A stretch of 64,000 bases of DNA from Isosphaeraceae bacterium EP7 (GTDB taxonomy: Bacteria; Planctomycetota; Planctomycetia; Isosphaerales; Isosphaeraceae), in assembly GCA_038400315.1 (NCBI GenBank), contig CP151667.1, positions 4,971,174 through 5,035,173 of the forward strand, given 5' to 3'. Of the stretch, positions 1 through 64,000 are shown piece after piece. The notes under the pieces were generated by a model that saw nothing but the letters and a program-made list of their open reading frames with translations, did no database searches and was not told where the DNA came from. A program made the translations under genes and the position numbers. Every line of letters begins with the position of its first letter. Positions within the stretch are counted from its first letter, which is position 1.

Positions 1-402
1 GGCGGCAATAACGGCCTCGCCATCCGCTACCCGGGCGAGGGCGCGAGCGACCCCGCCTACGCCGGGATGACCGAGATCCAGGTCCTGGACGACACTTCGT
101 CGAAGTACGACAAGATCGACCCGCGTCAGCGCAATGGCTCGTCCTACGGCATGGTCGCCTCCAAGACCGGCTACCTCAGGCCCGTCGGCGAGTGGAACTT
201 CGAGGAGGTCACCGTGAAAGGCTCGAAGATTCGCGTCGAACTGAACGGCAGCGTGATCCTCGACGCCGACCTCTCCAAGGTCCATGAATTCATGGCCAAC
301 AGCCCCCACCCTGGCAAGGATCGGACCAGTGGCTTCTTCGGTTTCGCCGGCCATGGCGACGCCGTGCAGTTCCGCGAGATCAAGGTCAAGCCCCTCGACT
401 GA
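1..402 (+). CDS. DUF1080 (3-keto-disaccharide hydrolase-type) protein, C-terminal fragment
   Basis: The reading frame is open from the first base of the window, so the gene starts upstream and only the last 133 residues are seen. They match the C-terminal half of the DUF1080 / 3-keto-disaccharide hydrolase family, a concanavalin-like beta-sandwich domain abundant in planctomycetes: a GLAIRYPG strand, an EIQVLDD strand, a GxWN-type strand (VGEWNFEEV), a V-x-LNG-x-VI turn, and the closing GFFGFAGHGDAVQFREIKV strand. Family members are usually exported and act on modified sugars or glycosides; the substrate cannot be read from this piece. A strong hairpin follows the stop at 427-460. Confidence 0.8.
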   Translation, partial: GGNNGLAIRYPGEGASDPAYAGMTEIQVLDDTSSKYDKIDPRQRNGSSYGMVASKTGYLRPVGEWNFEEVTVKGSKIRVELNGSVILDADLSKVHEFMANSPHPGKDRTSGFFGFAGHGDAVQFREIKVKPLD

Positions 403-426
403 ACCTCGGCTCGCTCATCCGATTGG

Positions 427-460
427 CCCGTGCCGAGGAGACTTCTCGCCTCGGCACGGG
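427..460 (+). terminator. Inverted repeat, likely terminator after the DUF1080 gene
   Basis: Twelve bases at 427-438 (CCCGTGCCGAGG) are exactly complementary to 449-460, with a 10-base loop. It lies 25 bases after the DUF1080 stop and before the next gene. No long T run follows, only TTCCTTCG, so termination is inferred from position and stem strength. Confidence 0.55.
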
Positions 461-618
461 TTCCTTCGGACGAGTGTCTTCGTTCTAAATTGCACGAGGT
501 GAGTTGATACGGTAAGATTTGTCTGTTCAACGCTCGATCAATCTCCCGGATCGACTGCACTCCGCCCAACCCTCTCGCCCCGCCCGCCCCTCCAGACCCG
601 CTCGTGGAGGCCTGCCGC

Positions 619-3390
619 ATGCCGCGTCTAACGCCTTACGCAATCCTCGCGTCGTCGATGCTGCTCGCCTCGCCGATGGCAAGAGCCGCGGAACCGGTGA
701 AGCCGTCCGCAGACGACGCGGCTCGCATCGAATTCTTCGAAACCTCGGTCCGGCCCGTCCTGGTCGCCCGCTGCCAGGCGTGCCACGACTCCAAGAAGGC
801 CAAGGCAGGCCTGAGGGTCGATGGCCGCGAGTTTTTGATGCGAGGCGGCGAGTCGGGCCCGGCCATGGAGCCGGGCAAGCCCGATGTCAGCCGGATCATC
901 GAGGCGATCCGCTATGCCGGCGACCTCCAGATGCCTCCCAAGGCGAAGCTCAAGGATTCCGAGATCGAGTCGCTGACGCGCTGGGTCCGCGACGGCGCCG
1001 TCTGGCCCGAGAATCTCTCCGAGATTCGCCCCCCTGCGTCGGAATCGGTCGCGACCAAGCCCACGATCTCGGACGACGATCGGGCGTTCTGGTCCTTCCA
1101 GCCCGTCCGCGACACGCCGCCGCCACTCGTCAAAGATGCCGACTGGGCCAGGACGTCGGTCGACTACTATGTCCTGAGTGAACTGGAAGCCAAGGGCCTG
1201 AAGCCTGTCCCGTCGGCCGGCCGACGCGAGCTGATCCGTCGTGCGAGCTTCGACCTCACGGGCCTCCCGCCTCGCCCCGAGGATGTCGACGCGTTCGTCG
1301 CCGACGAGTCGCCTGATGCCTTCCGGAAGGTCGTCGATCGCCTGCTGGCCAGTCCCCACTACGGCGAGCGCTGGGGCCGGCATTGGCTCGACGTCGCACG
1401 CTACGGCGAAGATCAGGCACACACCTTCGAGGCCCGAGTCTACCCGCAGGGGTTCCGCTATCGTGACTGGGTCGTCAAGGCCCTGAATGATGACAAGCCC
1501 TACGACCGGTTCCTCGTCGAGCAGATCGCCGGCGACCTGGTGGAAGGGCCAGATCGGCTCGAACGGCTCAAGGCCCTCGGCTTCTTCGCCCTCGGACCTG
1601 TCTATTACGGGGCTGCGGTCTTCGACGAGATCGACGACCGAGTCGACACCCTCGCCCGCGGCGTGCTCGGTCTGACCGTCGCCTGTGCTCGCTGCCACGA
1701 CCACAAGTTCGATCCGATCCCGACGGCCGATTACTACGCCCTCGCCGGTATCTTCGCCAGCACACAGTACAAAGAGCAGCCCCTTGCCCCGCCCGAGACC
1801 GTCGCCGTCTATGACGCCGCGTCGGCCCGCCTCGAAGACGCGAAGAAGGCCATCAAGTCCTTCCGATCCGAGCAGGGCAAACTCCTTTCGAGGGCTGCCC
1901 TGGCGGATATCTCGCGCTACGTCACCGGAGCCTGGATCGTCGGCAATCGACGCAAAGGCGGCGTCGAGGCCAAGACAGCAGAGTACGCCAAGGCTGAACA
2001 CCTGAATGTGGCGATCCTCGATCGCTGGATCAAGCTTCTCGACCCCGAGTCCGAGGCACCCGCGCCCGAACTGGCTCGACTTCGCAAGGTCATCAAGGAC
2101 CTGGATCCCGCCCGCGACCTCTCTGCGGACCGAGCGGCGCTCGACGCAGTGAAAGTCGCGGCGAATGCGTTGCAAGCCTACGTGCAGACGTCGGCCGAAC
2201 TCGACGAGGCATTGCAAAAGCACCGCGCGGCCTCTCTCGAGAATCAGACCGAGCTCCCCGCCGAGGCCCTGAAGCCGATTTCCGAGGCTTCGGTCAAACT
2301 CCTCGCAAGCTACCTGGGCGACCAGGGGATCCTGAACCTACCGAAAGATCAGATCGAAGACAGTCTCCCCGGGCCCGCGAAGCAATCGCTTGCGGCCTTG
2401 AAGGCGAAGGTCGACGAGTTGACGAAGCAACTCCCCCCGAAGTACGACGTCGTCCACTCGCTGGCCGAGGGCCCGAATCCGGCCCATATGAAGGTTCATC
2501 TCCGGGGGAACCCACAGAACCTGGGGGCCGAGGCGCCCCGCCACTTCCTGTCCGTCCTGGCCGCCGGCGAGCCTTCCACCTACGCTGAGGGGAGTGGCCG
2601 GCTGCAACTGGCGAATGCGATCGCCAGCCCCGAAAATCCGCTCACGGCCAGGGTCTTCGTCAACCGGGTCTGGGCCCAGCACTTCGGCAAAGGGTTGGTC
2701 GGGACCCCCTCGAATTTTGGCAAGCTCGGCGAGCGGCCCAGCCACCCCGCTCTGCTCGATCACCTCGCGGCGACCTTCGTGAACGGCGGCTGGTCGATCA
2801 AGTCGCTGCATCGGGAGATCATGCTCTCGGCGACGTATCAGCTCGCCGCCGTCGACTTGCCGGCCAATGCCGAGGTGGACCCCGAAAATCGGCTCCTCTG
2901 GCGGGCCAATCGCCGTCGGCTCGAGATCGAGCCGTGGCGTGACTCGCTCCTCGCCGTGACCGGGGAACTGGATGGTCGCCTGGGCGGCCCTTCCTCCAAG
3001 CTGACCGATGCCGCCAATGTCCGCCGCACCTTCTACGCGTCGGTGAGCCGCCATAATCTCGACCGGCTGCTCAGGCTGTTCGACTTCCCCGACCCTAATG
3101 CCACGTCGGAGCAGCGTTCCATCACCTCGGTCCCGGTCCAGGAGTTGTTCGTCCTGAACAGCCCGTTCATGGAAGACCGATCCAAGGCCCTGGTGGCGAG
3201 GTTGCAAGCCGCCGACGCCAAGGATGACTCGGGACGAGTACGGATCGCTTATCGGCTCCTTTACGGCCGCGACGCGACCGAGGCGGAGGTGAGGGTTGCC
3301 ACGGCCTTCCTGTCGTCCGACGCCAAGGGTCGCTGGCCGCAGCTGGCGCAGGTGCTCCTGGCCAGCAATGAGTTCCTCTTCGTCGATTGA
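619..3390 (+). CDS. PSCyt1 / DUF1549 / DUF1553 domain protein
   Basis: A planctomycete-type secreted cytochrome-like protein of 923 residues. The ATG at 619 is chosen because GGAGG (606-610) lies eight bases upstream; an in-frame GTG at 604 overlaps that site. The N-terminus is a signal peptide (hydrophobic, ending near MARAAEP). Then come a PSCyt1 heme-binding domain with CQACH (about residues 54-58), the DUF1549 domain (about 150-370) closing with a second conserved CARCHDHKFDPI motif, a helical middle, and DUF1553 (about 640-910). Such proteins are nearly always followed by a DUF1501 gene, as here after 33 bases. A role in periplasmic degradation or redox chemistry of complex substrates is suspected for the family but not proven. 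Confidence 0.93.
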   Translation: MPRLTPYAILASSMLLASPMARAAEPVKPSADDAARIEFFETSVRPVLVARCQACHDSKKAKAGLRVDGREFLMRGGESGPAMEPGKPDVSRIIEAIRYAGDLQMPPKAKLKDSEIESLTRWVRDGAVWPENLSEIRPPASESVATKPTISDDDRAFWSFQPVRDTPPPLVKDADWARTSVDYYVLSELEAKGLKPVPSAGRRELIRRASFDLTGLPPRPEDVDAFVADESPDAFRKVVDRLLASPHYGERWGRHWLDVARYGEDQAHTFEARVYPQGFRYRDWVVKALNDDKPYDRFLVEQIAGDLVEGPDRLERLKALGFFALGPVYYGAAVFDEIDDRVDTLARGVLGLTVACARCHDHKFDPIPTADYYALAGIFASTQYKEQPLAPPETVAVYDAASARLEDAKKAIKSFRSEQGKLLSRAALADISRYVTGAWIVGNRRKGGVEAKTAEYAKAEHLNVAILDRWIKLLDPESEAPAPELARLRKVIKDLDPARDLSADRAALDAVKVAANALQAYVQTSAELDEALQKHRAASLENQTELPAEALKPISEASVKLLASYLGDQGILNLPKDQIEDSLPGPAKQSLAALKAKVDELTKQLPPKYDVVHSLAEGPNPAHMKVHLRGNPQNLGAEAPRHFLSVLAAGEPSTYAEGSGRLQLANAIASPENPLTARVFVNRVWAQHFGKGLVGTPSNFGKLGERPSHPALLDHLAATFVNGGWSIKSLHREIMLSATYQLAAVDLPANAEVDPENRLLWRANRRRLEIEPWRDSLLAVTGELDGRLGGPSSKLTDAANVRRTFYASVSRHNLDRLLRLFDFPDPNATSEQRSITSVPVQELFVLNSPFMEDRSKALVARLQAADAKDDSGRVRIAYRLLYGRDATEAEVRVATAFLSSDAKGRWPQLAQVLLASNEFLFVD

Positions 3391-3423
3391 ATCCAGCCGC
3401 GAACTCGAGGGGAGGAGACGACG

Positions 3424-4836
3424 ATGAACGGATCGAATTTCAGCCGGCGAGACTTGCTCAGGCGCATCGGCGGAGGCTTCGGGGCCGTGGGACTGGCCGG
3501 CATGCTGGCATCGGAGGCGACGCGCGACGCCCGCGCCGATGTCGCATCTCCCGTTAGCCCGGAAAACCCGCTGGCCCCGCGGATTGCCCACTATCCAGCC
3601 CGTGCCAAGCGGGTCATCTTCCTGTTCATGAACGGCGGCCCGTCCCACGTCGACACGTTCGATCCCAAGCCCGCCCTTTCGAAACGCGACGGCGGAGCCC
3701 CTCCCGAGAAGATTTACACCGGCCGCAAGACGGGCGGCCGGCTGATGGGCTCGCCGTTCAAGTTCAGCAAGCACGGCCGCGCCGGGATCGACATCAGCGA
3801 GCTCTACCCGCACGTCGCCACCTGCGCCGATGACCTCTGCGTCATCCGGTCGATGCAGACCGACGTGCCCAATCACGAGCCCGCCCTGCTGATGATGAAC
3901 TCAGGCATCATCCAGCCCACGCGCCCGAGCATGGGCAGCTGGTTGACGTATGGCCTGGGCAGCGAGAACCAGAATCTCCCAGGCTTCGTCGTCCTCTGCC
4001 CCGGCAAGCCGGTCGTCGGCCCGCAGCTCTGGAGCAACAGTTTCCTGCCGGGCATCTATCAGGGGACACACATCGATAACAAGTCGATGGATCCCAAGAA
4101 GATCATCGCCCATCTCTCGAATCGGGGCCTCGACCGTCCGGCCCAGCGCACGCAGCTGGATCTGCTCAAGACGATGAACGAGACCCACCTCGCCGCACGA
4201 GGGGGCCACGACGCCCGACTCGAAGCCCGGATCCAGTCGCTCGAGATGGCCTATCGCATGCAGTTCGAGGCCCAGGACGCGTTCGACATCAGCCAGGAGT
4301 CGACCCTCACCCGCGAGGCCTACGGCAAGGGCGAGTTCGCCGATGCCTGCCTCATCGCGCGTCGCCTCTCCGAGCGAGGGGTCCGCATGATCCAGGTCTA
4401 CTATGGTGACGGCCAGCCCTGGGACGACCACGCCGACATCCTCAACCACCGCGACCACGCCGCCAAGTCCGACCGGCCCATCGCGGCTCTACTCAAGGAC
4501 CTTAAGGCCCGCGGCATGCTCGACGACACCCTCGTCGTCTGGGGCGGCGAGTTCGGCCGCACCCCGACCAGCGAAGGGTCGAAGGGCCGCGATCACCACA
4601 GCCTGGGCTTCTCGATGTGGCTTGCCGGCGGCGGGACCAAGGGCGGACATATCCACGGAGCCACCGACGAGCTCGGCTTCGTCGCGGTCGAGGACAAGAT
4701 CCACGTCCACGACCTCCACGCCACAATCCTGTACCTGATGGGCATCGACCACACCAAGCTGACCTATCGCTACAGCGGCAGGGACTTCCGCCTCACCGAC
4801 GTTCACGGCGAGATTGCCACCGGCTTGCTCGCCTGA
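3424..4836 (+). CDS. DUF1501 domain protein with Tat signal
   Basis: A 470-residue protein of the DUF1501 family, related in fold to the alkaline phosphatase/sulfatase superfamily. The start has a good ribosome site (GGGGAGGAG just upstream). The N-terminus SRRDLLRRIGGGFG is a Tat-type signal (twin arginine plus hydrophobic stretch), so folded export is expected. Family landmarks include FLFMNGGPSHVDTFDPKP (about residue 62), a VWGGEFGRTP motif and GRDHHSLGFSMWLAGGG near residue 400, whose His/Asp residues resemble metal ligands. It is the usual partner of the DUF1549/DUF1553 protein encoded just before it. The biochemical reaction is unknown. Confidence 0.93.
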   Translation: MNGSNFSRRDLLRRIGGGFGAVGLAGMLASEATRDARADVASPVSPENPLAPRIAHYPARAKRVIFLFMNGGPSHVDTFDPKPALSKRDGGAPPEKIYTGRKTGGRLMGSPFKFSKHGRAGIDISELYPHVATCADDLCVIRSMQTDVPNHEPALLMMNSGIIQPTRPSMGSWLTYGLGSENQNLPGFVVLCPGKPVVGPQLWSNSFLPGIYQGTHIDNKSMDPKKIIAHLSNRGLDRPAQRTQLDLLKTMNETHLAARGGHDARLEARIQSLEMAYRMQFEAQDAFDISQESTLTREAYGKGEFADACLIARRLSERGVRMIQVYYGDGQPWDDHADILNHRDHAAKSDRPIAALLKDLKARGMLDDTLVVWGGEFGRTPTSEGSKGRDHHSLGFSMWLAGGGTKGGHIHGATDELGFVAVEDKIHVHDLHATILYLMGIDHTKLTYRYSGRDFRLTDVHGEIATGLLA

Positions 4837-4858
4837 CCTCCGACCCTGAGACGATCCG

Positions 4859-5290
4859 ATGTCAGACCGACCCGTGGCCACCGTCAATCCCGTCGACGAG
4901 GCCGCCGCCAGCCCGCGTGTCGCCGCGATCTATGAAGACATCAAGGCGACCAAGAAGATCGACTTCGTCCCCAACATCTGGCGCGTGCTGGCGACCAGCC
5001 CCGACCTCCTCGAATCGACCTGGACCCGCCTGAAGTCGACGATGCACCCGGAGGCCACGGGCAAGGTCACACGTCTCGATCCCTTGACGCGTGAGATCAT
5101 CGCCCTGGCCGTCTCCGCGACTAACGGGTGCGCCTACTGCATCAACTCGCACACCGCGGCCGTGCGCAAGCTCGGCCTTGATGCCGAGGGGTTGGGCGAG
5201 GTCATGGCCGTCGTCGCCATGTTCAATACGACCAACGCCCTGGCTGAAGGGTATCAGATCGAGCCAGACATCTTCCCGCCGCGCGACTGA
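4859..5290 (+). CDS. Carboxymuconolactone decarboxylase / AhpD-like protein
   Basis: A 143-residue all-helical protein of the CMD/AhpD superfamily (peroxidase-related enzyme type). The core motif GCAYCINSHTAAVRKLG (about residues 95-111) has the CxxC pair and downstream histidine that form the redox centre of AhpD-like enzymes. No signal peptide, so cytoplasmic. It starts 22 bases after the DUF1501 stop and probably ends the same operon, which is odd because the other two products are exported. The stop is 16 bases from the convergent S9 peptidase stop. Substrate not determinable; peroxide or disulfide chemistry is the family expectation. Confidence 0.88.
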   Translation: MSDRPVATVNPVDEAAASPRVAAIYEDIKATKKIDFVPNIWRVLATSPDLLESTWTRLKSTMHPEATGKVTRLDPLTREIIALAVSATNGCAYCINSHTAAVRKLGLDAEGLGEVMAVVAMFNTTNALAEGYQIEPDIFPPRD

Positions 5291-5306
5291 GCCCGTTTAC
5301 AACCGT

Positions 5307-7412
5307 TCAACGCCGGGGGGCGATGATGAGGTGTTCGATGAAGAACTCCATCATTCGTCCGCCCGAGAGAGCCGTGTGCCCCTGGTCGGGGCCGATCTGG
5401 ACCTCGTAACTCTTGCCAGCCTGGTTCAGGGCCCGGATCATCTGGAGTGCGTTGGAGGGGTGGACGTTGTCGTCGGCGGTGCCGAAGTAGATCATCAAGT
5501 CCCCCTTCACCTTCTCGGCCTGCTTCACAGCCGAGCCCCCGTCGTACGCGGCCGCGTCCTCCTGAGGAGTCCTCAGGTAGCGCTCCGTGTAGATCGTGTC
5601 GTAGTTGCGGAAGTCGGTCACGGCCGACATCGCGCATCCGGCGCGGAACACGTCAGGGTGACGGATCAGGCCCATCAAGGTCGCGTAGCCGCCGTATGAT
5701 GTCCCGAAGATCCCCACCCGGTCCTTGTCCACATAGGACCTTAACCAGAGCGACTTGACCCCCGCGGCCTGATCGTCGACCTCGACCGTCCCCAGCTTCC
5801 GGTAGATCGCGTCGAGGAACTTCTTCCCGCGGCCCGCGGCGCTCCGGGAGTCGAACGAGGCGACCAGAAAGCCATATTCGGTCATTGCGCTGGGCGTTGA
5901 GAATGTCTCCCTCGCTCCATTCGTCGCGGGGCCTGCATAGACGTTCACGAGCAGTGGATAGCGGCGGCTCGGGTCGAACCCTGACGGGAAGTGCAGCATT
6001 CCGTACAGGTCCGTCTCGCCGTCGGCGGCCTTGAACTTCAGGAGTTCGACCTTCTTCAACCCCAATGTTTCGAACGTCGATGCGTCGCTCTCCGCCAGAG
6101 TCTCCAGCACCTTTCCCTCGGCGTCGATCAGCCTTGTCGTGGGGGGCGTGTCATGGGACTGAGAGACGTCCAGGAAGTGGCGGCCGTCGGGGGCGAGGTC
6201 GACCTCGTGATGCCACCTCGGGTCGGTCAGCCGGACGTCGCCTCCTCCATCCAGCATGGCGCGGTGGAGTTGGAGCTTGAGCGGGTTGTCTCCGCTGCGG
6301 GCCAGGTAATGCACGAGGCCGGCCTTCTCGTCGACGCGCTCGATCGAGGCGACCTCGAACTCATGGTCCGTCACCACCGCGATCAGCGTCCCGGCGAGAT
6401 CATATCGGTAGATATTCCGATATCCATTCCTCTCGGAGATCCAGAGGAACTCCTTGCCCCCATCGAGGAACCGGAGCGGAGGGGAATTCTCAACCCAGCT
6501 CGCTGGCCACTCCTCGCGGACGATGACGCGGACGGCCCCCGTCTTCGGGTTCGCCGCGGCGAATTCGAGGATGTTCTGATGCCGATTCGTCCGGTTGAAG
6601 AGCAGCTCCTTACCGTCCGGCGACCAGGCCACCCGGTAGACGTAGTGTCCCATCACGTCGTCGCCGAATGGCTTGCCGCCTCGCACGTCCATGGTCGAGG
6701 TGGTCTTCGTCTCGGTGTCGTAAACAAGCAGGTCGGCCACCGGGTTGGGCGAGCCCGCCTTGGGATAGGGCTCGGCACCTACGCGGCTCTGGAGGTCGAG
6801 CTGGTCCAGGCCAAGGTAATAGTCGACGACCTTGCCCTCGTCGAACCGATAGAAGGCGATTTTCTTACTGTCGGGCGACCACCAGATGGCCCGGTTCTGC
6901 TCCAGCTCCTCGCCGTAGACCCAGCTCGCGGTTCCGTTCTTGATCCGCTTCGATTCGCTCCCGTCGGCGGTGATCCGCGTCTCGATCACCCCCTTGGGGT
7001 CGCTCAGCCAGAGGTCCCTGGCCCGGTGGAACGCCTTCAGCGTGCCATCGGGAGACATCTCCGCCTCCACTTGCCGGCCGCGGCCAGGGGCGCCGTGGAA
7101 CCGATTCGCGGGCTCTGACTTGGACTCGCCGAACGCGTCGATCTCCGCTGACTTGCGTGTCTCCAGGTCCAGCCGCCGGATCTTCCCCGCCTTGCGAAAC
7201 TCGAGCGACTTCCCGCCGTCGGCCCATCGGGTCGTCAGGGTCCCCGGCTTCACCGACCCCGGGATCTTCTTGCTCATTTCCGAGTAACGCTCATACCCAG
7301 GCATCGCTTTGATGCGATCCTGAGCGTTCGCGTGACCCGCCGCAAACGCGGCCGCGAGGATGGATGCGATGAGCGTGACGACCCGAGGGCGGCGAGACTG
7401 GGGCGAATGCAT
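5307..7412 (-). CDS. S9 family prolyl oligopeptidase / DPP IV-like peptidase
   Basis: A 701-residue secreted serine peptidase. A signal peptide is visible (about residues 12-31, ending ANA-QD). Residues about 100-450 form the DPP IV N-terminal beta-propeller (repeated WSPDSKKIAFYRF and WSPDGKELLF blades), followed by the alpha/beta-hydrolase peptidase domain. The nucleophile elbow is GTSYGG (about residue 571), the acid lies in GTADDNVHP and the histidine in DQGHTAL. This class removes dipeptides or cleaves after proline in peptides. It lies 60 bases downstream of the ferredoxin-thioredoxin reductase subunit gene on the same strand, so the two may be co-transcribed, with no obvious functional link. 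Confidence 0.93.
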   Translation of the reverse strand: MHSPQSRRPRVVTLIASILAAAFAAGHANAQDRIKAMPGYERYSEMSKKIPGSVKPGTLTTRWADGGKSLEFRKAGKIRRLDLETRKSAEIDAFGESKSEPANRFHGAPGRGRQVEAEMSPDGTLKAFHRARDLWLSDPKGVIETRITADGSESKRIKNGTASWVYGEELEQNRAIWWSPDSKKIAFYRFDEGKVVDYYLGLDQLDLQSRVGAEPYPKAGSPNPVADLLVYDTETKTTSTMDVRGGKPFGDDVMGHYVYRVAWSPDGKELLFNRTNRHQNILEFAAANPKTGAVRVIVREEWPASWVENSPPLRFLDGGKEFLWISERNGYRNIYRYDLAGTLIAVVTDHEFEVASIERVDEKAGLVHYLARSGDNPLKLQLHRAMLDGGGDVRLTDPRWHHEVDLAPDGRHFLDVSQSHDTPPTTRLIDAEGKVLETLAESDASTFETLGLKKVELLKFKAADGETDLYGMLHFPSGFDPSRRYPLLVNVYAGPATNGARETFSTPSAMTEYGFLVASFDSRSAAGRGKKFLDAIYRKLGTVEVDDQAAGVKSLWLRSYVDKDRVGIFGTSYGGYATLMGLIRHPDVFRAGCAMSAVTDFRNYDTIYTERYLRTPQEDAAAYDGGSAVKQAEKVKGDLMIYFGTADDNVHPSNALQMIRALNQAGKSYEVQIGPDQGHTALSGGRMMEFFIEHLIIAPRR

Positions 7413-7472
7413 CGGACGCGAATCCTCGATTTGGAAGACGTCGATCTTCAGGGGCTGGCCCGGCGATGACGC

Positions 7473-7892
7473 TCAGTCGTCCTGGGCCGTCGCCTTGCCC
7501 GCGGGGCCGGTACGCAAGCCTTCTCGCCCCTTCTCCGGGGTCGGGTCCTCGACGTCGCCCCATGACTGCCGGCCCTCGTGGTCCTCGGGCAGGTGCTCCG
7601 TGATGGGCAGGCCGTCGGGCCGGACGAAGAGGAGGCAGTGGCAATATTTGTAGTTCTTCATGTCCTCGCAGGCGCAGATCCAGGTCCGCTTCTTGATTTC
7701 GGCCTGCTTGTCCGCGTAGAACCGGCAGGGACAGAGGGGCCGGCCAATCTCGTCCTGGTTGCGGGCCAGGCCGAGGATGACCCCTTCGGTGATGTCCGGC
7801 TGCGGGTGGAAGGCGGTCCCGCTCTTTTCCGCATATTTGGCCGCGAACTTCCACATCCGGTCGAGATTCTTGGCGGACGGGTCCGGAGGCAT
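7473..7892 (-). CDS. ftrB: Ferredoxin-thioredoxin reductase catalytic-type protein (FtrB-like)
   Basis: A 139-residue cytoplasmic protein. The cysteine pattern CPCRFYAD...CACEDMKNYKYCHC (about residues 81-113) is the signature of the FTR beta subunit: three CxC-type motifs that hold a 4Fe-4S cluster next to a redox-active disulfide. In plants and cyanobacteria it passes electrons from ferredoxin to thioredoxin. No variable-chain (FtrA) gene, ferredoxin or thioredoxin is in the window, so its partner here is unknown; stand-alone FtrB-like proteins occur in non-photosynthetic bacteria. The C-terminus (about 30 residues, charged) goes beyond the family core. Confidence 0.88.
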   Translation of the reverse strand: MPPDPSAKNLDRMWKFAAKYAEKSGTAFHPQPDITEGVILGLARNQDEIGRPLCPCRFYADKQAEIKKRTWICACEDMKNYKYCHCLLFVRPDGLPITEHLPEDHEGRQSWGDVEDPTPEKGREGLRTGPAGKATAQDD

Positions 7893-8091
7893 GGGTCGTC
7901 GATTCTCCGGCTAGCGGATTCCGGGGAGAGGATTTTTGAAGGCGTGAGTTTACAGGAACTCCCCCTTCATTGACAAATCTGGACAGTCGGGCCTAAGCTC
8001 GCCGACCGCATTCGGGGCGGGGGCAGATCGCGCCCACCTCAAGTTGTGGGCCTCAACGGTGGGATGAGCTCGAGGCATCCCGGAGTCTGCA

Positions 8092-9321
8092 ATGGCCAAG
8101 CCGCGATCGGGGGACGACGGCGCGAAAGGAACGAGCAGGGCGATCGCGGCCGGAGATCGGGCCGCTCTCCGCAACGATCCGACCTCTCGACGCGCGTTGG
8201 TCGTCGCCGACGCCAACTGGTTCACCACCGAGAATCTCTTCGGCGAGATACCCGAGGGCCTCGCATCGACGCTCCTGCTCAAGTGCATGGATTACAACAA
8301 TGCGCTCCGACGCGGGATTCCACCGTGGTCGTGGGGCGGGACGCTGGAACGCAAGAATCAAGGGCAATGGGAGCGGGACCTCATCCTCCCCAGCGGCTGG
8401 ATGAAACGCTTCCCCAGGCTGGGAATGAGGCCGATTGCCCGGGCCGTTCGAAAATGGCGCAGCGAGCATGCGGCGGGCGGTCGCCTGAGCCTGGTCTTCA
8501 CCTATCCGCATTACTTGTACTTGCGCGACATGATCTCGCCCGATGACCACGTCTACTACAACGTGGACGATTATTCGCTCTACTGGCCCAGGGCGGCCGA
8601 CGAGGTCCGTGCGTTGGAACTTCGGGCGGTCCGCGAGTCGACGCTCACCGTCTGCGTCTCGGCCCTCCGCGCCGACGAACTGCGGGCCGCCGTCCCGGCC
8701 GCGGCGCACAAGGTCCATCACCTTCCTCACGGGGCACCGAGGGGCTCGATTGACGACAGGGCCTGGCCCACGCCGGCCGAGGCCCCGGCTGACCTGACCC
8801 ACCTGCCCCGACCTTATCTCGGCTACGTCGGCACGATGGAGGACCGGGTCGACTGGAGCCTCGTTGAGACGCTCGCCCGCTCGATGCCCGCCGCCTCGAT
8901 CATTCTTATCGGTCGGCTCAGCCCCGACGAGCCCGAGGGGCGTCAGACGTGCCTCTCGCTGCCTAATGTCCACCATCTGGGCTGGCGGCCTCAGGTTTCG
9001 ATCCATGCCTATAACCGGGCTTTTGACGTCTGCTTGATCCCGTACCTCGCCGATCACCCGTTCAACCGTGCCTGCTGCCCCACCAAGATCATGGATTACA
9101 TGGGGAGCAGCCGCCCGATCGTGTCAACCGCCCTGCCCGAGTGTCTGCTTTACTCCCACCTTTTCGCAGTCGCCGCGACCACTCCCGCGTTCCTCGAAGC
9201 AGTCCGGTCGATCGTCGACGCGGGCTCAGATGACGGCCTTGCTCAGGCACGCCACGCCTGGGCCGTCGAGCACACCTGCGGTTCCGTCGTCCGGCGGCTC
9301 CTTTCGTGGCTGCCGGAATAA
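8092..9321 (+). CDS. Glycosyltransferase, GT-B fold (family 1/4-like)
   Basis: A 409-residue cytoplasmic glycosyltransferase. The start is supported by CGGAG six bases upstream. The N-terminal half contains a VYYNVDDYSLYWP segment typical of polysaccharide-biosynthesis GT-B enzymes (about residue 150). The C-terminal half has the donor-binding Rossmann features: YLGYVGTMEDRVDW (about 241), HHLGWRPQ, and PTKIMDYMGSSRPIVST (about 330), which corresponds to the nucleotide-sugar-binding PxKxxEyma region, with D in place of the usual glutamate. The gene is a single unit, divergent from ftrB, so sugar and acceptor cannot be inferred. Surface polysaccharide synthesis is likely. Confidence 0.87.
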   Translation: MAKPRSGDDGAKGTSRAIAAGDRAALRNDPTSRRALVVADANWFTTENLFGEIPEGLASTLLLKCMDYNNALRRGIPPWSWGGTLERKNQGQWERDLILPSGWMKRFPRLGMRPIARAVRKWRSEHAAGGRLSLVFTYPHYLYLRDMISPDDHVYYNVDDYSLYWPRAADEVRALELRAVRESTLTVCVSALRADELRAAVPAAAHKVHHLPHGAPRGSIDDRAWPTPAEAPADLTHLPRPYLGYVGTMEDRVDWSLVETLARSMPAASIILIGRLSPDEPEGRQTCLSLPNVHHLGWRPQVSIHAYNRAFDVCLIPYLADHPFNRACCPTKIMDYMGSSRPIVSTALPECLLYSHLFAVAATTPAFLEAVRSIVDAGSDDGLAQARHAWAVEHTCGSVVRRLLSWLPE

Positions 9322-9458
9322 CCGCCGAATCCCGGCCGAATTTCCCGGGCTCGAACTTCCAAGTGCTGGCTTGGCATGAACTTCGTCGTTAGATTTGTGC
9401 CGATCCCGGGGCGCCGATCCCCGTCCCCGCCCCAACGTCACGTCCGGAGAGATTGGCC

Positions 9459-10823
9459 ATGACCCTGGGCCTTCGCGTCCGCCTGTCGATCATGATGTTC
9501 CTCCAGTACTTCATCTGGGGGATCTGGCTGCCCAACGTCGCGCAGCACCTCGGCGATAATGGAATCAAGCTGGCGCCGGTCGCGATCGGCTGGATCTTCA
9601 CCGTCTACGGCTTCGGCGCCATCATCGGCCCGTTCGTCGTCGGTCAGCTTGCGGACCGCTACTTCTCCACCGAGAAGATCATGTTCTTCTGCCATTTCAT
9701 CGGCGGATTTTTACTGATCGCATCGGCGTACGTCACCACGTTCTGGCCGCTTTTCGGCCTCCTCTTCCTCTACTGCAACCTCTACATGCCCACAATGGGC
9801 CTGTCCAACTCGATCACGTTTCGCAGCCTGGGCGAGGGGAATCAGCAATTCTTCCCGGGCATCAGGCTGTGGGGGACGATCGGCTGGATCATCGCCGGCC
9901 TGATGTTCGCCGCCTATCTGGATTACAACAACCTCGGCTTCTATAAGATGTTCGCCGACCTGCTCGGCATGACCGGCCCCTTCGAGAGCTTCCTGGGCTG
10001 GTGGAGGACGGCCGTCGTCCCGTCTCTGAAGCAACTGCACGCGATCTCGATCGTCGGCGAGCCGAATTTCAGGGACTGCCTGCGCGTCGCCGGCCTGATT
10101 TCGATCCTGTACGGGTTCTATTGCTTGCTGCTCCCGCACACCCCGCCCGTGCCCGCCAAGGACACCGATCCGATCGACAAGAAGTCGGCGGTGCTCGAGA
10201 GCCTGGAACTGATGCGCTTCCCCTCGTTCGCGGTGCTCGTCATCGTCACGGGGCTCGTCGGCATCATGCTGGCGTTCTACTTCGCCTGCGAGAGCTACTT
10301 CCTGGAGTCGGTCGGCATCGACCCCAAGAACATCGCCGCGTTCATGACCATCGGCCAGATCGCCGAGTTGGTCGTCATGGCCTTCGTGCCGATGGCCGTG
10401 GCCAAGTTGGGCGTCAAGAATACGATGCTCCTGGGTGCCGGGGCGTGGGCATTGCGTTTTGGCCTTTCCGCGTACGGCCGGCCGCAGTGGCTCATGATCG
10501 TGACCATTGCCCTCCACGGTTTCGCCTTCGGTTTCTTCTTCGTCGTCGCCCAGATGTACGTGGACAAGGCCGCGAGCAAAGACATCAAGGCCACAGCGCA
10601 GAATCTGCTCGTCTTCGTGATCTATGGCATGGGAACCATCGTCGGTAGCGTGATCACCGGCTGGATCCGCGACGCCAACACCGTCGCCGGCGTCGAGAAC
10701 TGGAGGGGCATCTGGATGGGCCCATTCCTGCTCACGCTGGTCTGCATGGTCATCTTCGCCGTCGGCTTCCGCGAGACGTCGATCTCCAAGGAGAAGGTTG
10801 CTGCCGAACTTTTGGACGCTTGA
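9459..10823 (+). CDS. MFS transporter, nucleoside:H+ symporter (NupG/XapB-like) type
   Basis: A 454-residue inner-membrane protein with about 12 hydrophobic segments. The ATG at 9459 is preferred over an in-frame TTG at 9453 because CCGGAGAG ends about nine bases before it. The N-terminus (LRLSIMMFLQYFIWGIWLP type) and the GQLADRYFSTEK loop between helices 2 and 3 match the nucleoside:H+ symporter group of the major facilitator superfamily, widespread in planctomycetes. The real substrate is untested. A hairpin follows at 10843-10873. Confidence 0.88.
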   Translation: MTLGLRVRLSIMMFLQYFIWGIWLPNVAQHLGDNGIKLAPVAIGWIFTVYGFGAIIGPFVVGQLADRYFSTEKIMFFCHFIGGFLLIASAYVTTFWPLFGLLFLYCNLYMPTMGLSNSITFRSLGEGNQQFFPGIRLWGTIGWIIAGLMFAAYLDYNNLGFYKMFADLLGMTGPFESFLGWWRTAVVPSLKQLHAISIVGEPNFRDCLRVAGLISILYGFYCLLLPHTPPVPAKDTDPIDKKSAVLESLELMRFPSFAVLVIVTGLVGIMLAFYFACESYFLESVGIDPKNIAAFMTIGQIAELVVMAFVPMAVAKLGVKNTMLLGAGAWALRFGLSAYGRPQWLMIVTIALHGFAFGFFFVVAQMYVDKAASKDIKATAQNLLVFVIYGMGTIVGSVITGWIRDANTVAGVENWRGIWMGPFLLTLVCMVIFAVGFRETSISKEKVAAELLDA

Positions 10824-10842
10824 TCGACCTGGGCACGTCTTT

Positions 10843-10873
10843 GCCCCGACCGTCCACTTCTGGCGGTCGGGGC
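10843..10873 (+). terminator. Inverted repeat, possible terminator after the MFS gene
   Basis: GCCCCGACCG at 10843-10852 pairs exactly with 10864-10873 across an 11-base loop. It sits 20 bases after the MFS stop and 38 bases before the next gene on the same strand. No T tract follows, so it may only partly terminate. Confidence 0.45.
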
Positions 10874-10910
10874 GAAGGCGGCACGTTTCTCGAGGTGGAG
10901 AGCCGGACCG

Positions 10911-12206
10911 ATGCCAGACATTCACCTCGCCCGGTTTCAGGTCGACGCGACCCCGCCGATCGGGCACCCGCTCTGCGGCGGCTGGATCAAGCCGGTCGTC
11001 GGCGTTGACGACCCGCTCTGGCTGCGTGGGATCGTCTTGCAAGGGGCGGGGGATCCCATCGTCCTGGCGTCCCTCGACTGGACCGGCCTGATGAACGAGT
11101 CGCACCGCCTCTGGGTGGAGACTCTGGCCAAGGCTGCACACACCAGCCCCGATCGCGTCGCTCTGCATTGCGTCCACCAGCACAACGCCCCGTTCGTCGA
11201 CCGCGACGGAAATGCCTTGCTGAAGAAGGCAGGGGCGACTCAGCTCATCTCCGATGATGGGTTCGTCGAGGCCCTGATGGAGCGTTCAGCCGCGTCGGTC
11301 CGGGATTCGATCGTCGGCTCCAAGCCGATCGACCGGGTTCGAGTCGGCCATGCCGAGGTCAAGCAGGTGGCCTGCAACAGGCGGGTCATCGGCCAGGACG
11401 GCAAGATCAGGTTCACCCGCACGAGCTCGACGACGGACCCCGCCGCACGAGCCGAGCCCGAGGGAGTGATCGACCCGATCTTACGATCGATCAGCTTCGG
11501 AAGTGGTGACCGGACCCTCGCCCGGCTCTACTACTACACAACCCACCCGATGAGCTACTACGGCGACGGGCGGGTCACGTCCGACTTCGTCGGCCTCGCC
11601 CGCGCGCGCCGAGACGCCGACGAGCCCGAGACCCAGCACCTTTACTTCACCGGCTCCGCCGGCAACGTCACGGCGGGCAAGTACAACGACGGTTCGAAGC
11701 CGATGCGCGCGATCCTCACCGATCGAGTCCACGCCGCCATGGTCGCCGCCGACGCGGGCTCTCAGTCTCACCCACTCGAGAAGATGAGCTGGACTACGTC
11801 TCCGGTTGATTTCACGTCTCGCGAAGACCTCGACCTCGATGCCCTGAAGGCAATCGTCGCCAATTCGTCTAAATCGGTCGTCGATCGGAACCGTTCGGCC
11901 ATGACGTGCGGATGGCTCATGAGGGCCGCAACCAAACGCCCGATCCTCCTATCCAGGCTCGATCTCGGTTCGGCAAATCTACTCCATCTGCCGGCCGAGA
12001 CGTTCGTGGAATATCAGCTCGCGGCCCAGGCAGCATTCGGTGCAACCCCCCTGGCTGTTGCCGCTTATGGCGATGGTGGACCATGGTATATCCCCCTCAG
12101 GAAGTCGTATGGCGAGGGGGGATATGAGCCGTCGGTCTCGTTCGTCAGCCCGAGCACCGAGCCTGAGTACCGTAAGTTGATCTGGGAACTGCTCAAGCGG
12201 CAGTAA
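10911..12206 (+). CDS. Neutral/alkaline ceramidase-like hydrolase domain protein
   Basis: A 431-residue protein resembling the N-terminal catalytic region of the neutral/alkaline non-lysosomal ceramidase family as found in planctomycetes. Visible landmarks are the opening ARFQVDATPPIGHPLCGGW, a WLRGIVL strand, LHCVHQHNAP (His-x-His, about residues 84-93, candidate zinc ligands), YYTTHPMSYYGDGRVTSDF with a further His, and FTGSAGNVTAGKYN. No signal peptide is evident, so unlike true ceramidases it may be cytoplasmic. Family proteins in this phylum are common and uncharacterised; ceramide as substrate is an assumption. Confidence 0.75.
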   Translation: MPDIHLARFQVDATPPIGHPLCGGWIKPVVGVDDPLWLRGIVLQGAGDPIVLASLDWTGLMNESHRLWVETLAKAAHTSPDRVALHCVHQHNAPFVDRDGNALLKKAGATQLISDDGFVEALMERSAASVRDSIVGSKPIDRVRVGHAEVKQVACNRRVIGQDGKIRFTRTSSTTDPAARAEPEGVIDPILRSISFGSGDRTLARLYYYTTHPMSYYGDGRVTSDFVGLARARRDADEPETQHLYFTGSAGNVTAGKYNDGSKPMRAILTDRVHAAMVAADAGSQSHPLEKMSWTTSPVDFTSREDLDLDALKAIVANSSKSVVDRNRSAMTCGWLMRAATKRPILLSRLDLGSANLLHLPAETFVEYQLAAQAAFGATPLAVAAYGDGGPWYIPLRKSYGEGGYEPSVSFVSPSTEPEYRKLIWELLKRQ

Positions 12207-12301
12207 TCCGCCGCAAAGGAGGGCAGGATTCGACCGGCGCGCTAGAATGGAGGCGACAGGCCGGTCCCTTCCTTTGTCTTGCTTGAGGAGGTCGTCGAGC
12301 G

Positions 12302-14725
12302 ATGCCGCTTCTTCGAGTGCACGCGCTCCTCGCTGCCCTGGCCTTGGTCCCTCTCATTGGCAGTCCGTCGCCCGCTGACGAGGTGGACCGGCACGTCTCG
12401 AACCTGCGCCAGCAATTCGAAGACTCGGTCGTCCCGGTCGCCCAGCGCGAGCGGATCGCGCTCGAGGCGGCTGCCACGCTCGACCGGGCGGCCCATGCGG
12501 CTCCGACGGCCGAAGCATCTCGCGCCCGTTGGGGCCAGGCTGTCGCGTTGCTCGACGACTTCGGCAAGACGCACCCCGATCAGCCGCGTCGTCGAGAGTT
12601 CGAGTTCCAGGCGGCCGTCTACCTCTGGGCCAATGCCCGAAGTCTCATCGAGCAGGCAGAAACTGCGTCGGATGCCAAGCCTCTCCGGGGGCAGGCCATC
12701 GAGTTCCTCGATGAAGCGATCGGTCGGCTGAAGCGGATCGAAGGGTCGCATTACGTTGCGGCCGAGGTCCTCGACCAGAACATCCGCTTCCGCCTGGCTC
12801 AGGCGTTGATCGACCGAGTTGACCTGACTCCCGAAGACATCGAGGCCCGCAATCGCTCGGAAAAGCTCGGGTTGTCGCTCCTCGAACTCCCGATCACCGA
12901 GCCCGGACTTCGAGGATATGCCCTGCTCCTCAAGTCGGAACTGCTAACCAGGATGGGTGCCCAGCGAGACCCGGGGACGGGGGCTCTGACAGATGAGGCC
13001 GATCGGAAGGCCAACCTCGACCGGGCCGACCAGGCGATCGAGGCTGCCGCACGTAACGCCCCCCCACCCCCAGCCTTCGCCCTCCTGGAAGCTCGCGTGG
13101 CGGTCGTCGTGGCCCGCCGCAGCTTTCCCGAGGCAATCCAGCTGATTGATGCCGCCAAGGGAGACGAGCTCGCCCGGGTCGCGTTGGCCGTTCGCGTCCG
13201 TCTCGCTCAGCGGGCGACGCTGAACGAGGACGATTCGACTCGGCCGACCCTCGATACCGAGATCCTCGGTCGGCTACTGAAGGTTGAAAAACGAAACGAA
13301 CCCGAGATCATCCGGGCTCGTTTGGCAGTCGGTCGCTCGATCCGAACGCTGGCACCGACTTCAGAACCGCGAGAGTTCGGCCTGCTGGCCGCATGTCGGC
13401 TGGCAGCGGGCGATCCCAAAGGGGCCGCCGAGATCGCCGAGCAAGGGGCTGAACGTGCCGTCGTCCTGGGCCGCAAGCCCGAGGCGACGTCGTTGCGAAT
13501 GAGGGCGGGAGCGATCCTGTTCCAGGCCGCACTCTATTCAGCCGTTGAAGGACCCTTGACCCGGGTCATAGACGACCCCGATGCTGGTCCATCTCGACCC
13601 AAAGCGAGCATGATCCGGGCGATGGCCCGAGGTCGAGGGCTTGCTGCCGGTCAGGCTGGCTCCACGGCTGCCTCCTACCAGAAGGCCCTGGAAGACCATC
13701 TCAAGGCCTATCCCGACGACCCGACGGCGGGAGAAGCAGCCTGGCTGCTGGCCCGCGTCTGCCGAGTCGATGGCCGGACCAAAGATGCCGTCAAACTCCT
13801 CGGGGCGGTCCCGAAATCGCACCCTCGCTGGCTCGATGCTCGCCGATCCATGGCCGAGATTGACCAGCAGGCCCTGGAATCGGCCAGTCAGACCGGCGAT
13901 CGTACCCAGGTCCGCGCCGATGCCGAGGCCGCCCGGGTCCGGATTGCCGACAATCTGTCCGTCGCGAAGACGGATGCTGAGAGGACGTCGATCGAGCTCG
14001 ACCGTGTACGCCTCGAACTGATCCCGGACGTCGGAAGCTCCGAAGTCGCCCGGGACATCTGCGATCGGCTCCTCAAGGCCTCGGTAACGCCGGAGTTACG
14101 AGACTCGGTCCGCCGGCTGCGGATCGTCGCGCTGGCCAAGCTCAACCGGATGATCGAGGCCGAGCAGGAGACGCGTGACCTGGTCACCCGCTCCTCCGCC
14201 GCAGACCTCCTCCGTATCGCCCGTCTCCTCGATCAGAATGCCGTGGCTTCCGATAGCGAGGTCGTCCGCCGTCGCTTCGGGATGCTCATGAGCCTGATGA
14301 CCGACAAGGTGGTCCGCGATCTGGAGACGCTTTCGGCCGACCTGAAAGTCGAGGCCAATCTCCGCAATGCCCGCGCCTTGCTATTGAGCGGGAACATTCA
14401 GGTCGCTCGAAGGGCACTGGCCACCGTCGCGACGTCGTCGTCACTGAGCGATGACCAGCTCAAGGATCTGGCCGATTCTTACGACCGACTCGATGCCCAA
14501 GGGCTCGTCGTCGAGGTCCAGCGTCTTCGAGGGCGCAAGCAGGAGACGGGATCTCCAGCATGGTTCGACGCCCGATATGGCCAGGCTTTGGCCTATTACC
14601 GGGCGGGCCAGGCTGAGGAGGCTCGCCAGCTTATTGATGGCACGGCGATCCTCCACCCGGAGCTCGGCGGCGGCGAGATCCGGGCCAAGTTCGATCGGCT
14701 CCGTCAGCGATTGGGCAAGGACTGA
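12302..14725 (+). CDS. Exported helical-repeat (TPR-like) protein
   Basis: An 807-residue protein with a strong ribosome site (GAGGAGG) and a signal peptide (hydrophobic residues about 7-24, ending SPADE). The rest is almost wholly alpha-helical, with alanine- and leucine-rich A-x-x-L-x-x-A periodicity and segments such as AAWLLARVCRVDGRTKDAVKLL and WFDARYGQALAYYRAGQAEEARQLI that look like degenerate tetratricopeptide repeats, so a periplasmic scaffold is the best guess. Residues known to give enzymatic function are not seen. Its last 22 bases overlap, tail to tail, the 3' end of lptB on the other strand. Confidence 0.75.
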   Translation: MPLLRVHALLAALALVPLIGSPSPADEVDRHVSNLRQQFEDSVVPVAQRERIALEAAATLDRAAHAAPTAEASRARWGQAVALLDDFGKTHPDQPRRREFEFQAAVYLWANARSLIEQAETASDAKPLRGQAIEFLDEAIGRLKRIEGSHYVAAEVLDQNIRFRLAQALIDRVDLTPEDIEARNRSEKLGLSLLELPITEPGLRGYALLLKSELLTRMGAQRDPGTGALTDEADRKANLDRADQAIEAAARNAPPPPAFALLEARVAVVVARRSFPEAIQLIDAAKGDELARVALAVRVRLAQRATLNEDDSTRPTLDTEILGRLLKVEKRNEPEIIRARLAVGRSIRTLAPTSEPREFGLLAACRLAAGDPKGAAEIAEQGAERAVVLGRKPEATSLRMRAGAILFQAALYSAVEGPLTRVIDDPDAGPSRPKASMIRAMARGRGLAAGQAGSTAASYQKALEDHLKAYPDDPTAGEAAWLLARVCRVDGRTKDAVKLLGAVPKSHPRWLDARRSMAEIDQQALESASQTGDRTQVRADAEAARVRIADNLSVAKTDAERTSIELDRVRLELIPDVGSSEVARDICDRLLKASVTPELRDSVRRLRIVALAKLNRMIEAEQETRDLVTRSSAADLLRIARLLDQNAVASDSEVVRRRFGMLMSLMTDKVVRDLETLSADLKVEANLRNARALLLSGNIQVARRALATVATSSSLSDDQLKDLADSYDRLDAQGLVVEVQRLRGRKQETGSPAWFDARYGQALAYYRAGQAEEARQLIDGTAILHPELGGGEIRAKFDRLRQRLGKD

Positions 14726-15606
14726 GACGGCTCGTCGTCGAGATGATCGATCAGGACGTCGCCCCCGACTCCGGCAGGCGACTCGGAGGAGCCGGATCCA
14801 TCGATCGCTCGGCCGTCCCCGGCGGGACCTTCGACCCCGTGGCGGTGCCTTCGGTCGAGTAGATGGCCCGCGTCGAACCGCTCGCCGATGTAAACCCGCC
14901 TTACCTCGGGGTTGTTCAGGATCGAGTCTCGATCTCCCTCGGCGATGACCTTCCCCGCGGCGATCAAATAATTGCGGTCGGTCACATCCAGCGTTTCGCG
15001 GACGTTGTGGTCAGTCAGCAAGATCCCCAGATTCTGCCGCTCGGCCAGCGCCCTGATCTCGACCTGGATCTCTCCGACCGTCTTCGGGTCGATGCCCGCG
15101 AACGGCTCGTCCAGCATGATCAGCTTGGGATGCGTGATCAGGGAGCGGGCGATTTCCAGCCGGCGCCGCTCGCCGCCCGAGACTCGATTGGCCTTGGTGT
15201 AGCGAATCTTGGTCAGGCCGAAGAGTTCGAGCAGCTCATCCTGGCGGATCTTGCGCTCGCGGCGATTGACCCCTGGCAGGGTTTCCAGGATCGCCATCAA
15301 GTTATTCTCGACGGTCAGCTGCTTGAAGACGCTGGATTCCTGAGCCAGATAGCCCATTCCGGCGCGAGCCCGCAGGTACATCGCTTGGCGAGTGACGTCT
15401 TGACCGTCGAAAATGACCGAGCCGGCGTCGGCGTCGACCAGACCGATGGTCATCCGGAAGCTGGTGGTCTTGCCGGCGCCGTTAGGGCCAAGCAGGCCGA
15501 CAACCTCGCCGGGATGGACCTCGAAGTTCACTCCGTCGACCACCTTGCGGCGGCTCCGGCGCCATCCGTACGACTTTTCCAGGCCTCGAACGTCGAGCAG
15601 GGCCAT
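14704..15606 (-). CDS. lptB: LPS export ABC transporter ATP-binding protein LptB
   Basis: A 300-residue ABC ATPase with an AAGGAGG ribosome site eight bases before the ATG. Motifs: Walker A GPNGAGKTTSF (about residues 39-49), Q-loop YLAQESSVFKQLTVENN, signature VSGGERRRLEIARSL, Walker B LIMLDEPFAGIDP and H-loop LLTDHN. The Q-loop and signature context are those of LptB, which powers lipopolysaccharide extraction from the inner membrane with LptFG. The family is normally about 240 residues; here a charged, glycine-rich tail of about 55 residues (GHLLDRRHRHG onwards) follows. No lptFG or lptC is in the window. The 3' end overlaps the preceding plus-strand gene by 22 bases. Confidence 0.9.
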   Translation of the reverse strand: MALLDVRGLEKSYGWRRSRRKVVDGVNFEVHPGEVVGLLGPNGAGKTTSFRMTIGLVDADAGSVIFDGQDVTRQAMYLRARAGMGYLAQESSVFKQLTVENNLMAILETLPGVNRRERKIRQDELLELFGLTKIRYTKANRVSGGERRRLEIARSLITHPKLIMLDEPFAGIDPKTVGEIQVEIRALAERQNLGILLTDHNVRETLDVTDRNYLIAAGKVIAEGDRDSILNNPEVRRVYIGERFDAGHLLDRRHRHGVEGPAGDGRAIDGSGSSESPAGVGGDVLIDHLDDEPSQSLPNR

Positions 15607-15667
15607 CGGCCGATCCTCCTTGATCTGCCTCGTCGCGATCGCGTCGAAACGCCCGTTCGCGGTCGGG

Positions 15668-17395
15668 TCAGCGGATGAGTGTCATCCGCTCGAAATAGGG
15701 CCGGAACGGTACACGCCAGTCGGAGCCCACTCGGATCTCGGGGCCAAACGGCTTGCCGTGGGGCCAGTAGATGAAGAACGCCTTGCCGATTAGGAGCGAC
15801 CGCGGGACCTCCCACGACTCGCGGATCGAGGGATCCCAGCCATTGGTCTGGTCCTCCTCAAGCTGGTCGCGTGTCCCCCACTGCCGGCCGTCCTTGCTCC
15901 GCGGGCTGTTGTCCCCCATCATCATGAACCGATCGGGGCCGATCTTGTAATCGCGCGGCTCCAGCGTGCCGAGCCAGGCGAAGTGGGTCTGGTCCGACAG
16001 GATGTCGATCAGGTCCGAGGCGTTCCTCGGCTCTCGGCCTTCCCAGAGGCCGTTGTAATCGACCTCCCCGGGAACCTGGGTATAGTAGATATCCCGACTT
16101 ACGGCAAGCCCGCTCACCGCGGCTCTCATCCCGCCGCGAACCCGGATTCTCACCGGGCTGAGGTCCTCCGCAGTCGGCGCCGGACGCTCCTTCCCCTCGT
16201 CGTCATAAGTCCGCCCTTCGCCGAAGGGCAAAGATCCGTTGACCCAGAGCGTCAGGCGGTTGTCGACGTTGGCGAACTCGATCCGGCTCGTCTGACCGGC
16301 TTTCAAGTCGAGATCGATGGGCTCGCCGAGGGTTGCGTTGCCGTGAGAGAGGCTGACGATTCCGTCTGAGAGATCGATCGTGCAACGATTACTGACACCG
16401 CCTTCGATCAGTTCGACTTCGACGATGCCTTTGGGGTCGTCGAACTTCAGATCAAACGAAGTGGTCAGGTCGCCGACCCAGTGAGGCTGGCGCCAGGACG
16501 AGTCCCAGTTTCTCGGCGACCCGGCGAGGATCCCGGTGTTGTAGGAGTAGAAATCGGTGATCAGGCTCGCCTTGGGCGACTTGGCCGGGGTCTGGCCCGC
16601 GGCAAGCTCGGACCATTGGTCAGGATCGGGGATGAGGTGGCGATACCTCAACTCGGAGTCGGCCTTTTCCTCAGCCTGGAAGGTCCCCGGGGAGGTCTCT
16701 GAGAAGCCTTTCTCCCCCTTCCACCTCGTCCATTCCGGGCGCTGCGCGAGTGCGGTTGGCCGGTGACGGTCGTCGTTGACGTTCATCTGCATCGCCCGCT
16801 GATGGGCGGTGGGCTTACGCCTGATTGTGAACGGTTCGGCCTCGGCCGCCCGGGTGAGGATGTCGCCGTAATGGATTCGGAGCAGCTCACCGGGCAGGCC
16901 GACGAGACGCTTGATGTAATTTGTCTCGGGCTCTTCGGGATATCGGAAGACAACCACGTCCCACCGCTCGGGGGGGCGGGCGCCGGGGAGGAAAGGCAGT
17001 TCGAAGGGGAACTTGCTGACCAGGATCCGGTCGCCCTTGAAGCTCGGCTGCTCGGCCAGGCCGGTCGCGGTCCATCGGCAGTTGACGCAGACACTCGAGT
17101 CGACACGTAATGGGGGCTTTCTTCGAACCCCCTCCGGTTCCTCGGCGGCATTCACGGTGTAGACGAACCCGCATTGCGGGCAAGCCACCTCCTTGTGATG
17201 GCCCATTAGGGTGGGGGCCATCGAGCCGGTCGGGATGACGAAGGCCTCGGCGTCGAACGCGCGGATCAGGATGGCCAGGATGAAGGCCACGACGATCTGC
17301 TCGACAGTGTCGCGCCACGACTCTTTCGAGGTGGCGGCAACGGGCTTCGGGCTGACGTTGGTCTTCGGTTCAGGCCGAGTGACGGTCCGGCTCAT
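15668..17395 (-). CDS. lepB: Signal peptidase I with cysteine-pair and beta-domain insertions (copy 1)
   Basis: A 575-residue membrane-anchored S26 leader peptidase, about twice the usual size. Transmembrane helix at about residues 33-47; box B FVIPTGSMAPTL with nucleophile Ser58; box D NYIKRLVGLPGE with general-base Lys162; box E MMGDNSPRSKDGRQWG near residue 500. Two insertions are unusual. CPQC (72-75) and CVNC (103-106) between boxes B and C look like a zinc-binding ribbon. About 220 residues (roughly 230-455) between boxes D and E hold a beta-rich domain whose FANVDNRLTLWVNG strand pair resembles concanavalin/DUF1080-like sandwiches. It lies 61 bases upstream of lptB and 45 downstream of a paralogue with the same plan. 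Confidence 0.9.
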   Translation of the reverse strand: MSRTVTRPEPKTNVSPKPVAATSKESWRDTVEQIVVAFILAILIRAFDAEAFVIPTGSMAPTLMGHHKEVACPQCGFVYTVNAAEEPEGVRRKPPLRVDSSVCVNCRWTATGLAEQPSFKGDRILVSKFPFELPFLPGARPPERWDVVVFRYPEEPETNYIKRLVGLPGELLRIHYGDILTRAAEAEPFTIRRKPTAHQRAMQMNVNDDRHRPTALAQRPEWTRWKGEKGFSETSPGTFQAEEKADSELRYRHLIPDPDQWSELAAGQTPAKSPKASLITDFYSYNTGILAGSPRNWDSSWRQPHWVGDLTTSFDLKFDDPKGIVEVELIEGGVSNRCTIDLSDGIVSLSHGNATLGEPIDLDLKAGQTSRIEFANVDNRLTLWVNGSLPFGEGRTYDDEGKERPAPTAEDLSPVRIRVRGGMRAAVSGLAVSRDIYYTQVPGEVDYNGLWEGREPRNASDLIDILSDQTHFAWLGTLEPRDYKIGPDRFMMMGDNSPRSKDGRQWGTRDQLEEDQTNGWDPSIRESWEVPRSLLIGKAFFIYWPHGKPFGPEIRVGSDWRVPFRPYFERMTLIR

Positions 17396-17440
17396 CGGGC
17401 AAGTCCTGCTCAGAAGAGATCGAGTGGCGGCCGAACCGAC

Positions 17441-18907
17441 CTACCGAATGTAGCGGATCTCCCTCGGGTCTGGAACCCAATAGACCGACCGTCCGAACAC
17501 CTTCAGGGGCATGACCTGCCCGGGTAGGTGGACGAGGAACGGCTTGCCGAGGAACATCTCGGCCCGGACCACGGGGCTTAGCTTCCAGAACCGGGAGTCA
17601 TTGGAGACCGCGCTGTTGTCGCCCAGGACGAAGAATTCGCCCTCCTTGAGCTGATAAGGCCGGTCGACACCGAAGGCCTTACGTGTTGCACCTGCCAGAG
17701 CCGCGGTGTAGAAAACGTCGCGGTACAACCGGATCGCGGAAACCTCGGCCCCACTCCCTTCCAATCCCAGCCCGACGGGACTGGCGAAGAGCGAACCGCC
17801 AATAGGGTCCTCGGTCATTTCGAAGTCGATCGGGTCGAAGAGCGGAGTTCCGTCCACGGCGACGATCAACCGCCGGTCCATCAGCGACGCTTCCACGCGC
17901 GAGACGACTGAGCTGTCTGGCGACGAAGTCAGGCTGCCTCGTAGATTCAGGAGCGGCACGATCAGGCCGTTGCGTCGGACCTCGGCCGGCCTGCGACCAT
18001 CGACGGGAAGGCTGATGTAGAACCGATCGCCGTCGCGGCCAATCCGGATCGACAATGAACGGGCCTCGGGCTTGAGGGCGACGTCGACCTCCATCGAGAG
18101 GTCACCCACCGAGTTCTCGCCGCGGAGGTCGCCGCCGTTATAGGGGGAGAAGTCGTTGATCGGTCCGTAGCGGATCCTGTCCGGCTGCCAGTGGCGATAG
18201 TCGAGCCAGTCGATCGTCCCCTCCCCCGAGTCTCCGAGGTCGCGGTGGACGAATCGATTCTGGTCGACCGTCCAGCCACTCGCGGCGTTCCTGGGCCCGT
18301 TCGGGCGTGCCTTGTGGAAGACCCAGCGCGGGAAGCGGTTGGCGTCGGCTGGAAAATAGGTCGAGTCGTGGACCGGGATTCGCATCGCGTGCTGCTGAGC
18401 GAGTGACTTGCGGGCGATCTTTCCATCGATATAGAGGTCGCCGCCCAGGATCTGGACCGACTCCCCGGGCAGGCCCACCACACGCTTAACGTAGGCCTGA
18501 TTCTGCTCCTCGGGGCTTTGGAAAACGGCGACTTCCCAGCGGCGGGGATCTCGCAGGTCATAAAGGTATTTCTGGACGAGCAGGCGGTCGCCGCTGCATT
18601 CCAGCGAGACGCCCTGGTCGAGACTATCGTGACCGCAGTTAGGGCAGACGGCGCGACCGGATCGGCCTTCCTCATCCATGCCGACGGCGAATGGCATCTT
18701 GCAGTTGGCGCAGGGCACGACCCGGTGCATCCCCAGCAGCGTGGGCGCCATCGATCCGGTGGGGACGATGTAGGCCTCGGCGGCGAAGGTGCGGAAGGTC
18801 AGGATGCTGAGGACCAGGACGACGATGAACTCGACGAGGGCCCGGGTCGACCCCTGGGCGACCACGTCTGCGAGTCGGGGCGAGTCGGTCGTCGGCTGGA
18901 GTTGCAT
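17441..18907 (-). CDS. lepB: Signal peptidase I with cysteine-pair and beta-domain insertions (copy 2)
   Basis: A 488-residue paralogue of the next gene downstream. The ATG at 18907 is used; an in-frame TTG at 18931 is possible, and neither has a clear ribosome site. Transmembrane segment about 24-40; box B YIVPTGSMAPTL with Ser52; CANC (66-69) and CPNC (88-91) form the cysteine-pair insertion; box D AYVKRVVGLPGE with Lys141; box E VLGDNSAVSNDSRFW near residue 440. The D-E insertion again contains a strand pair ending VDGTPLF and an AIRLYRDVFYT exit segment matching SRDIYYT in the paralogue, so the architecture arose before the duplication. Overall identity between copies is low outside the boxes, suggesting divided substrates. 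Confidence 0.9.
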   Translation of the reverse strand: MQLQPTTDSPRLADVVAQGSTRALVEFIVVLVLSILTFRTFAAEAYIVPTGSMAPTLLGMHRVVPCANCKMPFAVGMDEEGRSGRAVCPNCGHDSLDQGVSLECSGDRLLVQKYLYDLRDPRRWEVAVFQSPEEQNQAYVKRVVGLPGESVQILGGDLYIDGKIARKSLAQQHAMRIPVHDSTYFPADANRFPRWVFHKARPNGPRNAASGWTVDQNRFVHRDLGDSGEGTIDWLDYRHWQPDRIRYGPINDFSPYNGGDLRGENSVGDLSMEVDVALKPEARSLSIRIGRDGDRFYISLPVDGRRPAEVRRNGLIVPLLNLRGSLTSSPDSSVVSRVEASLMDRRLIVAVDGTPLFDPIDFEMTEDPIGGSLFASPVGLGLEGSGAEVSAIRLYRDVFYTAALAGATRKAFGVDRPYQLKEGEFFVLGDNSAVSNDSRFWKLSPVVRAEMFLGKPFLVHLPGQVMPLKVFGRSVYWVPDPREIRYIR

Positions 18908-18950
18908 CAGGATCGGTGCCCCGCGTTGCAAGGTCGGCCAAGGCGAGCGG

Positions 18951-20756
18951 TCACTCGTCTCCGTTGTCGAGGACCGACAGGAAGGCTTCCTGCGAGATCT
19001 CGACGTTGCCCACCTGCTTCATCCGCTTCTTGCCTTCCTTCTGCTTCTCCAACAGCTTACGTTTGCGGCTGATGTCGCCGCCGTAGCACTTCGCGGTCAC
19101 GTTCTTGCGCAGGGCGGAGATCGATTCGCGGGCGATCACGCGGCTGCCGATCGCGGCCTGGATGGCGACCTCGAACTGGTGTCGGTCGATCTCACCCCGC
19201 AGCTTCTTGACCAGCTTGCGGCCTCGACGGTCGGCGTGCGCCTTGTGGACCACGATCGAGAGGGCGTCGACCCGCGAGCCGGCCACCAGGATGTCGAGGC
19301 GGCAGAGGTCGCTGTCCTTATAGCCGATCAGCTCGTAATCCATCGTGCCGTAGCCGCGCGTGGCGCTCTTTAGCTTATCGTAGAGGTCGTAGATCATCTC
19401 GGCCAGGGGCAGCTCGTAAGTGAGGATCGCCCGGGTCGGCGTAATGTACTCGGTCTTCAGATAGATCCCGCGCCGGTCCTCGCAGAGCTGCATGATCGCG
19501 CCGATGCAGTCCTTGGGGATGATGAAGTTGACCTTAGCGCACGGCTCGCGGAATTCCTCGATATCGCCGGCCTCGGGGATCCTCGTCGGGTTGGAGACGT
19601 GCATCGTCTCCCCCTGGCGGGTGACGATCTCGTAGGTGACCGTGGGCGCGGTCTGGACGAGCATCAGCTTACTCTCGCGCTCCAGGCGTTGCTGGACGAT
19701 CTCCATGTGGAGCATGCCCAGAAACCCGCAGCGGAAGCCGAACCCGAGGGCATCGGACGACTCGGGCTCGTAGGTGAAGCTCGAATCGTTCAGGGCGAGC
19801 TTCTGGAGCGCCGTGCGCAGGTCTTCGAACTCGTTGTTCGTCGCCGGGAAGAGGCCGCAATAGACGACCTGGACGGGCTCTTTGTAGCCATCCAGGGCGA
19901 CCGTGGCGCTCCGGTTCGCGTCGGTGATCGTGTCGCCGATGCGTACGTCGGCCAGGTTCTTGATATTCGCCGCGACGTAGCCGACCTGTCCGACCCCCAA
20001 CTCGTCGCAGGCGGTCTCGTGGGGGCGGAATCGGCCCAGCCCGGTGACTTCGTACTCGGTGCCACCGGCCATCAGGCGAATCTTCTGGCCAACCTTGAGG
20101 CAGCCGTCGATGACCCGGACGTACGTGACAACGCCCTGATAGTCGTCGAACTTGGAGTCGAAGATGAGCGCCCGCAGCGGCTCATCGGGCGAGCCGCCGG
20201 GCGGCGGGACGCGCTCGATGATCGCCTTGAAGACGTCGGGCACCCCCTGGCCGGTCTTGGCGCTGACGGCCAGGACCTCGTCCGGGTCGATGCCCAGCGT
20301 GGCCATGATCTCTTCCTTGATCTCGTCGGGCCGCGAGGCCTGCATGTCGATCTTGTTCAAGACCGGCACGATCGTCAGGTCGCCGGCAATCGCCAGATAG
20401 GCATTGGCGACCGTCTGGGCCTGCACGCCTTGCGTCGAGTCGACGAGGAGGATGGCCCCCTCGCATGCGGCCAGGCTGCGCGAGACTTCGTAATTGAAGT
20501 CGACGTGGCCCGGCGTGTCGATCAGGTTGAGTTCGTAGACCTGGCCTTCGTGGGTATAGTTGATCGCGACGGCGCGGGCCTTGATGGTGATGCCGCGCTC
20601 GCGTTCCAGGTCCATGTCGTCGAGGAGCTGCTCGCGGAACTCGCGGTTGGTGATCGCGCCGGACTGGAGCAGGATCTGGTCGGCAAGTGTGCTCTTGCCG
20701 TGGTCGATGTGGGCGATGATCGAGAAGTTGCGGATGAATTTGGGGTCGAAGACCAT
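18951..20756 (-). CDS. lepA: Elongation factor 4 (LepA) GTPase
   Basis: A 601-residue translational GTPase of normal LepA length. G1 is AHIDHGKSTLAD (about residues 14-25), switch II IDTPGHVDF, G4 VPVLNKIDM. The C-terminal LepA-specific domain is present (KLVKKLRGEIDRHQFEVAIQ and the basic ISRKRKLLEKQKEGKKRMK). LepA acts on stalled or mis-translocated ribosomes and on initiation. It is encoded 43 bases upstream of the signal peptidase pair, recalling the classical lepA-lepB operon of proteobacteria. Confidence 0.97.
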   Translation of the reverse strand: MVFDPKFIRNFSIIAHIDHGKSTLADQILLQSGAITNREFREQLLDDMDLERERGITIKARAVAINYTHEGQVYELNLIDTPGHVDFNYEVSRSLAACEGAILLVDSTQGVQAQTVANAYLAIAGDLTIVPVLNKIDMQASRPDEIKEEIMATLGIDPDEVLAVSAKTGQGVPDVFKAIIERVPPPGGSPDEPLRALIFDSKFDDYQGVVTYVRVIDGCLKVGQKIRLMAGGTEYEVTGLGRFRPHETACDELGVGQVGYVAANIKNLADVRIGDTITDANRSATVALDGYKEPVQVVYCGLFPATNNEFEDLRTALQKLALNDSSFTYEPESSDALGFGFRCGFLGMLHMEIVQQRLERESKLMLVQTAPTVTYEIVTRQGETMHVSNPTRIPEAGDIEEFREPCAKVNFIIPKDCIGAIMQLCEDRRGIYLKTEYITPTRAILTYELPLAEMIYDLYDKLKSATRGYGTMDYELIGYKDSDLCRLDILVAGSRVDALSIVVHKAHADRRGRKLVKKLRGEIDRHQFEVAIQAAIGSRVIARESISALRKNVTAKCYGGDISRKRKLLEKQKEGKKRMKQVGNVEISQEAFLSVLDNGDE

Positions 20757-20956
20757 CGAAGGTTCCCGGGGACGGGGTTCGGTCGATCGCGGGGCGGATC
20801 GGCGGGCCTGGTCGCGGGAAACCCCACCTCAGAAGGTCGGGGCGCGCCGGTGGGGGCCTTGGGGACGCATCTTGGTCCCCTGGATTATAGGCGGGAACCA
20901 CGCCCCGGGTAAGCGGAATCGCCCGGGGACTGATTCCCGTGTCGAATTCTCGGTCA

Positions 20957-21955
20957 TCAGACGGCTGAGTGAAGGCCAAATGTGGCCCGAGCCCAGCCCG
21001 CCGCGCCAATAAAACCGGCGTCGCCGCCCAGCTCAGCGTATGCGATGAGCGTCTTCTGGGCCGGAGTCGGGAAGGCAAGCTCCCGCACGTCGGCCTGGAT
21101 CTGGCTGAGGAACTTGTGGCCAGCGGCGATCATCCCGCCCGAGAAGAGGACGATGTCGGGGTCGATCGTATGCATCAGATTGACGGCGCCGAAGGCCAGG
21201 TAGCGGGCCGTCTCACGCATCAGGCGGATTGCCAGCGCGTCTCCGGCCTCGGCGGCATCGTTGATAAGGCGGCTGGTCAATTCTTCCTCGGCATGGATCT
21301 CGGCCAGGCTCGAACCAGGCTCGACCTCGATCGCCTCAATGGCCCGCTTCACCAATGCGGTGGCCGACGCGTAGGCTTCCAGGTGCCCGCGCTTGCCGCA
21401 GGGGCATAGGCGGCCTCCTTCCATCTGGATCACGATGTGGCCGCACTCGCCTCCGTGGCTGTGCTGCCCCTCAATGATGTTGCCGCTCTCCACGATTCCG
21501 CAGCCGATTCCGGTGCCCAGGGTGAACAGGACGAGGCTCTGGGTCTTGCGGCCGGCTCCCGCCCAGTATTCCCCGTAGGCAGCGGCGTTTGCGTCATTCT
21601 GGAGCACCGTCTGCTTGCCCAGCTCGATCGCCAGCAGGTCGCGGATCGGCAGGTTGGTCCAACCCGGGAGATTCGGCGGATCGAGCAGCTTGCCGGCGCG
21701 GATATCCATCGTGCCTGGCGAACCGAGCCCGACACCGGCGATGGCGTCCCATCCAAGCCCGCTGGCCGCGACCGCGCGTCGGCCGGCTTCGGCGAGATTC
21801 GCCAGCCCAACGAGCGGCCCTTTGTCGGCCTCCGTCGGTAGGCTGACCGACGAGATCGGGTGCCCCCCGTCGTCAACGACGCCGCTCTTTATGTTGGTCC
21901 CGCCCAGGTCAATCCCCAGGTAATAGGGGGGGCGTTGGTTAGCGGCGTCGCTCAT
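20957..21955 (-). CDS. ROK family sugar kinase (glucokinase-like)
   Basis: A 332-residue cytoplasmic kinase. The phosphate-binding motif LGIDLGGTNIKSGVVD opens the protein (about residues 13-28). The catalytic aspartate is in LQNDANAAAYGE (about 118-129). The ROK zinc site is intact: GECGHIVIQ followed by CPCGKRGHLEAYAS. Bacterial glucokinases of the GlcK type have this exact arrangement, but some ROK kinases use other hexoses or N-acetylated sugars, so glucose is an inference. It lies about 200 bases upstream of lepA on the same strand and is divergent from the DUF1570 gene. Confidence 0.9.
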   Translation of the reverse strand: MSDAANQRPPYYLGIDLGGTNIKSGVVDDGGHPISSVSLPTEADKGPLVGLANLAEAGRRAVAASGLGWDAIAGVGLGSPGTMDIRAGKLLDPPNLPGWTNLPIRDLLAIELGKQTVLQNDANAAAYGEYWAGAGRKTQSLVLFTLGTGIGCGIVESGNIIEGQHSHGGECGHIVIQMEGGRLCPCGKRGHLEAYASATALVKRAIEAIEVEPGSSLAEIHAEEELTSRLINDAAEAGDALAIRLMRETARYLAFGAVNLMHTIDPDIVLFSGGMIAAGHKFLSQIQADVRELAFPTPAQKTLIAYAELGGDAGFIGAAGWARATFGLHSAV

Positions 21956-22187
21956 GCAAGGCCTCGGAGACGCGAGAGTCGCGGCTGAAGAGAGGGGGGT
22001 CGGTTATGATCGCGGGGGCGATTACGGCTGCGGTGTGGGCCGATCATGGCGGAGCGGGGACGTGGTCTGCGGCCGAAAGATCGGCTATCTTAGCCAAGGG
22101 CGCGGCGGTCGGTCAAACGCAACGGCCGCTTCGCCGCAAGGCTTAGCCAGGCTCGGATTTCGGGGCGACGTACCGGAGGTCGGGGCG

Positions 22188-23132
22188 ATGAGACGACGCT
22201 GGTTCCTGAGGGGCATCGTCGCGGCCGCCGCCTCGGAGTTTGGGGCTTCACGGCTACTTGCGCGAGCGTTTGACGACCCGGAACCGGCCAAAGGGGACGG
22301 TGCCCAGGCTGTCATTGAGCTTTGCCGCAAGGTTGGATTGGACCGATCCGAGATCGAGCGGGGGACGGGCAAGTTGTTTGTGGCCGCGGGGGACGCTCCG
22401 CCGGCGTTCCGCCGTGAAGCTCTGAAGATTTGCGAGCTGATGGCGAGGTCGTATCTCGAGCACTTCAAGGCCAAAGGCTTCGAGGTCAAAGCACCCGACA
22501 CCCCGATGGTCATCGTGACACTCGCCAGCGTGAAGTCCTTCGAGGCCTTCACGGGCGAGAAATCCACCGGGGGTGGAGGCCATTTCGACCTCGAGACCAA
22601 CCGCCTCGTCATGTTCAACTTCAAAGCCAACGATGCGCCCCAGGTCGGCTCGGCCGAGATGGTAAATCGCCTGACCTTGATCCACGAGGCGATGCACCAG
22701 CTCTGCTACAACACGGGCTTGCTCGACCTGAACGCCGACGTCCCGATCGCGATCAGCGAGGGGTTTGCAACCTATGCAGAGCCCTGGAATTCTTCGACGA
22801 AAAAGGGCTTTGGCGCAAGAAACCCCGGCCGAGCCCTCGGTCTTTCGCAAGGCGTCCAGGAGGCCGGCGGGTGGACACCGATCCGGACGGTGATCGCTGA
22901 TGACGAGGTCTTCCAACCCGGCAAGGCCCGGTCGCTGGCCTATTCCCAGAGCTGGTTGCTCACGAGGGTTCTCATGCAGGAAGCCCCCAAGCGGGCGAAG
23001 TTCCGGGCGTATCTCACGGCGCTGAAACAGCAGCAGGACACGACCGGGCGGGTTGAGCTCTTCGAGACGCACCTCGGCAGCCTCGATTCGCTCGATCGAG
23101 AGCTGCGGAAGGCTGCCGGGATGCGGTCCTGA
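22188..23132 (+). CDS. DUF1570 domain protein, probable secreted metallopeptidase
   Basis: A 314-residue protein. The ATG at 22188 is chosen over an upstream in-frame start because GGAGG (22175-22179) lies eight bases before it and the product then opens with MRRRWFLRGIVAAAASEFG, a probable export signal. The core has HEAMHQLCYN (an HExxH zinc-binding motif, about residue 170) followed by a VPIAISEGFATYAE segment, whose glutamate is a likely third ligand. DUF1570 proteins are found widely in planctomycetes and are thought to be peptidases related to gluzincins; no activity is established. The stop is 16 bases from the convergent secA-like stop. Confidence 0.85.
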   Translation: MRRRWFLRGIVAAAASEFGASRLLARAFDDPEPAKGDGAQAVIELCRKVGLDRSEIERGTGKLFVAAGDAPPAFRREALKICELMARSYLEHFKAKGFEVKAPDTPMVIVTLASVKSFEAFTGEKSTGGGGHFDLETNRLVMFNFKANDAPQVGSAEMVNRLTLIHEAMHQLCYNTGLLDLNADVPIAISEGFATYAEPWNSSTKKGFGARNPGRALGLSQGVQEAGGWTPIRTVIADDEVFQPGKARSLAYSQSWLLTRVLMQEAPKRAKFRAYLTALKQQQDTTGRVELFETHLGSLDSLDRELRKAAGMRS

Positions 23133-23148
23133 TTCTCGTCGGGTCGGA

Positions 23149-25098
23149 TCAGCCAAGGACCGGATTCAGGCCCATGTTCTTGCGCATCTCGGCGCGTTGC
23201 TTCTCGTATTCCATCAAGAGCTTGCGATCGCGGAAATGCGACCGTTCCTTGCGGGCCTGGGCACGCAGGACGAGGTTACGCATGGACCGGCTGGTCAACT
23301 CGCCCTTACCCGCGTAGCGTTTGCGGATCCGGATCGCCGGCTTCTCGCCGTAAGCTTCAATGATCTCGTCTTCCAGCGAGACGAAGAACTGGCAGACGCC
23401 CGGATCGCCCTGGCGGGCACACCGGCCCGCGAGTTGACGGTCGACCCGGCGCGACTCGTGCCGCTCAGTCCCCATGACGTGCAGTCCGCCCTGCTCGCTC
23501 ACGTGATCGCCGAGCTTGATGTCCGTACCGCGCCCGGCCATATTGGTGGCGACGGTGACGCGGCCAGGTTGCCCGGCCTGCGAGACGATCTGGGCCTCGA
23601 TCTCATGGTTCTTGGCGTTCAGGACCTGATGCTCGATTCCCGCCGCGTTGAGCAAGGCGCTCAGCTTCTCAGACTTCTCGATCGATCGGGTGCCGACGAG
23701 CACGGGAACGTCGAGCTTGTTCCACTCGACGATCTGATCGGCAACGGCCTGGAACTTCTCGTCCTCGGTCGAGAAGATGCGGTCGGGGATCATCCGCCGC
23801 ATCCCCTTGCGATTGGTGGGGACGGGGAAGACCCTCAGCTTGTAGGTCCTGGACAGCTCGCGGGCGTCGGACGACGCGGTCCCGGTCATGCCGCCGAGCT
23901 TCTTGTATCGCAGGAAGAAGTCCTGAACGGTGACGCGGGCCGCCGTGATCGTCTCCAGGGTGACTTCCAGCTTTTCCTTGGCCTGGATCGCCTGGTGCAG
24001 CCCGTCCTGCCACTGCCTGCCCGGCATCAAGCGGCCGGTGAACTCATCGACAATGACAACCTCGTTGTCCATGACCACGTAATCGCGGTCCTTCAAGTAG
24101 GCGATCTGCCCGCGCAGGGCCCGCTCGACGTATTCGTAGAGCCCGTCCACCGTCAGGGTGACGAACGACGAGTGGCCGGCGACGGCCTGTACCTTGCGGC
24201 GGCCGGCGATGTTCAATTCGGCCTTACGCTCGGCGGGGTCGTACTTGAAGTCCTTGCCGCGGACCAGGGTCGCGGCAAGCTGGTCGGCGCCATAGTAGGC
24301 TGCCGCTTCTTCCTGGGTCGGCTGGTTGTTGGCCCCGATGATCAACGGGGTCCTGGCCTCGTCGATCAGGATGCTGTCGGCCTCGTCCACGATGCAGAAG
24401 TGATGGGTCCGCTGGACCGGCTTCTCGGAGTCGGCGTGCTGGCTCCGATTCAAGAACGCCTGCTCGAACGACTTGCGGTGGGTGTCGCCAAGCTGGAGCC
24501 GCTTGAGCTCGTCGCGGAGGAAGTCGAAGCCAAATTCCTTCGACGTCCCGTAGGTTATGTCCTGGTTGTAGGCATTCCGGCGCTCGGGATCGCTCATCCC
24601 CGTCTGGATGCAACCGACGGTCATGCCGAGCAGGGCGTAGACCTGCTGGTTCCAGTCGGCGTCGCGCTTGGCCAGGTAGTCATTGACTGTGACGACGTGC
24701 GTCCCTTTGCCTTGCAGGGCATTGAGATACGCCGGCAGCGTGGCGACGAGCGTCTTCCCCTCGCCGGTCTCCATCTCCGCGATGCATTTGAAATGGATGG
24801 CCGCGCCTCCGACAAGCTGGACGTCATAATGACGCTGCTTCACGGTGCGCTTGGCCGACTCGCGGACGAGGGCGAAGGCTTCGACGAGCAACCTGTTGAG
24901 CGACTCGCCCATCCGAGCCCGATGCCTGAGCGCCAGGCTCTTGGCGGCGAGACCGGCATCGGTCTCCGCTTCCAGCGCAGGCTCTAGCGCATTGATCTTG
25001 TCGACGAACAGGGCGTAGCGGCTGAGTCTCCCGGAATGGGTCGTGACCGCAAGACGCTGAACCTGGTTGTACCAATTCGGGCCGAGTCGACTCGCCAT
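23149..25098 (-). CDS. Short SecA-family translocase ATPase
   Basis: A 649-residue SecA homologue starting at MASRLGPNWYNQ. NBD1 has EMETGEGKTLVATLP (Walker A, about residues 108-122) and DEADSILIDEARTPLII (DEAD box); the preprotein-binding domain and NBD2 follow, with ATNMAGRGTDIKLG (motif V). Motif VI reads DRQLAGRCARQGDPG instead of the usual QLRGRxGRQGDPG. The protein ends inside the long helix of the scaffold domain (RSHFRDRKLLMEYEKQR), so the helical wing, two-helix finger and zinc-binding SEC-C tail of 800-900-residue SecA are absent. The end is a clean stop, not a frameshift. It may be a specialised second SecA or helicase-like relative. It follows the ftsQ-like gene on the same strand. 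Confidence 0.85.
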   Translation of the reverse strand: MASRLGPNWYNQVQRLAVTTHSGRLSRYALFVDKINALEPALEAETDAGLAAKSLALRHRARMGESLNRLLVEAFALVRESAKRTVKQRHYDVQLVGGAAIHFKCIAEMETGEGKTLVATLPAYLNALQGKGTHVVTVNDYLAKRDADWNQQVYALLGMTVGCIQTGMSDPERRNAYNQDITYGTSKEFGFDFLRDELKRLQLGDTHRKSFEQAFLNRSQHADSEKPVQRTHHFCIVDEADSILIDEARTPLIIGANNQPTQEEAAAYYGADQLAATLVRGKDFKYDPAERKAELNIAGRRKVQAVAGHSSFVTLTVDGLYEYVERALRGQIAYLKDRDYVVMDNEVVIVDEFTGRLMPGRQWQDGLHQAIQAKEKLEVTLETITAARVTVQDFFLRYKKLGGMTGTASSDARELSRTYKLRVFPVPTNRKGMRRMIPDRIFSTEDEKFQAVADQIVEWNKLDVPVLVGTRSIEKSEKLSALLNAAGIEHQVLNAKNHEIEAQIVSQAGQPGRVTVATNMAGRGTDIKLGDHVSEQGGLHVMGTERHESRRVDRQLAGRCARQGDPGVCQFFVSLEDEIIEAYGEKPAIRIRKRYAGKGELTSRSMRNLVLRAQARKERSHFRDRKLLMEYEKQRAEMRKNMGLNPVLG

Positions 25099-25272
25099 GA
25101 CCCCGGGTCTCCCTCTTCGATCGCGCACAACATCGGGCTACGAACACCTTGGATCGCGACGCCAGATCGCGGACGATTCGGCGCGCAGGCGTTCATCGAC
25201 AACGGGACAGGCACGACCCCGATCCTCCCGCGCGGTCGCACCGATTTCTCCGCGCGAGCGGAGGTTCGCGCG

Positions 25273-26337
25273 TCAACGAGCCGGTGCGGGCGAATCCGGC
25301 TCGGAGTTCGGGCGCAATCCGTGGCGACCGAAGATCAGGAAGTCGGGCCTGGAGAGGGATAAGGTCCCCTGACGCGAGACCCACTCCTGGAGAAACCGCC
25401 ATTTCGTCGCGGCATCGTGGCTCCCTGGCCGCTCGTCGCCGGGAGCTTCACCCCAGAGGATCGTGGTGCCGTCCGCGGTGCTGAGGAAAATGCCCCGACC
25501 CTCGTCGGGGAAGATCATCAAAATCGTCGGGGCGATCTTATCCGCGTCCTCTCGGTGCGTCCTGAGCAGCGCGGCCATCCGGGCCGCCCCTAACTGAGGG
25601 CTCATCGAGCCGGATTTGGCCACCGCAGTTGAGTTCGGTCGATCCGCTTCGTCGGGGGGTGACTTCCAGGGGTAGCCCGGCTTGCGCTCGTAAGGTCGGG
25701 GCACTTCGTTGGGTGGCCCGCTCGATTTGGTCTCGGTCTGGGTCACGATCCGGGGGAGCGGGCCCGTGGCCGTCCGGTCCAGGTCGTCCAGAGGCAGGAT
25801 GACGGCATCGCCGTCGATGACGTAATTCTCCGTGGGATCCTTCCAGGAGACGTACGCGACGGGCTCGCGGTAGCGGAGCTCGACCGTCAACTGGCGCGGG
25901 AACCTGGGCTCGACCCGAACGACCCTCTCGACCCAGGGACTATCCAGGGCGAAGGAGCGGTACAGGTTCTCGGGCTCAGCGGGGTCGAGGAGCGAGATCG
26001 GTCGGTTCCAGTGGCCGTCTCGCTGAACCGATTCCAGGATGCCCCGGGCTCCTGACTGGATCCATGGGGGTGGCTTCGGGGTCAGCTCGATCTCATCGAA
26101 GCGAATCTGATAAGTGTCCTGGCCGTGTAGCCACGCGCGGATCCCTGCGAGACCGCGGCTACCCCCGGCGAAAAGCGCCACGAAGAGTGCCAGGCCGAGG
26201 AGGATCGCGGCGATGAGCCTGGCACGGGCGATGTGACGGACCCCCGCAGGGCGAGAAAGGCCCGAGAACCTCCGGCGAAAGCCGTCGCCGGGACGACCTT
26301 CGGTCGCGCCGGATGGCGTCGGATCGCGGCGGTCCAT
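25273..26337 (-). CDS. ftsQ: FtsQ/DivIB-like cell division protein
   Basis: A 354-residue bitopic protein with GGAGGG seven bases before the ATG at 26337. A basic cytoplasmic head (about 45 residues) is followed by one transmembrane helix (AAILLGLALFVALFAGG) and a POTRA-like module (IRFDEIELTPKPPPW to PRFPRQLTVELRYREPVAYV, about residues 80-165). The FtsQ beta domain comes next, with YVIDGDAVILPLDDLDR, the usual post-POTRA strand. FtsQ normally links FtsB/FtsL to the septal peptidoglycan machinery. Planctomycetes lack FtsZ, so retention here is notable. A proline-rich stretch (PNEVPRPYERKPGYPW) interrupts the beta domain. Location directly after murB supports the call. Confidence 0.8.
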   Translation of the reverse strand: MDRRDPTPSGATEGRPGDGFRRRFSGLSRPAGVRHIARARLIAAILLGLALFVALFAGGSRGLAGIRAWLHGQDTYQIRFDEIELTPKPPPWIQSGARGILESVQRDGHWNRPISLLDPAEPENLYRSFALDSPWVERVVRVEPRFPRQLTVELRYREPVAYVSWKDPTENYVIDGDAVILPLDDLDRTATGPLPRIVTQTETKSSGPPNEVPRPYERKPGYPWKSPPDEADRPNSTAVAKSGSMSPQLGAARMAALLRTHREDADKIAPTILMIFPDEGRGIFLSTADGTTILWGEAPGDERPGSHDAATKWRFLQEWVSRQGTLSLSRPDFLIFGRHGLRPNSEPDSPAPAR

Positions 26338-26393
26338 CACCTAGCCCTCCGACATTCCGTCGTTCCCGGATTTCACGTCGACTTGTCGTCCGA

Positions 26394-27275
26394 CTACCAG
26401 ACCTGGATCTGAAGTTCCAGGTCGTAGCCGAATTGCTGCCGGACCCGGTCGCGGACCTGGTCGATCAGGGTGAGGACATCGGCGGAGGTGGCGCCACGCT
26501 CGGCCAGGATGTAGTTGGCGTGGCGATCCGACACCTCGGCGTGCCCGACCCGGGCGCCGCGCATGCCGGCCTGATCGATCAGCATGCCGGCGGAGACCTC
26601 TGGGCTCGGATTCTTGAAGATGCAGCCCGACGACTGGTGGCCGTAAGGCTGGTTTTCTTTCTTGATGATCCAGATCCGCCGCATTCGCTTGATGACCGTC
26701 TCTTGATCTTCCGACTCGAATTCGAGGCGGGCCGAGAGGACGATCTCGTCGTCCAGGTCCGACTTGCGGTACGAGAACCCGGCCTCGTCGCGATCGATCT
26801 CCTGGATCTGCCCGGCGGAGTCGAGCAGCGTGATGCTGCGGATGAACTGGCCGATGGCCCCCTGCCGTCCGCCGGAGTTTCCCTTGATCGCTCCACCCAG
26901 TGTTCCCGGGATGCCCGTGAGCAATTCCAGGCCGCCGAGACCGACGCGGGCCGTCTGAGAGATGAGGGCCGTCAGCGGGACGGCGGCGCCCGCCTCGACC
27001 CGGTTCCCTTCCACCTTCACGTCGGAGAACGAGGGGCTTTCCAGGTGGACGACCAGGCCCGGAACCCCCTCATCGCGGACGAGGATGTTGGAACCGCCGG
27101 CGAGCACGCGAACCGGTAACCCGGCTTCGCGCGCCCGGGCGACCAATCCTGCCAGCTCCTCGGCGTTGCTGGGCTTCGCCAGGAATTGCGCGGGGCCACC
27201 CAGGCGCAACCATGTATAAGCGGCCAGCGACTCAGCCGGCCTGACGATCTCGCGGAAGTCGTCCAAGGAATGCAT
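26394..27275 (-). CDS. murB: UDP-N-acetylenolpyruvoylglucosamine reductase MurB
   Basis: A 293-residue FAD enzyme that reduces UDP-GlcNAc-enolpyruvate to UDP-MurNAc in peptidoglycan synthesis. The FAD-binding PCMH-type fold is visible: NTxLRLGGPA equivalent at YTWLRLGGPAQF (20-31), VLAGGSNILV (58-66), GIPGTLGGAIKGNSG (121-135). The substrate tyrosine motif is FSYRKSD (167-173). The loop that carries the proton-donor serine in well-studied MurB reads SSGCIFKNP, with Cys218 in the serine position. The start lies 44 bases inside the murC-like gene, suggesting translational coupling. It is of the shorter (type IIb) class. Confidence 0.95.
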   Translation of the reverse strand: MHSLDDFREIVRPAESLAAYTWLRLGGPAQFLAKPSNAEELAGLVARAREAGLPVRVLAGGSNILVRDEGVPGLVVHLESPSFSDVKVEGNRVEAGAAVPLTALISQTARVGLGGLELLTGIPGTLGGAIKGNSGGRQGAIGQFIRSITLLDSAGQIQEIDRDEAGFSYRKSDLDDEIVLSARLEFESEDQETVIKRMRRIWIIKKENQPYGHQSSGCIFKNPSPEVSAGMLIDQAGMRGARVGHAEVSDRHANYILAERGATSADVLTLIDQVRDRVRQQFGYDLELQIQVW

Positions 27276-28608
27276 CGGCGATCGTTCCCACCTGACCCGA
27301 GCCCAGGGTGATCAGGACGTCCCCGGGCTCCAACTGCCGATCCAGGCGGTCCACCGCCTCGTCGCGATCCGCGACCGAAACCGCCGAGACGCCCTGCTCA
27401 TCCAGTGAGCGGACGGCCGAGGTCCAGGTCCCGCACAGACCTTCGCGCCCCACGACCAGGACGCGATCGGCCCTGGACAGCGGCGCCACGAAGGCCTCGG
27501 CCAGGTCGGTCGACCCACGGCCCGGGCCCAAGACGGCCCAGAGCCTGCGTCGCCCGTAAATCATCCGGCCGACGGAGAGTGTTTCGTCCACCGAAACCGG
27601 GTCCTGAGCCTCATCGTCCACCAGTGTAACACCCCGGAAGCTGCCGCGGGACTCGAAACCGCGCGAAACGCCCGCGAACTCCTCGAGCGCATCCCGGATG
27701 GCGGGGACCGGTACATCAAGCCGCATGCCCGCGGCGAGGGCGGCCAAGGCGCAGAGCACTGGCCCGAGCCCCGGGACTCTCAACCGGATCTCGGCCACGA
27801 ACGTCCCCTGGTAGAACGCGCGGAAACGAAATCGACCCTTGTCCTCGCGCAGGTCGGCTCCCCACCAGTCGTCCTCACGCCTGAGTCCAACCTTCTCGAC
27901 CGGCCCTGTGCCACGCATCCGTAGCTCGCCCAGCTCGAGGTCACCGGCCACAAGCACGCCGCCACGCGACACATCGGCCGAGGATTCGATCAAGCTGCGG
28001 ATTGTCGGCGAAACGGCCGGGCCGGTTGCCGTGATCATGAGCAGGGTCAACCAGGGGGCGAGTTGCTCGATCTCCTCGGGTTCGCATGCGGTCTCGATCA
28101 CCGCCGTCGGTCCCCGTCCCAGCCGGCCCCAGCCCCCGAGTTGCGACGAACGGGTCGCCAGAACGACGGTCGGGTCCATCCCCGCACGGGTCAGGACGCC
28201 GGCCATCATCGCGCCAGCGAGGCCCGAGCCCCTGCCGCCGGAAACCGCGACAGCCAGCTTGCCACCGACCAACTGCCTGAGGATCTCGGCCCGGCTCGAT
28301 TGAGGGGAGCCCGCCTTCAGTGCTGCAAGACGCTCAGGATGCTCTCGACCCTTGCTGACGTCGTAAACGAGGAAGTGAGGGCGCCTTGGCAGATGGCCTG
28401 GCGCGTGCCCCTCGTGGACCCGGATCCCCAGGCGCCTCAGGCCGTCGAGCTCCGGCCCTGCCGCGTCGTCGGACCCGCTGACGAGCAGTCCGCTCTGCGA
28501 CAGAACTTGCGCAATTCCGGACATGCCACGGCCGCCCAGACCGACCAGGTGCGCGCATCGCGGCCCGAAGGCCACGCCGGCTGTTTCCCGATCTGTCTCG
28601 TCTCGCAT
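27232..28608 (-). CDS. MurC-like Mur ligase homologue lacking catalytic motifs
   Basis: A 458-residue protein with the full three-domain layout of UDP-MurNAc:L-alanine ligase. The N-terminal UDP-binding domain is good (HLVGLGGRGMSGIAQVL, about 20-36, then VSGSD). The ATP site is not. The expected GTHGKTTT reads GGRGSGLA (124-131), with Lys replaced by Ser128. The EADESD region reads ETACEP, TNIxxDHxD reads ITATGPAVSP, HNVLN reads GPVLC, and DDYAHHP reads DDEAQDP. The frame is intact, with an AAGGA ribosome site and normal codon use, so this looks like a maintained pseudoenzyme rather than a decaying gene. It precedes and overlaps murB. ATP-dependent ligation seems impossible as read; a regulatory or UDP-MurNAc-binding role is inference. 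Confidence 0.85.
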   Translation of the reverse strand: MRDETDRETAGVAFGPRCAHLVGLGGRGMSGIAQVLSQSGLLVSGSDDAAGPELDGLRRLGIRVHEGHAPGHLPRRPHFLVYDVSKGREHPERLAALKAGSPQSSRAEILRQLVGGKLAVAVSGGRGSGLAGAMMAGVLTRAGMDPTVVLATRSSQLGGWGRLGRGPTAVIETACEPEEIEQLAPWLTLLMITATGPAVSPTIRSLIESSADVSRGGVLVAGDLELGELRMRGTGPVEKVGLRREDDWWGADLREDKGRFRFRAFYQGTFVAEIRLRVPGLGPVLCALAALAAGMRLDVPVPAIRDALEEFAGVSRGFESRGSFRGVTLVDDEAQDPVSVDETLSVGRMIYGRRRLWAVLGPGRGSTDLAEAFVAPLSRADRVLVVGREGLCGTWTSAVRSLDEQGVSAVSVADRDEAVDRLDRQLEPGDVLITLGSGQVGTIADAFLGRLPRDRQAG

Positions 28609-28833
28609 GGGCCGATTCCTTCTCAATCCAGGGCGTGTCGGCCGGCCTGCACCCGAATGGATACCGCCGCCGCACGACCATTCGATCCAGGCCTAGTTAT
28701 CGTCGCGATCGATCCAACCGGCCCACACTTTCCGACCCTCCCACGCAAGAATCCTGTGTAAGGCGTGAATTCTGATCTAGGACAACCTCAAAATGGACAG
28801 CTTAATCATGCTCAGCGAAGATTTTTTCGAACG

Positions 28834-28867
28834 AAAAAAGCCGTCCAGGTTGTGGCATGGACGGCTT
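28834..28867 (-). terminator. Rho-independent terminator of the 86-residue membrane protein gene
   Basis: Read on the minus strand, AAGCCGTCCA (28858-28867) pairs exactly with 28838-28847 around a 10-base loop, and the stem runs into a T tract (28834-28839) on that strand. It lies 33 bases after the stop of the small membrane protein gene at 28901. Confidence 0.85.
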
Positions 28868-28900
28868 CTCAACGACCGAAATGGTTTCAGTTCGGCGGTC

Positions 28901-29161
28901 TCACTCAGATCCTTCGATCTTGACGAGCTTGTTGTACAGGCCGAGCAGGAGGATGGTGGGAACCCATTGGCCGACGAACGTTGCAGCGTGACGCTTTCCA
29001 AGAAGCTGGAGTCCAAGAGAAAGGCCGATCGATCCGACAGCCAGGCCCAGGTAGGTGCCGGAGGGGACCTGACTTGTGTAGTACTCGATCTGCTTCGTCA
29101 GGTCACCTTCCGCGTGCTCATGAGGTGCGACGCCAGCCTGGCTTGATGGTGCGTAAGACAT
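28901..29161 (-). CDS. Small conserved membrane protein, 86 residues
   Basis: A short protein with AGGA ten bases before the ATG and its own terminator. The N-terminal 35 residues are hydrophilic with several histidines (APHEHAEGDL). Two hydrophobic segments follow: about residues 38-55 (LGLAVGSIGLSLGLQLLG) and 62-77 (VGQWVPTILLLGLYNKL). I recall similar small proteins in other planctomycetes, but no function is known. The gene stands alone between the murC-like cluster and the M14 peptidase gene, and the strong single-gene signals suggest it is well expressed. Confidence 0.7.
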   Translation of the reverse strand: MSYAPSSQAGVAPHEHAEGDLTKQIEYYTSQVPSGTYLGLAVGSIGLSLGLQLLGKRHAATFVGQWVPTILLLGLYNKLVKIEGSE

Positions 29162-29238
29162 GGGTTGTCATTCCTGTAGGTTGGTGACAAAGGCCTGTGC
29201 TTCCGACAAAGCGAGAGCAGTGCAACTGTCGGGCCATT

Positions 29239-31872
29239 TCAGCCAGAACCTTTTGAGGCAACCGACGCCTGGAAGATCGCATTGAAGAGAAGCCGAAACG
29301 TCCCGTAAGTCTGTCCGCGATGCTGAGGGGGAAACCCGAAGAGCAGGATTCGGCCGTCTCCTCGCTTCGCCTCGACAATCGCCGCCTTACCCTGGAGTCT
29401 CCCCGCGCCGAGCAGCCATCCACTCTCGAGGACGTCCGTCGAGGCATAGCGAGCGACGATCGTTGGGGGCGGATCGGACCTCGGGACCATCTCGGATTGC
29501 ACCTCGAACGCGTGCGAGCGGTCGAAATAGGCCGATCCTCTCGCGGGGAATCCCGCCATCAGCGGGTCGGTCGTGGTGGCCACGATGCCCAGGATCGATC
29601 CCGGCCCGTAGAACTCGGACGATTTCAGGCCTTTCAGAACGTCGACAACGGGCAGTGAAAACGCGTCGATCGCATATTGACACGAACCCTCAAGGCAGAT
29701 AAGCGTCCCACCCTCCTCGACGAAGGCGACGAGGGCGACTCGGCCTTCAGCACCCAGTCCTCCCACGAACGCAGGCTCGGTCTCGTCGGGCCCCCATCCA
29801 TCGCGAATGGTGCCTGGGTCGACGGAAGGCAGGATGATGGCGTCGTACCGCTGTCGAAGCTCGCCGACTCGGATCGACGCATTCTCAAGCGTCGTCGGCC
29901 GGAACCCGGCCGTTTCCAGGACGAGACGAGTCCAGCCCTCGTCCAGGCTCGGGATCCATGGTTTGTAAACGCCGACCCTGGGTGCTTTCAGGTTCAGGTG
30001 GATGGCCCGCTGAGCCGGGGCGCCGGGCTGCTCGGGCATCTCGGGTTCGATGATTGCGTTCAGCCGACTTGAGGTCCCTTCAAGCACCTTCAACAGTGGC
30101 TTATCGCCTGTCTTCGCCGGCCGGATCCGGATCGAGGCCCGATCGAGGTCCTCGGCCGGGGCATCGGGCCGGAAGTCCAGCGTCGCCTCAGCCCCTTGCG
30201 CGAGTAAGGCGTTGAGTGCCTTGTTGTCGTCGACGGAGCGGAGCGCCAGCCGATAGGTGTCGGCCGCGCCACCTACGACTTCGGGTTCCGGGACTTCGAT
30301 CGTTTCGAGTTCGTCCATCTGGGCCAGAAATGTTCCGCGGATTGAGACCGCCCTTACGCCCATCTGGAGCGGCAAAGTCCAGCCTGCCACGTCGTATGGA
30401 GCCTCGGCCTGGCCGTTCGGGGTGAATCGGTCGGGATAAATCTGCCGCTCCATCATGTCCTTGAGATGGGCCCGGTAGGGTTGCGCCGCGGGTAGAATGA
30501 AGGAACCAGCGGGGAAGGCCGCGCCGTCGGCCTCGAAGGCCTTGGACGCGCGAAGGACATCGATGCCCGTCTCGCGGAGGATCCGGACCATCCGCGTCGC
30601 CGTTGCGAGGTCACGCTGGTCGGCAGGGACGATCCAGGCGTAGGGGGGCTCGGTGCTCCCACGCGTGATCGCATCTCGGCCCATCTGTAAGTAATTTGCC
30701 TGAAGAGTCGGGCCATAACGTGCCGCGTAGGTGAGGATCGAACGGCAGCAGATGAGCTGGTCCTCGACGATATCGCGCAGCCTCCACCAGCCTCCCGGCC
30801 ACGGGGTGACGAAGTTCACCGCAGCCCGATGATCGGCGAAGCCACGGGAACCGCCCCTCAGCTCAGACTTCTCCACGAAGATGGGGCTTGCCAGGCGGAC
30901 GCTGGCCGACTCGGTGAGCACCGCGACGATGTTGTGTCGCTGCGGCACCGTGCGGTTCCCGCCGTTCCACCAGTTGTCGTACATCGCGTTGGTCAGCACG
31001 CCCTTGCGGCCTGCCGCGGCGAGGTCGGCCGCCATATGAGATCCGACGTTCGAGATCCCCTGGTTCACCCGAGGATCGAGGTTGGGGTTGATTGGGTCGA
31101 AGAACGGCGGCACGAAGATACGCGCACCCTTGCTTCCCATCTGGTGAATGTCGTACGCCAGGGTCGGGAACCAGTCGCGGTAGAGCAGTCGCGTCATCAG
31201 CTGGGTTTCACGCAGATTCAGCATGAACCAGTCCCGGTTGGTGTCATGCCCTGCATATTTATGATAAAGCTCGGGCATGCCCCCCCCTTCCCAGGGCTTT
31301 CCCCGCGAGCGCTCGTACCATGCGGCGACCTTGTCGACCCCGTCCGGATTGATCGATGGGACGAGTAGGAGGATGACCTTGTCGAGTATCTCTCGCGTCG
31401 TGGGGTCATCCTTGGTGGCGAGGTCGTGGAGCAATTCCATCGCCGTGTGGGTCGAGGCGGTCTCCGACGAGTGGATCGAGCAGGTGATGAGGACTACCGG
31501 CTTGCTCCTGGCGAGGAACGACAGTCCCTCCGCCCCGACCTTGCGGGGATCGGCAATCAATTTTTGATAGCCTCGAAAGGTGTCGAGTTGAGTGATCGTC
31601 TCCGGGCTCGACACCACCGCAACAAGGAAGGGTCTCCCCTCGGTGCTCTCCCCAAGCCTGAGCACAGCAACGCGTTCGCTGGCCCGATCCACGGCCTGCG
31701 TATAGTCGACCACCTTCGGCCAGGTCACTAGGCGGAAGTCCTCTCCCATCCGGAATCCGAACCATCTCAACGGCGAAGGAATCTCCGCGGCGAGCGTTGC
31801 CTGCGAGACTCCAAGCAGGCTCAGGAACGCGAGTCGGGCCGAGACGCGAAAGAGATTGCGGCGTGTCGACAT
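29239..31872 (-). CDS. M14 family zinc carboxypeptidase-like protein
   Basis: An 877-residue exported protein. The ATG at 31872 (product MSTRRNLFRVSARLAFLSLL) is chosen because GGAG lies seven bases upstream and a signal peptide ending TLAAE follows. The M14 domain occupies about residues 35-390. HSSETAS in ITCSIHSSETASTHTAMELL supplies the HxxE zinc ligands, PSINPDGVD and NRDWFMLNLRETQ are typical substrate-binding segments, and YDIHQMGSKG supplies the third ligand histidine. A long C-terminal region (about 420-877) contains a class I amidotransferase-like or beta-galactosidase-trimerisation-like segment (ALVAFVEEGGTLICLEGS). Family members are probable peptidases of the periplasm; substrate unknown. 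Confidence 0.87.
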   Translation of the reverse strand: MSTRRNLFRVSARLAFLSLLGVSQATLAAEIPSPLRWFGFRMGEDFRLVTWPKVVDYTQAVDRASERVAVLRLGESTEGRPFLVAVVSSPETITQLDTFRGYQKLIADPRKVGAEGLSFLARSKPVVLITCSIHSSETASTHTAMELLHDLATKDDPTTREILDKVILLLVPSINPDGVDKVAAWYERSRGKPWEGGGMPELYHKYAGHDTNRDWFMLNLRETQLMTRLLYRDWFPTLAYDIHQMGSKGARIFVPPFFDPINPNLDPRVNQGISNVGSHMAADLAAAGRKGVLTNAMYDNWWNGGNRTVPQRHNIVAVLTESASVRLASPIFVEKSELRGGSRGFADHRAAVNFVTPWPGGWWRLRDIVEDQLICCRSILTYAARYGPTLQANYLQMGRDAITRGSTEPPYAWIVPADQRDLATATRMVRILRETGIDVLRASKAFEADGAAFPAGSFILPAAQPYRAHLKDMMERQIYPDRFTPNGQAEAPYDVAGWTLPLQMGVRAVSIRGTFLAQMDELETIEVPEPEVVGGAADTYRLALRSVDDNKALNALLAQGAEATLDFRPDAPAEDLDRASIRIRPAKTGDKPLLKVLEGTSSRLNAIIEPEMPEQPGAPAQRAIHLNLKAPRVGVYKPWIPSLDEGWTRLVLETAGFRPTTLENASIRVGELRQRYDAIILPSVDPGTIRDGWGPDETEPAFVGGLGAEGRVALVAFVEEGGTLICLEGSCQYAIDAFSLPVVDVLKGLKSSEFYGPGSILGIVATTTDPLMAGFPARGSAYFDRSHAFEVQSEMVPRSDPPPTIVARYASTDVLESGWLLGAGRLQGKAAIVEAKRGDGRILLFGFPPQHRGQTYGTFRLLFNAIFQASVASKGSG

Positions 31873-32156
31873 GGATCGACTCCAGTCTGGTCGCGGATCA
31901 ACATCTAGAAAGGAAGGCGATCCCACGAATCCGATCTTCTCTTCCACGATGGTCGGGCTTGACGTCACCGCGGTCAAGCAAGCGGGAGGGACTTATCTCT
32001 CCCATAATTTGGCGAGATTCGCAGGGAGATTTGGTCGCATGTGTGGTAAGAATTCGTCATGAATTAAGTTTTGAATCCCCCTCTCGCAATCGTCCGACTC
32101 GTGTGCAATGATTCCAGAATCGTTCCCCTCTGCTCCTCTTGCGAATAAATCGGAGT

Positions 32157-33215
<1,059 letters not shown>

Positions 33216-33578
33216 CGGGAGTTCTTGAATCACGAGGAATCCCGGGTCCGCGATTGGGCCCCGGGATTTCTCGTTGACTCGCCCGGGAGTGGGCAAATGG
33301 GCCATGGTCCCGATCGATGTCGATCGGGAGGCTCTTGCCGGATCGCTCCAAACGCGACCCACGCCGCAAATTCCGGCATTTGATGCGTCGTGAACTGCGG
33401 CGGATCGTGCATTGAACTCATCAGGCGATAGGATCGGAGACGGATCTCTGTCTCTCATTCCATGCATGCCGAGAGACAATCATGGATTATTCTGTGTTTA
33501 GCCCTGTCAATCTTCTTGTTTGATTGCAATGATCATCTAAGCAGTAAGTTGTCCGGTTTAACTAAAGAATCCAAGGAA

Positions 33579-33587
<9 letters not shown>
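33216..33587 (+). other. Intergenic region between the tandem DUF1559 genes
   Basis: A 372-base stretch holding a terminator hairpin at 33234-33272. Beyond it no supported gene is seen. The last 100 bases are relatively AT-rich (for example TTGTTTGATTGCAATGATC), which suits a promoter for the second gene, but no specific -35/-10 pair can be called. Confidence 0.5.
33234..33272 (+). terminator. Inverted repeat, likely terminator of first DUF1559 gene
   Basis: GAGGAATCCCGGG (33234-33246) pairs with 33260-33272 with one G-T mismatch and a 13-base loop. It lies 19 bases after the stop of the first DUF1559 gene, separating it from its tandem copy. Confidence 0.6.
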
Positions 33588-34637
<1,050 letters not shown>

Positions 34638-34673
34638 ATCTTCGATCCGACCTCAGAAACCCGTAGCCCGTGC

Positions 34674-34742
34674 CGTCTTCATGTGCGGTCGGGCGGCCCA
34701 TCCTCTGGCAGGGGACGGGCCGCCCGACCGCACATGAAGACG
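34674..34742. terminator. 26-base perfect inverted repeat between convergent genes
   Basis: Bases 34674-34699 are exactly complementary to 34717-34742, with a 17-base loop. The repeat fills the space between the DUF1559 stop (34637) and the PP2C stop (34749). The stem is GC-rich with CGTCTTCATG at its foot. It most likely ends transcription from both sides. Confidence 0.75.
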
Positions 34743-34748
34743 CTTGAC

Positions 34749-35912
34749 TCAGACCGGTGGGTACTGGATGACGACGATATTGATGTCGTCCGAAGCGGAT
34801 CCGGGCCTGACGTGATCGGCGACGGCCGCCTCGACCTTCGCGATGATCTCGGCGGCGTCCGCGTGCTTGTTCTCTTCCAGGAGTGCTTTGAGGCGATTCT
34901 CGCCGAACATCACGTCGGCCGGGTCCATCGCGTCGGGTAGGCCGTCGGTGTAGATCACAAGGGTCTCGCCCGGCTTCAGCTTGTCTGTGGCCGCCGCGGT
35001 CGCGTCCACCAGACCGATTCCAAGCAGGCCCGGATTGGATTCGAGCAGCCGCGTCGGATCGGGACCGACGATGATCGCCGAGGGGTGTCCGACCCCCGCA
35101 TAGACGACCTCGCCGGTCTGTTCGTCGAGCATCAGGTAGAAGCCGGTGCAGAAATAGCCTTCGGGAAAGTAGCTCTCCAGGCCGGTGTCGAGCCCAGCGA
35201 GGACCTCGCCAGGTTCGGTCGTGGACTGGGCAAGGGGCGCGGCGAGGGCCTTGACCATCCCGGAGAGCATCGCCGAGTTGACGCCATGCCCCGAGATGTC
35301 GGCGACCAGGATGCCGAGCCGCCCATCGGGCAAGCGATAGAAGTCATAGACGTCACCGCCCAGCTCGTTGGCGGGCGTGTACTTGACCGCCATTCGCATC
35401 GGACCGCTGGGCTTGGGAGGCTTGGGCATCAGGGCATGCTGAACCTTCCGGGCGAGCTTCAGCTCGAGATCCAGCTTCTTCTTGGCATCCTCGAGCTGAC
35501 GGTTGCGACTCGCGAGCTCTCCTCTCAGATCCGAAATTCGGAGTTGCGCGCGGATCCTGGCGAAAAGCTCCTGAATCTCCCCGGGGTTCCTGGGTTTCTG
35601 GATGTAGTCATCGGCCCCCGAGTCGAGCCCGACAACCTTACTCTCGCTGGCACCCAGGGTGGTCAGCATGATCACGGGAATGGACCGAACTTCCGGATCT
35701 GCCTTCAACGCCTTGCAGAGCGTGGGCCCGTCCATCTCGGGCATTTCGTAGTCGCTCAGGATCAGCTCGGGTTGCCCCTGCTTGGCCGCGGCCAATCCGA
35801 GGACACCATCCTCGGCTGTGGAGACCTCATAGCCGGCGTCCTGGAGGAGCGCCGAGATCATCCGGCGCATCGTCGAGCTATCTTCGACCAACAAGATCCG
35901 GCGAGCCGCCAT
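34749..35912 (-). CDS. Response regulator fused to PP2C (SpoIIE-type) phosphatase
   Basis: A 387-residue signalling protein. Start ATG at 35912 follows GGGGAGAG. Residues about 3-120 form a CheY-like receiver: LLVEDSS acidic pair, phospho-acceptor Asp in LILSDYEMPEMDG, TTLGA switch, and the KP lysine in DDYIQKP. A coiled coil (about 125-165) leads to a PP2C/SpoIIE phosphatase (about 170-387) with metal-binding GGDVYDFY, ADISGHGVNSAMLSG and SDDINIVVI. Such RsbU-like regulators dephosphorylate STAS anti-anti-sigma factors in partner-switching. A STAS protein is encoded at 48275-48634, but a link is not shown by proximity. No kinase gene is adjacent. Confidence 0.94.
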   Translation of the reverse strand: MAARRILLVEDSSTMRRMISALLQDAGYEVSTAEDGVLGLAAAKQGQPELILSDYEMPEMDGPTLCKALKADPEVRSIPVIMLTTLGASESKVVGLDSGADDYIQKPRNPGEIQELFARIRAQLRISDLRGELASRNRQLEDAKKKLDLELKLARKVQHALMPKPPKPSGPMRMAVKYTPANELGGDVYDFYRLPDGRLGILVADISGHGVNSAMLSGMVKALAAPLAQSTTEPGEVLAGLDTGLESYFPEGYFCTGFYLMLDEQTGEVVYAGVGHPSAIIVGPDPTRLLESNPGLLGIGLVDATAAATDKLKPGETLVIYTDGLPDAMDPADVMFGENRLKALLEENKHADAAEIIAKVEAAVADHVRPGSASDDINIVVIQYPPV

Positions 35913-36069
35913 CGCTCTCTCCCCACCGACCGACCGAGACCAGGCCGGGACCGGAATAGCATTCATTCGTAGGAAGCCAATTGGCCTCAACAATAGAACG
36001 ATGGCCGCTCGACACCAAGGGGCTGGCAGCAGTCCGTCCGGCGAAATTGTTTACCCGTCCCTAGAGCCA

Positions 36070-36393
36070 TCAGGGAAGCTGCATCAAGATTCCATCCATC
36101 TCGGCCGCCGCATGCAAGTCGCCCCGCGCCTGAGCCTTGGCGATTCCGGTCGTGAGGATCACGCGACATTCGTCGAAATCGGCGGTCTCGAGCAGCGATT
36201 GCCCGAGTTGCTGATAGGCGGCGACCTGTTGCTCGGGATCGTCGGCAATCAGCGCCGTCAGTCGTTCCCGCCCTTCCTCGATTTCTCCCTCGCGAAGGCA
36301 CTGGAGGGCCAGTCCGTAGCGCAGGAAGGCGTCGCCGGGATCTTCGGCCAGGCTCGCCTCCAACATGAGGCGTCGCTTCGATTTGTCCGCCAT
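36070..36393 (-). CDS. Small tetratricopeptide-type protein
   Basis: A 107-residue protein starting at MADKSKRRLMLEASLAEDPGD. It contains two to three TPR-like helical hairpins (DAFLRYGLALQCLREGEIEEGRERL, QVAAYQQLGQSLLETADFDECRVIL) and little else. No signal peptide, so cytoplasmic, probably a protein-protein interaction module. It is transcribed toward and lies 157 bases upstream of the response regulator-PP2C gene on the same strand, so a shared operon is possible. Longer in-frame starts exist, but the added residues look non-coding. Confidence 0.7.
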   Translation of the reverse strand: MADKSKRRLMLEASLAEDPGDAFLRYGLALQCLREGEIEEGRERLTALIADDPEQQVAAYQQLGQSLLETADFDECRVILTTGIAKAQARGDLHAAAEMDGILMQLP

Positions 36394-36862
36394 GATCGTC
36401 TCAACCCTTTGGCAAACGCAATGTTCCGCACGTTCGATGGAAGACCGTAATACCCCGATCCTTCGACTGTCAAGTCGTCGACAACAGGGTCTTCTCGTTC
36501 CCGGTCGACTCTGCCGATCTGGGAGATCTGACCACAAATCGGGGTCGAAGGAATTGATTCCGTTGGACGCATTATGGAATGACTGACGACAATGCGGAAA
36601 CGCTGGGAAGATGGGTCAATTCGGTATTTTGGCGATCAAGGCTAGACGGCGGGATTCCGATTCAATCGAAGTCGGAACGGGCGATGAGGCACGACGAGAT
36701 CGCGTCGAGTCGCCCGGATCGGATGCTCTCGAATGATTCGACGAGCCGGAGTGACGGACCAGGGAGGGTTTCGCGATGGCCCTTTCGTCCGTCCGAGGTT
36801 GTGTCTTGGGGGTCGGCGGCCGATCTGGCCGGCCCAGCAACCATACGGAGAGGGGCTTCAAC
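36394..36862. other. Divergent intergenic region upstream of htrA-like gene
   Basis: A 469-base interval between the TPR gene (minus) and the HtrA gene (plus). Open frames crossing it have no family features and no coherent codon bias. It should hold promoters for both directions; I cannot identify specific sites. Confidence 0.4.
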
Positions 36863-38251
36863 GTGCTCATGCCCACGAGGTGGCCGGGATGGTTGGCCTT
36901 AGTCGGCCTGGCGGCGGTCGTGCTCCCGGGCACGTCGGCTGAGGCATCGAACCGCAAGACCGTTGCGGTCGAGGCGGTCCGCAAGGCTCAGCCCAGCGTG
37001 GTGAGCATTTCCAGCGAGAAGAAGGCCGCGTCGTCAAGCCGCTGGCCATTCTCCTCCGAGGAGAGCCAGCAGCCGAGGGTTAGCGGGATGGGGACCGGGG
37101 TGATCCTCGACCAGAGGGGCTACATCCTCACGAATCATCACGTGGTCGACAAGGTCCAGGCCATCGAGGTCCATCTCAGCGACGGAACCGTCCTGCCCGC
37201 TCGCCTCGTCCAGCACGATCCCGTGATGGACCTGGCGATGCTGAAGGTCGAGTCGCCCACCCCCCTGCCGGCGATCACCGTGGGCACCTCCGCCGACCTG
37301 ATGGTGGGCGAGGACGTGGTGACGATCGGCAACGCGTTTGGCTACGAGAATACGGTCTCAGTCGGGATCATCAGCGCCCTCGGGCGCAACGTCAAGCTGA
37401 CCGACGACCAGGTCTATCGCAACCTCATCCAGACCGATGCCTGCATCAACCCAGGTAACTCTGGGGGGCCCCTGGTCAACGTAGACGGCGAGTTGATCGG
37501 CATCAACGTCGCGGTGAGAGCCGGGGCTCAGGGGATCGGCTTCGCCCTACCGATCGACGACGTCAAGAAGGTCGCCGCCGAGATGCTCAGCACCAAGCGG
37601 TTGGCCAACACCTGGCATGGCCTGATCCTCCGCGAGACCCCCCCCGGCGAGCCCAGGGGCGTGGCCGTCATCGAAGTGCCCCGCGGCAGCCCGGCCGAAG
37701 CGGCCGGCATCAAGCCCGGCGATCAGATCTTGAAGGTCAACGACCTGGGGATTGCCAACGCTCTTGATGTCGAACGAGGCTTCATCGACGTCAAGCCGGG
37801 ACAGCCCGCCAAGGTCTCCTTCAGGCGTGCGAGCAAGGATCAGCAGGCCTCGTTGATCCCCGTCGCACTGGCCCGCCAGCCGTCGAACGTCGCGGTCACC
37901 GCGGACACCGGCGAGACGATCTGGAGCCTCATCGGTTTGCGGCTGACCCATGTCGACACCGAGTACGTGTCGTCGGCCTCGTCCAAGCTACGGGGCGGCT
38001 TGTATATCCAGTCGGTGCAGCCGGGCAGCCCCGCTCAGCGAGCGATGCTCCAGCCGGGCGACATCCTGGTGGGGATGAATGTCGGAACCAGGCACTGGGA
38101 GACGGTCCAGCCTGAGAATGTCGTCTACATCCTCAAGCAGCAGGAACTGCTGGTCAATCAGACTCTTCAGTTTTACATCGTTCGCCGCAACGGCATCCAC
38201 CAAGGTGCCCTGACGCTCGCCGACCGCCCGCAAGGGACGGTGATGAAGTAA
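36863..38251 (+). CDS. HtrA/DegP-type trypsin-like protease with two PDZ domains
   Basis: A 462-residue S1C serine protease. The GTG at 36863 fits the AGGGG site (36851-36855) best; an ATG two codons later is the alternative. A signal peptide (WPGWLALVGLAAVVLPGTSAEA) exports it to the periplasm. Catalytic triad: His in LTNHHVVD, Asp in DLAMLKVE, Ser in NPGNSGGPLVN. A first PDZ (about residues 250-340; VIEVPRGSPAEAAGIKPGDQILKVN) and a second (about 375-455; YIQSVQPGSPAQRAMLQPGDILVGMN) follow. HtrA proteins degrade or refold misfolded envelope proteins. The gene stands alone and ends at a 22-base inverted repeat. Confidence 0.95.
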   Translation: MLMPTRWPGWLALVGLAAVVLPGTSAEASNRKTVAVEAVRKAQPSVVSISSEKKAASSSRWPFSSEESQQPRVSGMGTGVILDQRGYILTNHHVVDKVQAIEVHLSDGTVLPARLVQHDPVMDLAMLKVESPTPLPAITVGTSADLMVGEDVVTIGNAFGYENTVSVGIISALGRNVKLTDDQVYRNLIQTDACINPGNSGGPLVNVDGELIGINVAVRAGAQGIGFALPIDDVKKVAAEMLSTKRLANTWHGLILRETPPGEPRGVAVIEVPRGSPAEAAGIKPGDQILKVNDLGIANALDVERGFIDVKPGQPAKVSFRRASKDQQASLIPVALARQPSNVAVTADTGETIWSLIGLRLTHVDTEYVSSASSKLRGGLYIQSVQPGSPAQRAMLQPGDILVGMNVGTRHWETVQPENVVYILKQQELLVNQTLQFYIVRRNGIHQGALTLADRPQGTVMK

Positions 38252-38277
38252 GCCGAGCGATTTCGGGCATCCGATCA

Positions 38278-38329
38278 AACGCGAGACGGGGCCGGGTGCA
38301 ATCAATCGCACCCGGCCCCGTCTCGCGTT
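38278..38329. terminator. 22-base perfect inverted repeat between htrA-like gene and ppk
   Basis: Bases 38278-38299 are exactly complementary to 38308-38329, with an 8-base loop AATCAATC. It sits between two convergent stops (38251 and 38343) and is followed by a short T-containing stretch. Bidirectional terminator by position and stability. Confidence 0.8.
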
Positions 38330-38342
38330 CGTCGCGTTGTTC

Positions 38343-40640
38343 TTACTGACTGAGCGGCAGTACGCCCGGCCCACGAATCGAATCGCCGCCGGACAGCTCT
38401 CGAGCCATGTTCAGGAACTCGACCTGAGAGCGAATCGTCGGCATCCCCTCGCCGGGAGAAGGTGTCTTGCGATAGACGCCGTCGGCGTGAAGGACGCGTG
38501 CCTTGACGTTGTCGGCGAGCGAGACGCCGAGGATTCCCTCAACGACCCGATCTCTCAAGCGTGGTTCTTCCAGAGGGAACATGACCTCGACCCGGCGCCT
38601 GAAATTACGCGGCATCCAGTCGGCGGACGCGAGGAAGAGCTCGGGCGAGCCGCCGTTCTGGAAGAACGTGATTCGCGAGTGCTCGAGGAACTTGTCCACG
38701 ATACTGATGACCCGGATATTGTCCGAGACACCCGGCACGCCCGGCCGAAGGCAACAGATCCCTCGGACGATCAGGTCGACCTTCACGCCGGCCTGGCTTG
38801 CCGTGTAGAGCGCCTCGATCGCTGCGGGATCCACCAGCGAGTTCATCTTTGCGATGATTCGCGCCGGTCGACCTTCCAGGGCGTGCTGCCGCTCGCGCTC
38901 GATCAACGCGAGAATCCGGTTGGCAAGCATGCTCGGTGCGATGACCAGCTTACGCCAGGCATGGCCGGTCGAGTAGCCGGTCAGTAAATTGAAGAGGGCG
39001 CTGGCATCTTCGCCGTACTCGGGCTTGCAGGTGAAGTAGCTCAGGTCGGTGTAGATCCTGGCCGTGATCGGGTTGTAATTGCCGGTGCCCAGGTGGACAT
39101 AGCGGCGGATCCCATCATGATCCCGACGCACGACGAGGGCGGCCTTGCAGTGCGTCTTGAGCCCCACCATGCCGTAAACGACGTGGACACCGGCCTTCTG
39201 GAGGGCGCGGGCCTTGACGATATTATTCTCTTCGTCGAGCCTCGCTTGAAGCTCGACGAGCGCCGTCACCTGTTTGCCATTCTCAGCGGCCCTGGAAAGG
39301 GCGTTGATAATCGGGTTGTCGTCTGAGGTTCGGTAGAGCGTCTGCTTGATTGCCAGGACGTGTGGGTCGTCGGCCGCCTGTTCGATGAACTGGACGACGG
39401 CGCCGAACGACTCGAATGGGTGGTGGACCAGGATGTCGCGCTCGCGGATCGCCGAGAAGATGCTGCTGCGGCCGACCAGCGCGGCGGGCATCCTCGACTC
39501 GAACGGCGGCTCTTTCAGCTCTCGGAAGCCTTCGATCCTCGCCAGGGCAGAGAGCGCGGTCAGGTCGACCAGGCCGGTCACCTTGTAGACGTCACGGTCT
39601 TCCAGGTCGAGGGCCGGGGTGGTCTGAAGCTGGGCCAGGAACCCTTCGTCCACGCGGTCGCTGATCTCAAGGCGGACCGCGGCCCCCCATTTTCGCTGGC
39701 GTAGGGTCTCCTGCACGATCGACAGCAGGCTGCTTTTCACGTCGGTCTCGGCGATGGTGAGGTCACTGTTCCGGGTGACCCGGAAGGCGACGCTCTTGGT
39801 CACCTTGTAACCGCCGAAGAGCGCATCGAGCCTGGGGCCGATCACCATTTCCAGCAGGATGAACCGCCGGCGTCCCTGGGAGTCGTCGGGGAGCCTGACG
39901 AGTCGGTTGAGTACCGAGGGGACCTGGAGCACGGCATAAAGCTGCTGAGTCGGGCCTTCGCCGGGCGTCTCGAGCCGAAGGATAAGGTTCAGGCTCTTGT
40001 TATGCAGGTGAGGGAAGGGATGCGCGGGGTCGATGGCCAGCGGGGTCAGGACCGGATAGACCTGCGTCGTGAAATACTCTTCCAGGAACGCCTGATCGCT
40101 GTCGGTCAGACCCGGCTGATCGGGACCGTCAAAGACGATAATCCCCCGCTCGGCCAGGGCGGGCTTGATCTCGTTGGTCCAGACGTCCGATTGCCGCGTG
40201 ACGAACTCGTGGGCCAGTCGGGCGATCTCGTTGAGCTGCGCGAGGGGCGTCATCCCGTCCGGGGGCGAGTCCTGCGGCTCGAGGCTGTCATACAGCTCGG
40301 CTTGAAGCCCGGCGACCCTGACCTCGAAAAATTCGTCGAGATTCGACGCCGAGATGGCCAGGAATCGGGAGCGTTCAAGCAGCGGGTTGGACGGGTCGCG
40401 GGCCTCTTCGAGGACCCGCTCATTGAAGGCAAGCCAGCTCAGCTCGCGGTTGAAGAACATGTTGGGGCCGTAAGTCGCGGGCTCGGGCCGGCCGGAATCC
40501 GGTGACGAGGTCCTCGGATCGACGCCGGCCGGAGCCGAGCGATTCTCGTGACGGCCCTTCAACTTGGCGGTCGTCGGAGCTTCGGCCTGGCGTTCGTCAT
40601 GCCTGGAATGGGCATCGGCAGTCTGCTTGGGATGATCCAT
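38343..40640 (-). CDS. ppk1: Polyphosphate kinase 1
   Basis: A 765-residue cytoplasmic enzyme that reversibly transfers the gamma-phosphate of ATP to polyphosphate. After a hydrophilic tail of about 60 residues, the N domain begins at MFFNRELSWLAFNERVLEEA, followed by the head domain and the two phospholipase-D-like catalytic domains. The autophosphorylated histidine is in the HLGTGNYNPITARIYTDLSYFT block (about residue 490). The second catalytic region has VDLIVRGICCLRPGVPGVSDNI and HSRITFFQNGGSPELFLASADWMPRN. All core residues look present. It is 50 bases downstream of nfo on the same strand. The Asn/Glu-rich extension at the N-terminus is poorly conserved. Confidence 0.96.
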   Translation of the reverse strand: MDHPKQTADAHSRHDERQAEAPTTAKLKGRHENRSAPAGVDPRTSSPDSGRPEPATYGPNMFFNRELSWLAFNERVLEEARDPSNPLLERSRFLAISASNLDEFFEVRVAGLQAELYDSLEPQDSPPDGMTPLAQLNEIARLAHEFVTRQSDVWTNEIKPALAERGIIVFDGPDQPGLTDSDQAFLEEYFTTQVYPVLTPLAIDPAHPFPHLHNKSLNLILRLETPGEGPTQQLYAVLQVPSVLNRLVRLPDDSQGRRRFILLEMVIGPRLDALFGGYKVTKSVAFRVTRNSDLTIAETDVKSSLLSIVQETLRQRKWGAAVRLEISDRVDEGFLAQLQTTPALDLEDRDVYKVTGLVDLTALSALARIEGFRELKEPPFESRMPAALVGRSSIFSAIRERDILVHHPFESFGAVVQFIEQAADDPHVLAIKQTLYRTSDDNPIINALSRAAENGKQVTALVELQARLDEENNIVKARALQKAGVHVVYGMVGLKTHCKAALVVRRDHDGIRRYVHLGTGNYNPITARIYTDLSYFTCKPEYGEDASALFNLLTGYSTGHAWRKLVIAPSMLANRILALIERERQHALEGRPARIIAKMNSLVDPAAIEALYTASQAGVKVDLIVRGICCLRPGVPGVSDNIRVISIVDKFLEHSRITFFQNGGSPELFLASADWMPRNFRRRVEVMFPLEEPRLRDRVVEGILGVSLADNVKARVLHADGVYRKTPSPGEGMPTIRSQVEFLNMARELSGGDSIRGPGVLPLSQ

Positions 40641-40692
40641 CACGGTCGATGCAGTCCCGATCGGTCGCCCCGGGAGGTCGAAATCGGAGGCC

Positions 40693-41562
40693 TCACGCGC
40701 CGACTTCCCGGATCAGCGAGCGCAGCCGTCGGAGATTGATGAGGTCGAGATCCTCGCCGTCGACCGTCCCTTTGGGAGTCTCCAGCACCATCGGCAGCCC
40801 CGCGAAGCGGCGGTCATTCAGCACGAAACCGAATGGTTCCAGGCCGAGATGACCCAGGCCGATGCCCGCATGCCGGTCGACCCGGCAGCCGAACTCTCGG
40901 GCGCTGTCGTTCAGGTGCAAGACGCGGACGCGACCCAGACCGACGAGGCGGTCGAATTCTCCGAACGTCTCATCGTACTCCAATTGGGTGCCGAGCCGAT
41001 ACCCCGCCGCGAAAAGATGGCATGTATCGACGCACACACCCAACCGTTCGGGCTCTGCGACCTCGTCCATAATTCTCGCAAGGTGTTCGAACCGATGCCC
41101 GAGGCAACTCCCCTGCCCGGCCGTCGTCTCCAGTGCGATTCGGATCTCCAGGCCTCTCGTTGCCCGATGGATCTCGTCGAGGCCCTCCGCGATCCGCTTC
41201 AGGCCCTCCTCCTCACCCGACCCTACGTGCGCACCGGGATGCGCGACCAGGTCCGCGAGCCCGAGGGCCTCGCCCCGCTCCAGCTCGACGATCATGGCTG
41301 CGATCGACTTACGCCATAGCAGATCGTCCGCGCTGGCGAGGTTGATCAGATAGGAATTATGCGCTACCGGACGAGAAATTTTCGATTCGTCCAACAATTG
41401 CCGGAACGCCGCCACCCCCTCTTCTTTTAAGGCCGGTGCAGCCCATTGATTATTGTTCTTGGTGAAGATCTGCAATGAGGTGCAGTTCGCGGCGTTCGCC
41501 GCACGAATCGCACGATCGTGGCCGCCTGCGATCGACATATGTGCGCCTAACAGGTGAGCCAT
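40693..41562 (-). CDS. nfo: Deoxyribonuclease IV (AP endonuclease, Nfo)
   Basis: A 289-residue TIM-barrel repair enzyme. ATG at 41562 has AAGGA nine bases upstream; the longer frame adds non-coding-looking residues. Motifs: LGAHMSIAGGHDRAI at the N-terminus (first zinc histidine), LVAHPGAHVG, ALETTAGQG, CVDTCHLFAAGY, VRVLHLNDSAREFG and DRHAGIGLGHLG. These carry the trinuclear zinc ligands. It cleaves 5' to abasic sites in base excision repair. Probably co-transcribed with ppk1. Confidence 0.96.
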   Translation of the reverse strand: MAHLLGAHMSIAGGHDRAIRAANAANCTSLQIFTKNNNQWAAPALKEEGVAAFRQLLDESKISRPVAHNSYLINLASADDLLWRKSIAAMIVELERGEALGLADLVAHPGAHVGSGEEEGLKRIAEGLDEIHRATRGLEIRIALETTAGQGSCLGHRFEHLARIMDEVAEPERLGVCVDTCHLFAAGYRLGTQLEYDETFGEFDRLVGLGRVRVLHLNDSAREFGCRVDRHAGIGLGHLGLEPFGFVLNDRRFAGLPMVLETPKGTVDGEDLDLINLRRLRSLIREVGA

Positions 41563-41736
41563 AAAAAATCCTTCTTGTGGCTTTCTTGAACCGAAGTGGC
41601 TGGCTGAATGTTGGGAAAATAACGACCTAATCCGGGGCATTCACGTCGTATCGTTCCTTGTCTAGCAAGTGTTTATTGTGTAGAATTCCCTACAAATTCA
41701 ATTTTTCCGGCTCGACCTGTTTGGGGCTCGTCTCCC

Positions 41737-42198
41737 ATGACTCTCCTCGTCTGGGCGATCGTCATTGCCGCTTGCCTCATCGGAATCTGGGCCGGTGCCA
41801 AGCCACTCCGCACGTCTTTCGAAGACGCGGAAGCGGCCCGCGCGAGGCTCGAATTTCGCCTGAAACGCGAATGGTTGGAAGCCGATTTCCTCAGCAAGGC
41901 GGTCCGGCGTCAACCGGAACTCGCGGAACTCTGGGAATTCGCCACCTGGAACGACGGCGTTACCTGGGCCCGTGATCGCCAGTCCAGGCAGTTCCTCGCA
42001 CTTGTCCAGATCCATTTTGACCTCATATCGAGGCTGACCGGGACCACGAACAGCGAGATTTGCCCCGACGCGACCGCGATTTTCATCTACCGGTCCGGGC
42101 GATGGGGCTCAGTCGGGGAGTGGATTGAGGAGACGAAAGTTGAGGCGACCAGGGACCGATTTCAGCACCTGGAATTGCCCATTCGCGGGACTTCCTGA
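41737..42198 (+). CDS. Hypothetical protein with N-terminal membrane anchor
   Basis: A 153-residue protein I do not recognise. One hydrophobic segment (LLVWAIVIAACLIGIWAGA, residues 3-21) should anchor it in the inner membrane, followed by a charged helix (FEDAEAARARLEFRLKREWLEADFL) and a mixed domain with several tryptophans (WEFATWNDGVTWARD). Codon use is less GC-biased at third positions than in the neighbours, which may mark foreign or weakly expressed origin. The ribosome site is weak. It is divergent from nfo and isolated. Confidence 0.55.
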   Translation: MTLLVWAIVIAACLIGIWAGAKPLRTSFEDAEAARARLEFRLKREWLEADFLSKAVRRQPELAELWEFATWNDGVTWARDRQSRQFLALVQIHFDLISRLTGTTNSEICPDATAIFIYRSGRWGSVGEWIEETKVEATRDRFQHLELPIRGTS

Positions 42199-43406
42199 AC
42201 TCATTTCGCATCCGGTTCGCGGTCGGTTTCGTCGGCTCCCGAGAAAATTCCCAGGATCGACGGTTTTCTCGCGAACCTTCCTCCCCTAAGATGCATCCAG
42301 TCCCGCGAACAGGGGACGATCACGTCGTCCGCTCGCCTGATTTGTCCGGGTCAACCCGGCCGATCTCTTCGTGGAACCAGGAACCGTCACGGAATCCTTG
42401 CCACTCGTTCGGAGGAAGGGACCGACCACCTTCCGTGCGTCCCTCTGACGAGGCCGCATCGCTCCCCACACCCGCCTCAATGATGGCGGACGCGAGGGTA
42501 TGACCATGTTGAACCGCTCGAACCGGATGCTGTCGGCCAACACGAATCGGCTGAACCTCGGAACGCGGACGCTCGCCACCGGCGCGGGCCTCAACATCGG
42601 CTGCTCGACCCTACGCGCCCGCCTCGACTCCATGCGCGTGGCTCATCCAGGCCAGATGGTGCACGACAAGCCGCGATCGGCGATTACGTGGGAGTTCCAG
42701 GCCGTTATTCGGCCCGACTTCGCGTGGTCCAAATCACGGAAGTCGGGCATGGCTTGGCCGCTCGCCTCGAAGGCGTCTCTCGGACGCCCCGATGCGAAGG
42801 CAGGGTCGGCATCCGCTCTTACGTCGTCGGTCTTCGCCGAACCTCGGAGCTGGCAGTACGCCAGTTCCGCCCCGCGAGCTGCCATGGCCGCGAGGCGTCT
42901 GAGGATGACCGGTAGGACCGGCCTCGTCTGATCCCGCGGCCAACCGAAGACCTGGCCTTGTTGGCCGACCCCGGGATTGACACTCCCGAGGTCCACCCTG
43001 GATGAAGAACGGGACCTCCGCGCCCCCCTCGATCGACCGATCTCCACACCGCGTCTCTCCGCCATCGGGCGGTGACCGGCGATGCGAGCGGCCACTCGAC
43101 GGGAATTCGGACTTCCCGAGAACGCGGGACCTTCGCGTCAGCGTAGGAATCTCCGCGACCACGCCGTCAACGTCCGTCGACCGTTCCCAACACCCTCTCG
43201 CTCGAGGGTCGTCCGAAGTCGGCTTGCGTCACTCGGGTTCCTGCGGAACTTCGGGGCGTTGCCGTCGATCGGATCGACCTCGCGAGCTGTGTGATTGATG
43301 GCCGAGTCGACCGGTTGATGAGTCTGCGTTCGACCGAGCAGGAGGCCCCACGACCCGGGGCCCGCTCGGATCTGAGACTCGCCATCGTGCGAGGAATCGA
43401 TCCATC
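42199..43406 (+). other. 1.2 kb region without a convincing gene, upstream of ECF sigma factor
   Basis: No frame across this interval has recognisable domains. A frame starting at 42506 has GAGGG seven bases upstream and strong GC third-position bias for about 45 codons (MLNRSNRMLSANTNRLNLG), then loses it. A second frame from about 42643 to 42915 reads more like protein (LRVVQITEVGHGLAARLEGV), and in the same phase past a TAG reads DRPRLIPRPTEDLALLADPG. This could be a decayed gene with frameshifts, or a long untranslated leader. No tRNA or hairpin array was seen. Confidence 0.4.
42506..42997 (+). pseudogene. Possible frameshifted gene remnant
   Basis: The evidence is the ribosome site before ATG 42506, the coding-like start, and the shift of coding-like character into another frame near 42640 that then crosses an in-frame TAG at about 42913 and ends at about 42997. 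The pieces match no family I recognise, so this is a weak call. Confidence 0.2.
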
Positions 43407-44078
43407 ATGTTGGCGACTATGGAAGCGGCCCCCACCCAGAGGGGCGACTGGGACGAACTGGCGGACCTGGTCCGACTGGCCCAAAGTGGCGACCGCGAGG
43501 CCTTCGGCTCGCTGGTTGAACAGTTTGAACGGACCGTGCATGCGATCTGTCTGCGTCGGCTGGGCAGCCCGGTCGAGGCCCTGGAATTGACCCAGGAGGT
43601 CTTCATCCACGTCCTCAGGCGGATCCACCAGCTCCGCGAGCCCGAGCGGTTCGCCGGCTGGCTGCGCCAGGTGACCGTTCGGATGTCAATCAATCGGGCC
43701 ACGCGTCGGCTCGAGCCCACCTCCGTCGAGCCTGCCATCCTCGCCGAAGCACGGAGCCGGACCGGAGAACCGCTCGACGACCTGATCGCTCGCGAACGCG
43801 CCGAACGGCTCTGGGACGCGATGGACGTCCTCAAGCCGATCGACCGTGAGGCGCTCGTCGCGTTCTATATCCAGGGTCGCTCGTTGATCGACATCGCCGA
43901 CGAGCTGGACATCCCGATGGGAACGATCAAGCGACGCCTTCACACCGCCCGACGTCGGCTCAAGGAGACTCTCGAAGCCCGGTCGGTCGACGTCGATGAG
44001 TGGAGCATGTCAACCTTCGGTGACGCCGACGACCAGGTCGAGGAGTCCGCGGTCGCTCGAGTCTTCGAGCTCGTCTGA
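43407..44078 (+). CDS. ECF-type RNA polymerase sigma factor
   Basis: A 223-residue sigma-70 family protein. Region 2 spans about 25-100 (LVRLAQSGDREAFGSLVEQFERTVHAICLRRLG, then ELTQEVFIHVLRRIHQLREPERFAGWLRQVTVRMSINRAT, the -10 recognition helix). Region 4 spans about 140-195 (REALVAFYIQGRSLIDIADELDIPMGTIKRRLHTARRRLKE), with the -35-binding helix-turn-helix. A short acidic tail follows. ECF factors normally pair with a membrane anti-sigma, and none is adjacent downstream on this strand. The next gene, convergent, is a small membrane protein. A short GGCCGG hairpin at 44112-44127 lies at the junction. Confidence 0.93.
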   Translation: MLATMEAAPTQRGDWDELADLVRLAQSGDREAFGSLVEQFERTVHAICLRRLGSPVEALELTQEVFIHVLRRIHQLREPERFAGWLRQVTVRMSINRATRRLEPTSVEPAILAEARSRTGEPLDDLIARERAERLWDAMDVLKPIDREALVAFYIQGRSLIDIADELDIPMGTIKRRLHTARRRLKETLEARSVDVDEWSMSTFGDADDQVEESAVARVFELV

Positions 44079-44117
44079 ACAATCTGCTTGGCAAATCGCA
44101 ATCGGGGGGACGGCCGG

Positions 44118-44459
44118 TTATCCGGCCTCCCGCCCGTTTCTCTCGGCGGCTGAAGCCGAAGTCGCCCGCTCCTGGCCCAACTCACGGAGATAGGCCGACA
44201 CATTCCGGGAACGCCTCATCTGTCCCATCCAGGCCGAAGCGACGATCGGCAGGAGGATGAACCCGACCACCACCAGGCCGATATCCAACCGCCCGAACGC
44301 GGTGAAGATCGCCACGATGATCGACGCGATCAGGGCAACGACGCCCGTCAACGCGGCCACGACCCGCTTCGAGGCCGCGAGCTGCACCTCGAGCGATTCC
44401 GGATTCATCAGGAAGCGGCCGAGCTTGCTCGACCACTCGCGGCGGCGTTCGGGCGTCAT
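44118..44459 (-). CDS. Small two-helix membrane protein
   Basis: A 113-residue protein starting at MTPERRREWSSKLGRF. Two adjacent hydrophobic segments (about residues 34-53, VVAALTGVVALIASIIVAIF, and 60-76, IGLVVVGFILLPIVASA) form a hairpin, with charged ends. It is 29 bases downstream of the DUF72 gene and probably co-transcribed. The frame stays open far upstream, but there it only shadows the DUF72 gene. No family recognised. Confidence 0.65.
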   Translation of the reverse strand: MTPERRREWSSKLGRFLMNPESLEVQLAASKRVVAALTGVVALIASIIVAIFTAFGRLDIGLVVVGFILLPIVASAWMGQMRRSRNVSAYLRELGQERATSASAAERNGREAG

Positions 44460-44488
44460 TCGCGGAGCGACCTCGGGAAAGGAGCCAT

Positions 44489-45340
44489 TCAGTCGAAGAG
44501 CGTCGTCCGCGGGCGTTCTGGGACGGAGGGCTCGGGAAGCTTCAGGAAGCCTCTGAGCTGGCGGGCCGTCTCGGGCGAGTGGCCCCCGTAATGATTGTTG
44601 ACGAAGACCAGGACCGGGACGCTCGAGGCCAGGTTCTCGATCAACCCCGCGACCGACTCCAGGTCTTCGGTTCGATCGACCACCGTCTTGTCCCAGGTCG
44701 TCGTGATCTTCTCCATGCCTTCGCGATCGCCGAGCAGCCGGATCAGGCAGAACGGGCCGGTCAGGGGATCGATTTTTTTCATGACCTCGGCGGGCTTGGG
44801 CATCCAGGTCTGGTCGGTGAGTGTGTACGACGCCGAGTGGGCCCGCAAGACGTCGGTCAGCTCGGGCACGACCCATCGAGGATTGCGAATCTCCACCGCG
44901 AGCGGCAAGGTCCGCTGCGGCCAGAGTTCCAGGAAGGCGTCGAGTACCCTGAGGAACGCTTCGAGGGACGCGAATGCCCCCTTGTTGAAGTATCCCAGTT
45001 GCAGGAGCGCGACCATCGCCTTCTTGCCCAGAGGTGCGACCGACTGAATGAAGGCGTCGACCTCGGCCCCGCAGTCGCGCAGCATCTTCTCGTGGGTGAT
45101 GGCCCTGGGGACCTTCAAGGCCATCCGGAAGTGATCGGGCGTCTTGTCCCGCCAGCCGCGGGCCATCGCGGGGCTCGGGGCCCGATAGAAGCTGCTGTCG
45201 ACCTCGACGATGTTGAAGCGGTCGGCGTAGAAACCCAGGAAATCGCCCGAGGCCATCCCTTCGGGATAGAACGGGCCCGCCCAGTCGGGGTAGCTCCAGC
45301 CGCTGCAACCGATCAGGATCTCGTGGAGTCCGTCGCTCAT
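44489..45340 (-). CDS. DUF72 domain protein
   Basis: A 283-residue TIM-barrel protein of the DUF72 (YecE-like) family. Family landmarks: the opening ILIGCSGWSYPDWAGPFYPEG, VEVDSSFYRAPS, FRMALKVPRAITHEKML, LAVEIRNPRWV, SYTLTDQTWM and the closing VFVNNHYGGHSPETARQL. It is usually cytoplasmic; the reaction is unknown, although the fold and conserved residues suggest an enzyme related to nucleic acid or sugar phosphate chemistry. It lies 25 bases downstream of mutS, so a repair-linked operon is plausible. Confidence 0.93.
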   Translation of the reverse strand: MSDGLHEILIGCSGWSYPDWAGPFYPEGMASGDFLGFYADRFNIVEVDSSFYRAPSPAMARGWRDKTPDHFRMALKVPRAITHEKMLRDCGAEVDAFIQSVAPLGKKAMVALLQLGYFNKGAFASLEAFLRVLDAFLELWPQRTLPLAVEIRNPRWVVPELTDVLRAHSASYTLTDQTWMPKPAEVMKKIDPLTGPFCLIRLLGDREGMEKITTTWDKTVVDRTEDLESVAGLIENLASSVPVLVFVNNHYGGHSPETARQLRGFLKLPEPSVPERPRTTLFD

Positions 45341-45365
45341 CGGAGGTTCCCGCGGGCCTTGCCAT

Positions 45366-47996
<2,631 letters not shown>

Positions 47997-48274
47997 GGGA
48001 TGACCTGCCCCGGGGCCGGATCCGCCGACCCAGCGCGCAACTGCGGGGTCCGCGGATTCTCACCGACGTGGACGTCGACTCCGACGACTCTCATCCTCAC
48101 ACCATCGGCGTGAGGAGCCCGAGTCCGCCAACGTCTCCGGCCCTCCGACGACGAGGTCATCCCGATTGGGCCGCCGGCAGCGGTCGACCGGGCTCGCCGT
48201 CCCGGCGTTTCCCATCGATCGCGGGCAATCCCCCCGCCCTTGCGAAGCATCGGAGAGGATCGCCCGGCCCGCGC

Positions 48275-48634
48275 TCAATATTTGTCGAGGGCCTGCTGCT
48301 CTTCGGAATAGATCTCGAAGACCTGATCCAGGCGTGTGATCCGGAAGACCTCGAGCAGGTCGGGGTGGATGCAGCAAAGCTTCAGCTTGCCTTTGACGGC
48401 GCTGACCTTCTTCTTCAGGTTGATCAGCTTGCCCAGCGCGGCGCTGGAAAGGTACTGAACATTGCCGAAGTTGAGGAGGATCTGCTTGTGACCCTCGTCC
48501 TCGACCAGGCTGTAGAGCTGATCGCCGACTTCCTGAATGTTCTCTTCGGTGACGATCTTGGTGTCGACGAAGCTGACCACCGTGACGCCGTCGATGGTTT
48601 CGAGCCTGAGGTGACGGCGAGGCGCTTGCGACAT
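48275..48634 (-). CDS. STAS domain anti-sigma factor antagonist
   Basis: A 119-residue single STAS domain starting at MSQAPRRHLRLETIDGVTVV, with GGAG about ten bases upstream. The core pattern VTVVSFVDTKIVTEENIQEVGDQL and the phospho-site loop YLSSAALGKLINLKKKV (serine about residue 64) are as in SpoIIAA/RsbV-like proteins, which bind anti-sigma kinases unless phosphorylated. The frame extends upstream to about 49057 but is non-coding there. A longer upstream start is not supported. It could be a partner of the PP2C phosphatase at 34749-35912; that is inference. Confidence 0.9.
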   Translation of the reverse strand: MSQAPRRHLRLETIDGVTVVSFVDTKIVTEENIQEVGDQLYSLVEDEGHKQILLNFGNVQYLSSAALGKLINLKKKVSAVKGKLKLCCIHPDLLEVFRITRLDQVFEIYSEEQQALDKY

Positions 48635-48887
48635 GGGGGCAGACTCCTGTCGATGACCGGTCCCGAGCCGACGAGACGCGCCGTTTGTCGTGCTCGATTG
48701 GTCGCGAACGCTGGGATCGTCGAGGCGGCGGTCCATAGGTCGCCATGGGCCGACTCGAACGCATTTCAAAGAGTTACCACAAACGCAACCGGAATCAAGG
48801 GGCGACCTATCGATCGCCCCACGCCCAGCCCGCCCCATCACCCCAAACCCGCCATCATGCAGGCCGAGGACCTGTCCCGATCCAGGA

Positions 48888-49736
48888 TCAGGTGCCCCAG
48901 TCTCGCGAATAGCGGAAGTCGCGGTCGATCGTCCGATGCGACAGCTTGGCGATGAGCGGCAGCCGGCGCTTGTACTGGCTCGACCGGACCATCGTCCCGA
49001 CACGCCGGATGAAGGCCGGATCGAAGCCCTCGGCTTCGAGCTCAGCAAGCCTGGCACGCTCGTCGACCATCCGCACGAGCAGCCGGTCGACGTCGCCGTA
49101 CGTGAACCCTAGCTCCATTTCGTCGGTTTGTCCCGCCCAGAGGTCGGCCGTCGGCTTCTTCTTGACGACCGACTCGGGCACGCCCATGTGCTCGGAAAGG
49201 GCCCAGACTTGCGTCTTGTAGAGGTCGCCGATCGGGTTGATCGCCGAGGCCATATCGCCATAGATCGTGCCGTAGCCGATGAGCAGCTCGGTCTTGTTGC
49301 TCGTTCCCAGGACGAGCGCCTTCTGCTCGGCGGAATGATCGTAGAGGATCGTCATCCGCTCGCGGGCCATCTTGTTGGCCCGCCTGAGGCGGCTCGCGTC
49401 GGGAAAATTCCGGTAATAGGCGTCGATCTGATCGGTGATGGCGACGGTTCGCATCTCGATGCCGAGCTCGTCGGCGATGAGGGTGCCGTGCTCCATCGTC
49501 TCCGTCGACGACTGGCTGTAGGGCATCCGGATCCCGCAGACGTTCAGGGGGCCGAGCGCCTTCGCGGCGATGTAGGCCGAGAGCGTCGAGTCGATCCCGC
49601 CTGACAGCCCGAAGACGACCCGGCTCAGGCCGGTCCTGCGCACCTCATCGCGGACGAAGGCGACGAGGAGGGCCTCGACGAGCGCGCAGTCGATCGCCAG
49701 GGGTTCAGGAAGGGTTGCGGCGATTGGCTCGCTCAT
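48888..49736 (-). CDS. nadE: NAD+ synthetase, synthetase subunit
   Basis: A 282-residue PP-loop ATP pyrophosphatase that amidates nicotinic acid adenine dinucleotide. The nucleotide loop is [16 protein letters not shown] (about residues 42-57). Further motifs are [50 protein letters not shown] and [19 protein letters not shown]. It starts 32 bases inside the 3' end of the nitrilase-type gene upstream, and the two together have the parts of the single-chain glutamine-dependent enzyme. No neighbouring NAD gene other than that one. Confidence 0.96.
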
Positions 49737-50610
49737 ATTGGATCCGCTCCAGTTCCGACCGGGTCAACTCCAGCCGCTCGTCACGAGCCAGCGGCGCCAA
49801 AATCCGTTGCTTGCGCGTCTCGCGGTGATCGACGATCGCGGAGATGAACGCCGGCTCAAGTTCGGGCGCGACGGCGAGCGTCTGCCCACCCGGCCCCAGA
49901 ATCCGGCTCCCGCCCCAGAATCCGACCCCCTCCTCGAACCCCACACGGTTGGCGAACGCTACCGGCACCGACAGGAAGGTCGAGTAGGTTTCCAGCAAAG
50001 TGGACCAGGCCCGTTCACTGTCGAAACCGGGCCCCCCCACGCCTCGAGCGGGCGAGTTGGCCAGGATCACCAGGAAGTCGATGTCCTCGGCCTGGAGCAC
50101 GACCGCGCAGGAGAGGTGCCAGGCGTCCTCGCAGATGAGCAAACCCATCCGCCCGAACCGCGTGGGGATCGCCCTGATCCGGTCGCCGGGGGCGAAATAA
50201 CGCCCCTCGTCGAACATCCCGTACGTCGGCAGATAAACCTTTCGGTGGATCGAGCCCGGGTTCGGCCCGTCAACATAGATCGCCGCATTGTGGAACCGAT
50301 ACGCAGGGTCTTCTTCGACGAAGCCGAAGACGACCGCCATCGAGCCGGCCGCCTCGCGGACGGCGGCGGCAAATGCACCCGCCGCGGGCTGGGCGACCTC
50401 GGGGACCAGGTCGCGCAGGTCGTAGCCCGTGGCCGAGAGCTCGGGGAAGACGAGCAGGTCGACGCCCGAAACTTTGGCCCGCTCGATCGAGTCCAGATGC
50501 ATCCGCAAGTTCTGATCAACATCGCCGAGCCTGGGAGCGACCTGCGCCACGCCGAGGCGGAATGGGCGATCGCTTCGAGCGGGGGATTCGTGGCGGCCTG
50601 GCGTCGTCAT
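49705..50610 (-). CDS. Carbon-nitrogen hydrolase, probable glutaminase subunit of NAD synthetase
   Basis: A 301-residue nitrilase-superfamily protein. The catalytic triad is visible: Glu in [15 protein letters not shown], Lys in [17 protein letters not shown], Cys in [13 protein letters not shown]. This order and the [10 protein letters not shown] segment match the glutaminase domain of glutamine-dependent NAD synthetase, which releases ammonia from glutamine. The gene overlaps nadE by 32 bases in a different frame, so the usual fused protein is split into two chains here. A general nitrilase unrelated to NAD synthesis is the alternative, but the coupling argues against it. Confidence 0.88.
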
Positions 50611-50881
50611 CGTCGTCGGTTGGACCTCATCGGGGATTTGCCCGGCCCATTGGCGCGAAGCGAGGCCGGCCTGTCAAGCCGAGCGGCCGGGCTTCGTCCG
50701 GGTGAAGATGGGCAGGCGGGCGCGATTCTGTCAGTCCCATCGGACGAACGGGTCGATGCGGCTCCGGTCGGGATCGGGGGTCTCAGAATTGAGGCATGCG
50801 CGGACGATAACGTTTCAGTGGGCCATGCAATGACATGACCAACGGACAGGTTCGAGACTCGGTAACGAGCAGGAGGCTCTG

Positions 50882-51892
50882 ATGGGGCGGCGAAATCGAC
50901 TTGCCGCGGCGCTGGCGTTCGTTGTCCTGGCCGTCGGCACCACGTCCGCGAGCGCGGCGAATTGGGGCGAGAGCCTCTTCAGCGAGCATAAGCACGACTT
51001 CGGCACGGTGGCTCGCGGGTCGGTGGTCAGGCACTCTTTCGCCCTGACGAACGTGCTGACTGAGCCCGTCACGATTGTCAACATCCGGGCCTCGTGCGGC
51101 TGCACCAGCGGCTCGGCCAACGCCTCGATCGTCCCTCCCGGCGGGAAGGCGATCGTCGAGGCCCAGATGGACACGCGCAACTTCGTCGGCCCCAAGGCCA
51201 CGGTGCTGTTCGTCCACCTGGCCACGCCGTCGGGCGGCGAGGTCGAGGTCGGTATTCCCGTCCAGTCCTTGATCCTCAGCGACGTCGTGCTGAACCCGGG
51301 GACGATCGACTTCGGCACGCTCACCCGCGGTCAGAAGGTGAGCCGCGAGCTGACCATCGACCGGATCAACCTCGACGGCTGGAAGATCAACAAGATGGTC
51401 TCCGCCAGCAAGGTGCTGGACGCCAGCCTCGTGGAGACCGTCCGCCAGGGGGCCACCGTCGGCTACAAGCTGACCGTCTCGCTCAAGGCCGACGCCCCCG
51501 CCGGCGTCATCCGCGACGAGATCAGGCTCCTCAGCAACGACCCCGCCACCGCCAGCATCCCCATCCCAGTCTCCGGGGTCATTCGCGGCGACCTGAACGC
51601 CTCGCCCTCCCAGCTCAACCTGGGCAACGTCATCTCGGCCGGCGGCGTGCAGGCCCGCTTCTTCGTCCGCGGCAGCAAGCCGTTCTCGATCATCAAGATC
51701 GACGGGGCCGGCGACGGCTTCGAGCTGAGCCCGCCCGAGAAGGGGGCCAAGGCCACCCATGTCGTCACCGTCACCTTCAAGCCCGAGGCCAGCCCCGCAC
51801 GCGGGGAGATCAAGCGCGTCTTCCGCATCACCACCGACGTCGCCGGCGAGGCGCCCGTCGAGGTCAACGCGACACTTCAACTCGCCCCCTGA
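50882..51892 (+). CDS. DUF1573 domain exported protein
   Basis: A 336-residue protein with GGAGG six bases before the ATG and a signal peptide (LAAALAFVVLAVGTTSASA). The DUF1573 motif HDFGTVARGSVVRHSFALTNV followed by ITIVNIRASCGCTSG with its Cys-Gly-Cys (about residues 37-83) is clear. Two further immunoglobulin-like strand-rich modules follow (DFGTLTRGQKVSRELTI, then VTVTFKPEASPARGEIKRV). Such proteins occur in great numbers in planctomycetes and Bacteroidetes, as envelope or extracellular beta-sandwich proteins. Binding partner unknown. The stop is followed by a strong hairpin at 51915. Confidence 0.93.
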   Translation: MGRRNRLAAALAFVVLAVGTTSASAANWGESLFSEHKHDFGTVARGSVVRHSFALTNVLTEPVTIVNIRASCGCTSGSANASIVPPGGKAIVEAQMDTRNFVGPKATVLFVHLATPSGGEVEVGIPVQSLILSDVVLNPGTIDFGTLTRGQKVSRELTIDRINLDGWKINKMVSASKVLDASLVETVRQGATVGYKLTVSLKADAPAGVIRDEIRLLSNDPATASIPIPVSGVIRGDLNASPSQLNLGNVISAGGVQARFFVRGSKPFSIIKIDGAGDGFELSPPEKGAKATHVVTVTFKPEASPARGEIKRVFRITTDVAGEAPVEVNATLQLAP

Positions 51893-51914
51893 TCGGTTCG
51901 ATCCATCTCAGGTC

Positions 51915-51957
51915 GGAGGGCCGGCCTCGCATCGATCCGATGCCTGGCCGGCCCTCC
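51915..51957. terminator. Long inverted repeat between DUF1573 gene and cytochrome gene
   Basis: GGAGGGCCGGCC (51915-51926) is exactly complementary to 51946-51957, and inside lies a second stem (GCATCG with CGATGC). It lies between convergent stops (51892 and 51974). Bidirectional terminator by context. Confidence 0.75.
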
Positions 51958-51973
51958 TGTGTTTCGAAGGCAA

Positions 51974-53551
51974 TCAACGCGGCTCGGCCCTGAGAAATTG
52001 CTCGATATCCCGCAGCGTCTCGGGAGCGATGGTCCGGGTTCCACCCGCGACAGCCTCCGTCCCCCGGACGTGGTACGAGTGGCAGAGCGTGCAGTCAAAC
52101 GTCGCACCGCCGCTCGCAACCTTCGAGCTTGCTCCTGCCATCCAACCCGCCTGGGCCTTGGGCGCGTGACATTGGCGGCATGACTCGATCCCCGGGATCA
52201 GGACATCCGCTTTCGACATCGAGGCCGGGGTTGCGTCGGGATAGGCCCCCGCGTGGCACGACCGGCAGTCGACGCCTCGATGCGCCGAATGATCGAAGTT
52301 GGCATGCGTGAACCAGACTTGGGGGATGTTCGCGGCCTTGACCTGGGTCGGCGCCCCAAGCTGATCTCTTGACGCGTAATCATGGCATTTCTGGCAGGCT
52401 CGATCTCCATCGAAGAGCAGCGTGGAAGCTTCTCGAACCTTGCTAACCAGTCGATCGCCCAGCGTCTGGACCTTTGGTTCCAGGGCCGAGATCGGCCCCA
52501 GGCCCGGTCGGGCGGGGACGTATCGAGCCATGAAGGCCGGGTCGTCTCGCAAGATCTCGCCCGAAAAATACTCCCGCAGCCGCGTCGAAACCTCCGACGG
52601 TTGAATGCGGTGAGTCATCATCATGTCGGGTTTCGTTGTGTCGAAGCCCAGCTCATGACAGGCGCGGCATTGCACCTCGTAGCGGATCGGGAGCATCGAC
52701 GCGCCGGTCGTCGCCGCGACGGAGAGGTCGACCCGACCCGGGGCACGCAGGTCGGCCGGGTTCGTCGCGTGACACGACTGGCATCTGAGACTCACCGAGC
52801 TGTCCGCGACGCCCGAGGATCCGCGATACGCGTCCCTGTCCTTTTCGAGGCGGATCTTCGAGGCCAGGAAGGGCTTCCCACCGGGCGTCGTCGTCAGGCC
52901 AGGGCTCATGTGCAGGGCGTGGTTGAACTTGATCCCGCCGGGATCCGGATGCTTGAGGGGCTCGAACTCGGGATGAGAATTCGACAGGCCCGTCGAAAAG
53001 CCCTCAATATTCGCTAACGCCGGATTCGCGGACCCCTCATGCCGGAAATCTCCGAGCATCGCATGGCAACTCTTGCACTTGGAGTCGTCGAGCCTCGTGA
53101 GCCTGGCAAGTCGGCCCTGATGGTCCTGGTGGCAGCCGGCGCAGTCGTTCTTGGCGACGTTCATCCCCGCGGGCGCGGCGTGATGGGCGGAACCCGCGTG
53201 GCACGACTCGCAGCGTGAGGCCGCCGTCGAGGTTTTCGCGGTCAACGCCAGGGCATCGAGCGGGGAATTCCCCTTGATCGGCGTGAACGGGACGTGGCAC
53301 GCCTCGCAATTCGCCTCCCAGGTGGCGTGGGCCTCGATCAAGGGGCCGGGACTCGAACGCAGCCGGCCGCCGGCGCTGGACTTCAACGTCCGGCCGTCCC
53401 ACTCGAGGTTCAGGGCAAACCAGGCGGCCACCGCGACGACGCCCAGGAAGGTCAGCGCCAGCTTGCCGCGCTGGATCCCGTCGGGCGTCTTGTAATAGTC
53501 CAGCTCGATCCGCTGGGCGCGGGCCTTGCTCTCGCGACCCTGACTGGCCAT
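51974..53551 (-). CDS. Membrane-anchored multiheme cytochrome c (ten CxxCH)
   Basis: A 525-residue protein starting at MASQGRESKARAQ. One N-terminal transmembrane segment (KLALTFLGVVAVAAWFALN) anchors it and no cleavable signal is evident; the rest should be periplasmic. Ten CxxCH heme-attachment sites are visible in order: CEACH, CESCH, CAGCH, CKSCH, CQSCH, CRACH, CQKCH, CRSCH, CRQCH, CTLCH. Many histidines between them can serve as distal ligands. The first four sit in a dense cytochrome c3/c7-like module, while the remainder are more widely spaced. Such proteins transfer electrons in respiration or extracellular electron transport. The membrane protein gene 55 bases upstream is the likely quinol-side partner. 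Donor and acceptor unknown. Confidence 0.9.
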   Translation of the reverse strand: MASQGRESKARAQRIELDYYKTPDGIQRGKLALTFLGVVAVAAWFALNLEWDGRTLKSSAGGRLRSSPGPLIEAHATWEANCEACHVPFTPIKGNSPLDALALTAKTSTAASRCESCHAGSAHHAAPAGMNVAKNDCAGCHQDHQGRLARLTRLDDSKCKSCHAMLGDFRHEGSANPALANIEGFSTGLSNSHPEFEPLKHPDPGGIKFNHALHMSPGLTTTPGGKPFLASKIRLEKDRDAYRGSSGVADSSVSLRCQSCHATNPADLRAPGRVDLSVAATTGASMLPIRYEVQCRACHELGFDTTKPDMMMTHRIQPSEVSTRLREYFSGEILRDDPAFMARYVPARPGLGPISALEPKVQTLGDRLVSKVREASTLLFDGDRACQKCHDYASRDQLGAPTQVKAANIPQVWFTHANFDHSAHRGVDCRSCHAGAYPDATPASMSKADVLIPGIESCRQCHAPKAQAGWMAGASSKVASGGATFDCTLCHSYHVRGTEAVAGGTRTIAPETLRDIEQFLRAEPR

Positions 53552-53606
53552 GAATCGATGACCCTTGATCCGAGAGGTTCGGCGGGCGGCACGCGACGCG
53601 TGCGAC

Positions 53607-54629
53607 TCACCAGTAGCGCAAGGCGTCCCACACATGGATCGCCATCAGAAGAACCAGGATGATCGAGAGCGGCAGGTGCACCATCAGCCAGCCGTGCAGC
53701 AGCCGGTGCAGCCGGATCTGCCGGTCGAACTGACGTCGCTGGTCGACCAGCCCTTCGAGCGTCTCGATCGCCGGTAGCGCGGCCGTGTCGAGCTTGATCC
53801 GCAGGTCGCCGAAAACCAGGGCCGCCTTCTGGGCCGATCCGAGCGGCGACGACCGGCCACCGGCCCGCAGATAGGGGCCGATCAGGGACTCATGGAGAAT
53901 CCGCAGGCCGACGGACCCGGCGACCATCGTCGCGGGCACCCGCGCCTGGACGATCTTCCCCGACAGCTTGCCCACCGACCGCACCGCGCCGACGGTGACA
54001 TAACCCACCTTCTCCTCGGGCTCGGCCGTCTCGTCCGCCGGAAGGCCGGTGTTCACCTCGACGCCGCACGTCGCGGCGACCAGATCGTCGGCTTCGTCGG
54101 CGAGCATCCCCGCCAGCCGGTCGATCTGATTGTAAATCGTCTCGGCGGGAAGCTCGTCGAGCATCATCCGGGGGATGACCTGCTGCATCGCCAGGCCCCA
54201 GATCCCGCTGGCGACCACCACGACCAGGTCGGCCATCAGCAACGTCGTGAGCGTCCCACCCAGCCGAAAGCCGCTGTGCAACACCAGTAGCGGCAGGCAG
54301 AGTAGCCCCAGCCAGAGGTGCGCGCTCATCCAGTGCTTCACCCGGCCGATCCGCCAGGTCCGCAGCTTCTTGCGGGGCCAGAGGAACGTCTCGAACAGGA
54401 TGATCCCGCCGCCGACCAGCCCGAATGTCAGGCCGGGCACGCTGCCGCCGCCCGGCCAACGCGCGCTGTTCCACCCCGCCAAGACGAACCAGGCGACGCT
54501 CGCGAGTAGGATGACCGTTGACAACGCGATCCAGGGGCGATGGAGCCGGAACTGCGGCCCGTTGATCAGCACGAGGTCGAAATCCTCAAACGGGTTGCGA
54601 TCGTGGGACGTTGATCGTACACCTACCAT
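53607..54629 (-). CDS. Membrane protein, probable heme b-binding partner of the decaheme cytochrome
   Basis: A 340-residue integral membrane protein, start at MVGVRSTSHDRNPFEDF; a GTG at 54674 is possible. Hydrophobic segments: about 33-53, 62-80, 110-128, 140-158 and 310-335. Histidines sit in suggestive places: VKHWMSAHLWLGLL and VLHSGF in the paired middle helices, and HLPLSIILVLLMAIHVW near the C-terminus, a spacing like heme b ligands in cytochrome b561 or ferric-reductase-like proteins. Between the helices is a soluble segment with no cysteines of CxxCH type. It is upstream of the decaheme cytochrome on the same strand. I infer quinol oxidation coupled to the multiheme protein, untested. 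Confidence 0.7.
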   Translation of the reverse strand: MVGVRSTSHDRNPFEDFDLVLINGPQFRLHRPWIALSTVILLASVAWFVLAGWNSARWPGGGSVPGLTFGLVGGGIILFETFLWPRKKLRTWRIGRVKHWMSAHLWLGLLCLPLLVLHSGFRLGGTLTTLLMADLVVVVASGIWGLAMQQVIPRMMLDELPAETIYNQIDRLAGMLADEADDLVAATCGVEVNTGLPADETAEPEEKVGYVTVGAVRSVGKLSGKIVQARVPATMVAGSVGLRILHESLIGPYLRAGGRSSPLGSAQKAALVFGDLRIKLDTAALPAIETLEGLVDQRRQFDRQIRLHRLLHGWLMVHLPLSIILVLLMAIHVWDALRYW

Positions 54630-54722
54630 ACAACGAGCTTGGGTCGAGTCAACGAACGGCCGACGGTCGACCACGCCTCATCTCGCAAGTTTCGGCGATC
54701 TCCCCGCGTCGAGGGTGCCTTT

Positions 54723-55904
54723 TTGAACGTCCTCATCGCTCCAGATAAATTCAAAGGGTGCCTCTCCGCCGCGGAGGTAGCCCGCGCGATCGCCCGGGGC
54801 GTCAGGAATGCCGCCCCCGACGCCGTCATCGACTGCATTGCCCTGGCCGACGGCGGCGAAGGGATCGTTGACGCGCTCGTCGAGTCCTCCGCCGGCACGT
54901 TGCACACCGCGAACGTCTCCGGCCCCCTGGGCCAGTCGGTCGAGGCCACCTACGGCCTGCTCGGAGACGGGACCACCGCCGTCCTGGAAATGGCCGCCGC
55001 CTCGGGCCTCGTGCTCGTCCCGCACGACCTCCGCGACCCGCTCAGGGCGACCACGCGTGGCACCGGCGAACTTCTCCTGCACGCCGTTCGGGGAGGGGCC
55101 CGCCGGGTGATCCTGGGAATCGGCGGCAGCGCCACCAACGACGGAGGCGCGGGCCTCGCTCAGGCTCTCGGGTTCAGGCTGCTCGATGTCAGGGGGGCGG
55201 AACTCGGCCCCGGCGGCGGCCCGCTGAGCGATCTCGACCGCATCGTCCCGCCCGACCATCCCCCCCTGGGCGACGCCGAGATTCTGGTCGCCTGCGACGT
55301 GACCAATCCGCTCTGCGGGCCGCAAGGGGCCTCGGCCATCTACGGACCTCAGAAGGGGGCCACCCCCGCGATGGTGGCCCAGCTCGACGCCAGCCTCGAA
55401 CACTTCGCCGCAATCATCCGCCGCGACCTCGGAGTCGACATCCGCGATCTCCCCGGAGCGGGCGCCGCCGGGGGCCTGGGCGCCGGTCTCGTCGCCTTCG
55501 CCGGCGGCTCGCTCTCTCCCGGCATTGAGATCGTCCTCAAAACCCTGGGTGTGTCCGCAAAAATGGAACGGGCCGACCTCTGCCTGACGGGCGAAGGCTC
55601 GGTCGACCATTCCAGTGCCTACGGCAAAACCGTCGCCGGAGTCGGAGCCCTCGCCGCCAGTCTGGGCGTACCGGCCATCGCCCTCGCCGGCACGATCGGA
55701 CCCGGCTATGAACGCCTCCACGAGCGTGGAATCGTGGCGATTTTCCCGATTGCGCCAGGGCCCATCACCCTCCAAGAATCGCTGGCCCGGGCCCCTGAAC
55801 TCCTGGAGGCCGCCGCCGAAAGTCTGATGCGCCTGGTCGTCGGGTTTGCGAGCGGGCCAAAGTCTCACCTCGAGATTCGGAATAGAAACCAAGAGGATTT
55901 GTGA
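54723..55904 (+). CDS. glxK: Glycerate kinase (GlxK/GckA type I)
   Basis: A 393-residue kinase of the GlxK family (glycerate to 2- or 3-phosphoglycerate). The TTG at 54723 is chosen because GAGGG lies about seven bases upstream and the product begins exactly as family members do (NVLIAPDKFKGCLSAAEVARAI). Other motifs: LADGGEGIVDAL, VILGIGGSATNDGGAGLAQALGF, LVACDVTNPLCGPQGAS, GAAGGLGAGLVAFAGG and CLTGEGSVDHSSAYGKT. All look intact. It is divergent from the decaheme operon and followed by an unrelated short gene. Confidence 0.94.
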   Translation: MNVLIAPDKFKGCLSAAEVARAIARGVRNAAPDAVIDCIALADGGEGIVDALVESSAGTLHTANVSGPLGQSVEATYGLLGDGTTAVLEMAAASGLVLVPHDLRDPLRATTRGTGELLLHAVRGGARRVILGIGGSATNDGGAGLAQALGFRLLDVRGAELGPGGGPLSDLDRIVPPDHPPLGDAEILVACDVTNPLCGPQGASAIYGPQKGATPAMVAQLDASLEHFAAIIRRDLGVDIRDLPGAGAAGGLGAGLVAFAGGSLSPGIEIVLKTLGVSAKMERADLCLTGEGSVDHSSAYGKTVAGVGALAASLGVPAIALAGTIGPGYERLHERGIVAIFPIAPGPITLQESLARAPELLEAAAESLMRLVVGFASGPKSHLEIRNRNQEDL

Positions 55905-55917
55905 GGCGAACCTACAA

Positions 55918-56244
55918 ATGGGCGTGAATGAGATCGATCTCGAAGTACTTCAACTCGCCCTGGTTCGCCTTCTGGAACATATGCGCTTTACGCGAGGGTT
56001 GAAAACCATCCCCCTAGAGTCAGATTATTATTGGTCCATTCCACGTTCTCAGTCATTCGACCTGACCACGACGATCGAAGCATCCGACATCGACGTCGGA
56101 AGCCTCTTCGATGAGCTGGAGATCGTCCGGAAACTCGCAACTCGCCAAGCGGAACCTCTGTCGATCGAACTCGCGATGATCTCGGGGCTACTTCGATACG
56201 TTGGAAATACAGTGGGCGAGCTCACCTCGAAAGACGGAGGATGA
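55918..56244 (+). CDS. Hypothetical protein, 108 residues
   Basis: A short protein starting MGVNEIDLEVLQLALVRL, 13 bases after the glycerate kinase stop; GAGG 12 bases upstream is a loose ribosome site. It is predicted mainly helical with no signal, membrane segment or known motif (notable: ESDYYWSIPRSQSFDLTT in the middle). Third-codon bases are less GC-biased than in glxK or thiL. Could be a regulator or small antitoxin-like protein, but nothing shows this. Confidence 0.55.
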   Translation: MGVNEIDLEVLQLALVRLLEHMRFTRGLKTIPLESDYYWSIPRSQSFDLTTTIEASDIDVGSLFDELEIVRKLATRQAEPLSIELAMISGLLRYVGNTVGELTSKDGG

Positions 56245-56320
56245 CGGAAAAGTCGTGATGAGTGCCGAAACGCAACCTTTCCGATCACCGATTTCGAAGA
56301 GCAAGCCAGGAAATTAGCCG

Positions 56321-57298
56321 ATGCCCGGGGCCTCCGAACACGACCTCATCGCCTGGATTCGCGGCCAGGCCGCCACCAATTCGCAGACCCAGGTCGGCAT
56401 CGGCGATGACTGTGCGGCGCTCCGGTTCACGCCCGGACGCCAAGTCCTGGTCACAACCGATCTGCTCGCCGAAGGCCGCCATTTCCGGCTGGTAGAGACC
56501 AACGCCGAGGCCGTCGGCCGCAAGGCGCTGGCGGTAAACTTGTCGGATATCGCCGCGATGGCCGGCACTCCGGTCGCCGCGTTCGTCGCCGTGTGCCTGC
56601 CGGTGGGATCGGCCGCCGAGGTGGCTCAGGGCTTGCTGCGCGGGATGATGCCGCTTGCCCGGCAGTTCGGCGTCTCACTTGCGGGCGGCGATACGAACTC
56701 GTGGGGCGAGGGGCTCGTGGTCGCCGTGACCTTGCTGGGCGAGGCGACCGAGCGTGGCCCCGTCTTCCGATCGGGTGCGAAGCCTGGGGACCTGATCGCC
56801 GTGACGGGGCGGCTGGGCGGCAGCATCCTCGGCCGCCACCTCTCCCCCCTGCCCCGGATCGACGAGGCCCTGAAGCTGCACAAAGTCGCCCCGATCCACG
56901 CGATGATCGACCTCTCCGACGGCCTCTCCTCCGACCTGCGGCATATCCTCCGCGAGAGCGGCGGCCTGGGAGCCCTGCTCGAAGCCGGGGCCATTCCGGT
57001 CCACGCCGATGCCGTGGATCTGTCCCGCCGCGACGGCCTGAGCCCCCTGCACCATGCCCTGGACGACGGCGAAGACTTCGAGCTCTGCCTCACCGCCCCC
57101 GCCGAATCGTTCCGACTCTGGAATCAGGCCCTCGGCGACGATTTCCCGCTCCACCAGATTGGCACGATCCGCGCCGAGCCCGGCCTTTTCATCCGCCTAG
57201 AAGACGGCCGGGTCGAACCTCTGGCACGCGGCGGGTTCGACCACTTCCTCCGCGATCCCACGACCGACCCGTCGGCAACGAACGAGAGGCCGAGCTGA
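56321..57298 (+). CDS. thiL: Thiamine-monophosphate kinase ThiL
   Basis: A 325-residue ATP-dependent kinase of the PurM/SelD-like superfamily, making thiamine diphosphate from thiamine monophosphate. It begins SEHDLIAWIRGQAATNSQTQVGIGDDCAALR, with the acidic metal-binding GIGDDCA; then LLAEGRHF, VNLSDIAAMAGTP, SLAGGDTNSW, AVTGRLGGSILG and AMIDLSDGLSSDLRH (second metal site). The Asp residues expected for Mg-ATP are present. One base separates its stop from the tsaE start, so the genes form an operon with tsaE, ctp and tsaD. Confidence 0.95.
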   Translation: MPGASEHDLIAWIRGQAATNSQTQVGIGDDCAALRFTPGRQVLVTTDLLAEGRHFRLVETNAEAVGRKALAVNLSDIAAMAGTPVAAFVAVCLPVGSAAEVAQGLLRGMMPLARQFGVSLAGGDTNSWGEGLVVAVTLLGEATERGPVFRSGAKPGDLIAVTGRLGGSILGRHLSPLPRIDEALKLHKVAPIHAMIDLSDGLSSDLRHILRESGGLGALLEAGAIPVHADAVDLSRRDGLSPLHHALDDGEDFELCLTAPAESFRLWNQALGDDFPLHQIGTIRAEPGLFIRLEDGRVEPLARGGFDHFLRDPTTDPSATNERPS

Positions 57299-57299
57299 C

Positions 57300-57821
57300 A
57301 TGGACGTCGATCAGACCGGCCGCATTCTCCGCGTTGACACCGAGGGCGAGCACGAGACCGACCTTGTGGGCCGTGCCCTGGCCGAAATCATCCGGCCCGG
57401 GACGGTCCTCGGCGTGACCGGGCCGCTCGGTGCGGGCAAGACGCGGCTGGCCCGCGCCCTGGCCGTGGCGCTCGGGGTCCCCGAGGAACTGGTCTCCAGC
57501 CCGACCTACGTCCTGATGCAGGAGTATCCCGGCAAAATCCCGTTCTGGCACCTGGACGCTTATCGTCTGCGAGGGCCCGAGCAGTTCGAGGCGCTCGGAG
57601 TCTCGGAACTCTGGGACGAGCCCGTCGGCTTGGTCTACGTCGAGTGGGCCGAGCTTGTGCTCGACGCCCTCCCCCCCCAGACCTGGCGTTTACGCATCGA
57701 GTCGACCGGCCCCGAATCACGCCGCTGGACCTTCGACTTTCCCGTTGAACGGGGCAACGACCCGGCCTCGCGGCTCGCGGATCTGCTCCGGGCACCGAAC
57801 ACCCGGGCATCCCGAGCGTAA
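57300..57821 (+). CDS. tsaE: tRNA threonylcarbamoyladenosine biosynthesis protein TsaE
   Basis: A 173-residue P-loop ATPase. Walker A is GPLGAGKTRLARALA (about residues 40-54). SSPTYVLMQEY and FWHLDAYRL carry switch residues, and VYVEWAELV closes the core. TsaE powers turnover of the TsaD-TsaB complex that makes t6A in ANN-decoding tRNAs. It starts one base after thiL, and tsaD lies three genes on. No tsaB or tsaC is in the window. Confidence 0.95.
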   Translation: MDVDQTGRILRVDTEGEHETDLVGRALAEIIRPGTVLGVTGPLGAGKTRLARALAVALGVPEELVSSPTYVLMQEYPGKIPFWHLDAYRLRGPEQFEALGVSELWDEPVGLVYVEWAELVLDALPPQTWRLRIESTGPESRRWTFDFPVERGNDPASRLADLLRAPNTRASRA

Positions 57822-57832
57822 TGTCATACCAG

Positions 57833-57870
57833 GGCCCTTGATTTCGACGCTCTTCATAGAGAAGGGCCCC
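57833..57870 (+). terminator. Weak inverted repeat after tsaE
   Basis: GGGCCCTT (57833-57840) pairs with 57863-57870 over a 22-base loop, 12 bases after the tsaE stop and 137 before the protease start. The long loop makes termination doubtful; it may only attenuate. Confidence 0.3.
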
Positions 57871-58006
57871 GACCTTGCCCGTCGGTTTGGCCATCGACTA
57901 GACTTGAAGTCCATCCACGGGCAGCGGCAAGCGTTCGATGACGACGCGTAGGCCCAGACCCGGACGGCGACCCATGCCCGACCGACCCACCCAGGAGGGT
58001 TCACGG

Positions 58007-59458
58007 ATGCCTCGCAGGAAACTGCTCGCGATCGCGATGGTGGGAGCCATCACCGTCCCCCTCTGGCAGAATAGCCAGGCGGCCAAGCCCAAGGACGAAG
58101 TGATGGAGCTCTACGGCGTCTTCGTCGACGCCGTCGAGATGGTCGAGATGAACTACGTCCGGCCCGTCTCGCGCAAAGACCTCCTGGAAGCGGCCCTCCG
58201 CGGCATGCTCCAGGAGCTCGACCCGCACTCGTCCTACATCAACACCGGCCAGATGAAGAACTTCCGCCGCCAGATCGAAGGGAAGTTCGGCGGGATCGGC
58301 ATCCAGGTCAACGCCGACCCCGAGATCAACCGGCTCAAGGTTATCTCCCCCATGGTCGGCACCCCCGCCTACAACGCAGGGGTCCTCGCCGGCGACACCA
58401 TCCTCAAGATCGACGACACCACCACCGAGGGGATGGACCTCGACAAGGCCATCGAGCTGCTCCAGGGACGCCCCGGCACGAACGTCCGCCTGGAAGTGCT
58501 GCACGAAGGCATCGAGAAGGTCGAGAACATCACTCTGGCACGGGCCATCATCGACCTGCCCAGCGTCTACGGTAATGTTCGCAAGGCCGACGACACCTGG
58601 GACTTCATGCTCGACGCCGACAAGAAGGTCGGCTACATCCGCATCACCAACTTCATGCAGAACACGACCGATGAGGTCAAGCACGCGCTCGAGGACCTCA
58701 AGGCCCAAGGGATGAAGGGTCTCATCCTCGACCTGCGTGACGACCCGGGCGGGCTGCTCAGCTCGGCCGTCGAGATCTCCGACCTGTTCCTCGAAGAAGG
58801 ACAGATCGTCAGCACCAAGGGACGCAACACCGCCCCCAAGACCTTCGATGCCGAGAAGGAAGGGACTTACAGCGACTTCCCCATGGCCGTCCTGGTCAAC
58901 CAGAACTCCGCCAGTGCTTCGGAGATCGTCTCCGCCGCCCTCCAGGACCACGAACGCGCCATCGTTGTTGGGCAGCGCTCGTTCGGCAAGGGGTCGGTTC
59001 AGAACATCCTCGACCTGGAAGACGGCAACTCGTTCCTCAAGCTCACCGTCGCCACCTACTGGCGCCCCTCGGGCAAGAACATCCACCGCTTCAAGGAAGC
59101 CAAGGATTCCGACGAGTGGGGCGTCTCGCCCGACAAGGGCTACGAGGTGAAGTACACCCCCGAGGAGTACTATGCCTGGGCCATCGACCGCCGCGACCGC
59201 GACCAGGCCAGCTCGCATAACAAGCCCAAGGCCCCCAAGGTCGAAGCCCCTGTCGAAAAGACTAAGGACGCCCCCAAGGCCGACGAGGCGAAGCCCAAGG
59301 ACGAGGCGAAGCCCAAGGACGCGGAGAAAACCAGCCCGGCTCCCAATGAGGACAACCCGGCCAAGGAGCAATCCGGCAAGATCCGCAAGCCGTTCATCGA
59401 CCGCCAGCTCATCAAGGCCGTCGAGTTCGTCACGGGAAAGATGGTCGCCGCCAAATGA
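58007..59458 (+). CDS. C-terminal processing peptidase, S41 family
   Basis: A 483-residue tail-specific protease. The ATG at 58007 has AGGAGG eight bases upstream; the longer frame adds non-coding residues. N-terminal signal segment (KLLAIAMVGAITVPLW), then an N-terminal region and PDZ domain (GIGIQVNADPEINRLKVISPMVGTPAYNAGVLAGDTILKID, about 85-165). The protease core has LILDLRDDPGGLL, the nucleophile serine in VNQNSASASEIVS (about residue 305) and the lysine in QRSFGKGSVQ (about 330). The tail is an alanine/lysine/proline-rich repeat (EAKPKDEAKPKDAEK) with low complexity. It degrades or matures periplasmic proteins. tsaD starts inside its stop (ATGA). Confidence 0.94.
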   Translation: MPRRKLLAIAMVGAITVPLWQNSQAAKPKDEVMELYGVFVDAVEMVEMNYVRPVSRKDLLEAALRGMLQELDPHSSYINTGQMKNFRRQIEGKFGGIGIQVNADPEINRLKVISPMVGTPAYNAGVLAGDTILKIDDTTTEGMDLDKAIELLQGRPGTNVRLEVLHEGIEKVENITLARAIIDLPSVYGNVRKADDTWDFMLDADKKVGYIRITNFMQNTTDEVKHALEDLKAQGMKGLILDLRDDPGGLLSSAVEISDLFLEEGQIVSTKGRNTAPKTFDAEKEGTYSDFPMAVLVNQNSASASEIVSAALQDHERAIVVGQRSFGKGSVQNILDLEDGNSFLKLTVATYWRPSGKNIHRFKEAKDSDEWGVSPDKGYEVKYTPEEYYAWAIDRRDRDQASSHNKPKAPKVEAPVEKTKDAPKADEAKPKDEAKPKDAEKTSPAPNEDNPAKEQSGKIRKPFIDRQLIKAVEFVTGKMVAAK

Positions 59459-60552
59459 CTGAGCCAGAGCCGGCGGCCGGCGGGGACCAGACCCCGCCGG
59501 CCGGGCGCCCGACGATCCTGATCCTCGCCATCGAGACCACCTGCGACGAGACCGGCGTGGCCATCCTGGAAGGCCCCCGGCCCCCCTTGCTCGGAGTTCC
59601 GCGCGTCAGGTCCAGCGTCGTCGCCTCGCAGGTGGCCCTTCACGAGCGTTTCGGCGGAGTCGTTCCCGAGGTCGCCGCCCGCGAGCATCTACGCCAGTTC
59701 CTCCCCGTGCTCGACGAGGCCCTACGCCAGGCCGGCGTCAGCCTGCCCGAGATCGGCGCCGTCGCCGTGGCCACCCGCCCGGGTCTCGTCGGTGCCCTCA
59801 TCGTCGGCCTGACCGCCGCCAAGTCGCTCGCCGTCGCCCTCGACGTCCCGCTCGTCGCCGTCGACCACCTCGAAGGCCACCTCTACGCCTGCCAGATGGC
59901 CCACCCCGAGGCCGAGGTCTACCCGTGCGTCGGCCTGGTCGTCTCGGGCGGCCACACGAGCCTTTATTCGTGCTCCGGCCCGCTCGACCACAAGCTCCTG
60001 GGCGGCACCATCGACGACGCGGCCGGCGAGGCCTTCGACAAGGTGTCCACTCTCCTCGGGCTTGGCTATCCCGGAGGCCCCGGCATCGAGCGAGCGGCCC
60101 TCGAAGGCAACCCGAAAGCCTTCCGCTTCCCTCGTTCGCTCATCCACGAGGACCGACTCGCCTTCAGCTTCTCGGGCCTGAAAACGGCCGTCCTTTATGC
60201 CTTGAAGGGCCAGGACGCCCGCAGTGAAGGGAAGGACCTCTCCCCCGCCCTCGTGGCCGATGTCGCCGCCAGCTTCCAGGCCGCCGTGCTCGATGTCCTC
60301 GTCAGCAAGACCCGTCAGGCGCTCAAGCACACCGGCCATCATCGGATCGGGATCGGCGGCGGGGTCGCGGCCAACTCGGCATTCCGGGCCCGGATGCAGC
60401 GACTGGCCGACGAGGAGCAGGCCGAGCTCTTCATCCCGCCGCTCTCGCTCTGCACCGACAACGCGGCCATGGCCGGCATCGCCCTGCCCAAGCTCGCCGC
60501 CGGCCAGGTCGCGAGCCTCGATGTCGACGTCACTTCGGGCCTCGTCCGCTAG
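59455..60552 (+). CDS. tsaD: tRNA N6-adenosine threonylcarbamoyltransferase TsaD
   Basis: A 365-residue ASKHA-fold enzyme that moves the threonylcarbamoyl group to tRNA A37. It begins after a 20-residue proline-rich tail. LAIETTCDETGVAI (about 24-37) is the nucleotide motif; EVAAREHLRQF and VDHLEGHLYAC hold the metal-binding histidines (HxxxH); LVVSGGHTSL, TIDDAAGEAFDKV, GIGGGVAANSAFR and CTDNAAMAGIA complete the ATP and metal site. Start ATG overlaps the protease stop by four bases, indicating coupled translation. Confidence 0.96.
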   Translation: MTEPEPAAGGDQTPPAGRPTILILAIETTCDETGVAILEGPRPPLLGVPRVRSSVVASQVALHERFGGVVPEVAAREHLRQFLPVLDEALRQAGVSLPEIGAVAVATRPGLVGALIVGLTAAKSLAVALDVPLVAVDHLEGHLYACQMAHPEAEVYPCVGLVVSGGHTSLYSCSGPLDHKLLGGTIDDAAGEAFDKVSTLLGLGYPGGPGIERAALEGNPKAFRFPRSLIHEDRLAFSFSGLKTAVLYALKGQDARSEGKDLSPALVADVAASFQAAVLDVLVSKTRQALKHTGHHRIGIGGGVAANSAFRARMQRLADEEQAELFIPPLSLCTDNAAMAGIALPKLAAGQVASLDVDVTSGLVR

Positions 60553-60567
60553 AGCGTCGGGGCGACT

Positions 60568-60747
60568 TCAGAACCTCGGGCCGGTGGCCGGAGTCGCGTC
60601 GCTCCTGCCTTCATTCGTGGCCATCGAGCGTTGCTGCTGCTCGAGCCTCCGCCTCCGTTCCAGGGCCTGGATCTGGGCGTCGGGAATCGCCGCCACGCCG
60701 GTTCGCGGGTCGGACGAGAGCCTGAGTCGTAAGCCGATGGGGTGCAT
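60568..60747 (-). CDS. Small basic protein, 59 residues
   Basis: Not a shadow of tsaD, because it starts and ends beyond its stop. AGGAG lies about ten bases before the ATG. The product opens MHPIGLRLRLSSDPRTG, then has an acidic/basic helix (IQALERRRRLEQQQRSMATN) and a Gly/Pro end. Codon use is GC-biased at third positions as in real genes of the region. It lacks recognised motifs and is tail to tail with tsaD, 15 bases apart. Confidence is moderate because the gene is so short. Confidence 0.45.
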   Translation of the reverse strand: MHPIGLRLRLSSDPRTGVAAIPDAQIQALERRRRLEQQQRSMATNEGRSDATPATGPRF

Positions 60748-60886
60748 GGTCTCAACCTCTCCTGAAGATTTTCGCTCTCATGTGTTCTACGTTTAGATTT
60801 GCAAGCAGACCTACCATTCCTGGAAAAATCGCCCACAATGTTTCTCTAGTCCCCCGGGTCGCAGCGTCTCGCGTGACCGGTCGGGC

Positions 60887-60925
60887 CTCGTGCCGAGCAG
60901 CTTGTTCGAAGACGATCGGCACGAG
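60887..60925. repeat. Inverted repeat upstream of HAD hydrolase gene
   Basis: CTCGTGCCGA (60887-60896) is complementary to 60916-60925 across a 19-base loop. It lies between the divergent 59-residue protein gene and the HAD gene, so an operator or leader structure is possible; termination is unlikely here. Confidence 0.35.
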
Positions 60926-60993
60926 TTGACGCTAACGTGAACAAAACGCGACGAAGTTGGGGCCAACAGGCCGCCCCCGAGGCAAACCCGACG

Positions 60994-61761
60994 ATGAGCA
61001 CGACCGTCCGCTGGGGAGACATCCGCGGGATTGTCTTCGACGCCGTCGGAACCTTGATCGAGCCATCTCCTTCGGTCTCGGCGTCCTATGCCGCGGCGGC
61101 CACGCGTCAGGGCATCGACGTGCCGCTCGCCGAGATCAAGCACCGCTTCCGAACCCATTTTCGCGACGACGAGGTCGACGAGCAGCTCGGGCCGATGGTC
61201 ACCAGCGAGCCCTGCGAATTTCGCCGCTGGCGGCGCATCGTCGGCTGCGTGCTCCCCGAGCTCCCCGACCCTGATCGCGCGTTCCGCGAGCTCTGGGACC
61301 ACTTCGGCAAGCCCGAGAGCTGGCGGCCGTTCGCCGACTCGGCCCCGACGCTCCAGGCCCTGCGCGAGGCGGGCATCCCGGTGCGGATCGGCTCAAACTT
61401 CGACGCCAGGCTCCGCGGCGTGCTGGCCGGCCTTCCTGGCCTTGCCGAGGCCGACGAGCCCCCCTTGATCTCCTCGGAGGTCGGCTTCCGCAAGCCCCAC
61501 CCCTCGTTCTATCGGGCGGCGTCGGAGTCCCTGGGGATGCCCGTCTCCGCGATCCTCTTCGTGGGCGACGACCCCGAGAACGACGTGCTGGGGCCCGTCC
61601 GCGCGGGCTTGCAAGGCGTGCTCGTCGACCGTGGGGGCGAACGGCCCGACCACCTGGCCCACTTGCCCGACCTGGAGCCGATCGTCGACTTCCTGCTGGA
61701 GGCCGGGTCGCACCGGATGGTGGGTCGACGCGGCGACAAACCGGCCCATTCGGTCAAGTGA
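60994..61761 (+). CDS. HAD-superfamily hydrolase (HDHD3/REG-2-like)
   Basis: A 255-residue cytoplasmic phosphatase-like protein. The ATG at 60994 (MSTTVRWGDIRGIVFDAVGTL) is used; an upstream in-frame ATG at 60937 adds 19 poorly conserved residues. HAD motif I is VFDAVGTLIEPS: the nucleophile aspartate is present and valine replaces the second aspartate, as usual for the REG-2-like group. Motif II is RIGSNFDARL, motif III lysine in SEVGFRKPHPSFY, motif IV FVGDDPENDVLGP. Substrate unknown. It is 50 codons from the inverted repeat at 60887 and precedes lpxD. Confidence 0.88.
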   Translation: MSTTVRWGDIRGIVFDAVGTLIEPSPSVSASYAAAATRQGIDVPLAEIKHRFRTHFRDDEVDEQLGPMVTSEPCEFRRWRRIVGCVLPELPDPDRAFRELWDHFGKPESWRPFADSAPTLQALREAGIPVRIGSNFDARLRGVLAGLPGLAEADEPPLISSEVGFRKPHPSFYRAASESLGMPVSAILFVGDDPENDVLGPVRAGLQGVLVDRGGERPDHLAHLPDLEPIVDFLLEAGSHRMVGRRGDKPAHSVK

Positions 61762-61942
61762 GCCGCGTCCGGGGGCCGATTCGACTTGTGAGGCTCGGCT
61801 TGCTGCATTAGGATTCCGCCCGGTCGGCTCCCCACCCGACCGTTTGGCGGGATCGCCGGTGCGCGGCGGTTTGGTCCATTCGGGCTAATTCCGCGGGCGA
61901 TTCCCCCCATCCGCTCCTTTCAAGGAAGAAAGGACAACTGAC

Positions 61943-63043
61943 GTGGCGGCCACGCTCGAACAACTCGCGGCCCTGGTGCGCGGACGTCTCATCGGCGATG
62001 GGAAGGTCTCCATCCAGTCCGCCCGGCCGGTCGCAGAGGCCGGACCAGGCGATATTACGTTCATCGAGAGCGAGCGCTACGGCAAGCTCCTGCGCGGCTC
62101 GACGGCCAGCGCGGCGCTCGTCGGCCCGCACCTGAAGCTCTCGGCCGAATACGCGCCCGGCTTCCCCGTCATCGAGGTCTCCGACCCGATCGACGCCTTC
62201 ATGGCCGTGCGCAACCACCTCGACGACGAGAAGCCCCCGCGCTGGGTGGGCATCCATCACCGCTCGTACGTCGCCCCGTCCGCGAAGCTCGGAGCGGATG
62301 TCGCGATCTATCCGCTCGCTTACGTGGGCGAGGACGTTGTCGTCGGTGAAGGGTGCACCATCCATCCCGGCGCGGTTGTCGGAAACCGCTGTCGACTCGG
62401 CCAGGGGGTCATCCTCCACCCCAACGTCGTCCTCTACGACGACGTGACCCTGGGCGACCGCACCGAGGTCCACGCCGGCACCGTCCTGGGCGGCGACGGC
62501 TTCAAGTACCGCACCGTCGAGGGCCGCCACCTCAAGGTCCCGCACACAGGGCGCGTCGAAGTCGGCTCCGACGTCGAGATCGGCTCCAACTGCGCCATCG
62601 ACCGCGGCACCTTCGGCGCCACCAAGATCGGCGACGGGACCAAGATCGACAACCTGGTCATGATCGCCCACAACAACGTCATCGGCCGCCACAACCTACT
62701 CTGCGGCCAGGTCGGCATCGCCGGCAGCTGCACCACCGGCGACCACGTGATCATGGCCGGCCAGGCCGGCATCAAGGATCACACCGAGATCGGCGACAAG
62801 GTCATCGTCGGCGCCCAGTCCGGGGTCCATCGCAACGTCCCGAGCAACCAACAGGTCCTCGGCTCCCCCGCGATCCCCCTCCGTGACCAGCGCCGGATCT
62901 TCCAGATGACCGCCCGCCTCCCGGACATGCAACGCCAGCTCCGCGAGCTGACCGCCCGCGTCGCCCAGCTCATGGGCAGCAACAACCTGCCCGCCGCGGC
63001 CGAGCCCGTGCCGGCCCAGCCCGACGACCCGACCGGCTTCTGA
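61943..63043 (+). CDS. lpxD: UDP-3-O-acylglucosamine N-acyltransferase LpxD
   Basis: A 366-residue trimeric acyltransferase of lipid A synthesis, GTG start with AGGA about nine bases upstream. The N-terminal uridine-binding domain (LAALVRGRLIGDG to GFPVIEVSDP) is followed by a left-handed beta-helix of hexapeptide repeats (about residues 105-290, for example GADVAIYPLAYVGEDVVVGEG), with the catalytic histidine in MIAHNNVIGRHNLLCGQVGIAG. A C-terminal helix (LPDMQRQLRELTARVAQLM) and a proline-rich tail close it. It adds the second hydroxyacyl chain to UDP-glucosamine. lpxI follows after three bases. Confidence 0.96.
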   Translation: MAATLEQLAALVRGRLIGDGKVSIQSARPVAEAGPGDITFIESERYGKLLRGSTASAALVGPHLKLSAEYAPGFPVIEVSDPIDAFMAVRNHLDDEKPPRWVGIHHRSYVAPSAKLGADVAIYPLAYVGEDVVVGEGCTIHPGAVVGNRCRLGQGVILHPNVVLYDDVTLGDRTEVHAGTVLGGDGFKYRTVEGRHLKVPHTGRVEVGSDVEIGSNCAIDRGTFGATKIGDGTKIDNLVMIAHNNVIGRHNLLCGQVGIAGSCTTGDHVIMAGQAGIKDHTEIGDKVIVGAQSGVHRNVPSNQQVLGSPAIPLRDQRRIFQMTARLPDMQRQLRELTARVAQLMGSNNLPAAAEPVPAQPDDPTGF

Positions 63044-63046
63044 TCG

Positions 63047-63967
63047 ATGCCCACATCGCCCCCTTCGAGGACCGAGCCGGTGGCAACGACGACCGCACCG
63101 GGCCCCCGAGCCACGACCCCCGCGCGGGCCGACTCGCCCGTCGGCCTGATCGCCGGCAGCGGCCGATTCCCGATCCTCTTCGCCCAGGCCGCCCGGGCGC
63201 AGGGGCTCCGGGTCGCCTGCGTCGGCATCCGCCACGAGGCGCCGCCCGAGCTTCGTGAGATGTGCGACTCTTATGACGAGGTCGGCATCAGCCACCTTGG
63301 CGGGATGATCCGCGCCTTCCGTCGACGCGGCGTCGAGCGTGCGGTGATGGCGGGCAAGGTCACGAAGAACGTGATGTACACCCCGCGCCGGTTCCTCCAG
63401 CTCTGGCCCGACCTGCGGATGATCCGCTTCTGGTACGGCCGCCTCGGCGACAAGAAGGACGACTCGATCCTGCTTGGCGTCATCGCCGAGTTCGAACGCG
63501 ACGGGATCCCCTTCGGATCGGCCCTGGACTACTGCCCGGAGCTCCTCGTGACCGCTGGAACCCTCACACGCCGCCAGCCGACCACCAAGGAACGGCTCGA
63601 CATCGACTTTGGCTGGACCCTGGCCAAGGAGATGGGCCGCCTCGACGTCGGCCAGTCCGTCGCCGTCAAGGAACTGGCCACCCTCGCCATCGAGGCCATC
63701 GAGGGCACCGACCGCTGCATCGAGCGGGCCGGCCACCTCTGCAAGTCGGGCGGCTGGACCCTCGTCAAGGTCGCCAAGCCCCAGCAAGATATGCGCTTCG
63801 ACGTCCCCACCGTCGGCATCACCACCATCGAGAATCTCCACAAGGCCGGAGCCCGGGTCCTCGCCATCGAAGCCAGCCGGACCATCGTCATCGACCAGCC
63901 CGACGTCGTGAAGCTGGCCGACAAATACGGGATGACCATCATCGCCCTCGACCCCGACGCCCGCTGA
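63047..63967 (+). CDS. lpxI: UDP-2,3-diacylglucosamine diphosphatase LpxI
   Basis: A 306-residue protein of the LpxI (DUF1009) family, which cleaves UDP-2,3-diacylglucosamine to lipid X. After a variable N-terminus of about 30 residues it starts GLIAGSGRFPILFAQAAR, the family's opening. Then come MAGKVTKNVMYTPRRF, the KKDDSILLGVIAEFERDGI block, DFGWTLAKEMGRLDVGQSV, and IEAIEGTDRCIERAG near residue 220. LpxI replaces LpxH in some lineages. It is three bases after lpxD, so one operon; only 33 bases of the window remain after the stop. Confidence 0.94.
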   Translation: MPTSPPSRTEPVATTTAPGPRATTPARADSPVGLIAGSGRFPILFAQAARAQGLRVACVGIRHEAPPELREMCDSYDEVGISHLGGMIRAFRRRGVERAVMAGKVTKNVMYTPRRFLQLWPDLRMIRFWYGRLGDKKDDSILLGVIAEFERDGIPFGSALDYCPELLVTAGTLTRRQPTTKERLDIDFGWTLAKEMGRLDVGQSVAVKELATLAIEAIEGTDRCIERAGHLCKSGGWTLVKVAKPQQDMRFDVPTVGITTIENLHKAGARVLAIEASRTIVIDQPDVVKLADKYGMTIIALDPDAR

Positions 63968-64000
63968 GTTTATTCCATCGTTTTGGCCGCGTGTCCTTGT

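Follow-up and report, generated by a model that had tools for sequence, protein, structure and literature searches.

In flowering plants, which have dismantled the peptidoglycan pathway, the MurE homologue PAP11 now serves as a subunit of the plastid RNA polymerase, and most plant MurEs keep many catalytic residues (PMC12681378). In Opitutae (Verrucomicrobia), a long MurB has been described that carries a strongly diverged N-terminal Mur ligase domain and is a MurC-MurB fusion (PMC4803751), and it has been proposed that Mur enzymes assemble into complexes in the cytoplasm (PMC6420597). Among planctomycetes, peptidoglycan genes are reported to be notably absent in most Planctomycetales (PMC8567305), Paludisphaera borealis to hold several but not all of them, including murB, murE and mraY (PMC5352709), and murB to be highly conserved across Planctomycetia, although P. 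limnophila can do without it (PMC10632474). Four planctomycete strains from other groups were shown to contain peptidoglycan (PMC5147048), which counts against assuming its absence in Isosphaeraceae. How planctomycetes divide and maintain their envelope when FtsZ is missing and, in some groups, most peptidoglycan genes as well, is the wider question to which such Mur proteins belong.

Here we analyzed a window of 64,000 nucleotides, the whole stretch of DNA examined, from Isosphaeraceae bacterium EP7 (genome 7.2 Mb, 99.89% complete). It contains a MurC homologue that has lost the catalytic motifs of the family, referred to below as pseudo-MurC. This protein is very probably a pseudoenzyme that selection maintains, in a lineage whose peptidoglycan pathway no longer works.

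The MurC homologue and its locus

A first-pass annotation of the window had described an intact frame with replaced catalytic motifs, and both points were borne out. The 458-aa frame runs from ATG to stop, with an alternative TTG start at 28626 in the same frame, six codons earlier, and each motif named at the time proved to be replaced in alignments to solved MurCs. The P-loop GTHGKTTT reads GGRGSGLA, with Ser128 in place of Lys, EADE reads ETAC, DDYGHHP reads DDEAQDP, and both HNxxN and PHR are gone.

MurC was the best family for the protein, yet its TIGR01082 score of 172 bits lies below the cut-off of 335.1. Pfam detected Mur_ligase (PF01225, 1.1e-14) and Mur_ligase_C (PF02875, 1.6e-13) and did not find PF08245, the ATP-binding middle domain. 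The best AlphaFold model, built from an 11-sequence alignment, reached a mean pLDDT of 83.3 (69.1-76.7 in the other four) and a pTM of 0.78, and it has the three-domain Mur ligase fold. Its nearest solved structures were MurCs (1p3d, Z 39.3, rmsd 3.6 over 437 residues), and 8r6s_Q, a chain of plastid RNA polymerase, took rank 45 in the Foldseek list. The protein therefore combines a homologous fold, as predicted, with the loss of catalytic residues that marks a pseudoenzyme.

One further claim of the annotation held in part. The N-terminal UDP-binding motif, a glycine loop reading GLGGRGMS, is present in the EP7 protein but is not uniform in its orthologues: G23, G28 and M29 are kept across the clade, whereas G26 occurs in 5 of 10.

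Table 1. Coordinates of the genes discussed; positions are those of the window unless a genome or locus is given.
Feature	Position	Strand	Remarks
SecA	23149..25128	minus	659 aa; next in conserved gene order
ftsQ-like gene	25273..26340	minus	355 aa; relatives share gene order
MurB-like flavoprotein	26394..27275	minus	293 aa; TIGR00179 180.4 bits, above cut-off 144.5
pseudo-MurC	27232..28608	minus	458 aa, ATG to stop; MurC fold (predicted) without catalytic motifs
M14-type peptidase gene	29239..31977	minus	upstream of pseudo-MurC; PF00246
Prepilin-like gene, first copy	32139-33215	plus	adjacent to second copy
Prepilin-like gene, second copy	33462-34637	plus	closely similar to first copy
MurE-like protein of EP7	G000:C1 about 3521200-3522700 (L004 1159-2634)	minus	244.1 against cut-off 257.3
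Cyanophycin synthetase of EP7	G000:C1:4839691-4840542		NF010623 1062.7 bits, cut-off 877
pseudo-MurC of G259	L245 6100-7560	minus	beside a MurB that keeps Glu

The annotated coupling to murB and ftsQ was also confirmed, since murB starts 44 nt inside the pseudo-MurC gene and is followed by the ftsQ-like gene. The product of the latter matched no NCBIfam or Pfam model, and its name rests on position and on the label of the annotation. The overlap with murB measures 44 nt in nine and 41 nt in two of the 11 Isosphaeraceae pseudo-MurC genes, and 17-44 nt in intact relatives, leaving aside the 467-nt overlap of locus L246, an apparent artefact of extension past its stop. Because intact MurCs of other families overlap murB too, the arrangement is no sign of a special partnership with MurB; it does account for part of the conserved pseudo-MurC C-terminus. 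At eight Isosphaeraceae loci without pseudo-MurC, the M14 peptidase gene stands directly before murB, at some 200-280 nt.

Elsewhere in the window, SecA is short and falls below curated cut-offs (707.4 against 800 for TIGR00963), and two closely similar adjacent genes with a prepilin-like N-terminal motif (FTLIELLVVISIIAVLIALLLPAVQ) form a tandem duplication.

Distribution, descent and constraint

Orthologues of pseudo-MurC were found in 11 of 45 Isosphaeraceae genomes, representing 7 of 21 genera, and are adjacent to murB in every case. A search for hidden copies with the EP7 protein at 44 murB loci (E 0.01) returned the same 11 only; in at least three of the 44 loci (L109, L137 and L138) the contig stops short of the upstream gene. 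None of the 11 copies has the P-loop Lys or either His of DYAHH, and Arg stands at the site of the P-loop His in every one. In a tree with 21 other MurCs, they formed one clade with full support (100/100). On a tree of 49 MurBs of at least 200 aa (41 from the family and 8 from outside, covering 10 of the 11 pseudo-MurC genomes, with G019 dropped), the presence of pseudo-MurC requires at least three changes, a pattern that fits ancestral presence followed by repeated loss.

The comparison of orthologues had been set beforehand as a test that could refute a maintained pseudoenzyme. It revealed no intact relatives in the family, and recent decay of a single copy is ruled out because the motifs are missing from every one of the 11 copies, which group in a single clade. 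The genome search proposed in the annotation found no second, intact MurC: no match exceeded the TIGR01082 cut-off in the 99.89%-complete EP7 genome, in which pseudo-MurC itself is the best match and the others are cyanophycin synthetase and the MurE-like protein.

To describe which positions changed, we used 51 intact MurCs of the class as a reference, which also served for dN/dS; these remain from 60 class MurCs once L233 and eight sequences containing a stop are excluded. In-frame stops flagged in eight class MurCs turned out to be the ordinary stop at or near the match end. Of the 47 positions conserved at ≥95% in the reference, 16 are kept at ≥90% in pseudo-MurCs, 11 have the same commonest residue more loosely kept, and 20 have a different one, including the P-loop His and Lys, HNxxN, and the Tyr and both His of DYAHH. 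A total of 33 positions are newly conserved relative to intact MurC, a count inflated by the small related clade. Newly conserved blocks include QLGG at 156-159, and Arg126 is invariant at the P-loop His site.

Four within-genus pairs of pseudo-MurC, compared with the last 18 codons (the murB overlap) omitted, gave dN/dS values of 0.211, 0.271, 0.181 and 0.251. For the Singulisphaera pair (dS 0.32, dN/dS 0.211), the bootstrap interval was 0.143-0.292, against a mean of 0.95 and a minimum of 0.54 in neutral simulations; for the second simulated pair, the interval was 0.134-0.237, against a mean of 1.35 and a minimum of 0.86. A stop was gained in 175 and 155 of 200 neutral runs, respectively. 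The ratio was far under neutral in the outer and middle parts of the protein alike. Purifying selection clearly keeps pseudo-MurC, as both simulated pairs lie below every neutral simulation.

In the same pairs, dN/dS was 0.020-0.142 for murB, 0.23-0.59 for the ftsQ-like gene (three pairs) and 0.035 for SecA (one pair). Since the ftsQ-like values are as high or higher, the constraint on pseudo-MurC is not unusual within the cluster. Constraint nevertheless looks looser than on active MurC, a comparison that rests mainly on the closer Singulisphaera pair: 14 pairs of intact MurCs at ≥87% identity, which share genomes and so are not independent, gave 0.032-0.107, against 0.21 in the comparable pseudo-MurC pair at 88% identity. 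Eleven more distant intact pairs (dS 1.1-1.3) gave 0.37-0.54, above two pseudo-MurC pairs at similar dS, and we ascribe these high values to saturation.

The looser constraint and the patchy distribution invite a different reading, namely that the gene is a dying relic with little or no present function, whose frame lingers through the internal murB start, possible translational coupling and slow decay. The 34 of 45 family genomes without the gene and the three or more changes on the MurB tree are what repeated loss predicts, and the difference between 0.21 and 0.032-0.107 points the same way. What speaks against decay is that dN/dS stays far below neutral with the overlap excluded and in outer and middle parts, that frames are open in 11 of 11 copies from seven genera at 43-49% identity to the EP7 protein, and that new positions have become conserved, even if their number of 33 is inflated by the small clade. 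We consider a relic possible, though rather unlikely. A maintained pseudoenzyme, as the annotation had suggested, agrees better with 11 of 11 copies without motifs in one clade and with dN/dS of 0.18-0.27.

MurB and the peptidoglycan pathway

MurB was found in 44 of 45 Isosphaeraceae genomes. Its C-terminal Glu, which we take to be the catalytic Glu of E. coli (E325) and S. aureus MurB, is replaced in all 42 readable family copies (Gln in 36, Arg in 4, Ala in 1 and Asn in 1); in EP7, the Gln in LELQIQVW aligns to the conserved Glu of solved MurBs. Outside the family, Glu is kept in 27 of 27 MurBs located next to MurC in two other families (28 loci tried, L009 giving no match, in 26 genomes, 25 of f2 and one of f6) and in 4 of 4 in a third. 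The site of E. coli Ser229 is Cys in all 27 outside MurBs and in 35 of 42 family copies, with Leu, Tyr or Thr in the other seven, and 31 of the 42 share the form KENQPYG. With the Glu replaced, Isosphaeraceae MurB is predicted no longer to reduce UDP-GlcNAc-enolpyruvate.

Conserved novelties of this kind could also mean that pseudo-MurC is a changed enzyme, a Mur fold with another activity or ligand and new conserved residues in the old pocket. The invariant Arg126 at the P-loop His site, new blocks such as QLGG 156-159, and the conserved forms peculiar to the family MurB (KENQPYG in 31 of 42, Gln for Glu in 36 of 42) would suit such a change; no recognisable nucleotide or metal site is left, however, and we regard it as improbable.

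Profile searches of the 45 Isosphaeraceae genomes found no MurA, MurG or MraY over the cut-off, with weak matches in 40, 16 and 45 genomes, respectively, and no FtsW/RodA. The identity of the weak matches was checked for the MurA-like match of EP7 alone, which proved to be AroA (429.7 bits, cut-off 287.25). Neither the DYAH-type nor the DHxDxH-type motif survives in any of five aligned MurE-like proteins of the family, and the P-loop Lys is kept in 4 of the 5. The family thus seems, from these profile searches, to have lost most genes for making peptidoglycan, in line with the published gene losses cited above, and counts of murB and murC annotations would mislead as evidence of a wall.

Transpeptidase matches occurred in two of the 45 genomes, one in G064 and three in G003, an 85%-complete MAG in which no murB was found. 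One of the latter matches lies on contig C163 (L139, G003:C163:1-8000), which carries a motif-intact MurE beside the transpeptidase, in a genome without murB or pseudo-MurC. Contamination is possible, given the incomplete MAG, the intact MurE and transpeptidase on C163, and the lack of murB.

The missing steps bear on the proposal of the annotation that pseudo-MurC may sense UDP-MurNAc or regulate MurB or division. The glycine loop is kept in the EP7 protein, as are G23, G28 and M29 in the clade, but with no MurA over the cut-off in 45 of 45 genomes and a MurB without its Glu, the cell should not make UDP-MurNAc, and G26 is present in 5 of 10 orthologues. We therefore consider the sensor very improbable, while it is possible that pseudo-MurC regulates MurB or division in another way. 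That the protein is still an active MurC with very unusual residues, as its predicted MurC fold and cluster position might suggest, is scarcely credible from the sequences, because the P-loop Lys and both His are lost in 11 of 11 copies and neighbouring pathway steps are missing.

One further pseudo-MurC was found in genome G259, from another family of the class, where it lacks the P-loop Lys and HH. It is the sole case among 79 loci checked outside Isosphaeraceae, which cover 79 of the 98 outside genomes that gave a match (the other 19 had partial or unretrieved matches). Two other apparent P-loop losses were variant P-loops (GAHGKST in L238 and GTAGKTT in L242). A common origin with the Isosphaeraceae clade was rejected, as the tree groups G259 with intact MurCs of its part of the class. 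Among 13 chosen genomes searched for transpeptidase, G259 has none, as is also the case for G253, whereas a single one is present in each of the three relatives of G259 in its family, whose MurC is intact.

Proposed history and comparison with known systems

We propose that the ancestors of Isosphaeraceae gave up the peptidoglycan pathway, and that the MurC of an old murC-murB-ftsQ cluster would have lost ATP and substrate catalysis once, before the carrier genera split. The folded pseudo-MurC may then have kept a job needing no ligation, perhaps by supporting another protein structurally or allosterically; the likeliest partner would be the MurB-like flavoprotein, whose gene overlaps its own. 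Such a job would be dispensable, since most sampled genera have lost the pseudo-MurC gene. Taken as a whole, this account, in which a pseudoligase of the dcw cluster survives without catalysis, possibly as a partner to the altered MurB, and has disappeared from most genera, could equally prove right or wrong; the partnership with MurB is a tentative part of it, and we would expect it to fail somewhat sooner than to hold.

In-place inheritance, motif loss, the predicted fold, purifying selection, the altered MurB and a pathway mostly absent by profile search all support this account, and the second, independent pseudo-MurC in a transpeptidase-free genome counts for it. The strongest objection to a partner role is that MurB persists where pseudo-MurC is gone: murB is present in 33 family genomes without detected pseudo-MurC, and MurB therefore does not need it. 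The pseudo-MurC of G259 beside a Glu-keeping MurB and the transpeptidase matches in two family genomes also count against the account. On a broader and unlikely view, the Mur remnants of Isosphaeraceae (pseudo-MurC, MurB with a rebuilt site, the MurE-like and the ftsQ-like proteins) would form a peptidoglycan-independent cytoplasmic module in budding division or envelope assembly. Mur proteins that selection still maintains after the pathway itself has gone are candidates for reuse.

That these bacteria have lost peptidoglycan genes is already published, and neither pseudoenzymes nor relic Mur genes are new as such. No report of a pseudo-MurC shared across a family, or of a MurB whose Glu is replaced throughout one, was found in the open-licence literature, though either may be in print elsewhere; in the same literature, 'Mur ligase' and 'pseudoenzyme' were not found together, and matches for inactive MurC look unrelated. 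The reports on gene loss in Planctomycetales and on non-essential murB (PMC8567305, PMC10632474) concern the same bacteria, and their available excerpts mention no inactive MurC or altered MurB site.

Compared with MurC as defined by TIGR01082, pseudo-MurC is homologous over its full length, shares the fold and is also placed before murB, but it falls under the curated cut-off, its catalytic motifs are gone, and no substrate supply was found in the genome. The long MurB of Opitutae likewise ties a diverged MurC-like part to MurB within the same superphylum, but as one fused protein. PAP11 differs in being a MurE rather than a MurC, in belonging to plants and in having a known partner, but by analogy it offers a parallel to what we propose for pseudo-MurC, a Mur ligase that may have been reused outside wall synthesis.
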